Below, in pieces: positions 1 through 33,246 of a stretch of DNA of 33,246 nucleotides. Numbering within the stretch: the first letter of the stretch is position 1; each line of letters opens with the position of its first letter. Position numbers and translations under genes: made by a program. Below the pieces are notes generated by a model. That model was given only the letters and a program-made list of their open reading frames with translations, had not been told where the DNA came from and ran no database searches. Source of the DNA: a virus; IMG/VR virus record IMGVR_UViG_3300045912_000670, positions 1 to 33,246 of that record; one strand, given 5' to 3'.

Positions 1-20
1 GGGTCGTCGGATTGCAGTCG

Positions 21-62
21 AAACCCTGAACGCGGTTCAGGGGTGAACCACGTTCAGGGTTT
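21..62. promoter_or_regulatory. Left-end pair of CTGAAC-N3-GTTCAG palindromes, also a terminator-like hairpin
   Basis: Two copies of the 15-bp palindrome are seen at 26-40 (CTGAACGCGGTTCAG) and 43-57 (first base G instead of C). The outer parts also form a perfect 11-bp inverted repeat, 21-31 against 52-62, which on the minus strand ends in TTT right after the RusA gene and could act as a terminator. The RusA stop codon lies inside the second site. Three more copies sit at 33184-33243, so this is one site family split by the window ends. The role (repressor operator, iteron or partition site) is inference. Confidence 0.7.
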
Positions 63-533
63 GGGGCTTTCGCTGCCGCCATCCAGCCATTGAACAACCT
101 TGATGGCCGCGCCTGGTTGCTCGGTGGTATATCGCTTGGAAACCACTTGGTGTGCGATCTGGGAATCGTCCTTCCAAAGCAGGCCGGTCAGGGCATCCTC
201 GGTGGACCGCAGAAGCTTTGTGGCGTCGGGCTTGGTGACGTGGTGAATGGGGGCGCTTTCGCGCAGAAGGTGGGCCAGCTTGCCCGTGCGGAAGTGCCCC
301 TTCGGCCTGGGCATCAAGAAGACCACCTCAAGGAAAATCGTGCCTCGAAGGGGCTCCTTGGGCGCGAAGGGAAGCGCCGCCTGCAGCACGCTTTCCCGCC
401 AGGATTTGTTCCGCTTGGCGTCCTCCGCAATGACGACTCGGCCCGTCTTGGGGTTGACGAATCCGCGCTTGGAGCCCCCCGGCTGGGGGACTCCAAACAC
501 GCGGAAAGTGATCGTGGTTTGAATCGCGGTCAT
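54..533 (-). CDS. rusA: RusA-family Holliday junction resolvase
   Basis: A 159-aa protein of normal RusA size. The family hallmarks are visible: the N-terminal GVPQPGGSKR (residues 14-23), KPDATKL (101-107), EDALTG (112-117) and the acidic DDSQI (122-126). RusA enzymes resolve four-way junctions as dimers using a cluster of Asp residues; here the second Asp of the usual PDxD motif is Thr105, a variant I recall from other phage members, so activity is likely but not certain. The ATG overlaps the stop of the upstream gene by four bases (ATGA), placing it last in a recombination cassette with the YqaJ exonuclease. The stop codon lies within a control palindrome. Confidence 0.9.
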   Translation of the reverse strand: MTAIQTTITFRVFGVPQPGGSKRGFVNPKTGRVVIAEDAKRNKSWRESVLQAALPFAPKEPLRGTIFLEVVFLMPRPKGHFRTGKLAHLLRESAPIHHVTKPDATKLLRSTEDALTGLLWKDDSQIAHQVVSKRYTTEQPGAAIKVVQWLDGGSESPKP

Positions 534-1444
534 TCTTCTTGGCCCCCTTGCTCAGCCTGCTCAGTGACGGCCGGCGGAGCTGACGGCGGGGCCTTCGGTG
601 CGCCCTTGCTGGCCTTCGCTCGATTGAGCGCCGCAACTACCTGCTCGGTCTTCGAGCCGGCGGTGCTTGAGCCCTCGGGTTCGCGCGGGAACCACTGCTC
701 GACGGGGGCCATCCCGTCGCGAATAGACATATAGATCTTGCGGAGCATCACGAGCTCGGCCTCGGTGGTGGCCTCGAGAACGTGACCAAGGCGCTTGACG
801 ATCATCTCTTGCGTCACGCCCAAGTCCGCGAAGGCCGCCACCATCTTGCGAAGGCGGTCGATGATAGGCTCCTTACCGTCGCCATTGAGGGTCTCCTCGC
901 ACTGCGCAACGGCGGCCTCTACCACGTCTCCGGGAATTACTGATAGCAGGCAGGCCCGAAGACGCCGAGCACCCTGATTGGCAACGAGCTCGTAGATGTC
1001 GCGCGGATCGCTTAGCCGCGTCACGCCGTGCCGAGTGTGCCTCTCGTGCCTGACGGTAAAAACCTTCTGGCTGCGGTAGTTTGTTTCTGTATCCCAAGCG
1101 TAAGCCATCACAACGGATTCGCCGGGGCGCTGGTCGATCTCCACGATGCCAGCGTCTATATTGCCCCAGTTCTGCGCCAGGGCCTCAGCTAGACGTATAG
1201 ACGGCCCCGTCACGTTCTGGCCTCCGCGCGGATAAACGTACATCGCGCACTCGGCAAGCGAGCGGCGGCGGCAGGCGGCCATGATCCGGTTGTATGCCGC
1301 CACCTGGTCCCTCGGGCACTGCTTGGCCACAACCAGCATGGCCTGTACTTCCTGGGCCGCGCGCGATTGGGCCACCTGTACCTGTGCCGATGGCGCGAGC
1401 GCTGATGATGCGCGATCCTGCTCGAAGTCAACTTCGTAGCTCAT
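530..1444 (-). CDS. Phage recombination protein, probable single-strand annealing partner of YqaJ
   Basis: A 304-aa protein of a family I recognise from phage recombination cassettes: an N-terminal SRAAQEVQAML segment, PRDQVAAYNRIM, YPRGGQNVTGPSIRLAEA, then GARRLRACLLSVIPGDVV in the middle. The last 50 residues are Ala/Pro-rich and probably disordered. It lies between an alkaline-type exonuclease and a RusA resolvase, overlapping each by four bases, exactly where RecT, Erf or Redbeta analogues sit. Annealing activity is therefore inferred from context; I do not see a classical RecT or Erf signature. The start ATG is fixed by the ATGA overlap with the exonuclease stop. Confidence 0.65.
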   Translation of the reverse strand: MSYEVDFEQDRASSALAPSAQVQVAQSRAAQEVQAMLVVAKQCPRDQVAAYNRIMAACRRRSLAECAMYVYPRGGQNVTGPSIRLAEALAQNWGNIDAGIVEIDQRPGESVVMAYAWDTETNYRSQKVFTVRHERHTRHGVTRLSDPRDIYELVANQGARRLRACLLSVIPGDVVEAAVAQCEETLNGDGKEPIIDRLRKMVAAFADLGVTQEMIVKRLGHVLEATTEAELVMLRKIYMSIRDGMAPVEQWFPREPEGSSTAGSKTEQVVAALNRAKASKGAPKAPPSAPPAVTEQAEQGGQEE

Positions 1445-2361
1445 CTAGATGTCTCCTTGTAGGCCTTGAAACGAAGGGTTGGTGATACAGAAATCTGTCT
1501 CTCGAACTCGTTATAGATTTCTGGGTGCGCTTCCTTGAGCTTCTTGCCGTCGAGCTGCCGGCGCGAGCTGCCAAGGTAGGTTAGGGAACCCAGCCGGCAG
1601 GTGCCTCCCTCGGCTTCGCCGAAGGCCGCCAACAGCCGCGCCTCTGCCTGCTCCTCGAGTTCCTTCGCCGCTTTCAGGTGGGCCTTCGCCGAGAGCCAGG
1701 CTTCAACGAGTTCCTCGGGAATCTCGACGGTCGAGTTTGGCTGTCTCCTCAGGCGTCGAAGGGTCTCGATCTGCGGCGGTTCCTCCTCGGCGGAAGGCGG
1801 AACCTTGGGAACGACGTGTTCTGTCCAGAAGCGAGTCAGGCCCTCGAGCAGAACCGAGCAGATAGCTTCGTTGCGATCCACGATATATAGACGGCGGCCC
1901 CGGCCTCCAATCAGCGCTGGGATATAGACGCGAGACAAACCGGAAACCTCCATTTGGTGCTGCGCCTGCAGGAGAACGTGGGCGGGCACCTCGTCTGTTC
2001 CGCTGTCGCCCCAGTCCTCCGAGGAGGGGCCAAGGAGGCCGTGGGTTTTGGCCTCTAGTCCGACGGCTTGATCGACGACAAGCGCGTCGTGGCTGGCGCT
2101 TAGGATTCGCCCCTCGTGAACTCGGAACTGGTTCTTGACGATCCGCACCCCCAGTTCCGCGGCGGCCCAGTCGAGCAAGCCATCCTCGATCATGTTTCCC
2201 AGCTCGGCCGCCTCGCCGGGCTTGCTGGGCTCCAGCTCGTGAACCTTTTCTAGATATACATCGTAGCGCGAACGCCAGGGATTGAGACCGAAGATTGCCG
2301 CCGCGTCGGACGAGCCCAGGTGCCGCCGCCGACGCTCGCGCTGATGTTCCGTTATTGGCAT
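1441..2361 (-). CDS. YqaJ-like viral recombinase / 5'-3' exonuclease
   Basis: A 306-aa member of the YqaJ (lambda-exonuclease-type, PD-(D/E)xK) family. Visible motifs in order: GSSDAAAIFGLNPW (16-29), LGNMIEDG (54-61), ASHDA with the acidic residue D92, GLEAKT carrying E103 and K105, and QAQHQME (132-138). The enzyme should degrade one strand of double-stranded DNA ends to feed strand annealing during phage recombination. A coiled-coil helix rich in Glu/Ala is visible around 235-255. The start has an AAGGAGG ribosome site and overlaps the preceding gene by ten bases; its stop overlaps the annealing-protein gene. Confidence 0.9.
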   Translation of the reverse strand: MPITEHQRERRRRHLGSSDAAAIFGLNPWRSRYDVYLEKVHELEPSKPGEAAELGNMIEDGLLDWAAAELGVRIVKNQFRVHEGRILSASHDALVVDQAVGLEAKTHGLLGPSSEDWGDSGTDEVPAHVLLQAQHQMEVSGLSRVYIPALIGGRGRRLYIVDRNEAICSVLLEGLTRFWTEHVVPKVPPSAEEEPPQIETLRRLRRQPNSTVEIPEELVEAWLSAKAHLKAAKELEEQAEARLLAAFGEAEGGTCRLGSLTYLGSSRRQLDGKKLKEAHPEIYNEFERQISVSPTLRFKAYKETSR

Positions 2362-2783
2362 GGCCCGGCCTCCTTCTCGGCCATGTCAACCAGATCATCG
2401 CTTCGGCCAGCCTGCTCCTTCACGGCCTGCCAGCAGCTGGCAGCGTGCTCCTTCTCCACTTTCGCTTCCTTCGCGAGAAAGGCGGCCGACGCGGCGGTCT
2501 CGAGGTAGGCCTCTATATGCTTGATAACGCGCTCTGGCAACTCGAGAGCCTTGGAAAGCTCCAAGGTGCGCTGGCCCTCAATCAAGTCGGGCGCGGCCAT
2601 GTTGGCAATCAGCTCAAGCGCTGCGCGCTGGGAAGGGGTTTGTCCGCCGTCGCGCGGCCCCTTCAAATCCTCGGCAAAGTGGTCGCCGTCGGGATCGCTG
2701 TCCTCGAAGTCTGCGGGAATCGGTTCCCAATTTTCCAGGCGGCCAGCGCCGCCCTTGACGTTGGGCTGTTGCTTGCTTCCCAT
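2352..2783 (-). CDS. Conserved-looking phage protein of unknown function
   Basis: A 143-aa acidic protein that I do not recognise. It opens with a polar segment (MGSKQQPNVKG), has an Asp-rich stretch (FEDSDPDGDHFAEDLKG) and continues in helices with high Glu/Ala/Lys content. The start at 2783 was chosen because AGAGGAAAG lies just upstream; an in-frame extension upstream would run through a GC-rich double hairpin that looks like an untranslated leader. It directly precedes the YqaJ exonuclease, overlapping by ten bases, so an accessory role in recombination or replication is possible but unproven. Confidence 0.7.
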   Translation of the reverse strand: MGSKQQPNVKGGAGRLENWEPIPADFEDSDPDGDHFAEDLKGPRDGGQTPSQRAALELIANMAAPDLIEGQRTLELSKALELPERVIKHIEAYLETAASAAFLAKEAKVEKEHAASCWQAVKEQAGRSDDLVDMAEKEAGPCQ

Positions 2784-2872
2784 CTTTCCTCTTCCTGTTC
2801 TGCGGGCCTCTTGCCCGCTGCCGACGTTGCCCCGCGCGAGGTTGCCGCCTTCGCGGGGCGGTTCTACTTCTT
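2784..2872 (-). promoter_or_regulatory. Double-hairpin leader upstream of the 143-aa gene
   Basis: Between the stop of the preceding gene and the start at 2783 are two strong stem-loops: an 8-bp stem (2829-2836 with 2852-2859) and a 6-bp stem (2802-2807 with 2813-2818). The second is followed on the coding strand by AGAACAGGA and then the start. Leaders of the same plan occur at 7181-7263, 7850-7931, 8698-8780 and 25911-25954. There is no U-run after the hairpins, so an ordinary terminator is unlikely; mRNA processing, stabilisation or translational control is inferred. Confidence 0.55.
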
Positions 2873-3079
2873 TCACTCTGTATCTCTATCTTTCTTTTCG
2901 GCTCCTTTCTCGAAGTGTTCTTGGGCTTGGTCGAGGATCAGTTGGCGAAGCGCCTTGTGCTCGCGCTTTGCCCAATCGGCCACGGAAACGGGAAGGCGAA
3001 CGGCGAAAACCTTGCTCTTCCCGAAAAGGGCTTTGCGGCCCCTTTTGCCCTTAGCCTTCCGCTGGTTGGGGTCGTTCAT
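2873..3079 (-). CDS. Small basic protein, possible ribbon-helix-helix DNA-binding protein
   Basis: A 68-aa protein with a strongly basic N-terminus (QRKAKGKRGRK) followed by VFAVRLPVSVADWAKRE and LRQLILDQAQEHF, a beta strand followed by two helices as in ribbon-helix-helix regulators (Arc/CopG fold). The assignment rests on pattern only. The ATG overlaps the stop of the coiled-coil gene by four bases (ATGA). If it is a DNA-binding protein it is a candidate for reading one of the palindrome families in this window, but nothing in the sequence ties it to a particular site. Confidence 0.6.
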   Translation of the reverse strand: MNDPNQRKAKGKRGRKALFGKSKVFAVRLPVSVADWAKREHKALRQLILDQAQEHFEKGAEKKDRDTE

Positions 3080-3252
3080 AGCATATTCCTTTTCGCCCTC
3101 TCGAGGCAGCGTTTGTGGTATTCAAGTAAGCCCTTCTGCTGCTCCAACTGCCCGCGAAGCTTCTCGATCCATACTTCTAGATTGGAGATTCGCATCTGCG
3201 TTTCCTCGAGGCATCGCTGCTGAAACTCGATGGCGCTTTGCTGTTCGTCCAT
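3076..3252 (-). CDS. Small coiled-coil protein
   Basis: A 58-aa ORF starting MDEQQSAIEFQQRC at 3252, with GGAGACC upstream. Nearly the whole protein is one amphipathic helix with heptad spacing of Leu/Ile/Met and many Gln, Glu and Arg residues (ISNLEVWIEKLRGQLEQ), typical of a short coiled coil. Function unknown. It is separated by 40 bases from the preceding gene and coupled by ATGA to the next small basic protein, so the two may be expressed, and perhaps act, together. Confidence 0.65.
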   Translation of the reverse strand: MDEQQSAIEFQQRCLEETQMRISNLEVWIEKLRGQLEQQKGLLEYHKRCLERAKRNML

Positions 3253-3292
3253 GTGTCGGTCTCCGTTTGGTGGATGGTTGCCATCGGGGCGG

Positions 3293-3817
3293 TTAGCGGA
3301 TACCGCTGAAGTCCAGCCGGTTTTCGAGGGCGGCCGGCTTGGCGGTTTCGGCCGGGCGCTCGCCGGCCAAGTGGGCGGCGGCGTCCAGAAATCCCTGGAC
3401 CTGGTAGAGCGCCTTAGGCTCGAAGGGCAACGGCGCGCCAAGCTGCTTGCAGGCGTCGGCAATCCGCTGGTAGCCAAACCCAACGTCCCGGTAACCGTAG
3501 AGGGCGAGGCGGGCGGCGTCGGTGTTGCCGGCGCGGTGATGCCCGCCGAAAAGGATCGCCCTTGCCAACGAACCGTGGCTGGCAAGCCACGCCTCGCCCA
3601 AGGCAAGCAGGCCCGGCGGGTGGTAGTCTGCCCGGGCCGGGCGCAAGGTGGCGTACTCGCATTGGCCATGGTGGGCGAATTCCTCGCCCCCAAGGCGTTC
3701 AAAGAAGCGCGCCTTGTCGGCGGTGGTTGCGACGATTTCGTAGCCGGGCGGTGCCGGGGGGAGTTCCCGGCGCCAACGAACGCTGGCAAGCCACTGGGCA
3801 ACGGGGTTGTTGTTCAT
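3293..3817 (-). CDS. Phage protein of unknown function
   Basis: A 174-aa ORF starting MNNNPVAQWLASVRW, preceded by CACAAGGAGAAG at a good distance. I see no signal peptide, membrane segment or catalytic motif I can name. It contains FFERLGGEEFAHH, a central Ala/Gly-rich helical stretch and ALYGYRDVGFGYQRIADACKQ, which has the feel of a helix-turn-helix-sized segment but no clear signature. The 45-base leader upstream is C-rich and CA-rich on the coding strand, resembling the leader of the preceding gene. It is a member of the early accessory cluster. Confidence 0.7.
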   Translation of the reverse strand: MNNNPVAQWLASVRWRRELPPAPPGYEIVATTADKARFFERLGGEEFAHHGQCEYATLRPARADYHPPGLLALGEAWLASHGSLARAILFGGHHRAGNTDAARLALYGYRDVGFGYQRIADACKQLGAPLPFEPKALYQVQGFLDAAAHLAGERPAETAKPAALENRLDFSGIR

Positions 3818-3862
3818 GATCGCTTCTCCTTGTGTGGTTTGGTGAGGGTGAGGCGGGGGGGC

Positions 3863-4219
3863 TTACAGCCACCGCCCGCCAATAGCCAGCAGTTCCATGC
3901 AATGATCTTCCCAAAGGGAAGCATTCTTCTCGTTGTCGGGTAGCTCCATTATCCGGTTAGCCTCCCTAATCCATGCGTGGCCGGTTTCAGAGTCGGGGAC
4001 ATAACAGCTCCCGTCATCATTCCCCCATTCAAGCATGCCGTCGGGGATTTTGGTCTCTTCCTCTTCATAGGGGAATAAGCAGAGAGGCAGCCCTGCCCGC
4101 AGCCATGCGAGAAATCGCTCGAATTCCTTGTCTTCTCTGGTGTCCATGTCTTCGCTGGTGTCCATGTCTTCGCTGGTGTCCATGTCTTCGCTGGTGTCCA
4201 TGTCTTCGCTGGTGTCCAT
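3863..4219 (-). CDS. Acidic protein with N-terminal MDTSED repeats
   Basis: A 118-aa acidic protein. The first 30 residues are five six-residue repeats, four MDTSED and one MDTRED, so five in-frame ATG codons are available; the first (4219) is chosen because AGGAG lies eight bases upstream. The remainder (KEFERFLAWLRAG, YEEEETKIPDGMLEW, RIMELPDNEKNAS, ending IGGRWL) has no motif I know. The strongly negative charge and small size would fit a DNA-mimic or inhibitor protein, but that is only a thought. Loss or gain of repeat units keeps the frame. Confidence 0.7.
   Translation of the reverse strand: MDTSEDMDTSEDMDTSEDMDTSEDMDTREDKEFERFLAWLRAGLPLCLFPYEEEETKIPDGMLEWGNDDGSCYVPDSETGHAWIREANRIMELPDNEKNASLWEDHCMELLAIGGRWL
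4130..4219 (-). repeat. 18-bp tandem repeat, five units, each beginning with ATG
   Basis: Five head-to-tail copies of an 18-bp unit (coding strand ATGGACACCAGCGAAGAC) start at the initiation codon of the 118-aa gene. Four units are identical and the last has one substitution (AGA for AGC). Near identity indicates recent slippage or recombination. Because the unit is a multiple of three, copy change alters only the length of the acidic N-terminus and the number of possible start codons. Confidence 0.9.
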
Positions 4220-4299
4220 TGTTTGGTCTCCTGTGGTGTGTGGTGTGGGTGGTGGGTTGCCCCGAGGGGGTTGCCCTCGGGGCGGTTTGGCGGCCAGTC
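4220..4299 (-). promoter_or_regulatory. Leader with 10-bp GC hairpin and CA-rich tract
   Basis: A perfect 10-bp stem (4259-4268 with 4274-4283, five-base loop) lies between the 58-aa gene and the MDTSED gene. On the coding strand it is followed by an unstructured tract made of CAC and ACC steps and then AGGAG. Without a U-run it does not look like an intrinsic terminator; a stable hairpin plus open ribosome site suggests post-transcriptional control or processing (inference). Confidence 0.5.
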
Positions 4300-4476
4300 T
4301 TAGCGCCAATCTTGCAAATACTTGGGAGCCCGGCGAATCTCGGCCTTGGTGGCCAGCTGCCGCCACTGCCAAGCCCAGTGGTTGCGCATCTGGGCGTCGC
4401 CGCGGAGATCCTCGCGCTTGGCGTTTTCGGCGTAAGCCTTCTTGATTTCCGCGATCTTGGTTGCGTTGAGCTTCAT
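4300..4476 (-). CDS. Small basic protein of unknown function
   Basis: A 58-aa ORF, MKLNATKIAEIKKAYAENAK onward, ending in PKYLQDWR. It has a well placed AGGAGAT ribosome site seven bases before the ATG at 4476. It is rich in Lys, Arg, Ala and Trp (NHWAWQWRQL) and predicted largely helical. I do not recognise a family. The next gene lies 80 bases downstream, after a strong hairpin. The quality of the ribosome site and the coding-like codon use support it as a real gene. Confidence 0.65.
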   Translation of the reverse strand: MKLNATKIAEIKKAYAENAKREDLRGDAQMRNHWAWQWRQLATKAEIRRAPKYLQDWR

Positions 4477-4559
4477 GGGTCGATCTCCTGGTTGATTTGG
4501 GCGGTCATTGCCGCCGCTGATTGGAAGCTCATCAGGAGGGGCGCCCGGCGCAAGGAAAA

Positions 4560-4590
4560 TCGTTAACGAAATTAGAGTTTTTTTGCCGGG
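4560..4590. promoter_or_regulatory. Palindrome TCGTTAACGA next to an A/T tract
   Basis: A perfect 10-bp palindrome (4560-4569) lies in an unusually AT-rich island, next to a run of seven A on the coding strand, within the 220-bp stretch 4477-4696 that holds no convincing gene. The setting suggests an operator or promoter for the 58-aa gene downstream, but I find no convincing -35/-10 pair. The rest of the stretch is occupied by the decayed tail-gene fragment. Confidence 0.35.
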
Positions 4591-4605
4591 GCCCCAGGTG
4601 GGCGG

Positions 4606-4706
4606 TCAACCAGCGCGGCGGCGAATCTCGATTCCCGAGGATTCCACGTGCCGCCAAGACATAGAAATCTATATCGCAGCGATGGAGCGATCCCCATCAG
4701 GGCTGC
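4606..4706 (-). pseudogene. Decayed fragment of the 3' end of the large tail gene
   Basis: One minus frame reads SPDGDRSIAAI, a TAG stop, then ISMSWRHVESSGIEIRR before another stop. The intact tail gene ending at 9206 has SQDGDPDDPAIHISMSGRR followed by IESSGIEVRR near its C-terminus (DNA about 9290-9375). The match runs through most of about 33 residues and the DNA also shares blocks such as GACATAGAAAT and GAGGATTC. This is therefore a diverged, stop-containing copy. Its 5' part overlaps the end of the 85-aa gene. It indicates a past duplication or genome rearrangement joining tail and early regions. Confidence 0.75.
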
Positions 4707-4954
4707 CGGCTCGCCGCCGCCAAAACGAGCGGCGCCCAAGCCTCGTCGAAATCCTGATCGGACCAGCCGCGGACGTGGCCGCGGCGGAGGAAGTTTCTGA
4801 TTTTCATCCCGAGGCCAAAGTGGTTGGCAGCAACTCCTTCGGGCCGGCGCACCTGCTCTGCAAGCCAGCTCAGGCTTTCAGGGCCGAGGTGCCTTGCCAC
4901 TTTGGCTGGCAGGTCGGCGCGAGAGTGGGGGTAGGATGTGCTTGTCTGTATCAT
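4697..4954 (-). CDS. Small phage protein of unknown function
   Basis: An 85-aa ORF starting MIQTSTSYPHSRADLPAKVA at 4954, with GTGAGGA directly upstream and five bases after the stop of the preceding gene. It contains WLAEQVRRPEGVAANHFGLG and MKIRNFLRRGHVRGWSDQDF, predicted helical. I do not recognise the family, although small proteins of this style are common between methyltransferase and recombination genes in phages. Its last residues come from DNA that is shared with the decayed tail-gene fragment, so the C-terminus may be a recent fusion. Confidence 0.65.
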   Translation of the reverse strand: MIQTSTSYPHSRADLPAKVARHLGPESLSWLAEQVRRPEGVAANHFGLGMKIRNFLRRGHVRGWSDQDFDEAWAPLVLAAASRQP

Positions 4955-4959
4955 TTTCC

Positions 4960-5214
4960 TCACACCCACCGATCTATATTGATCTTCCGAAACCACTCGC
5001 GCATCTCCTCTGGCACTGGCTCGCCGTCCTTTAGCGCGGCCGAGATAGAGTGGCACGCGTCGGCGGCGGATCGGTATTCGAGGCATCGGCGATGGTGATA
5101 GGCACCCTCGGCTGCGCGGCCCTGAGCGTTGGCGGCAAGCGACTGGGCTCGCGCATCCCCCGCCATCTCGCTGCAACAATGCGCTGCGGTTTCCAGTATG
5201 TCGTATAGGTTCAT
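4960..5214 (-). CDS. Small helical phage protein
   Basis: An 84-aa protein starting MNLYDILETAAHCCSEMAG, coupled by ATGA to the end of the methyltransferase frame. It is Ala-rich and probably all helical, with three Cys residues (two adjacent at positions 13-14) and two His near YHHRRC; these do not form a recognisable zinc motif. The C-terminus (PEEMREWFRKINIDRWV) is amphipathic. No family assignment. Position suggests co-translation with the methyltransferase. Confidence 0.7.
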   Translation of the reverse strand: MNLYDILETAAHCCSEMAGDARAQSLAANAQGRAAEGAYHHRRCLEYRSAADACHSISAALKDGEPVPEEMREWFRKINIDRWV

Positions 5215-5968
5215 GTCAGGTCTTTTTTTGATGCGTGTTCGCGCCTAAGGGTTAGCAGGTGCCATGCGAGTCGTACCACTGCTGGTACTTGTCCGTTTCC
5301 AAGGGCTTTAAATTGGTCCATCCGAACGGCCATCCCATCAGCCATTCTACAAAGTACGGGCTGAGGACTTGTCCGCTGCCAGGGATTGCAAGCTCCCGGC
5401 GAATAAGCTCGCCTGGAAGGCTGTCCCAAGCTCGGCACGACGGCGGGAAAGTCGAGTTCTTCGCGTCGTTGGCCGTTGGCGTAGGCCAAAATCCAGATGC
5501 GTTCTCTTTTGTGGGGAGCTCCGGCATGGTGCGCTCCCACAACTCCCCATTCCGCATTGTACCCCAACGTGGAAAGGTCGCCAAGGACTCGCTGAATTCC
5601 TCTAGAAACGAGAGCTGGGGAGTTCTCCACGAACACGAACCGGGGTCGAACCTCGCCAATGATGCGCGCCATTTCCCGCCAAAGGCCGCTTTGCTCTCCT
5701 TCGATTCCGGCGCCCTTTCCTGCAACGCTGATGTCCTGGCACGGGAATCCGCCAGAGACGACATCCACGAGTCCAGCCCACGGTCGCCCGTCAAAGGTTC
5801 GCACATCGTCCCAGATTGGGAGGGTTCAAGCATTCCGTCGTTTTGACGCTGGAGGAGAATTTGCCGGCAATAGGGGTCAATCTCGACGGCACAGACTGTT
5901 CTCCAGCCGAGCAACCGACCGCCGAGAATTCCGCCTCCAGCGCCTGCGAAAAGTGCCAACTCATTCAT
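5211..5968 (-). CDS. DNA cytosine-C5 methyltransferase, interrupted by a one-base frame break
   Basis: The protein would transfer methyl groups from SAM to cytosine C5. The start at 5968 (GGAGGT upstream) gives motif I, ALFAGAGGGILGG, and the AVEID acidic motif, in one frame up to about 5825. The remaining motifs lie in the -1 frame: SGGFPCQDIS with the catalytic Cys, FVFVENSP, HKRERIWIL and the terminal LGNGQVP. Reading one C more in the CCC at about 5823-5825 restores a continuous LEPLPIWDDV join as expected in homologues. About 252 aa in total. Either a deletion from a C run has broken the gene, or a -1 shift or sequence error explains it. No partner endonuclease is seen. Confidence 0.75.
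5252..5968 (-). CDS. Motif-I-containing ORF whose second half overlaps the methyltransferase in another frame
   Basis: Continuing in the start frame gives a 238-aa protein. After motif I, its second half reads SLADSRARTSALQERAPES, RFDPGSCSWRTPQLSF, FPRWGTMRNGELWER, SGFWPTPTANDAKN and YFVEWLMGWPFGWTNLK. These segments match, from memory, a widespread phage protein family annotated with DNA methylases; yet the same DNA in the other frame encodes methyltransferase motifs IV to X. Here that family-like half is fused in frame to the SAM-binding start. Whether this ORF is translated or is a shadow maintained by constraint on the methyltransferase cannot be decided by eye. Confidence 0.5.
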   Translation of the reverse strand: MNELALFAGAGGGILGGRLLGWRTVCAVEIDPYCRQILLQRQNDGMLEPSQSGTMCEPLTGDRGLDSWMSSLADSRARTSALQERAPESKESKAAFGGKWRASLARFDPGSCSWRTPQLSFLEEFSESLATFPRWGTMRNGELWERTMPELPTKENASGFWPTPTANDAKNSTFPPSCRAWDSLPGELIRRELAIPGSGQVLSPYFVEWLMGWPFGWTNLKPLETDKYQQWYDSHGTC

Positions 5969-6365
5969 TGAGACCTCCAAGCGCCTTGCGGGCCGCGAGC
6001 ATTGCCGCTGCCCACTCCGCGGGATCGTCACCGGCCTCCGTCTCGTTGACTTCCACCAGCCCCGACAGCGCCGCCTTCAGTTCCTCCACGCGCGCCACCT
6101 CCTGTGCAAACAACGGCCTCGTGGCCTCGCGCAAAAGGTGCTCGCCGGCCAGTTGCGCAGCGGCCAGGGTGCGGAACCGGTACTCCTCAAATTCAATCGT
6201 TAGGGGCCGCAGAATAAAGTCTCGCTCTCGCCCTGCGGGGATTTCGACAAACGGCCGAACCATTCCGGGTATTTGGGAAGCCCAGTTTTGCAACCTCCAT
6301 GGCAGGATCGGCTTCTGGCCTGCCGCGGCCCTGCGCTCGAACTCTTCAACGTCGATCTTGGTCAT
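5961..6365 (-). CDS. Phage protein of unknown function
   Basis: A 134-aa ORF starting MTKIDVEEFERRAAAGQKPI at 6365, where ATGA overlaps the stop of the 272-aa gene. Longer in-frame starts exist but would lie deep inside the upstream gene. It has a Glu/Arg-rich middle (EIPAGRERDFILRPLTIEFEEYRF) followed by long Ala/Leu/Glu helices. No known family is recognised. Its stop overlaps the methyltransferase start by eight bases, so translation of the methyltransferase is probably coupled to it. Confidence 0.7.
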   Translation of the reverse strand: MTKIDVEEFERRAAAGQKPILPWRLQNWASQIPGMVRPFVEIPAGRERDFILRPLTIEFEEYRFRTLAAAQLAGEHLLREATRPLFAQEVARVEELKAALSGLVEVNETEAGDDPAEWAAAMLAARKALGGLNE

Positions 6366-7180
6366 TTGCTTGGCTCCTCGCCGCAAAGCTCGTTCGTCTC
6401 CGGGCTGTTTAAGTACAGTTCGCCCGGAAAGCACTCATCCGTGTCGTCGTTCTCGTCTTGCTGCCACCAGATTATGAAATTGGACGCGAGGCGATGTTTT
6501 GTAATCCCGCGCACCGTGCCCTGTGCCCAGCCGTCGCGGTCCTCCACGCCGTGGTAGTAGTCGTCACCGTCGATGTGGCGCCACGCTCGCAGACCCGGGT
6601 AAATCGGGTGCCCGTCGGCGGTTTGTGGTAGAGCCGCCGCCGCCGTCTCCATGGCAGCGTATCGCGCTACCATCTGACTCATATAATCAGGCGCACGGCC
6701 CCGGGAAACCTCCCATTGAGCAAACTCAATTTCCCTGTCCGCCACCTCCGCCACCGGCAATTTCGCAAGCACATCGCGCAGTCGATCCTGCATGCGGTTG
6801 TGATCGTGCGCCAGCGAGGACAGCGCGTGCTGCGTCCTCGCCAAACGCTTGGTCAGCGTGGCCAGCTCGACCTGCAGGTCGTGCCCGCTGTCGTATTCAT
6901 CCAACGCCTTTGAAAGTTCGTTCTTGAGGGCTCGCACGCCGATCCGAAGGCACTCGGCGCACAGATGGATTTCGCTGTCATGCGACGATCCGCCGTTTCG
7001 GTAAATCACAGCTCGCACAATGAGGTCGTTCGCGATTTGCGCAGGGCGGTCATCGTGGTTGTCGGTCCGCGGAACGTAAACGGTAGACAAATTAGCCTCC
7101 CACGATGATCGCTGCTGCTCCAGCCCTCGCGGTCTTCCGCACGTCCAGCACCTGGTGTTTCTGCTTGGCCGCTCTTGCAT
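6362..7180 (-). CDS. Protein with Cys-pair (zinc-binding-like) N-terminus and coiled coil
   Basis: A 272-aa protein. CWTC (residues 11-14) and CAEC about 65 residues later form two CxxC pairs that could build one zinc ribbon around an inserted segment. A coiled coil follows (VELATLTKRLARTQHALSSL and MQDRLRDVLAKL). The C-terminal half holds HIDGDDYYHGVEDRDGW and NFIIWWQQDENDDTDECF. I cannot name the family. It follows a double-hairpin leader identical in plan to those of the DUF6948 genes, and is the first gene downstream of that array, so it may be under the same control. Confidence 0.7.
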   Translation of the reverse strand: MQERPSRNTRCWTCGRPRGLEQQRSSWEANLSTVYVPRTDNHDDRPAQIANDLIVRAVIYRNGGSSHDSEIHLCAECLRIGVRALKNELSKALDEYDSGHDLQVELATLTKRLARTQHALSSLAHDHNRMQDRLRDVLAKLPVAEVADREIEFAQWEVSRGRAPDYMSQMVARYAAMETAAAALPQTADGHPIYPGLRAWRHIDGDDYYHGVEDRDGWAQGTVRGITKHRLASNFIIWWQQDENDDTDECFPGELYLNSPETNELCGEEPSK

Positions 7181-7263
7181 GATCCCTGTCCTATTCTGCG
7201 GGGGATGCCCGCTGTCGGGGGTTGCGCCGGGTTAAGTTTTCTCTCTTCCCGGCGCAGTTTCCT
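7181..7263 (-). promoter_or_regulatory. Double-hairpin leader, copy 1 of the array
   Basis: An 8-bp perfect stem (7224-7231 with 7248-7255) is followed on the coding strand by AACCCCCGACA, a 5-bp stem (7198-7202 with 7208-7212), then AGAATAGGA and the ATG at 7180. The sequence is almost identical to 7850-7931 and similar to 8698-8780, so it was duplicated with the surrounding cassette. No TATAAT box is seen inside. Confidence 0.6.
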
Positions 7264-7557
7264 TTAGCTGTAGCCGGCGCCGTCGCCGTACCCGTAGCCG
7301 TCGCCGTAGCCGGAGCCGTCGCCGGCGCCGTAGCCGGTGCCGTCGCCGGCGCCGGAGCCGTCGCCGGTGCCGCCGCCAAAGCCGTATCCGGCTCCGTATC
7401 CGTCGCTGTAGCCGTATCCGTCGCTGTAGCCGTAGCCGAAGCCGCTGCCGTCGCCGTAGCCGTTGCCGTAGCCGGAGCCGTAGCCGTAGCCGGAACCCGA
7501 ACCGTAGCCAGAACCGGCACCGCAGCCGGCACCGTCGCCGTCGCCGTCAGACAACAT
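7264..7557 (-). CDS. Low-complexity (Gly-X)n protein, 97 aa
   Basis: Starts MLSDGDGDGAG and alternates Gly with Tyr, Asp, Ser, Phe, Ala, Asn or Thr almost to the end (GAGYS). The DNA is a degenerate GGCNNC hexamer array, so slippage keeps the frame. The ATG lies in the last codons of the DUF6948-like gene (11-nt overlap), so its translation is probably coupled. No signal peptide or membrane segment. Function unknown; the composition resembles Gly/Tyr-rich disordered proteins that self-associate. That the Tyr/Asp/Ser choice is kept at the X positions argues for a coding role. Confidence 0.7.
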   Translation of the reverse strand: MLSDGDGDGAGCGAGSGYGSGSGYGYGSGYGNGYGDGSGFGYGYSDGYGYSDGYGAGYGFGGGTGDGSGAGDGTGYGAGDGSGYGDGYGYGDGAGYS

Positions 7558-7849
7558 GGTTCTTAGCTCCTCGGATGGATGCCTCGGCCTCCGCCGAGGT
7601 TAGAATAATCTCGCAGTTTTCGGTGAGGTGGATTCGAGGCACCGGCACTGTGATTTTAGAATCCTCGGCGATCCCGTATACTGCGACCTCCGAGAGCGAA
7701 ACGCCGCCGCCTTCCGCCCGCCAGCGCCACAGCCGGCGCGCTTCAGCGAGAATGCATTCCCTCCCTTGGTGGGCCTCCAAAACGCCGGCGTGGACACCTG
7801 CGTCCCTGCAACGTACAATGACGTATTTTCCTACCATTCCGTTGTTCAT
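7547..7849 (-). CDS. DUF6948-like protein, copy 2
   Basis: A 100-aa protein, MNNGMVGKYVIVRCRDAGVH, then GVLEAHQGRECIL, ARRLWRWRAEGGGVSLSEVA and a C-terminal EASIRGAKNHVV. From memory this matches the DUF6948 family of small phage proteins with a KYVIVRxxxAGV...G...ARRxWxW...SLS pattern; function unknown. About 90 % identical to copy 1 at 8395-8697. The start has AGGACA upstream after a double-hairpin leader. It overlaps the next (Gly-X)n gene by 11 nt. An in-frame upstream extension would run backwards through the previous Gly-X repeats and is not credible. Confidence 0.75.
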   Translation of the reverse strand: MNNGMVGKYVIVRCRDAGVHAGVLEAHQGRECILAEARRLWRWRAEGGGVSLSEVAVYGIAEDSKITVPVPRIHLTENCEIILTSAEAEASIRGAKNHVV

Positions 7850-7931
7850 GATCGTTGTCCTGTTCTGCGGGGATGCCCGCTGTCGGGGGTTGCGCCGGGT
7901 TAAGTTTTCTCTCTTCCCGGCGCAGTTTCCT
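7850..7931 (-). promoter_or_regulatory. Double-hairpin leader, copy 2 of the array
   Basis: Nearly the same sequence as 7181-7263: an outer GCGCCGGG/CCCGGCGC stem, the CGACA link, a GCGGG/CCCGC stem and AGAACAGGA before the start of the DUF6948-like gene. It immediately follows the stop of the 157-aa (Gly-X)n gene. Confidence 0.6.
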
Positions 7932-8405
7932 TTAGCTGTAGCAGGTGCCGCTTCCGTTCCCGGCTCCGGTGCCGTAGCCGGAGCCGTCGCCGTAGCCGAA
8001 GCCGGAGCCGGATTCGTTGCCGTGCCCGTAGCCGGCACCGTCGCCGTAACCGAAGCCGTCGCCGGCGCCGGAGTCGGAGCCGGCTCCATCACCGGTGCCG
8101 TTGCCGTCACCGGTGCCGCCGCCAAAGCCGTATCCGGCTCCGTATCCGGCTCCGTATCCGGCTCCGTATCCGTTGTCGTAGCCGTAGCCGAAGCCGTAGC
8201 CGTAGCCGTCGCCGTTGCCGTTGCCGAAGCCGTCGCCGTCGCCGTAGCCATCGCCGAAGCCGTCGCCGTCGCCGTAGCCATCGCCGAAGCCGTCGCCGTT
8301 GCCGTAGCCGAAGCCGGAGCCGTCGCCGTCGCCGAAGCCGTTGCCGAAGCCGTCGCCGTCGCCGAAGCCGTAGCCAAAGCCGGAGCCGTCGCCGTCAGAC
8401 AACAT
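7932..8405 (-). CDS. Low-complexity (Gly-X)n protein, 157 aa
   Basis: The longest of the three. It starts MLSDGDGSGFGYGFGDGDG and keeps Gly at every second residue, with Asp, Tyr, Phe, Asn, Ser, Ala or Thr between; a stretch of repeated GAGY units and a GFGGGTGDG segment are shared with the 97-aa copy. It ends GSGTCYS. Blocks of 36-48 bp repeat almost exactly (for example around 8220-8300), indicating recent expansion. It overlaps the DUF6948-like gene by 11 nt (8395-8405). Function unknown; self-association or a structural role is only a suggestion. Confidence 0.7.
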   Translation of the reverse strand: MLSDGDGSGFGYGFGDGDGFGNGFGDGDGSGFGYGNGDGFGDGYGDGDGFGDGYGDGDGFGNGNGDGYGYGFGYGYDNGYGAGYGAGYGAGYGFGGGTGDGNGTGDGAGSDSGAGDGFGYGDGAGYGHGNESGSGFGYGDGSGYGTGAGNGSGTCYS

Positions 8406-8697
8406 GGTTCTTGGCTCCTCGGATAGATGCCTCGGCCGCCGCCGAGGCCGGAATAATCTCGCAGTTTTCGGTCAGGTGGATTCGAGGCACCGGCACCGTG
8501 ATTTTAGACTCGGGGGCGATCCCGTATACTGCGACCTCCGAGAGCGAAACGCCGCCGCCTTCCGCCCGCCAGCGCCACAGCCGGCGCGCTTCTGTGAGGA
8601 CGCACTCTCGGCCCTCGTGTGCCTCCAGCACACCGGCATGCACGCCGGCGTCGCGGCACCGAACAATAACGTATTTTCCTACCATTCCGTTGTTCAT
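8395..8697 (-). CDS. DUF6948-like protein, copy 1
   Basis: A 100-aa paralogue of the copy at 7547-7849: MNNGMVGKYVIVRCRDAGVH, ARRLWRWRAEGGGVSLSEVA, KITVPVPRIHLTENCEI and the common tail EASIRGAKNHVV. Differences cluster in a few positions (EAHEGRECVLTEA against EAHQGRECILAEA). Preceded by a double-hairpin leader and AAAAGGA. The 3' end holds a CCTCGGC/GCCGAGG hairpin within the shared tail. The family is small and uncharacterised; I recall members in diverse phages, often beside Gly-rich ORFs. Confidence 0.75.
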   Translation of the reverse strand: MNNGMVGKYVIVRCRDAGVHAGVLEAHEGRECVLTEARRLWRWRAEGGGVSLSEVAVYGIAPESKITVPVPRIHLTENCEIIPASAAAEASIRGAKNHVV

Positions 8698-8780
8698 GAT
8701 CGTTGTCCTTTTCTGCGGGGTTAGCCCGCTGTCGGGGGTTGCGCCGGGTTAAGTTTTCCCTCTCCCCGGCGCGTTTTGGT
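8698..8780 (-). promoter_or_regulatory. Double-hairpin leader, copy 3 of the array (diverged)
   Basis: Same plan as the other two, with small changes: GCGCCGGG pairs with CCCGGCGC, then a GCGGG/CCCGC stem with a TAAC loop, then AGAAAAGGA before the ATG at 8697. The substitutions lie mainly in loops and spacers while the stems are kept, which is mild evidence for a selected RNA structure. Confidence 0.55.
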
Positions 8781-8882
8781 TTAGCCGTAACCGAAGCCGT
8801 CGCCGAAGCCGGAGCCGTAGCCGGAGTCAAAACCGTAGCCAGAGCCGGCACCAGAGCCGTAGCCGTCGCCGTCAGACAACAT
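8781..8882 (-). CDS. Short (Gly-X)n protein, 33 aa
   Basis: Starts MLSDGDGYGSGAGSG at 8882 inside the last codons of the XRE regulator gene and ends in GDGFGYG before a TAA. It is the shortest member of the (Gly-X)n set and shows the same start and 11-nt overlap. It may be a contracted copy of the longer ORFs or the seed from which they expanded. Confidence 0.55.
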   Translation of the reverse strand: MLSDGDGYGSGAGSGYGFDSGYGSGFGDGFGYG

Positions 8883-9117
8883 GGTTCTTGGCTCCTCTGA
8901 TCGAAGCTTCGGCCGCCGCCGAGGGCGGCGCGGTATCTTCGGCGAGCTCCAGCAGCGCCTTCTCGAGGCGCTTAAGGGTCTCGACTCCTGGGTTCAACGT
9001 TCGGCCGTCCGCGATTTTGCGCAGGCCTTCAACTGTCAGCCCGCTTGCTTTTGCAAGCTTTGAAAGATTCCCGCGGCGATTGCGGATCGCTGCCAGTAGC
9101 TTGGATTTTGTGTCCAT
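8872..9117 (-). CDS. XRE-type helix-turn-helix regulator with array-derived C-terminal tail
   Basis: An 81-aa protein. The start MDTKSKLLAAIRN at 9117 is set by AAAGGAG seven bases upstream. LSKLAKASGLTVEGLRKIADG is a typical lambda-Cro/XRE helix-turn-helix, followed by TLKRLEKALLELA. The last 15 residues (AAAEASIRGAKNHVV) are identical to the tail of the DUF6948-like copy 1 and unlike a normal XRE C-terminus, so the gene is a chimera. Two TTTCAAC-type palindromes lie just upstream, as expected for autoregulation. It heads the array and probably controls the array and the genes that follow. Confidence 0.85.
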   Translation of the reverse strand: MDTKSKLLAAIRNRRGNLSKLAKASGLTVEGLRKIADGRTLNPGVETLKRLEKALLELAEDTAPPSAAAEASIRGAKNHVV

Positions 9118-9140
9118 AGAGATCTCCTTTCGCCCCAAAG

Positions 9141-9194
9141 CTTTTCAACTTTAGTTGCAAAGGAGCAATCGGAATTTCAACGGAAGTTGAAAAG
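9141..9194. promoter_or_regulatory. Two operator-like palindromes, TTTCAAC-N4-GTTGAAA
   Basis: A perfect palindrome lies at 9175-9192 (TTTCAAC GGAA GTTGAAA) and a near-perfect one at 9143-9161 (right arm with one inserted C). Their centres are 32 bp apart, close to three helical turns, and the outer arms also form an exact 11-bp inverted repeat (9141-9151 with 9184-9194). They lie between the tail gene and the XRE gene, directly upstream of the latter, so they are probably its operators. No clear -10 box is seen. The same half-site occurs at 31663 and 31692. Confidence 0.65.
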
Positions 9195-9205
9195 CGCCCG
9201 GGGCC

Positions 9206-12200
9206 TCAGACAGCCGGCGGCCAGTTGAGGGGCCGCGCAAGCAGATCGCTTCCCCCAAGGCCGGTGCGGAAGCGCACCAGCAGGCGGCGGACCTCGATGC
9301 CAGAGGATTCGATTCGCCGTCCCGACATAGAAATATGGATTGCCGGATCGTCCGGGTCTCCGTCCTGCGAATAGCTAACTGTCGGTGCAATTCCCATCAG
9401 ATACCCGGTCAGGCCTTCGGGCTCGCCCTCAACGCCAACGCCAAGGCTCGGCCACAGCTCGTAGCCATCAAAGGCCGTCTCGGTTTTCCGCAGCTGCAAC
9501 AAGCGCTGCATCGCCCCGGTGACGTTCACAAACTGCACTCGGTCTGACTCGATGGCGCTCGCGCTCGTCCCGAGGCCGCCGACGGAAAGGTACTCGTGGG
9601 CAGGTATCTGCAGCGGGTTGCCAACCCAGTCCACCACGTTCCGCGAATCTATACGCTTGCCAATGACCTCGAAGCCTAGCGTCGCGCCCTCGACCCAAGG
9701 GTCAGGGTTGATGGGAACAAAGTCCTTCACGATGTTCCCGTCGCCGTCGCGCTCAAACTCAAAAACAAGCTCGCCGTTCCAGACCTCGCGGCGGTAGGAG
9801 TAAAGCCCCGGCCCTACATCAATCTGTATCTCCCAACGATGCTCGCGCAGATTCGAGGCCACCACCTCCACCCACGCCTCCAGTATTTCCGCATCGTCCG
9901 GCAGCTTGGAGAATACCCCATTGGGGTTGAACGGCGTGCCTTGCACCGAGGCAAAGCTGCTCGCGTAGTCCAGCGGGGTCAGGTTGTTTCGCGGCAAGCT
10001 ATACCCGATGGCCACGTTCGGCTGCCCGGCATTCCAGTTCCCCGGCGAAGTAAAAACCCAAGCGTACGCGTCGCCCTCGATGATCTGAAACTCGGTCTCT
10101 GGCGGACCGGTCCATATATATCCCGACCGCTGCAACGTGTCTATGAATCCGATGGCCCCACCAAATTCTGTAAAAATAGCCCAGAACGGAGTTTCCCCTG
10201 CTCCGGGCATGGTGGATGGAGGATTGCCCGGTCTATATCTGGAGCGCCACAGCCCGATTCCAATGGCCGTCACTCGATCAAGCTCGTCCTTTTCCGTCCA
10301 GCCGTAGTCGCGGAATATATACCCGCCACGCGCCGACACCACGCCGCTCTCTACCGGTATCTCCACCCACAAATCTTCGAGCGCCTTAACGCCCGCCCGC
10401 AGCTCGGCCCATCGCGCCGCGTCCTGCAGCAGGTCCGTTTTGACTACTCGGCCCTCCACCGCAACGCACAGCGATCTGCCCGGAGGCACGTTGTCCGTCA
10501 GCCAGTCCTGGCGGACCAGCAGCAGCCCCGCGAACCAATAGGCGCGATAGGCAGAGGCCGGCATGATCGCCATCTCCTCGCCGTCCTCGTCCAACTCACC
10601 TGGCGCCCTCAGCGCCCACCGCACCACCGGCGCGGGCGATGCAGCGATCGCTCCCCAGCGCAAGAATTCTATCTGCTCGCCAACCTGCGGGATCGTCCCG
10701 TCCTCGAAGGTCAGCTCAATAAGGTCGTGCCAGTTCGCCTTGTTGTTCGCGACGTTGGTGGTGGGCAAAAAGTCGGGATTCGGCTCTTCGATAAGCTCAA
10801 CCCAGCCCCTTTCTACCTGGCCGGGAACAGGCCGCGGCGCCCGGCCCGGAGGCGTCGGCGGAGCGCCCCCCTGTTGATAGTTCACCTGCCACCTGTCGCC
10901 GCTGTTCTCCGCCACAGCCCAGAGTGTCCCATCAAGCAATCTATATTGGTTACGCTTTACCCCCGAGCCGGGCGTCATCGCTTGGCCCGTCGTCAGGTTG
11001 AGCACCTCGGCCACGTCAGCCGCGGGCATTCCCGTGTCGCCCGCCACCACGAAAGGCACCCGTCCCGTGCTCCGCAACACCGCGTGCGTTCCCTCGGCTC
11101 CGATCTGCAGCAGCCGGCGCGTCACCTGGCCGGTGAAGATTCCCCTTCCGCGGATGTGCTCGTCAGCGTAGGTGCCCAACCCAGCAAAGCCATCGCTCTC
11201 CGCGACGACCCCCGCCAGCTCCACCGATGCCAGCTCCGCCCAACTTGCATTGCCGTCTTGACGGCTGAAGAAGGTGAACTCGCCGCCGTCCTTCACCAGC
11301 CGTACTTGGTAAGGAAGCGAGTAGGTTGGCGAGCTGGAGAGCGCCTCCGTCGCGCTGGCCGCGTTGGTCGCCGCTCGATAGCTGCAAGCCGCCGGGCCGG
11401 CCGCGCCAAGCTCAAGAGTCGCCCGCCGAGCACCGGCCGCCCCGCTCTGCCGCCACTCAAGAACTCCCTCCCCGTCGAAAACCATAAACTCCCAATCGAA
11501 GTCGCCACCCACCTCAAGCGCCGAGATAACAACCTCGTCCGCAAACCCACCCGGACCTGCCCCGCTGCCCACCACAACATGCTGCTGCCCAGCCTCCTCG
11601 CCCGGAACGTCGAGTTCGGTTCTCAGCCAATAAACGAGATCGGCCTCGTTTCCCGCGAGGAAACAGCCCGAGCTGAGGCGCACCTCGTAGGCCAAGGGGT
11701 CCCACCAATACTTCGCGCCCTCGAAGTCACCGCCGCCCAGGTCTGGAGGAAGCCAATTGTCGTCCGGCGCGGACCCTCCCGGCGGCGTGAAAATCACCCG
11801 CTCGGCGAGCGTCGGCTCGTCGTCGTCCCAAATCACCAAACCGGATGGATAGGGGCCATCATTCAATCCCGAGAAGACGATCTCCGCCGCGAGGTCCGCC
11901 GCGATGTTTCCCGTCGCGCCCGGCGGAATATCCTCAAGCGCCGTGCCCTGCCCGTCCTCCGACACCACCACGTCACCCTCTGAAACCACCACGCCGGACC
12001 TGTTGACCCAGCGCACCACCGGGCCCTCACGGGTGGCTGCAATCCTGTATAGATTGATGGCTTGAAAGCGCGGCGGTCTATACGGCGCGCTGCCAGCGTA
12101 GTTGACCGCCGATGGAGCAATCCCGTGCGCCAATGCCCGCGTCACCATGCCCGGAAGCGTCGGCCGGTCACGCAACAGCCGTCCGCCGTCGCCCTCGACC

Positions 12201-12571
12201 ACGCGCGAGCCCATCAGCGAACCGCGAAGCGCCAGGTCGTTCAGGTGCGAGTATCCCCGCTGCCACTCCGCAGGCATGGCGATGTTCCCGCCCATCTCGC
12301 AGAGATACGGAACTTCCTGCGATCCCTGCCCTGGCCCCTGCGGGGGAATCACGTAGAAGAACGTCTGAGGGGCGCGGCGCATCTTCAGGCGGAACGATCC
12401 GCCGCCCAGCATCTCTACCCCCTCGATCACTCCCGTCACAATCGGCGTCGGCTCGGGAGGCAGCCCCAGCCCTGCGGCCGCCGTCGATGGGGTCCAAAGC
12501 CGCACAGCAAGGCCGTACAGAACGCCATCAACTACCTTGTTGATCTTGCTCGTGTCGCCGAAGAAAGCCAT
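9206..12571 (-). CDS. Very large tail-tip / adsorption protein
   Basis: An 1121-aa protein; the start MAFFGDTSKINKVVDG at 12571 overlaps the upstream stop as TGATG. Its place after hub and tip genes and its size suggest a receptor-contacting tail component. The middle (about residues 330-530) is rich in beta strands and has a LamG/concanavalin-like flavour (WWDPLAYEVRLSSGCFL, VDFDGEG-like strands, PYQVRLVKDGGEFTFFSRQ), pointing to carbohydrate binding. The C-terminus IESSGIEVRR is the part duplicated as a decayed fragment near 4.65 kb. No peptidase or depolymerase motif is evident. Confidence 0.75.
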   Translation of the reverse strand: MAFFGDTSKINKVVDGVLYGLAVRLWTPSTAAAGLGLPPEPTPIVTGVIEGVEMLGGGSFRLKMRRAPQTFFYVIPPQGPGQGSQEVPYLCEMGGNIAMPAEWQRGYSHLNDLALRGSLMGSRVVEGDGGRLLRDRPTLPGMVTRALAHGIAPSAVNYAGSAPYRPPRFQAINLYRIAATREGPVVRWVNRSGVVVSEGDVVVSEDGQGTALEDIPPGATGNIAADLAAEIVFSGLNDGPYPSGLVIWDDDEPTLAERVIFTPPGGSAPDDNWLPPDLGGGDFEGAKYWWDPLAYEVRLSSGCFLAGNEADLVYWLRTELDVPGEEAGQQHVVVGSGAGPGGFADEVVISALEVGGDFDWEFMVFDGEGVLEWRQSGAAGARRATLELGAAGPAACSYRAATNAASATEALSSSPTYSLPYQVRLVKDGGEFTFFSRQDGNASWAELASVELAGVVAESDGFAGLGTYADEHIRGRGIFTGQVTRRLLQIGAEGTHAVLRSTGRVPFVVAGDTGMPAADVAEVLNLTTGQAMTPGSGVKRNQYRLLDGTLWAVAENSGDRWQVNYQQGGAPPTPPGRAPRPVPGQVERGWVELIEEPNPDFLPTTNVANNKANWHDLIELTFEDGTIPQVGEQIEFLRWGAIAASPAPVVRWALRAPGELDEDGEEMAIMPASAYRAYWFAGLLLVRQDWLTDNVPPGRSLCVAVEGRVVKTDLLQDAARWAELRAGVKALEDLWVEIPVESGVVSARGGYIFRDYGWTEKDELDRVTAIGIGLWRSRYRPGNPPSTMPGAGETPFWAIFTEFGGAIGFIDTLQRSGYIWTGPPETEFQIIEGDAYAWVFTSPGNWNAGQPNVAIGYSLPRNNLTPLDYASSFASVQGTPFNPNGVFSKLPDDAEILEAWVEVVASNLREHRWEIQIDVGPGLYSYRREVWNGELVFEFERDGDGNIVKDFVPINPDPWVEGATLGFEVIGKRIDSRNVVDWVGNPLQIPAHEYLSVGGLGTSASAIESDRVQFVNVTGAMQRLLQLRKTETAFDGYELWPSLGVGVEGEPEGLTGYLMGIAPTVSYSQDGDPDDPAIHISMSGRRIESSGIEVRRLLVRFRTGLGGSDLLARPLNWPPAV

Positions 12572-14442
12572 CAGTTGAGCCTCTCCGCGTAATCCCGAAC
12601 GGCCGCATTCACGCGCTGCGGGTTGATGCCAACAACATAGATTTGATGGGCCGCCTCGCTCACGCGCAGGCGATGGGCCATCGCACCGCCGCCAAGGCTT
12701 CCATCGGCCACGCTCGCCGGCGCAGGCCCGAAGGAAGGGAAAGCCGCTTCCGCATCGCGAATTCCCGAGCGCCGTTGGTTCGTGCGATCCTGCCAGCCGG
12801 GAATCAGCAGGCCGGCCGCCCCCTGCATCCCGGCGCCCTCGGCCTCGAACAATCCGTGCCGAAGCCGCTGCCGAGTCTCGCCGTTCTCCGTATAGATTTC
12901 TCGCTGGCCCCAAACCCGCCCCAGCAGCTCGACCCATCCCGCTCCGGGGCTTCGCGGAACAGCATCAGAAAACGAGCCCACCAGTTGCTGAAGGCTCGTC
13001 CTCGTCTTCCGCTCGAACCAGAAATTGCGATGGCTGCTCACGCCCGGAAGCCCCTGCCGAATCACGGTGCCTTGTGCGGACCAAGCGATCTCAGGCCCGT
13101 TCCCGTTGTCGCGCGCGTCCGCCGCGGGGAAGACCGCGGCCCCTGGGCCCTGCCCGCAGCCCAGCGTGAAGCCCGTAGCCTTCGGGTCCCAACACTCGTC
13201 GCGGAACGTCCCAGCCGAGAATTTGCTGCAGCCTACGTTCGTGCATCGCCGCGCGGTGCCATGCACGAAGCTGCCCGTCGCGTCTCTCTGGCTGTTGGCG
13301 CATGCGCCCTTTGTGACCCATGCAGCACCGTCCTCGATCCGTGCCTCGGGCATATAGAAAATGCGCACCGAAACCAAGTCAGGGAAGCCCAAGAGCGCCG
13401 CGAGGTTGAGCGTCGACGACCAACCGGAACCGTTGTCTGTCGTCACCAAGGCCGCGTCCGTCTCTGACGCAGGGAGCACTCCTCGCACCCCGCCTGTTAG
13501 CGTATAGACAACGCGCAGAACGTTTGCCCCTGCCCATCGAGGTAGCACTCGGCAGTCATTCCCGGCCGAGTCCTTCAGCGCCACCACTCCGCTGGCTGCC
13601 GCCAAATCGGCCACTGTCAACTCGATCTCCCGCGCCGTCCACCAGGCCTGCGGATACGCCTGCCAGTTGGCCCACTTCTCCGGCTGGACTCCCATAAAAC
13701 CGATCGAGGCCCAATACCGGCCATCCGCCGGTGGGCGCTTGCGATCGTACGGCGCCCGAAGGCTGCTCATGTCGGACCAAACCTCGATCTGGTATTCCAC
13801 CTGGTCCCCGCTGATAAACGCGCCCGTCGGTGGGATGACGCGCGTCACCATCGGATTTAGTTTTCTATACAGGCACGAGGGCCAAGCCGGCTCGAAGATC
13901 GAGCCGGTTGGAAGGCTTAACTGTCCCTCGTCAAATTGCAGCCGCGCCGTGCTGCCTGTGACGGGATCGGGCAACGGCCACTCGGGATTCACGCGGGAAA
14001 TGCCATAGGTCAGCCGCCGAGGGTCTCGGCCACGAACCGTCACCACTTTCCCCGCAACGGCCAGAACCTCCACCCTCTCCCGCTGCAGGATGTTGTTTGC
14101 CGTCCCCGCGCCGAGGTTGTATAGATAGTTTCCCTGCAGGTACGCGCCGCCGATAAACGCGGCCGCCCACAAAGCCCCGTCCGTTTCGCTCATCATCGCC
14201 GCGCTCGCGTAGCTTCCCGCCGGCGCGTCCGTCTCCAATCGATCTCCCGCCCTCCGCTCGACGCCCACGAGCGAGCAGGGCTCGCCGTGCGCTTCCCGAA
14301 GCGAACAGCCCACGCACCCACCCAGCACATCCCGCACTGCCGTCGCAGTCTCGCCCCAGGGGAAAATCCGCCCGCGCGCCCCGTCCTCCGCCAGCGGCGG
14401 CGCGTTCTCTGGCTCAGGCTGGCCGAAGGTAACGAAGGGCAC
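12571..14442 (-). CDS. Large tail protein with Cys-rich segments
   Basis: A 623-aa protein beginning at a GTG (14442) with GGGGAG upstream, close behind the OB-fold-like gene. Two Cys-rich stretches stand out: GGCVGCSLREAHGEPC near the N-terminus, and, at about residues 380-430, ACANSQRDATG, RRCTNVGCSKF, DECWDPKAT and LGCGQG. The spacing resembles the metal-binding Cys clusters seen in lambda gpL-type tail-tip proteins (from memory). Its neighbours also fit the tip complex. Function as a tail-tip or baseplate component is inferred; receptor binding is possible. Confidence 0.65.
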   Translation of the reverse strand: MPFVTFGQPEPENAPPLAEDGARGRIFPWGETATAVRDVLGGCVGCSLREAHGEPCSLVGVERRAGDRLETDAPAGSYASAAMMSETDGALWAAAFIGGAYLQGNYLYNLGAGTANNILQRERVEVLAVAGKVVTVRGRDPRRLTYGISRVNPEWPLPDPVTGSTARLQFDEGQLSLPTGSIFEPAWPSCLYRKLNPMVTRVIPPTGAFISGDQVEYQIEVWSDMSSLRAPYDRKRPPADGRYWASIGFMGVQPEKWANWQAYPQAWWTAREIELTVADLAAASGVVALKDSAGNDCRVLPRWAGANVLRVVYTLTGGVRGVLPASETDAALVTTDNGSGWSSTLNLAALLGFPDLVSVRIFYMPEARIEDGAAWVTKGACANSQRDATGSFVHGTARRCTNVGCSKFSAGTFRDECWDPKATGFTLGCGQGPGAAVFPAADARDNGNGPEIAWSAQGTVIRQGLPGVSSHRNFWFERKTRTSLQQLVGSFSDAVPRSPGAGWVELLGRVWGQREIYTENGETRQRLRHGLFEAEGAGMQGAAGLLIPGWQDRTNQRRSGIRDAEAAFPSFGPAPASVADGSLGGGAMAHRLRVSEAAHQIYVVGINPQRVNAAVRDYAERLN

Positions 14443-14445
14443 AGG

Positions 14446-14808
14446 TCACTCCCCGTTGGCCAGAAGGCACGCGGCCACGATCGGAACGATCGAACCACCA
14501 CCGCCGCCACCGCCACCGCCAATAATCACGGGAATCGGCCGGTCACCGATCCATGCCAGGGCGACTTTGTCGTCAGATTGAAATACAGATTGGCCCCAAA
14601 CTCGAACGCCCGGCAAAGTGTCCGCGACGGTTCCGTCGGCAGCAAGCACCTCAACAGTGTAGGCATCGCCATTAACCGAAGCCACCACGCCAAGGCGAAT
14701 TGACGAAGGCCGGGAATCGAGCTGTGCCGCACCGCTCGCGCCGTCTCGCGCGGCTCGCGACTGCTCTCTGGCTCCCTCAATTGCTTGATCTATACCGAAG
14801 CTCATCAT
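14446..14808 (-). CDS. Small OB-fold-like tail-tip puncturing protein
   Basis: A 120-aa protein starting MMSFGIDQAIEGARE at 14808; the ATGATG overlaps the stop of the hub-like gene. RLGVVASVNGDAYTVEVLA and TLPGVRVWGQSVF resemble the OB-fold of phage spike proteins (gpV/gp5 type), followed by VALAWIGDRPIPVIIGG, a run of nine Gly and IVPIVAACLLANG. It is much shorter than full spike proteins, as in other small siphovirus or myovirus tips. The longer frame upstream is a shadow of the hub gene. Identification rests on the OB-fold pattern and gene order. Confidence 0.55.
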   Translation of the reverse strand: MMSFGIDQAIEGAREQSRAARDGASGAAQLDSRPSSIRLGVVASVNGDAYTVEVLAADGTVADTLPGVRVWGQSVFQSDDKVALAWIGDRPIPVIIGGGGGGGGGSIVPIVAACLLANGE

Positions 14809-16640
14809 CCGTCCTCCAGAACCTGATTGGCGATAAGGGGCACGCTCGAATCTGTTGAGAGGGTTGTTGAGTGGTCGTTGGTCAGATCGTAGCTGAGAGA
14901 CAGGATTTGGTGGGTGCCGAATACAAAGTCGCTCTGCCCGACAACTCGGATGCGATCCCCCAGTCGATAGGCGCTCGTCCAGTAAGGCGTAGTGACGTTG
15001 TAGGTTGTACGAACCGTGTTCTTCTCGCGAAGGGCCGCTTGGGCGAAGCGTCGAAAGATGCTCTCGTCGTCCTGCGTCACGATCTGCCCGTCGTAATAGG
15101 TCCAGCCGTCGCCGTCTAGATATACCCATGCCCCATCAAAGACGTGCTCGTCGCCGTCGCTGTCCTCGAAGGGAAAGCCGACGTTGGAGAATTGTTTGTA
15201 GCCAAAGGATTCGTTTGTCACCGCCTCGACAAGCCCGTCGCCATCGATGCCCTGAAAGTTGAGGCCGTTCCGCCGCACGCCCGTGTCGAAGACCAGCCTG
15301 GGACCAGCCACCGAAAGGGTAAGCCCAACAACAGCTGGCTCGTATAGATCCACGATTTTCCCGGCCTCATCGGCGCTGGAAGAAACCAGATTCACGGCGG
15401 GCGACTTCAGGACGAAGTAACCGTTTTCCAGATCAAACTGCGTGCCCTCAAGCAGCACCGGAGCCTCGGCTGCCGTGGATGACCACGCATCAGTCACGGG
15501 ATTGTAGGCAAGCACGCGGGGAAACTTCCATACTTGCAGCGCCAGTCGGGAACCGTCCGACAGCTCGACCGCCAAATCTTTCTCGATCATCAGCCGCCGC
15601 ATGCAATCAGGCAGCAGAAAGCGCCTGAACACCTTTGCCCGCTCCTCGGAGAATTCGGAGCGGGATTGATCTCCTGCGGCCCCTGATTCGACGCCCCGCT
15701 TGGCCCCCTCTGGGTTTGCAAGAACCTCAGCCTCCAGCGCAGGATTCCATCCCTTCTCCAGCGGTGCCGTCGGGTGGTCGGTATCGATGGAGATCGTGAA
15801 GCGCCGCCTATCTCCAAGTGCGATCACTCGCGTTCGTACGGCGTCAGCGCCTTCCTCGTGGGCAATCTCTAAGACGTTGGAGTTCTGCGCCGTTTCGCCG
15901 GCCCGCGCGACAACCACGGTCTTGATCGGTGCGCTTGGGTCTGCCAGTTCAAAGAAATCTAGATAGGTCAGGTTGCCAGCGAAGCGCTCTCGGAAGGTCA
16001 CTGATCCCACAAGACCGAGCAACTGATCGAGCGCATCTCGAAGGGTTGCCTGGCGGAAGAGCAAATCCCCCAGCGGCACGTCGTTGTAACTGCTTCCGAG
16101 CACCGCCAGAGAGCCAAGCTTGAGCAGCGACCGCCACCCGGAAGGGAGCCTTCCCCCTCCGCCTTTCCACGTCCTTGGGTTCCCGCTGAAAATATCCCGA
16201 AGCACGGTCGCCACCGTCCAACCGGTTTCCCGAAGTTCCCCGCGGTAAAGCGCGCGCGCCGGGTACTCAACAGCCATGTCGTTGGCCAAGTCGCCCTGAC
16301 CGAGGTAAACTGTATCAGCCAGCCCGAGCAGAGAGACAGCGGAGGCGTTGATTGTGTTTTCCGAAACCGAGCCTTCCGCAGAGGTCAGGTAACCCACAAA
16401 CACCGTCTCGATGTCGCCGCCATCAAAGGCAACGTCCACGCGAACGCGCCGGCCTCGAAGGTTCGATTTCCCGCCGTCCCAGTCGCGGGAAGGAATTTGC
16501 AGGCTGGCTGTCGATCCCGCCGTGCCGTGCGAGAATGAGACCGCCGTGCAATACAGATCGGATCGCAATGCGCCGTCTAGATATACCCACTGGCGCAGAC
16601 GAGGAAGAACCATCGAGGATGACACAACGAAGCTGCCCAT
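14805..16640 (-). CDS. Baseplate hub / tail-tip protein
   Basis: A 611-aa protein starting MGSFVVSSSMVLPRLRQWVY, overlapped as TGATG with the upstream FN3 gene. The first 120 residues (SLQIPSRDWDGGKSNLRGRRVRVDV, VFVGYLTSAEGS) look like the beta-barrel of gp27/gpD-type hub proteins, which usually read out virus-attached coordinate changes between tail tube and spike; ATLRDALDQLLGLVG also fits such a hub, and its C-terminus YRLGDRIRVVG...HQILSLSYDL matches the typical hub ending. It precedes the small OB-fold protein, the usual order. Catalytic activity is not evident. Confidence 0.65.
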   Translation of the reverse strand: MGSFVVSSSMVLPRLRQWVYLDGALRSDLYCTAVSFSHGTAGSTASLQIPSRDWDGGKSNLRGRRVRVDVAFDGGDIETVFVGYLTSAEGSVSENTINASAVSLLGLADTVYLGQGDLANDMAVEYPARALYRGELRETGWTVATVLRDIFSGNPRTWKGGGGRLPSGWRSLLKLGSLAVLGSSYNDVPLGDLLFRQATLRDALDQLLGLVGSVTFRERFAGNLTYLDFFELADPSAPIKTVVVARAGETAQNSNVLEIAHEEGADAVRTRVIALGDRRRFTISIDTDHPTAPLEKGWNPALEAEVLANPEGAKRGVESGAAGDQSRSEFSEERAKVFRRFLLPDCMRRLMIEKDLAVELSDGSRLALQVWKFPRVLAYNPVTDAWSSTAAEAPVLLEGTQFDLENGYFVLKSPAVNLVSSSADEAGKIVDLYEPAVVGLTLSVAGPRLVFDTGVRRNGLNFQGIDGDGLVEAVTNESFGYKQFSNVGFPFEDSDGDEHVFDGAWVYLDGDGWTYYDGQIVTQDDESIFRRFAQAALREKNTVRTTYNVTTPYWTSAYRLGDRIRVVGQSDFVFGTHQILSLSYDLTNDHSTTLSTDSSVPLIANQVLEDG

Positions 16641-18112
16641 CAGTTCGGCACCCCCTGAAGAGGCTCTGGCATCGAGGGCGGCGTCGCGTCAGGCGTTCCT
16701 TCGACTTCATCGGAAAGCAGCTCGTCACCTGAGGCAGCAAGCGCGGCCACGACGAAGGAGGTTGCGACCGAGTATGGCCCCGCCACCGTCGCGGAATAAG
16801 ATGCGATCGTCTCACCGACAGCGGATGACGTTGCCACCACGGAGCCGCCAACCTCGCGCACCTCGAAGCCATCGATGTCCTCCCCGCCCTCGAAGCGGTA
16901 GACCCAAGAGACCACGAAGGAGCCACCGGGCCCTGCGGCAACCGCCACTTGCTCCGGCGCGTTCAGCCGAACGCCTGTTGGCAAGCCCTCCGTGTCAACC
17001 TCCACGGCCTCCACGTTGTCTGAGCGCCGGCCCGCGCTGTCTCTCGTGCGAACATAGAACCGCCAAACGCCATCGACGGCGGGCGCGAAGGCATAGGTCT
17101 CAGCATCGTCGCTGAGGCTCACCCAAGGCGCGTCCTCGATGATCTCCTCGCCAAGGCGCTCAAAGGTGTTGGAGTAGTTGCAATATAGATCAACGGCCGC
17201 TCGGTCGGGATCGCTCGGAAGATCCCAAGAAAGCGCGATGGGATCAGAGAGTGATGGGTCGAAGGTTGCGCGCAGATTCCGCACCGCATCGGGGCGGTGG
17301 ATGATTGCCAAGGGGAGCTCTGTCAGAGCGGCCGATAGGTTGCCCGCGAGGTCTCGCCCCTTCACCGAGAAGAGCCAATTGCCTTCCGCCAGTTCCGGCG
17401 AGGCCCACTCGACCAGCGGGCCGACGCGAATCTCGAATGCTTTGGCCGCGTAGCTGGCCGGATCGTCCTCGAATACGACCACCACGCCAAAGTCGAGAAG
17501 GGTTGCCGAGCCGCGATTGATCGGTTCCCACGCGGACCAAGAGCCGGTCAGGTTGTGCCGGAAGGTTCCGGAAGAAGTCTGCACGGTAAACGCCTGGTTC
17601 ACCCTCTCGCCCGACCAGTTTCCCCCCACGGTTAGGCGCCCGCTTCCCGTTCCGGTGCCGGCCTGAAACCAATCTCGGTGCACGTCAATCAGGCTGACGA
17701 CCGCAATTGGCTCTGAGTAGTTCACCGGTCCGCTGCCGCCGTTGCCAAAGACCAGATAGGAATCTAGATCGCTAGACGGGGAAGGCGGCCATCGCAGGAA
17801 CGCGCGCCGCCCGTAGTCCACGCCGTGAAGGTCTGGGGCGCGTCGCGTTTCCCCCCGGATGGGGACCACCGAAACCCGGTGCTCACCGTCGCCAATTGTA
17901 GCCGGGAAGGAAACCGATTGTCGGCTGCCCGCCGCAGAAGGGGTGAAGGCATATAGATCCCCATCGAGCGCCACAGCAATCTGGTGATTGGACCCCTCGG
18001 GAACCTCAAGGTGGCGAAAGCTGAGATCAACGCCGGCCGCCGTGGCGCGCGCTGCCAACCCCGCAATCCGCCCATCGAGGGAACCGCCGCCGACAAACGA
18101 CCCTCCAACCAT
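16640..18112 (-). CDS. Fibronectin type III-containing tail protein
   Basis: A 490-aa, Gly/Ser-rich, beta-strand protein. Repeated segments with FN3 character are seen: AVRNLRATFDPSLSDPIALS with WDLPSD (about residues 275-305), VWRFYVRTRDSAGRRSDNVE, and VVSWVYRFEGGEDIDGFEVR (about 400-420). A short N-terminal Gly-rich part leads in. FN3 modules in tails usually mediate weak attachment to surface polysaccharide. It sits three bases after the holin-candidate stop and overlaps the hub gene start, in the tail-tip cluster. No enzymatic motif seen. Confidence 0.7.
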   Translation of the reverse strand: MVGGSFVGGGSLDGRIAGLAARATAAGVDLSFRHLEVPEGSNHQIAVALDGDLYAFTPSAAGSRQSVSFPATIGDGEHRVSVVPIRGETRRAPDLHGVDYGRRAFLRWPPSPSSDLDSYLVFGNGGSGPVNYSEPIAVVSLIDVHRDWFQAGTGTGSGRLTVGGNWSGERVNQAFTVQTSSGTFRHNLTGSWSAWEPINRGSATLLDFGVVVVFEDDPASYAAKAFEIRVGPLVEWASPELAEGNWLFSVKGRDLAGNLSAALTELPLAIIHRPDAVRNLRATFDPSLSDPIALSWDLPSDPDRAAVDLYCNYSNTFERLGEEIIEDAPWVSLSDDAETYAFAPAVDGVWRFYVRTRDSAGRRSDNVEAVEVDTEGLPTGVRLNAPEQVAVAAGPGGSFVVSWVYRFEGGEDIDGFEVREVGGSVVATSSAVGETIASYSATVAGPYSVATSFVVAALAASGDELLSDEVEGTPDATPPSMPEPLQGVPN

Positions 18113-18115
18113 CTC

Positions 18116-18430
18116 TCAGCGTCTCCTATCCAGCGCATCGGCCAGCCGCCCAAGCGCCTTTCCGAATTCCCGCATCGCTTCCCCGTGGGCCGTCAGCGCG
18201 GGCTGAATCTCCCGCCGGACTTCGGCCTGAAGCTCCTTGTAGTCTTCCATCAATCTTTGTCGCTCGGCGCGCTCCTGCCTCAGCAGGTACAGCAGGATCG
18301 CTACCGTAACGGCGGCGATTCCTATCTTCTCCAAACCCGCGATGCCAGCAATTTGATAGGGGTCGGCCAGCGTCGTTGCGGCCATCCCAACAATACCCAC
18401 GGCAGCGATCCCGATTGTTTTGGGGTCCAT
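18116..18430 (-). CDS. Small membrane protein with cytoplasmic coiled coil, holin candidate
   Basis: A 104-aa protein from the ATG at 18430 (an in-frame ATG at 18448 would add six residues). Two hydrophobic segments, about residues 5-22 (TIGIAAVGIVGMAATTLA) and 33-50 (LEKIGIAAVTVAILLYLL), are followed by a charged helix, RQERAERQRLMEDYKELQ, and ALGRLADALDRRR. The size and topology fit a two-TM holin or an inner-membrane spanin-type protein. No endolysin lies next to it, so the lysis role is tentative; it could also be a tail-associated membrane protein. Confidence 0.55.
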   Translation of the reverse strand: MDPKTIGIAAVGIVGMAATTLADPYQIAGIAGLEKIGIAAVTVAILLYLLRQERAERQRLMEDYKELQAEVRREIQPALTAHGEAMREFGKALGRLADALDRRR

Positions 18431-18431
18431 G

Positions 18432-18806
18432 TCAGCTTTCGTCTTCATCGTTGGGCTGCGCTTCGTCCGGTGCAGAGACCGTGGTTGGTTGCCACCCGTC
18501 TAGAACGCTATCGAGGACCGGCAGGGCGGCCTCAAGGCTGTCGGCGAGTTGCCTGAGCCCGGCGATGTATTGCGGGGCTCGGCTGTTGCGGACTTCGTAC
18601 AGAAACGGCAGGTTGTTCTCGTGCGCTTCCTGCGCGGCCTGCTCCCCGCCTGCGAGGGCGCGAATCGCCGCAACGTTCCGTCGGTCGAGTTCGGCAAGGG
18701 CCCGCTCGGTGTCTGCTGTTGCGAAGCGCGCCTGCTCAAGTGCAGGGCTCAACTGGTCAACCGCTGCCCCGCTCGCGATATATCTTTCTAGGTCGAAGGT
18801 GCTCAT
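18432..18806 (-). CDS. Tail-associated helical protein of unknown function
   Basis: A 124-aa acidic, Ala-rich and probably all-helical protein (MSTFDLERYIASGAAVDQL, FATADTERALAELDRRNVAA, LADSLEAALPVLDSVL) with a disordered acidic tail (DEAQPNDEDES). It sits between the fibre-like gene and the membrane protein, a position often taken by tail-fibre assembly chaperones, but I see no chaperone signature. The stop overlaps upstream in-frame starts of the next gene. Confidence 0.6.
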   Translation of the reverse strand: MSTFDLERYIASGAAVDQLSPALEQARFATADTERALAELDRRNVAAIRALAGGEQAAQEAHENNLPFLYEVRNSRAPQYIAGLRQLADSLEAALPVLDSVLDGWQPTTVSAPDEAQPNDEDES

Positions 18807-18815
18807 GGTTGCTCC

Positions 18816-19916
18816 TTAGATTGGGTTGGTCCAGCCATCGTTGAAGAGGACGTGCCAGATATCATCGGCGGCGACGTAAAGCACCAGCATGGTGGCGAAG
18901 TTCGCACCGGTCGATCCAACCATGCTAAATCCGTCAATCGAATCGTTGCTGGCGAATCCGTTGCCGGATGAGGTGACGATTTGCTCAATGCTACCACCGC
19001 TGATGACCCTAATCCAGTAGTATGTTCCGTTGGGAGGTCCGGCCGGCAAATTGACGGTGTTGGTGACGGCACTATTGTCCATCAGCACCATGGCGCCGCT
19101 CTCGCTGGCAAGCAGGTTGCGCGTGGCGTTGCCGCTGACGGTAATCACCAATGGCCGGTTGGTGAAGGCGTTCGCGTCGCGCTCGGCCGCGCTGCCGAGA
19201 CCAAGATTGGTGCGCGCGCCTGCTGCCGTCGTCGCCCCGGTCCCGCCGATGGAGATGGGCATTCCGGCACCGCTTGAAATTGGAGAGGTAAGAGTATAAT
19301 CGGCTCCTTCTGTATTGAGAGCCACCCAGCGGCCTGGCGAGCCTTGCTCTATATTAGTGATGTTCAATTGAGAGAAGCGGGCGGTTCCCGCGTTGGTCTG
19401 CCCAATATTGGTCCCGTTGATCGTTCCGCCGGTAATGTTGACCGCGTTGGCGTTCTGCTGCGCCATCGTTCCAAGACCGCTCAAAAGTCCGTCCAGCTCA
19501 AGCGCCTTGGTCTGTACGGCCTGAAGCTCTTTACCCAACTGGTGGAAGAGGAAGGCCATGAGTGGCGTTCCCTTCCCGCGATAGGTCACCGAAACAGCAA
19601 GCCCCGCGTCGCTCGCGTGGAACTCCAGCACGCCCGTTGCCATCGACAAAGCCACCTGCCCCACTGCCGGCGCTTCGCCGTAGGGCACGAGCGCACGCGC
19701 GGAACCCGCCACCGTCACCGTAATCCCCACCTGCTCCTGCGGAACTTGATCCAGATTCAGGCGACGCTTTCCCTCGAAGTCGGCCGACGCCGGCACCGTT
19801 CCGGTTTCCGTCAGCAGCTCGCCATCAGGGTTGAGATTGCGCACCTCCTTGGGCGCATAGACAGCAGCCGGAAAGCTCGCAACGTAGTCAACCAGCCTGT
19901 TGTTGTAGGGGAACAC
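18816..19916 (-). CDS. Tail fibre-like protein
   Basis: A 366-aa protein starting MFPYNNRLVDYVASFPAA. A central helical stretch (LMAFLFHQLGKELQAVQ) is followed by NITGGTINGTNIGQ repeats of the beta-spiral fibre type, then GGTGATTAAGARTNLGLG, a motif common just before fibre C-terminal domains. The last part (VSGNATRNLLASESGAMVLM, TYYWIRVISGG) resembles the beta-rich knobs of fibres or capsid-decorating fibres. Receptor binding is inferred. No collagen repeats or chaperone-cleavage site is seen. Confidence 0.75.
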   Translation of the reverse strand: MFPYNNRLVDYVASFPAAVYAPKEVRNLNPDGELLTETGTVPASADFEGKRRLNLDQVPQEQVGITVTVAGSARALVPYGEAPAVGQVALSMATGVLEFHASDAGLAVSVTYRGKGTPLMAFLFHQLGKELQAVQTKALELDGLLSGLGTMAQQNANAVNITGGTINGTNIGQTNAGTARFSQLNITNIEQGSPGRWVALNTEGADYTLTSPISSGAGMPISIGGTGATTAAGARTNLGLGSAAERDANAFTNRPLVITVSGNATRNLLASESGAMVLMDNSAVTNTVNLPAGPPNGTYYWIRVISGGSIEQIVTSSGNGFASNDSIDGFSMVGSTGANFATMLVLYVAADDIWHVLFNDGWTNPI

Positions 19917-19925
19917 CGTGGCCTC

Positions 19926-20309
19926 CTATGGGTACTGCGTGAAAGTCAACGTCGCGCGCAGGATATAGCCCGTCGCCGCGTCGCTTTTGAAGCTCTCGAA
20001 ATCCGATACAGATGACAACCGGCACTTGGCAAAGGTGCCCCATCCCGGAACCACCAACGGCCCCAGAGCTGCCGTTGCCAACCCTCGAACCGTCGATGCG
20101 ATTCCGAGCTTGTTGCTTGTCCGCCAAGCAAGCTCCAGCGTGTGCGTCGCCGTCGCCACGCCGGCCGGCTTCACCCAGTAGCCAACGCCAAGCGGCGCCT
20201 TCGCTTCGCTCGCCTCGTCCACCAGCACGCCAGGCTTGAAATCCCAGCCGGCGCCGTTCGCCGCCGAATCCCAAAGCACCACGCTTCGATACAGAATCTG
20301 CTCAGCCAT
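19926..20309 (-). CDS. Small tail protein
   Basis: A 127-aa beta-rich protein with start MAEQILYRSVVLWDSAANG at 20309, overlapping the tape-measure stop as TGATG. Its sequence (WVKPAGVATATHTLELAW, VVPGWGTFAKCRLSSV, ATLTFTQYP) has no motif known to me, but the size and position directly after the tape measure gene match distal tail or tail-assembly proteins. A GTG one codon upstream is possible. Confidence 0.6.
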   Translation of the reverse strand: MAEQILYRSVVLWDSAANGAGWDFKPGVLVDEASEAKAPLGVGYWVKPAGVATATHTLELAWRTSNKLGIASTVRGLATAALGPLVVPGWGTFAKCRLSSVSDFESFKSDAATGYILRATLTFTQYP

Positions 20310-21760
20310 CACGCGAACCTCGCCTTGCGAAATCTATCCGGCCGAGTGCTCACGATCCGCACCGAAACGCGCTGCCCGTCTTCCGCGGAGGCCCGACCCG
20401 TTGCTCTGCTCGCAGACCGCTTGGTGCCGACCTCGCGAGCCTTCGCGGCCCGCGCCGCCTCCATCTCCTGAGCCGGTCGGCCGGCAAAGGTCTGTCCGGC
20501 CGTTGCCTCAATTTCCTCTCGCAGCGCCCGCGCCGCAGCTTCGCGTTCGCGCCGCCCCGCTTCCATCAGCGAATTAAACTGACCTGCAATCCCCGTGTCG
20601 CTTTCGCCGCGAAGGAACTCGCCTTGAGCCCGCACGAAATCACTCGATGCGGCCTTCACTTCCTCGAGGGCCGCCTGCGATTGCTCGCGGAAAGCCGCGC
20701 TCATCGCCTTGCCGTCAAGCCCCAGCCTCTCAAGCAACCAATCCCCACCCGGAAGAGAGCGAAGCGAATCCAGCCAAAACTTCATGGCCTCGTTGATATA
20801 GCTTTTCAGAAGCCCCACAATCACGCTGCCGCCGGATCGAATCATCTCCACAAGGTTTGAGACGCTCGTGGTTGCCTGCTTCAGGAACTCCACAACGAAG
20901 CGAATCGCCTCGGCCACCTTCTCCAGCATCTGCTGGCCCTCTTCCGTCTTCGTCAACCCCACCACGAAGTCGGAAAATCCCTGCACCAGCGGCTCGATGA
21001 TGGGGCTAATCTTCTCGCCCAGCGTGACCCCGAGGAGATTCCAAGCGGCCGCCAAGCGCTCGCTTGGATTGGCAAGCTCGCTGCCGATGTCGCCATACGC
21101 GCTTTTGAGCGCTAGCACCGCAGCCTCGCCGTCGCGAACCCTGTCCCCGGTAATTGCGATCTGGACCCCAAGCTCTTTCAGCGAGCGCAGGTTGCCGTTG
21201 GCCGCGTCAGCGATTTGCTTGGTGACATCCAATAGTGGCTTGCCTGTTTTCTTCGCGTAGTTGCCAGCGAGGATCGTCAGCTGCCGCGCCTGGCTGAAGT
21301 CAAAGCCACGGGTTACAAAGTCCCCAAAAGCCCTGTTCACCTCGGCGCCTGTGATGCCCAGCGCGAGGCGAAGCTGCTCCCCAAGCGCCTTCACTTCCCT
21401 TGTCGCGAAAGATAGATTTACAGCTTCACCGAGCGTTTTGAGCGAGGCCTGCAGGGTTGTCACGCTGTCGGAGTAATCGCGATAGGCCTGTAGCGATCCG
21501 GTCAAAGCCTTCTTGATTTCGGAGATAACCTTGGCAACTCCGAACAAAGCCAGCAGCGGGAAGAAGGCGCTGGCCAGAGCTGATTTGATAGCCGCGCCGG
21601 CCGTCTTGAAGGCGGTTGCCATTCCCGCAGCGGTGCGCTTCACGGCCGCGTCGAATGGCCGGAGAAGGCTTCCGCTGATGCCTTTCTTAACCAAGGCCCC
21701 TGCGTTGCGAACGCCTTTTTTCCAAGGCTCCAGATCGAACTTCAGGCCGACAATCGCCAT
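20309..21760 (-). CDS. Tail tape measure protein
   Basis: A 483-aa protein, short for its class. It starts MAIVGLKFDLEPWKKGVRNA; hydrophobic helices lie at about residues 60-85 (IKSALASAFFPLLALFGVAK), and long coiled-coil segments run through the middle (LQASLKTLGEAVNLS, GITGAEVNRAFGDFV, GNLRSLKELGVQIA). From about 380 it is strongly helical and Ala/Glu/Arg-rich. Tape measure proteins set tail length; by the usual 0.15 nm per residue this would give a tail of around 70 nm (inference). It follows two chaperone-like ORFs, as expected. Confidence 0.85.
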   Translation of the reverse strand: MAIVGLKFDLEPWKKGVRNAGALVKKGISGSLLRPFDAAVKRTAAGMATAFKTAGAAIKSALASAFFPLLALFGVAKVISEIKKALTGSLQAYRDYSDSVTTLQASLKTLGEAVNLSFATREVKALGEQLRLALGITGAEVNRAFGDFVTRGFDFSQARQLTILAGNYAKKTGKPLLDVTKQIADAANGNLRSLKELGVQIAITGDRVRDGEAAVLALKSAYGDIGSELANPSERLAAAWNLLGVTLGEKISPIIEPLVQGFSDFVVGLTKTEEGQQMLEKVAEAIRFVVEFLKQATTSVSNLVEMIRSGGSVIVGLLKSYINEAMKFWLDSLRSLPGGDWLLERLGLDGKAMSAAFREQSQAALEEVKAASSDFVRAQGEFLRGESDTGIAGQFNSLMEAGRREREAAARALREEIEATAGQTFAGRPAQEMEAARAAKAREVGTKRSASRATGRASAEDGQRVSVRIVSTRPDRFRKARFA

Positions 21761-21764
21761 CGCC

Positions 21765-22076
21765 TTATTCCTCGTTGAGCTTGGTCATCATCTTTTGCAG
21801 CTCCAACTTCCTCGATGGGTCGGATGTCGCGCGGAACTGCGCGACCAGACCCCTCATTGCCTCAAGCTTCCGCCGCTTCGCCGCCGCCTCCTCGCGGAAC
21901 AGATAGCCAAGAACGTCGCCCGCAAGAGGCCCCGAAGCTCTGAGCAATGCCGCCTCCAAGGCGTCTTCCGCTGCGATCCTTTCACTTTCCGCCGCCTCGT
22001 CGAACTCCCAAGGGGGAATCCCCCAAGCGGCGCAGCAAAGCGCCTTAAAGCGCGCGTACAGACCAGCGGCGCCCAC
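21765..22076 (-). CDS. Tail assembly chaperone-like protein, second ORF
   Basis: A 103-aa helical protein (YARFKALCCAAWGIPPWEFDEAA, KRRKLEAMRGLVAQFRATS) immediately after the 96-aa ORF and before the tape measure gene, where lambda G/GT-type chaperones sit. The start is a GTG one base after the upstream stop (TGA-G-GTG). If it is instead expressed as an extension of the upstream ORF, a +1 or -2 shift would be needed rather than the common -1. Confidence 0.65.
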   Translation of the reverse strand: MGAAGLYARFKALCCAAWGIPPWEFDEAAESERIAAEDALEAALLRASGPLAGDVLGYLFREEAAAKRRKLEAMRGLVAQFRATSDPSRKLELQKMMTKLNEE

Positions 22077-22077
22077 C

Positions 22078-22368
22078 TCACGAAAGCCCTGCCACCATCG
22101 CGTTCAGAACCTCTTTGTTACCCGGCGAGACAAGGCCAGAGTCCATGATCTCCTGAACCTCTTCTGGGCTCTGGTCGTAGGACAGCGACAACTCGATAGC
22201 CTCTACCAGCGCAGCCAGCTTGTCAGTGTCTGGGGCCGAGTCATCGACGAGCGCGCGCACCAGGGGCATCGTCTTCCGCGAGAGCGGGATCGCTCGGAAA
22301 GAGTAGGTTTTCCCGTCGGCGAGAACCAGTTCCGTCTTCCTTAGGTAGCAGGGCTTTTGCTCGCTCAT
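22078..22368 (-). CDS. Tail assembly chaperone-like protein, first ORF
   Basis: A 96-aa protein starting MSEQKPCYLRKTELVLADGK. The beta-hairpin start followed by helices (VRALVDDSAPDTDKLAALVE, QSPEEVQEIMDSGLVS) matches the fold pattern of phage tail assembly chaperones. It lies two bases after the tail tube stop. Identification relies on position between tube and tape measure genes and on pattern. Confidence 0.7.
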   Translation of the reverse strand: MSEQKPCYLRKTELVLADGKTYSFRAIPLSRKTMPLVRALVDDSAPDTDKLAALVEAIELSLSYDQSPEEVQEIMDSGLVSPGNKEVLNAMVAGLS

Positions 22369-22370
22369 GG

Positions 22371-22847
22371 TCAGCCACCCACAACAGCGATTGCGACCGT
22401 CGGGTCAGCGGTGCTCGTCGCAAGGCGGCTCAGAGCGAAGGTCACAGAGCCCACCACCGGGGCAGAGTTTTCGTTGCCCATCGACAGCTCGCCAACCTCG
22501 GTCACAACGGCCTCGCTGAGAGTGATCGTGATGTCATCGCCCACCGACGCGTTCCCGCTATCCTTCGCGCCTTCGAGAGTCAGAATCACGTTGGTGAATT
22601 TCTGCCCCACAGCGAACGCGCTCCACTTCGCGATGTCCGCCGTCTCGATCTGTATCGTCGCCGACTCGACGCCTCGATAGTGAGAATTGACTCGGCTGGT
22701 CCCGCTCAGGAACTCGGCAAGCTCCTGATTTCGGCTGAAGCTGTAGGACTGCACGTTGTTGATTGGCCCCGTCGGAGGGGCCGGAGATTGGCCGGAAACA
22801 ACCGTCCAAGTGATGCTCTTTGCCCGCGCTACCTGCTGAATCGCCAT
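22371..22847 (-). CDS. Major tail tube protein
   Basis: A 158-aa beta-rich protein with start MAIQQVARAKSITWTVVSG and an AAAGGAG ribosome site. The pattern of alternating strands (VQSYSFSRNQELAEFLSG, SATIQIETADIAKW, VTFALSRLATSTAD) and its length fit siphovirus tail tube subunits, which polymerise around the tape measure protein. It stands after the tail terminator and before the chaperones, the canonical order. No Ig-like extension is seen at the C-terminus. Confidence 0.75.
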   Translation of the reverse strand: MAIQQVARAKSITWTVVSGQSPAPPTGPINNVQSYSFSRNQELAEFLSGTSRVNSHYRGVESATIQIETADIAKWSAFAVGQKFTNVILTLEGAKDSGNASVGDDITITLSEAVVTEVGELSMGNENSAPVVGSVTFALSRLATSTADPTVAIAVVGG

Positions 22848-22894
22848 GGCTGTTCTCCTTTGTGTTCGTCAGATTTCCGGATCGCTGCCGGTGG

Positions 22895-23386
22895 TTACAC
22901 GTTCCAGACTTTGCCGCGTTCCAAAGTCATCGGTACAGAAAGCTGTAGCGGCTTTAGGAGAAGATTGTTCCCGCCCGGCGCGCTCTCTTCCTCGTCCCAA
23001 CTGATGAGTGACCAGAAAACGTGGAGCCATGGCAGACGCATGTTGGCATTGGTCGCCTCGGCGAAAACAGCCTTCACCTTCTCAAACAATAGGTCGATCC
23101 GCTCTTCTGCAAATTGCTCGTCGCCCGGCCGCACGCCAACCGAGTCTACCAGCAGAATCGGAACCGTATAGACGCGCCGCTCGTAGTCCCGGCCCCAAGG
23201 CTCTTCCTCCGATTTTACCGGCCTCTCCACGACAACCAGCGGCATGGCCTTTTGGCTAAAGGTGTTCTCGGGAAAGTAGGGGAATACGGTCACTACTCGA
23301 TTGTCAACTTTGAGCGAGGCCTTGGACTGATCCAAGATCGCAACGATCGTTTCGTGGAGAATTTTCCCAGGAGTTTTCTGAGCCAT
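22895..23386 (-). CDS. Tail terminator-like protein
   Basis: A 163-aa protein starting MAQKTPGKILHETIVAIL, one base after the stop of the completion protein. Mixed alpha/beta with PLVVVERPVKSEEEPWGRD and RRVYTVPILLVDSVG, similar in plan to lambda gpU and related terminators that cap the tail tube at the head side. Assigned by size and gene order; no unique motif. The 47-base gap to the tail tube gene holds only its ribosome site and a weak CCGG hairpin. Confidence 0.6.
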   Translation of the reverse strand: MAQKTPGKILHETIVAILDQSKASLKVDNRVVTVFPYFPENTFSQKAMPLVVVERPVKSEEEPWGRDYERRVYTVPILLVDSVGVRPGDEQFAEERIDLLFEKVKAVFAEATNANMRLPWLHVFWSLISWDEEESAPGGNNLLLKPLQLSVPMTLERGKVWNV

Positions 23387-23387
23387 G

Positions 23388-24023
23388 TCAGCGGACCGTA
23401 AATCCTTCCTTTGCCATCACGCGCTTAACAGCCGCGTCTATATGCTGTTCCATCTCAGGCTGCCAGTTTTTCGACCAGGCGAAGAGAGGGCGGGCGGGAA
23501 TCGCCACCGCGTTTCTCTTCGGGCCAAAGACCTCGCTCAACACCTCCTGCAGCGTCCGGCCGCGCTTCTTTGCGTTATCATTCAGCTTTGCCATCGCCGA
23601 TCCGCGCTTGAGCGTTTTGAAAATCTTATCCTGACGATCGGCGGGAAGCCGCTTCCCCTTCGCATCCGTAAAGGTGCGCGGCACCGCAAACGCCTGCGAG
23701 TTCCGCCAGTTAACGCCAGTTGTGATTCCCTTCTTCGGGCCAAGCTTTTCCGGCGGGTTGTTGGTGATGCTTTTCAGCGTCTTTCCGGTGCGCACCCAAG
23801 GCTTGTCCGAGGAAAACTTCAGCTTTCTAGATCGCTTCTTTGAACGCTTACGGGCCGCCCACTCAGGCGAGTTCGGAGGCCACGTTGCGTTGTTCAGCCG
23901 CTCCACCAGGCCATCGCGAAACGGCTTCTGGTAAACCGCAACAGCGAGCTCTGCAATCACGGGATTCCTCTCCAGCTTTTTGAAGCTGCGAACCGCGCGG
24001 CCCGTGTTGATCTTGGATGCCAT
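23388..24023 (-). CDS. Virion morphogenesis / tail completion protein
   Basis: A 211-aa, very basic protein starting at the ATG at 24023, overlapping the upstream stop as TGATG. WPPNSPEWAARKRSKKRSRK and TGKTLKSITNNPP are typical of the phage virion morphogenesis / HK97 gp10-like family, as is IPARPLFAWSKN followed by a C-terminal helix. These proteins join head and tail. The strongly basic middle may contact DNA or the portal complex. Confidence 0.7.
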   Translation of the reverse strand: MASKINTGRAVRSFKKLERNPVIAELAVAVYQKPFRDGLVERLNNATWPPNSPEWAARKRSKKRSRKLKFSSDKPWVRTGKTLKSITNNPPEKLGPKKGITTGVNWRNSQAFAVPRTFTDAKGKRLPADRQDKIFKTLKRGSAMAKLNDNAKKRGRTLQEVLSEVFGPKRNAVAIPARPLFAWSKNWQPEMEQHIDAAVKRVMAKEGFTVR

Positions 24024-24709
24024 CACAGCGCCCCCAAGCTGAGATTCTTCGTCTCGTTAACCAGGTCGATCCGATCAAACAAACCGATCTGGGCCCCATC
24101 AGTCCGCCCCAAATCTCGCAGGTGCCCGGCTGAGCTGGATTGCCAGCCCTCAAAGCGATCAAAGCCCTCCGCGCTGCGGAAGTAGGAGAACCGCCGGGCC
24201 ACCTCCACGGCGGCAAGCGAGAGCACCAAGTGCCGAAGATCAACAAGCTTGCTCGCGCCCTCGTGGTAGTAGTCCAGATAGATTTGATCGTTTTCGCTCA
24301 AGGCCTGAGCAAAGGTGATGACGCCGGTCGAGAAGTTCACAGAATACTCGCTCGGGTCCATCGCTTCCCCCGGCCTTCGATCCGCCCATGCCCGCGTGCG
24401 CGGCCAGTTCTTGTAAACCTCGATGGAGGTGATGGGCGTCAGTGTTGCGCGGCACGTCGCCTGTCCCTCGAAGGCAAAGCGCACAGCGATCTCGCCCTCA
24501 ACGCGCCGAAGCAACCTCTGGTACTTGTGGCGCAGGTAGGATTCGACAATGGCCTCCTGCTCTTCGATAATCGCGAGCGCGGCCGCGTTCGAGAGATCGT
24601 TTTCCGGAGGCCCGTTCGGCCCGATGCTGAAAGCAAAACTCTCGCTCCCAGGCGCGGGAACCAGCTTCGAGAGTAAATCCTGAGGCGTGATTCCAAACAA
24701 AGAGGCCAT
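24023..24709 (-). CDS. Head-tail connector protein
   Basis: A 228-aa protein starting MASLFGITPQDLLSKLVP (ATG 24709; a GTG at 24718 is possible). AALAIIEEQEAIVESYLRHKY followed by a beta-rich part (EYSVNFSTGVITFAQALSEN) and DLRHLVLSLAAVEVARRF fits head completion adaptors (HK97 gp6-like/gp15-like). It directly follows the capsid gene. The region in front of it carries a hairpin that may reduce transcription from the capsid gene. Confidence 0.65.
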   Translation of the reverse strand: MASLFGITPQDLLSKLVPAPGSESFAFSIGPNGPPENDLSNAAALAIIEEQEAIVESYLRHKYQRLLRRVEGEIAVRFAFEGQATCRATLTPITSIEVYKNWPRTRAWADRRPGEAMDPSEYSVNFSTGVITFAQALSENDQIYLDYYHEGASKLVDLRHLVLSLAAVEVARRFSYFRSAEGFDRFEGWQSSSAGHLRDLGRTDGAQIGLFDRIDLVNETKNLSLGAL

Positions 24710-24743
24710 CGCGGTCACAACTCCCGGATATAGATTGAAAGAT

Positions 24744-24774
24744 GGGGCTGCCAGCCTGCTCTACCAGCAGCCCC
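24744..24774 (-). terminator. Terminator-like hairpin after the major capsid gene
   Basis: A perfect 8-bp stem GGGGCTGC/GCAGCCCC (24744-24751 with 24767-24774), extendable to 10-11 bp with one mismatch, lies in the gap between capsid and connector genes. On the coding strand it is followed by ATCTTTC, only a weak T tract. It may be a partial terminator or an RNA-processing or stability element that raises capsid expression above downstream genes. Confidence 0.45.
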
Positions 24775-24792
24775 AGGGATCGTGCAGTTGCG

Positions 24793-25893
24793 TCAGCGAG
24801 TCGAGAAGCGAATGACCCGGCGCGGATTCACGCGCCTAAGCGTCGTGCAGTAGCGGAACTTGAAGTCCTGCGTGATGACGACGCTGCCGGCGTGCGTGTG
24901 CTGCTGAGCCCGAACCCCCTGCTTGATCACAAGCTGCAGGGCATTCGGAAGGCAGAGAAGCGATTCATAGCGCGTAGCAATGACCGGCGAACCCGTAGCC
25001 GGAGAAGCCGGCGAGCCGCTGACCTCGTAGGTGAACGTTGTAGCCGTTACACCGGTGATTGTGACGATCCCGTTGTACTCGGTCTGCGTCGCTCCCGAGA
25101 TGGCAACCTTGTCGCCAACCTTGAAGCGATGGGGCGCCGACGTTGTCAGCGTCGCCGTGGTGCCAGAGCGGGTGATGGAAACCACCGAACCGCCCTTGGA
25201 GGTGATGGAGTCGAGGATATAGATCAAGCATCCGTGGACCATCGCCACCGCGCCCATTGGGGCCTGCGCCTGAACAATCGCATTGTTGGTTGTCGCGGTT
25301 CCAAGCTTCTTGAAGTCGTCCGTCTGCGCCAGATCGGTAAACTGCTTGCTGTGAACGAACAGACCTGGCGTTACGCCAGCGGCCTTCTCGCCCCAAGCCA
25401 TCTTCGCCCGAAGAATCGAATCCACGGTCAGCAGCTGGTTTGCCGGTGTTCCGCTCGTGTACGAGGCTTCGTCCAGAAGGTTGGTGCCTTCGGCCTTGGC
25501 AATAAGGTTCGACTGGATTTCCAGCTGGCTTTCGCTGGCAACGATCTCGGCGATGTGCTGATTCGGGTTTGCGCTCTGCAGGATGTCCTGCATGGCGTTT
25601 TCGCTGAAATCGAAGCTGATGATCTTGTTCACCACCGGCTCCTGATAATCGCCCATATGAATCTTGCTGGGCGTCACGCCGGCGCGCGTTTCCACCTGGT
25701 CCTGCACCAGCCCCGACTTCTCAGTGTCCCAATAGGGAAATGTCAGCGTGCTTCCGCCGTCTCGATATACAGACGGGGTGCCGTCCGTGACGTACGGGCT
25801 GTTGATGAGGAGGGTTTCCTTGAAAAGGATATCCGTGGTGATGTCCGCAATCACCTCAGGGATGAATACATCGGCGGCAAGAGTTACAGCCAT
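24793..25893 (-). CDS. Major capsid protein with inserted beta domain
   Basis: A 366-aa HK97-fold-type coat protein. MAVTLAADVFIPEVIAD, SGLVQDQVETRAGVTPSKI, VVNKIISFDFSENAM and ALQLVIKQGVR have the look of phage coat proteins of the P22-like/large-coat kind, and its position after a coiled-coil scaffold supports it. Residues about 234-307 are an insertion: SVVSITRSGTTATLTTSAPH, VGDKVAISGATQTEYNG, TTFTYEVSGSPASP. This module is familiar from fibre and adhesin proteins and is probably displayed on the capsid surface. Start ATG follows AGAGAGGA. Confidence 0.85.
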   Translation of the reverse strand: MAVTLAADVFIPEVIADITTDILFKETLLINSPYVTDGTPSVYRDGGSTLTFPYWDTEKSGLVQDQVETRAGVTPSKIHMGDYQEPVVNKIISFDFSENAMQDILQSANPNQHIAEIVASESQLEIQSNLIAKAEGTNLLDEASYTSGTPANQLLTVDSILRAKMAWGEKAAGVTPGLFVHSKQFTDLAQTDDFKKLGTATTNNAIVQAQAPMGAVAMVHGCLIYILDSITSKGGSVVSITRSGTTATLTTSAPHRFKVGDKVAISGATQTEYNGIVTITGVTATTFTYEVSGSPASPATGSPVIATRYESLLCLPNALQLVIKQGVRAQQHTHAGSVVITQDFKFRYCTTLRRVNPRRVIRFSTR

Positions 25894-25910
25894 GGTCTTG
25901 ATTCCTCTCT

Positions 25911-25954
25911 GGCGGCGGTGCCGCCTATTGTCAGAAGTTCAGGCCCTTCGGCCT
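25911..25954 (-). promoter_or_regulatory. Double-hairpin leader upstream of the major capsid gene
   Basis: On the coding strand a 5-bp stem with four-base loop (AGGCC/GGCCT, 25941-25954) is followed by a 6-bp stem with three-base loop (25911-25925) and then by AGAGAGGA and the start. The order, spacing and AGANAGGA ending match the leaders in the DUF6948 array and before the 143-aa gene, although the stems differ in sequence. It is probably a translation or stability element for a highly expressed gene. Confidence 0.5.
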
Positions 25955-25956
25955 TG

Positions 25957-26592
25957 TTACGATCCCATGATCCGGAAGCCGACGCCATTTCGGCGGCTTC
26001 GCAACATCGCCTCGTAGGCCTCCGGGTCTTCTCGCTTCAGCCTCGCCCACTCTTGATATGGGAGGTCTGTGGTCTTTCCTTCGATGTTGCGCGCCGGCTG
26101 CCCAAGCATCACCGGCTCGGTTTTCTTCGCAGGCGGAGCCTGCGCCTTCAGGGTCTCGACTATCTCCTGCACGTCGGCCTCCAGCCTTTCGGCTCTGCTG
26201 AGTTTGGCAACCAGCTTCGCCGCCTTCTCACGATCCACGAAATACGTCCCGTCCTTCGTGGCCTCTGCGATTGCCTTTGCCAAGGCCGCCTCGCGCGTTT
26301 CCCGAAACTCGTATTCAGCGAGTTTCTTTTCCAGCAGTTGAAGCTTTTTCTCCGCCTCCTCTCCGCTGCCGCTCAGATCCCTGAGCTGCTTGAGTTGGGC
26401 CTGCAGCTCCTTGCGTGCTGCCCGCTCCTTCTCGAGGGCCGACTTGAGCCCGGCCGTGTCTTCGGCCGTGGCGTTATCAGTGATCTGGGCGTTCTGCTCA
26501 CCGGCAGGATTCTGTTCGCCCGAAGGCGTCTCGCCTCCAGCGAAACCGGCGCCTTCGTCAGGCGCGTAAAACTTCCACAACGTGCGCATCAT
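25957..26592 (-). CDS. Head scaffold protein
   Basis: A 211-aa acidic, coiled-coil protein: a disordered Glu/Asn-rich start (GGETPSGEQNPAGEQNAQ), long heptad region (LKSALEKERAARKELQAQLK, EEAEKKLQLLEKKLAEYEF), then ETLKAQAPPAKKTEP and a basic C-terminus. This is the classical layout of a phage scaffold located between portal and coat genes; the C-terminal part usually binds the coat protein. No protease motif is seen, so a separate maturation protease is absent or the scaffold is not cleaved. Start overlaps the portal stop (ATGATG). Confidence 0.8.
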   Translation of the reverse strand: MMRTLWKFYAPDEGAGFAGGETPSGEQNPAGEQNAQITDNATAEDTAGLKSALEKERAARKELQAQLKQLRDLSGSGEEAEKKLQLLEKKLAEYEFRETREAALAKAIAEATKDGTYFVDREKAAKLVAKLSRAERLEADVQEIVETLKAQAPPAKKTEPVMLGQPARNIEGKTTDLPYQEWARLKREDPEAYEAMLRSRRNGVGFRIMGS

Positions 26593-28286
26593 CCCGATGC
26601 TCCTTCTATGGATTCGGCAGGCATCCCGCCTGCCGTTTCAGCCACCGCGCCGCCGATGATCCTGCCGTCGTTGTCGCGGATAACTTCCCCAGTTACCAGT
26701 GGGCCCATCGGCGCCACGACAGGCAGCCATGGCTTCGCACCGGCGGCGTCGCGCGGAAGGCCTACGGCCTCCATCAGCGCCTCCAAATCGGTGAGGTTCG
26801 CCATCACCTCTTTGGTTGTCTGGCTGCCGTATAGAGCCTTGGCAATCTCGCGCCGGAACTTCGCCTGCTCGTCGCTCGCGCCGTTATCGACCGTTGGGTC
26901 GTTCTTTAGAGCCCAGGCGCGCGCAAGCGCAGCCTTCTGTTCTTCGCTGAGATGGTCCGCATAGAAATCTATCGCGTCCTCGATTGGCGCCATGAAGTTG
27001 GTTGTCTTCTGCTGCCAGTTGCTCAACGTCTCGGCGTCCGCCTCTGGAAGGCTTGGGCGGATCGTCACCTCGGGGCGAAGCATATCGCGAAGCTCCTTCG
27101 CGCTCGCGCCGGGCAGTGCTTCAGCCAAAAGAACCCCACCAACCGCAAGGATCGCTTCTTCCTCCACGGCCTCCCACTCGTTGACGAGACGGGCCATTCG
27201 TTGTTGCAAGGGGAAGGCGCGAATGCGCGCGGCGGTGGCGCTGGCATCGCTTCCCGCAATCAAGCTCGGCAGGAACGTGTCCAGCGGAAGCCCGCTTGAA
27301 ATCGCGGCATCCTCGCAGAAGCGCCGGGTTACTTCGATGACCTCTTCGAGCCGAGACTCGGGCGTCGTGTAGCGCGCGCTGCCGCCGTCCTTAGGAAACT
27401 GTATATACTTCCCAGTGGCCGCTTGATCGTCAGCGCTCGTGCGGTTCGGCTCGCCCTCGACAATCAAGAGCGCCTGTGTCTGCCGGTCCCGAAGCAGCTC
27501 GAGGTTCACTTCGTTGTTGGTCACGCGGATGGTGGCGTCGGCAACTCCGATAACCAGCGACCGCCCGTAAACCTCGCCTTGGTGGCGCAGGTCGCGGCCT
27601 CGAGCCACCACCGCAGGTACAAATCCCAGGCCATGCTCCTCATAGGCCTCATTGCCTGGCGCCCCGGCGTATCCTCGATGCGTGCGCGTGACGTATCGCA
27701 CAACCGTTTCGCCCACAGCACCAAGGCCATCGCCGCGCAACTGATAGCTTCGGCGCACCTCCACGATGCCCAAGGCCTCGTCTATATCGGCGGGGTTGGC
27801 CACCAAGATTGTCCCGATGGGGTCGGGCAGCCAATAGCGGATCGTGCCGTCGCGCAGCAGCGGAACCAGGTAACCGGTTCCGTAGGCAAAGGCGTTTTCG
27901 CAAAGCCGGGCCATCGCCGAGGCATGGCCGCGCGCGCGGATCGCAGCGGCAACCGCATCGTTTCCCGCCGCAACGCGCCGCCGAATCTTTCCGCTGTGGA
28001 TCGAGTTCACCAACCGGTCAAGTGCAGGCTCAACTAGATTTACATGCGAGCGGCGCAGCGTCCTGCGGAAGTGGGCCTGCTGGTCCTTGTTCAGCCCGTA
28101 CTGCTGCGGATGATACTTCTCGCAGGTTGCGGCCTCGCCTCCCGCCAGCTGGTCCCGAACCTTGAGCAGGTCTTCACGCCTGCGAGAGCCATCGATGCTC
28201 GTCAAGTCGAGCTCGGATTTTACGAGCTCGAGAACAGCCGCCACTTCGGGCGGAACGCGCTGGGCCAAATGACCAAAGTCGAACAT
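26589..28286 (-). CDS. Portal protein
   Basis: A 565-aa protein of typical portal length: MFDFGHLAQRVPPEVAAV, RSHVNLVEPALDRLVNSIHS, ALPGASAKELRDMLRPEV and a long C-terminal helix region with AWALKNDPTVDNGASDE. AFAYGTGYLVPLLRDGTIRY and WLPDPIGTILVANPADI are characteristic of phage portals of the Gp6-like class. It forms the dodecameric vertex through which the terminase pumps DNA. Placed after the terminase and before the scaffold, overlapping the latter by four bases. Confidence 0.85.
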   Translation of the reverse strand: MFDFGHLAQRVPPEVAAVLELVKSELDLTSIDGSRRREDLLKVRDQLAGGEAATCEKYHPQQYGLNKDQQAHFRRTLRRSHVNLVEPALDRLVNSIHSGKIRRRVAAGNDAVAAAIRARGHASAMARLCENAFAYGTGYLVPLLRDGTIRYWLPDPIGTILVANPADIDEALGIVEVRRSYQLRGDGLGAVGETVVRYVTRTHRGYAGAPGNEAYEEHGLGFVPAVVARGRDLRHQGEVYGRSLVIGVADATIRVTNNEVNLELLRDRQTQALLIVEGEPNRTSADDQAATGKYIQFPKDGGSARYTTPESRLEEVIEVTRRFCEDAAISSGLPLDTFLPSLIAGSDASATAARIRAFPLQQRMARLVNEWEAVEEEAILAVGGVLLAEALPGASAKELRDMLRPEVTIRPSLPEADAETLSNWQQKTTNFMAPIEDAIDFYADHLSEEQKAALARAWALKNDPTVDNGASDEQAKFRREIAKALYGSQTTKEVMANLTDLEALMEAVGLPRDAAGAKPWLPVVAPMGPLVTGEVIRDNDGRIIGGAVAETAGGMPAESIEGASG

Positions 28287-28336
28287 GGGCGACTCCTCGC
28301 CCGAGCTCTAACACGGAAAGGGCCCGCGCGCGCCAA

Positions 28337-28576
28337 TCAAATTTTCTTGCTTTCCAAGAGCGCATCCCACCAGCAGATCGCTCCGCAGTCCGCGCAGTCC
28401 GCCGTAATTCGCCGAAAGCCGGACTCTCGGAAAACCGTGGTATAGGCAACCCTCAACCGCTCGCCACCGCAGTTCGGGCACTTCGCTCTCTTCGGCGGAT
28501 CGACCTCAAACTTCGGACGCTTCTCAGGCTCGCCGCCCGGTTCAGAACCTTCAGCCACTTTCCCGCGACGCCCCAT
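28337..28576 (-). CDS. Small zinc-ribbon protein
   Basis: A 79-aa protein with a Glu/Pro/Gly-rich start (VAEGSEPGGEPEKRPKFEV) followed by CPNCGGERLRVAYTTV and DCADCGAICWWDALLE. The CxxC pairs, about 27 residues apart, form a four-Cys zinc ribbon. It lies between the large terminase and the portal. Such tiny zinc proteins are common there in phages; the role is unknown but binding to DNA or to the packaging motor would fit. Confidence 0.75.
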   Translation of the reverse strand: MGRRGKVAEGSEPGGEPEKRPKFEVDPPKRAKCPNCGGERLRVAYTTVFRESGFRRITADCADCGAICWWDALLESKKI

Positions 28577-28588
28577 CTTCGCCTCCTC

Positions 28589-30106
28589 TCAGAAAATCAA
28601 CTTCCCTACCGCTTTCTTTGTTCCCGCCGCGCCCAACGTCTCCTGCATCCGCGTCGCCAGCCGCATCGAAGCGAGCATCAGCGCGTCAACTCCGTCGTCA
28701 TGCTCTCCCGGTGGATGACGGAAATCTATACCGCCGGATTGCCGAACCACCTTTACGAACTGGAGCACTTGCTTGAGCAATTTCCGCAGCGCCTCTTTCT
28801 CGACGCCAGCAAGGCCGGCGCAGCTCTCAGGGTCGGGAATCCGCAACCGTCCCAACTGCAAGAGCATCCGCAGGCCCCCAACCCACTTCTCTTTCTCTCG
28901 GCTGAACTGCGTTTCGGTGATGGGCAGCCAGCTCGGCGCGAAGTCGGCGATATATCCGCGGTGCCCCGTGGAATCGACGTAAAACAGCGCGCCGGGGAAT
29001 TCGCTCGAAAGCCTTTTCAAGTCCTCCACAACCTCTGCGCCGCTGCGGCCCCGGTGAAACTCGATCCTAAGCACGTCGCCGCTTTCGTCGTCGAGCGCGA
29101 GATAGCATGTTTCGTCAGTCCCGAAGCGAGCTATATCAACACCGATCACAACCTGCCGAAAGCCCTCACGCTTCGCCCTCGATCCCACAAGGCACTTCTC
29201 CACCCATTCCCGGCGAAACGCCTTCTCTCCGCCGAGGTCACCCACCACGAACTTTGCAAGGCGCTCCTGCTCGTACAGCCACCCGTTAACCCTTTCGGCC
29301 TCGATCTGTGCCACCTGCTCCCGCGTCAGGAACTCGTTTGCATAGCTTGTCGCGTGGCGGTAGTAGCTCAGCCCATCGGCGCTAAGGCACTCCGCGTCCT
29401 CGATCCCCTGAACCACTCCATCGCCGAAGCGCGCCGTCATCTCATCGTAAAATCCGCCCATTGGCCCCTTGGGAGTGGTTGTCGCGTAGACTCTTCCGAG
29501 CCTGCCCGCTCGAAGCATTGTCCCCGGAAGCTCCCCGCGAAACGCCCGCTCAAGCTCGCCCGGAATCGTCTCGGTCGCGAACTCCGTCCAGTGAACTATA
29601 TCAACGCCAGGTCCGCGCAGCGAATCACGCGTGCTCGTGAGGCGCTTCTCAATCTCCAGTTCACCGCGGCCAAACACGACGATCTTGTTCTCGCGGACGA
29701 CCTCGCGAAACAGCCAATCGGTTTCGTTGGGATCTATACCGCACGAAGGCCCCCAGCACGCGGCCAAGTGGCGAAGCTCGCCCTTCCAGTCCTCCCAGGT
29801 TTGCTTGATGTTGTTCTCCTGCGGCGCCACCACCCAGACCTTGCAGATGGGGTTCAGCCTGTTCTTCTGCTCCCCGCTGGCGATGCGCCGGCGCTGAAGC
29901 TCATACCACTTCAGCGCATCGCGAAGGCAGCAGCGAATTGCCACGATGTCTTTGCCCGCTCCACGCCCGGCGTTCAGAAATACATACCGAGGCTTGGAGA
30001 GGGAGCGCGTCGCGTTCCATACGTATTTCTGCCAATCTGAAAACTCCCAGCCCTCCAGCGGAAAGCCAAGGTTGGCTTGTTGTTTGCGCTCACGCGAGCT
30101 CGTCAT
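28589..30106 (-). CDS. terL: Terminase large subunit
   Basis: A 505-aa ATPase-nuclease. The Walker A motif NAGRGAGKD is at 45-53, a Walker B-like VDIVHWTE at 168-175 with the catalytic Glu, and a TTTPKG coupling motif follows. The C-terminal RNase H-like nuclease has GVDIARFGTDE (322-332), FYVDSTG (375-381) and HDDGVDAL (469-476), giving the three acidic residues. It drives DNA packaging and cuts concatemers. The start lies 17 bases inside the end of the small-terminase candidate. Confidence 0.95.
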   Translation of the reverse strand: MTSSRERKQQANLGFPLEGWEFSDWQKYVWNATRSLSKPRYVFLNAGRGAGKDIVAIRCCLRDALKWYELQRRRIASGEQKNRLNPICKVWVVAPQENNIKQTWEDWKGELRHLAACWGPSCGIDPNETDWLFREVVRENKIVVFGRGELEIEKRLTSTRDSLRGPGVDIVHWTEFATETIPGELERAFRGELPGTMLRAGRLGRVYATTTPKGPMGGFYDEMTARFGDGVVQGIEDAECLSADGLSYYRHATSYANEFLTREQVAQIEAERVNGWLYEQERLAKFVVGDLGGEKAFRREWVEKCLVGSRAKREGFRQVVIGVDIARFGTDETCYLALDDESGDVLRIEFHRGRSGAEVVEDLKRLSSEFPGALFYVDSTGHRGYIADFAPSWLPITETQFSREKEKWVGGLRMLLQLGRLRIPDPESCAGLAGVEKEALRKLLKQVLQFVKVVRQSGGIDFRHPPGEHDDGVDALMLASMRLATRMQETLGAAGTKKAVGKLIF

Positions 30107-31016
30107 CGCGGATCACTATCTGAAAGTTATTGGCCTTCTGCCCGCGTCCTGTACCCGCCTTCTTTTCCTTCATTGATAGCTCGCGAACCTTCAGCGCCAG
30201 CGAATCACGCTTGTCAGCCAGCTGCTTGAGCGTGCCCACGAGAGCTGCAAATCTATCTATCTGTAAACCACCACCGTTGGCGCGCGCCCGTTCCAGATCG
30301 AGCATCTGAAGCTCCCACTCCTGCGATGCCCTGGCCAGCTGCGCGATGCTTTTAACCCACTGCAGCGCCAAGGCTTCGTTGCCAGTGAGCGGGCCGCTGC
30401 GAGTTCCGCTCTCGAAGCCGTATTGCGAGAGCAGCGCGCGCTGAATCTTCCAAAGCTTCCTGTCGACCTCCTTGCGATTCACTTGGTGCACGACGGCCAA
30501 GCTTGAAAGACGACGAGCCTGCCCGCGCACCACGCCATCTCGAAGCGTCCACTCCTCAAGGTCGTCATCCAACGTCGCCACGCCGGCCTCGGGCAACGCT
30601 GCGGTCGTGGCCGCGCCGGACCGCTCCCGTGACTCCATCTCGTCCAGCAGATCAAGCTCCGCGGCTGTCAACTTCTTCCCTTCCTTAAGCCGCCGGAGGA
30701 TTCCAGCGAACGCAGCCTTCTTGGCTTGGCTCGCAACGCCCGCTTTCACGGGATCGTCTGCAGACGTCGAATTTACCGCGAATTCCGCCCCGTTCTTTCT
30801 TTCTAGATCGTAAACTTTTCCCGTGTGCGACGCGAGGCCGGCCCTCTCGGAGGGGGGTGTGTTTTGCCCCCCACCCCCGGTCTTGCGAGCAGGGGTGGGG
30901 GTGGTTTTGGGCGTGGCTGGGGTGGATGGTGTGGGTGGCGTGGGTGGCGTTTCCTTGCCGGGCTTGGGCGCGGCTGGTGCTTTCGGTGGCTTCGGTGGGC
31001 GCGGGGCTGCGGGCAT
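30090..31016 (-). CDS. Probable terminase small subunit
   Basis: A 308-aa protein placed directly upstream of, and overlapping, the large terminase. It has an N-terminal Pro/Thr-rich, probably disordered region (residues 3-48, PPTPPTPSTPATP), an Ala/Lys helix part (GVASQAKKAAFAGILRRLKE, KKLTAAELDLLDEM) and a long coiled-coil half (SIAQLARASQEWELQMLDLE, DRFAALVGTLKQLADK). This is the position and helix-rich plan of TerS, although no clear helix-turn-helix stands out. A GTG at 31022 overlapping the lipoprotein stop is an alternative start. Confidence 0.6.
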   Translation of the reverse strand: MPAAPRPPKPPKAPAAPKPGKETPPTPPTPSTPATPKTTPTPARKTGGGGQNTPPSERAGLASHTGKVYDLERKNGAEFAVNSTSADDPVKAGVASQAKKAAFAGILRRLKEGKKLTAAELDLLDEMESRERSGAATTAALPEAGVATLDDDLEEWTLRDGVVRGQARRLSSLAVVHQVNRKEVDRKLWKIQRALLSQYGFESGTRSGPLTGNEALALQWVKSIAQLARASQEWELQMLDLERARANGGGLQIDRFAALVGTLKQLADKRDSLALKVRELSMKEKKAGTGRGQKANNFQIVIRDDELA

Positions 31017-31018
31017 GA

Positions 31019-31630
31019 TCACTCAGGCCTCGCTTCTGGTTCTGGGCCACCCTCGGGCGTTGCTGCCTCAAGGCGCTTGATTTCTATATCGCGGGTTGCC
31101 TCGATGGCGCGGCGCTCGGTGCGGCCGGCCTCCTGCGCGAGGCGAACAGGCACGACGCCCTCAACAATGGCGCGAACAGCGCCTCCAATCGCGCCTTCGA
31201 CCACGGCACCGATCAACTTTGCGTCGGCCTCGGCGCGCTGGACCTGCGCGGTTGTGGTGAGGTTCAAAGTCTCAGCGTTGCCTTGGGTGTTTCGGTTTAG
31301 GCGCACCCGCGAGCCGGCAGGATTCGCGTCCTGCTCAAGGCCCATCGCGGCATCCGTGAAGGCGGCCGAGGTTCGAGTTTCGGTCGCGCGGAGAGCTGTT
31401 GGGTAGCCTCGCTGGAGGCTTGAAACTTCGCGCCGGATGAGTCGGCCCTCAGCGTCGAAGAAATCGACGGTCTTTTCGTCCACGAGCACCGGAATCGCTG
31501 CGAGCTCCTCAGCGCTCAATCTGTACCCGGTTTGCCGGGTGCCAAAGCTGTCCGACTGGCCGGCGGTTTTCTGGAAGGTGCCGCAGCCTGTTAGCAGCAG
31601 GCCGGCGGCGATGGGGATGAAGGTGCGCAT
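31019..31630 (-). CDS. Predicted lipoprotein at the start of the structural gene block
   Basis: A 203-aa protein with a short signal peptide, MRTFIPIAAGLLLTGC, ending in a lipobox with Cys16 as the lipidation site. The mature part has YRLSAEELAAIPVLVDEKTV, an Ala-rich membrane-associating or helical stretch (LIGAVVEGAIGGAVRAIVEG) and a charged C-terminus. AAAAGGAG precedes the ATG. A phage-encoded lipoprotein could be an outer-membrane spanin, a superinfection-exclusion factor or host-surface modifier; its place before the terminase is unusual for a spanin. The lipobox argues for a host with lipoprotein export, probably Gram-negative. Confidence 0.75.
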   Translation of the reverse strand: MRTFIPIAAGLLLTGCGTFQKTAGQSDSFGTRQTGYRLSAEELAAIPVLVDEKTVDFFDAEGRLIRREVSSLQRGYPTALRATETRTSAAFTDAAMGLEQDANPAGSRVRLNRNTQGNAETLNLTTTAQVQRAEADAKLIGAVVEGAIGGAVRAIVEGVVPVRLAQEAGRTERRAIEATRDIEIKRLEAATPEGGPEPEARPE

Positions 31631-31662
31631 GGGGAAATCTCCTTTTGGTCGAGGGTGGCGGT

Positions 31663-31702
31663 TTTCAACTCTGTCTTGCAGTTGGTTTGGATTTCAACTC
31701 TG
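31663..31702. promoter_or_regulatory. Paired TTTCAACTCTG direct repeats upstream of the lipoprotein gene
   Basis: Two identical 11-bp elements (31663-31673 and 31692-31702) lie 29 bp apart in the only sizeable gap of this region, just before the lipoprotein start. Their core TTTCAAC is the half-site of the palindromes upstream of the XRE gene (9141-9194), and TTGCAGTTG between them is a partial opposite arm. This suggests that the XRE regulator also controls the late block, but a clear -10 box is not seen. Confidence 0.45.
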
Positions 31703-31721
31703 GAGCGCGAGGCCTAGCCTG

Positions 31722-32645
31722 CTAAGCCATCTTCCTTTCGAGCTGGGCCAGAGCTTCAGAGATCCCTTGGGCCGCTGGGGCGAAACCCCCGCCGCGAGCC
31801 TGGCGCGATTGGCGGAGGGTTTTGCCTTCGAGCTTCTGAATGATCCTCCAAGCGCGCTCGATCCGGGATGGCGGGGCGCTGCCGTTTCTGCCCTCGAGGT
31901 TTGGATATGCGCCGTCGGGGTATTTCTGGAGGTCTTCTAGGATCGAGCGCAGCTCTGGGGATGTCTTCCACCCGCCGCCGCGAGTGAGGGCCTCAATGGT
32001 CTCAAGGCATTGCTCGCGGGAAATCTTGATTACGTTGCCTCGCCCGGCGTCCTGCAGCAGGCGGGCGAAGTCGCAGGCCCGCTCGAAGCCGCCGGAGCCT
32101 TCGATTGCGACCCCGGTCGGAATCACCTCAACGAGGTCTGCGAGATGGCAGGCGGTGGCCCAATCTTCGGTCTCGCACCAGTCCGGTGGTTTGTCCGGGT
32201 CGCGAAACGCGATAAAGGCCTCAGGCTGGCTTTCCGACCCCTCGGCAGGGTCAGAGGCCGACTCGGCGGTTGAAAAGGCCGCCTTGGGCAAGCTAGGGGC
32301 CTTCCGGGGCCCTTCGCAGGTTTGAGGTGGGGGGTCTTCGCTGGATTCTTGGCTTTCGGTTGGCAAATGGACCGGGATCGTGAGGCGATATTCGTTGGTC
32401 GCGTAAAGCCCGCCGCTGGTTCGGCGGATCGTCAGCAGCCCCTTGGCCTCAAGCCTTGACAAGGCTTTGCGGACGCCTCGCTCAGAGAGGGCTGTCTTTC
32501 GCGCGATTCGCCCCACCGAAGGGTGGCAGGCGCCGGTTTTGGAATTGTGGTGTTCTGCCAAGGCCAACAGGACCAGCCGCTCGGCGCTGGAGGCCGCCGC
32601 TTTCGGCAGCTCGAAAATCAGCCTCGTCAGTTGCCACCCATTCAC
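31722..32645 (-). CDS. Probable replication initiator with N-terminal winged helix
   Basis: A 307-aa protein. Residues about 20-75 (SAERLVLLALAEHHNS, GACHPSVGRIARKTALSERG, RKALSRLEAKGLL) are a HTH_36-type winged helix as in phage replication proteins of the lambda O class. A disordered Ser/Pro/Glu-rich linker follows (ESQESSEDPPPQ), then a C-terminal helical part (WATACHLADLVEVIPTGVA and others). It overlaps the AlpA-like gene by four bases and lies about 1.5 kb from the palindrome array, a possible origin. No helicase loader or helicase is seen elsewhere. Confidence 0.65.
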   Translation of the reverse strand: MNGWQLTRLIFELPKAAASSAERLVLLALAEHHNSKTGACHPSVGRIARKTALSERGVRKALSRLEAKGLLTIRRTSGGLYATNEYRLTIPVHLPTESQESSEDPPPQTCEGPRKAPSLPKAAFSTAESASDPAEGSESQPEAFIAFRDPDKPPDWCETEDWATACHLADLVEVIPTGVAIEGSGGFERACDFARLLQDAGRGNVIKISREQCLETIEALTRGGGWKTSPELRSILEDLQKYPDGAYPNLEGRNGSAPPSRIERAWRIIQKLEGKTLRQSRQARGGGFAPAAQGISEALAQLERKMA

Positions 32646-32872
32646 TGCCGGCCCTCGGTCTGCGCTTGGCGCGATGGCTTTGAGGCCTGCTTCCGGTCGG
32701 CCATAAAGGAATCTAGATCGCTCAGGTCGTAGCGCACAGACCGGCCAAAGCAGGCGTAGGTGGGCCCAAGCCCTTGGGTTCTTAGGTTCACTAAGTGGCC
32801 CGGCGATACGCCCAAGTAGGCGGCAGCCTGAGCGGTGGTCAAATAACGCTGCTGCACTGAGGGTCGTTTCAT
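32642..32872 (-). CDS. AlpA/excisionase-type small DNA-binding protein
   Basis: A 76-aa protein with the compact helix-turn-helix of the excisionase/AlpA/MerR-like class: RYLTTAQAAAYLGVSPGHLV, NLRTQGLGPTYACFGRSVRY and DLSDLDSFMADRK. GAGGACG is upstream of the ATG. In phages these regulate early promoters or direct excision; with no integrase seen here, transcription control is more likely. The ATG of the replication protein overlaps its stop. Confidence 0.85.
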   Translation of the reverse strand: MKRPSVQQRYLTTAQAAAYLGVSPGHLVNLRTQGLGPTYACFGRSVRYDLSDLDSFMADRKQASKPSRQAQTEGRQ

Positions 32873-32918
32873 GTTCGCGTCCTCAACTTCTGCTGGTTGG
32901 TTCGGGGGTTGAATGGCC

Positions 32919-33086
32919 TCAGATGGCGAACCTTGGCAACGGAAATCTAGCTTTTGCCGTAAAGGCCCAACAGTGGCCTTCGCAAAGGCTGGTCGGCGGA
33001 AGCGCCGGCTGCGCGGCCTGAGCCAAAGCCTTGGGCAAGCGAGCGGCGTCTGTGGCTGGGGCTGATTCGGGTTCGGGTCGAATCAC
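32919..33086 (-). CDS. Small protein encoded directly behind the control region
   Basis: A 55-aa ORF from the GTG at 33086, with AAAGGAG six to seven bases upstream; the frame also has an ATG at 33158, but that would be close to the transcription start and without a good ribosome site. The product is Ala/Pro-rich (PEPESAPATDAARLPKALAQ) and has no known motif. It is the first gene after a TATAAT promoter and the palindrome array, so it should be made early. It may be a leader-encoded regulatory peptide or a toxin-like inhibitor; both are speculation. Confidence 0.5.
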   Translation of the reverse strand: MIRPEPESAPATDAARLPKALAQAAQPALPPTSLCEGHCWAFTAKARFPLPRFAI

Positions 33087-33158
33087 GAAATCTCTCCTTT
33101 CGTTTCTCTGGGCGGGTCGCCGAAGGCGCTGGGCCCCCCCCTCCCATTGTGGGTTCAA

Positions 33159-33187
33159 ATTATAGGTTCTATTCTATGTTCCCCTGA
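33159..33187 (-). promoter_or_regulatory. Early promoter with perfect -10 box overlapping operator
   Basis: On the minus strand TATAAT is at 33159-33164, in an AT-rich island in an otherwise GC-rich stretch. A 17-bp spacer leads to TCAGGG (33182-33187), a poor -35 box that lies in the palindrome at 33184-33198. A promoter with a perfect -10 and a weak -35 overlapped by a palindrome is the usual form for repressed or activator-dependent phage early promoters. It would transcribe the whole replication region leftward. Confidence 0.55.
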
Positions 33188-33243
33188 ACCACGTTCAGGG
33201 GGGGGCTGAACGTGGTTCAGGGGGGGGGCTGAACGTGGTTGAG
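33184..33243. promoter_or_regulatory. Right-end array of three CTGAAC-N3-GTTCAG palindromes
   Basis: Sites at 33184-33198 (CAC centre), 33206-33220 (GTG centre) and 33229-33243 (one mismatch) are spaced 22 and 23 bp, about two helical turns, and separated by runs of seven to nine G. With the two sites at 26-57 they make a five-site array if the ends join. Regular phasing suggests cooperative protein binding, either repressor operators or origin iterons. Confidence 0.7.
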
Positions 33244-33246
33244 GGG

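Follow-up and report, generated by a model that had tools for sequence, protein, structure and literature searches.

A two-gene phage module pairing DUF6948, a predicted Sm/LSm-like protein, with a separate glycine-alternating (Gly-X)n protein

The window analysed here, a 33,246-nt stretch of viral DNA (IMG/VR record IMGVR_UViG_3300045912_000670), raises the question of why small genes should each run into an open reading frame (ORF) in which glycine occupies every second position, and whether such pairs are retained as units. Three cassettes of this type lie on the minus strand, arranged as follows.

8872..9117, minus strand: P0003, HTH_3-like regulator of 81 aa with tail EASIRGAKNHVV, not DUF6948 (Pfam HTH_3, E 2e-4, slightly below the curated Pfam cut-off; PHROG transcriptional repressor, E 1e-6)
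8872..8897, minus strand: coupling site 1, comprising GAGGAG, the (Gly-X)n ATG and the upstream stop (exact match, 0 expected by chance)
8781..8882, minus strand: (Gly-X)n ORF 1, 33 aa, start MLSDGDG, 11-nt overlap with the HTH gene
8698..8780, minus strand: double-hairpin leader copy 1, with AGGA upstream of the following gene's ATG (fold -33.2 kcal/mol, z -4.3)
8395..8697, minus strand: P0001, DUF6948 copy A, 100 aa (Pfam PF22253, E 1.6e-29; Sm/LSm-like barrel in the AlphaFold2 model)
8395..8420, minus strand: coupling site 2 (exact match to GAGGAGCYAAGAACCATGTTGTCTGA)
7932..8405, minus strand: (Gly-X)n ORF 2, 157 aa
7850..7931, minus strand: double-hairpin leader copy 2 (fold -31.5 kcal/mol, z -4.7)
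7547..7849, minus strand: P0002, DUF6948 copy B, 100 aa, sharing 92% identity with copy A (Pfam PF22253, E 1.2e-29)
7547..7572, minus strand: coupling site 3 (exact match to GAGGAGCYAAGAACCATGTTGTCTGA)
7264..7557, minus strand: (Gly-X)n ORF 3, 97 aa
7181..7263, minus strand: double-hairpin leader copy 3, preceding an unrelated 272-aa gene at 6362-7180 (fold -33.8 kcal/mol, z -3.9)

The upstream genes P0003, P0001 and P0002 all terminate in EASIRGAKNHVV, every (Gly-X)n start in the window contains the stop codon of the gene before it, with an overlap of 11 nt in 3/3 cases, and the three (Gly-X)n proteins (33, 157 and 97 aa) share the N-terminus MLSDGDG. The sequence GAGGAGCYAAGAACCATGTTGTCTGA, which contains a Shine-Dalgarno-like GAGGAG ahead of the ATG, is present in exactly three copies in the window and in none in shuffles. 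The shared tail, the 11-nt overlap and the three repeat ORFs described in an earlier note were therefore confirmed, whereas its assignment of the upstream genes to DUF6948 holds for two of the three, the HTH_3-like P0003 having only the tail in common with them. Membership of DUF6948 (PF22253) rests on a score of 102 bits against a cut-off of 27, with positions 1-85 of the 85 in the Pfam profile covered. The double-hairpin leader is likewise present in three copies (∼94% mean column identity; folds of -31.5 to -33.8 kcal/mol, z -3.9 to -4.7), but it is not taken as a general feature, being seen only in the duplicated cassette of the window, with relatives not searched systematically.

Across phages, the coupled pair is conserved by evolution. 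A (Gly-X)n ORF lies downstream of 174 of the 179 DUF6948 genes that have at least 150 nt visible downstream, in phages and prophages with hosts from more than 10 bacterial phyla, compared with 16 such arrays elsewhere on the same strand across 855 kb of the same loci. Reciprocally, DUF6948 stands upstream of 45 of the 56 Ser/Tyr/Asp-type arrays with visible upstream sequence. A second upstream family, which has no Pfam name and is referred to here as the W/Q type, is followed by a (Gly-X)n ORF in 96/97 cases, and its hhalign comparison with DUF6948 (E 3.5e-6, prob 87.6) indicates that the two families are homologous. The module is rare in bacterial genomes (1/398, 2/398 and 2/296). With these counts, and with array lengths that change only in 6-nt steps, the view that the pair is kept as a unit while its repeat grows and shrinks is upheld. 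DUF6948 genes lacking an open repeat ORF, or frequent frameshifts in the repeat ORFs, had been named as grounds for abandoning that view; the former are rare (5/179), and 151 of the 156 closed arrays look free of frameshifts.

The details of the junction proved more variable. In relatives the overlap is about 8-19 nt, most commonly 13, or the genes merely touch, so the 11-nt overlap is fixed within the window but not beyond it, and the start residues, also claimed to be conserved, belong to the window. A Shine-Dalgarno-like site precedes the (Gly-X)n ATG in 40% of cases, as opposed to 12% in control windows. Programmed frameshift fusion was considered as a general mechanism and rejected: relative to DUF6948, the (Gly-X)n ORF is in the +1 frame in some phages and in the +2 frame in others. 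Since the frame differs in this way, coupling through overlap is the common factor, and it seems likely that the second gene is translationally coupled to the first in vivo. A natural in-frame fusion of the two genes was found at locus L160, a single case among several hundred loci.

The arrays comprise 15-87 repeats. Downstream of DUF6948 the X residues are mainly Ser (36%), Tyr (30%) and Asp (25%), while in the W/Q type they are mainly Tyr, Asp or Asn, with Tyr at ∼50% in the W type. The dominant Gly codon differs by locus (GGC, GGT, GGG or GGA) and X is encoded by NNC or NNT, yet the peptide is unchanged; Ala codons number 95 against 625 expected, a six-fold depletion. In a first set, 68 of 89 closed ORFs stop no more than three residues past the last repeat, and array lengths differ by a multiple of 6 nt in 12/12 close pairs. 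In the cultured Pectobacterium phages Taid and Abuela, the upstream genes are 99.7% identical and the (Gly-X)n ORFs measure 258 and 222 nt, respectively. Because synonymous hexamers differ, lengths shift by 6 nt and arrays end at a stop, the sequences indicate selection at the level of the protein. The arrays might instead be DNA-level repeats arising by slippage, recombination or assembly artefact, open by chance and non-functional, and a hexamer array does keep several frames open, with array interiors forming the end of many metagenome contigs. This explanation is hardly credible and largely refuted, given that different synonymous hexamers encode one peptide, that Ala codons are depleted, that the stop follows immediately, that lengths step by 6 nt, that Shine-Dalgarno-like sites are enriched and that (Gly-X)n ORFs are annotated as genes in complete isolate genomes. 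A non-coding repeat or assembly artefact was ruled out on the codon and length evidence, together with the Taid and Abuela pair.

Named families give only weak, low-complexity matches to (Gly-X)n (TrAA12, serine-rich). The composition, taken alone, fits that of phase-separating low-complexity proteins, with aromatic stickers and Gly/Ser spacers. Many gut and rumen phages carry an extra C-terminal domain fused to (Gly-X)n, for which a fold search turned up nothing convincing (best Z 4.8, E 0.16) and no relationship to DUF6948 was detectable by sequence, and W-type (Gly-X)n proteins have a basic tail. Two unrelated domains, DUF7666 and an AGAC type, also bear (Gly-X)n chains, so the chain may have a broader role. 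Aromatic residues are reported in one survey (PMC6821194) to be under-represented in prokaryote and phage low-complexity regions, which makes these Tyr-rich chains unusual.

As to the globular partner, the AlphaFold2 model of DUF6948 copy A (pLDDT 96.8) is an Sm/LSm-like barrel, small, five-stranded and strongly bent as in the Sm fold. All 50 of the 50 PDB matches listed by Foldseek were Sm, LSm or SmAP proteins (best E 2.8e-3, prob 1.00), and VIA returned 1.8 A across 65 residues of SmF with a Z of 8.6, which exceeds the level termed common by the tool only moderately. By sequence, comparison of DUF6948 with six Sm/Hfq sequences gave an hhalign probability of 5% (E 0.007), a PDB sequence search with DUF6948 gave no match and the LSM Pfam model had no match within the window. 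An Sm1-like pattern (VIVR..G....G.L..) is recognisable in DUF6948 by eye. On a reading of the alignment, as opposed to residue-by-residue superposition, DUF6948 does not show the residues through which Sm proteins contact RNA (Asp/Asn in Sm1, Arg-Gly in Sm2); the beta4-beta5 turn of the consensus is LTE, and because Thr-Glu replaces the Sm2 Arg-Gly, canonical Sm RNA contacts may be missing. The computed model predicts that DUF6948 is an Sm/LSm-like barrel. Small barrels are associated with many functions.

The module usually lies in the early region among recombination and replication genes rather than virion genes, with YqaJ, RecT, AAA_24, PD-(D/E)XK, DnaG and DnaB as neighbours, and with SSB and a helicase loader nearby in PMBT5. 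It is proposed, as a possibility somewhat short of probable, that an Sm-like nucleic-acid-binding protein acts close to the machinery with which the phage recombines and replicates its genome, with a separate, coupled, acidic and disordered (Gly-X)n tail. The first gene (DUF6948 or its W/Q-type relative) would yield the small barrel protein, and initiation at its end by translational coupling would yield the (Gly-X)n protein. The Sm-like protein, probably oligomeric, would bind single-stranded nucleic acid via conserved R13, R38, R39, W41 and W43, while the chain, a low-complexity tail supplied in trans, would bind the same surface and link particles, thereby tuning binding and driving multivalent assembly. 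Binding, contact between the two proteins and assembly are all inferred; condensates or assemblies are plausible by analogy, the more so because the partner is predicted to be Sm-like. The mean charges of the two partners and the L160 fusion speak for the proposal; that only one such fusion was seen, and that the charges do not covary across loci, speaks against it. The acidic CTD of Hfq is a precedent for an acidic disordered tail (PMC5606850), SSB condenses via its Gly-rich linker (PMC12143593) and Hfq acts on ssDNA in recombination (PMC10392684). More doubtful is the broader reading in which such pairs are phage-wide split (ribo)nucleoprotein modules, with an Sm-like superfamily and subfamily-matched (Gly-X)n proteins, each encoded by its own coupled gene, building condensates or filaments on the single-stranded nucleic acid of the phage in the course of recombination and replication.

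Other roles for the chain have to be weighed against this proposal. The chain could feasibly be a purely regulatory nucleic-acid mimic, occupying the Arg/Trp surface in competition with RNA or ssDNA and so recycling the Sm-like protein without condensates. The acidic array (mean charge -7.6, Lys and Arg almost absent, against +1.4 for DUF6948), the similar action of the Hfq acidic CTD (PMC5606850) and the overlapping ORFs, which place both proteins on one message, are consistent with this, but ∼30% Tyr (50% in W-type chains), strict alternation of Gly and 15-87 repeats are all more than a mimic requires, and partner charges do not covary across loci (r -0.11); on balance it appears unlikely. 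Just as unlikely is an anti-host accessory, for example in counter-defence, in which the barrel has a host protein or signal molecule as its ligand and the chain serves as decoy, multivalent display or shield. Patchy occurrence across phages from many phyla, scarcity in bacterial genomes, an early location and rapid repeat turnover would all suit such a factor, although the genes around the module serve recombination and replication and are not known counter-defence genes; PADLOC found nothing relevant, a weak point against it in that the library covers defence systems and not counter-defence. A mechanical or structural polymer (a silk-like fibre, gel or spacer, perhaps in the particle), with DUF6948 as chaperone or cap, is very improbable: strict Gly alternation recalls silk-like repeats, and the fused C-terminal domains and W-type basic tail count in its favour, but the arrays are Asp-rich and Ala-poor, unlike silk, and the module usually sits with recombination and replication genes instead of virion genes.

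DUF6948 is a family without assigned function, and no description of it, of its predicted Sm-like fold, of its coupling to (Gly-X)n or of Gly-rich phage repeats was found in the literature searched, subscription papers lying outside its scope. The module was partly missed by gene callers in Iodobacter phage PhiPLPE, and in Eggerthella phage PMBT5 one of its genes, gp38, is mislabelled 'adsorption protein'. A finding from a single window is widened to a widespread phage module, and DUF6948 gains a predicted fold and is tied to a relative that has no family name. Retention of a near-pure Gly/Tyr/Ser/Asp/Asn protein by hundreds of phages, almost always behind one small-barrel superfamily, provides a conserved, naturally split globular and low-complexity pair in simple viruses. 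Since deleting, lengthening or exchanging the disordered part would leave the folded part untouched, the role of a composition-conserved disordered protein is open to direct genetic test.

Among known systems, FUS-type Tyr-Gly-Ser low-complexity domains are rich in Gly-Tyr-Gly and Ser, carry few positive charges and conserve composition over order. The (Gly-X)n proteins share all of these properties, but are phage-encoded, strictly alternating, Asp-rich and separate small proteins. Bacterial SSB similarly combines a small barrel with a Gly-rich, disordered, acidic-ending chain beside recombination genes, and it condenses by way of its linker (PMC12143593); however, its fold is OB rather than Sm, it is one polypeptide, and the linker lacks strict Gly alternation or such Tyr density. 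In comparison with Sm, LSm and Hfq proteins, DUF6948 shows no significant sequence match by hhalign, has Thr-Glu for the Sm2 Arg-Gly and a helical insert ahead of strand 4, and has its tail as a separate protein, whereas its predicted barrel superposes on theirs, the Sm1-like pattern is visible by eye, and disordered tails are found in Hfq and LSm4 as well.

The window, an IMG/VR virus record 33,246 bases long, has three genes that share a common end, EASIRGAKNHVV. As the earlier note had described, each has an 11-nt overlap with a (Gly-X)n ORF, which encodes Gly at every second residue:

8872-9117, minus strand: upstream gene, HTH_3-like, ending in EASIRGAKNHVV
8395-8697, minus strand: upstream gene, DUF6948, same end
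7547-7849, minus strand: upstream gene, DUF6948, same end

The (Gly-X)n ORFs, of 33, 157 and 97 aa, all start with MLSDGDG. Assignment of the upstream genes to DUF6948 stands for two of the three (PF22253, E about 1e-29) and fails for the first, an HTH_3-like regulator that has only the tail in common with the DUF6948 genes and seems to have acquired the cassette end via recombination. The tail DNA, GAGGAGCYAAGAACCATGTTGTCTGA, in which a Shine-Dalgarno-like sequence stands together with the upstream stop and the next ORF's ATG, is the coupling site; it occurs exactly three times in the window and is absent from shuffled sequences. Since the tails and coupling sites are shared, and the hairpin-forming leaders between cassettes, which fold well, are 94% identical, comparison of the sequences indicates that the cassette has been duplicated within the window. 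An inverted repeat just upstream of the HTH gene (9140-9195; 21-nt arms, 86% complementary, 14 nt apart) is a candidate operator for autoregulation of that gene.

DUF6948 relatives were gathered from phage records, IMG/VR (two profile scans, each with more than 500 relatives, the best 80 kept) and bacterial genomes (39 loci, taxa by record title). A (Gly-X)n ORF lies directly behind DUF6948 in 174 of the 179 genes whose visible downstream sequence is 150 nt or longer, a count that includes near-identical loci and therefore not only independent events. DUF6948 without such an ORF, which in related genomes would have counted against the module according to the earlier note, is accordingly rare, the five exceptions being:

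L109: Gly-rich downstream sequence, masked
L125 and L291: degenerate Gly-rich downstream sequence
L330: repeat almost lost
L251: repeat in front of DUF6948 instead

Elsewhere in the same loci, (Gly-X)n arrays are scarce, with 16 in 855 kb, from five loci, three of which are copies of one sequence. The bacterial loci come from Alpha-, Beta- and Gammaproteobacteria, Bacillota, Bacteroidota, Planctomycetes, Verrucomicrobia, Chlamydiae, Omnitrophota, Actinobacteria, Armatimonadetes, Patescibacteria groups and others, host names that are tentative because many are MAGs. As expected of a phage gene, DUF6948 is seldom seen in bacterial genomes (1/398, 2/398 and 2/296, each sample containing one genome already known to carry it). 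A Neisseria gonorrhoeae record (NZ_CP119142.1, with locus L249 at about 533.5 kb), evidently a chromosome at 2.17 Mb though filed as a plasmid, has three DUF6948 places; the (Gly-X)n ORF behind the one that was read is absent from the gene table. That of Iodobacter phage PhiPLPE (L004:1161-1409) is likewise unannotated.

A search in the opposite direction, starting from (Gly-X)n DNA, revealed DUF6948 in front of 45 of 56 arrays with visible upstream sequence in which X is Ser, Tyr or Asp, but of just 3 of 30 in which X is Tyr, Asn or Asp. The latter are preceded by another small-protein family, with ..VVVVDRGWIFAGDVTRENGRIRLSRAVHVFKW.. or ..IVVLQRGWVYIGRFERTGNDCRLYNAYNIRTWGTTKGL..:

L340-L439: unnamed DUF6948-homologous family, VVVVDRGWIFAGDV.. 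or IVVLQRGWIYIG.., with its own (Gly-X)n partner

This family is homologous to DUF6948 across 77 columns (hhalign E 3.5e-6, prob 87.6), and comparison with Pfam gave no family of its own; one subtype has at least 257 relatives in IMG/VR. Where downstream sequence is visible, a (Gly-X)n ORF follows 77 of 78 and 19 of 19 of its genes. The earlier claim of a two-gene module kept as a unit is both strongly supported and widened. About half of X in its arrays is Tyr, and W-type arrays also have an RPVG lead and a basic end, for example GTVNNSRTRK. The (Gly-X)n flavour thus differs from one subfamily to the next. Eggerthella phage PMBT5 (gp37-gp38) provides an isolate example, in which the (Gly-X)n ORF gp38 (L444:1794-2120) is annotated 'adsorption protein', probably a misannotation.

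Within a locus, one Gly codon accounts for 94% of Gly on average, a mark of slippage. GGC dominates in 147 loci, GGT in 18, GGG in 16, and GGA in 9; the peptide is unchanged across these variants, and the third position of X is C or T. Ser TCN, Tyr TAY and Asp GAY occur often, Ala GCN, the fourth corner, was observed 95 times against 625 expected, and Lys and Arg are nearly lacking. Expansion and contraction of the repeat, as previously suggested, is borne out by length differences in multiples of 6 nt in all 12 close pairs, one having arrays of 198 and 330 nt between identical flanks; in the cultured Pectobacterium phages Taid and Abuela, DUF6948 genes 99.7% identical precede (Gly-X)n ORFs of 258 and 222 nt, respectively, differing in order. 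Frameshifted repeats, which would have spoken against a functional module, are scarce, 151 of 156 closed arrays having no possible frameshift, and 68 of 89 closed ORFs of the first set reach a stop no more than three residues after the last repeat. These patterns indicate that selection acts on the (Gly-X)n protein. Shine-Dalgarno-like sites precede 40% of the ATGs, versus 12% of control windows, and the overlap between the ATG and the upstream stop is seen in both of the shifted frames, which speaks against a frameshift fusion of the two products and for translational coupling. A natural in-frame DUF6948-(Gly-X)n fusion occurs at locus L160, beside a second DUF6948 copy with a stand-alone array.

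An AlphaFold2 model of DUF6948, computed from 100 aligned sequences of the window and the loci, was predicted with high confidence (pLDDT 96.8, pTM 0.88). Each of the 50 PDB matches listed by Foldseek is an Sm, LSm or SmAP protein, with E 2.8e-3 and prob 1.00 for the best, and a second structure comparison matched yeast SmF (Z 8.6, 1.8 A, 65 residues). Conserved positions include R13, R38, R39, W41, W43 and E80. Since the structural match is moderate, the DUF6948 profile has no significant match to Sm or Hfq sequences, and the Arg-Gly of Sm2 found in Sm proteins is absent, DUF6948 is described as Sm-like in predicted fold rather than as a member of the Sm superfamily.

The (Gly-X)n protein of phages and prophages from gut and rumen runs into a new C-terminal domain of ~155 aa:

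L263:4561-5037, L126:5615-6079, L128:5558-6022 and about 40 more loci: (Gly-X)n plus C-terminal domain

The domain has an invariant Asp, two His and Trp and a near-invariant LTGSC (WHHxLTGSC, with His, Trp and Cys); it is predicted well (pLDDT 95.5), with no Pfam family and no convincing PDB match in a fold search. (Gly-X)n is also found in cis, as a C-terminal extension of other phage domains (L151, L157, L175, L197, L217; L201), namely an 'AGACxxGV' domain, which has no Pfam entry, and DUF7666.

Among 115 ORFs neighbouring the module, counted there alone and not against a background of other phage regions, the families seen most often are YqaJ, RecT, AAA_24 and PD-(D/E)XK nucleases, with DnaG and DnaB also present, placing the module in the phage recombination/replication region. 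The window contains the following:

530-1444, minus strand: a possible ssDNA-annealing protein, by sequence reading
1441-2361, minus strand: what we take, by sequence reading, to be a YqaJ-type exonuclease
3863-4372, minus strand: ORF with five tandem MDTSED-like repeats
5211-6031, minus strand: cytosine methyltransferase (PHROG DNA methyltransferase, E 1e-19)

The window phage too would therefore have recombination genes, at 530-2361. The methyltransferase seems to be divided between two frames that overlap, 5252-6031 and 5211-5804, perhaps by a frameshift.

The module is outside any characterised system. In Hfq, which also acts on ssDNA (PMC10392684), nucleic acid and the acidic CTD bind at one rim, from which the CTD displaces the nucleic acid (PMC5606850), whilst condensation of SSB is driven by its Gly-rich linker (PMC12143593). 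Because these provide a clear model for an Sm-like protein with an acidic disordered chain, (Gly-X)n is proposed to be the low-complexity tail of the Sm-like DUF6948 protein, supplied in trans. The Tyr density of (Gly-X)n would favour multivalent assembly and its acidity regulation, and the two roles may go together; this functional step is advanced tentatively, with somewhat less than even confidence. At best guess, the phage module works similarly to the Hfq CTD and SSB linker systems, with the difference that its tail has been split off as a protein of its own.
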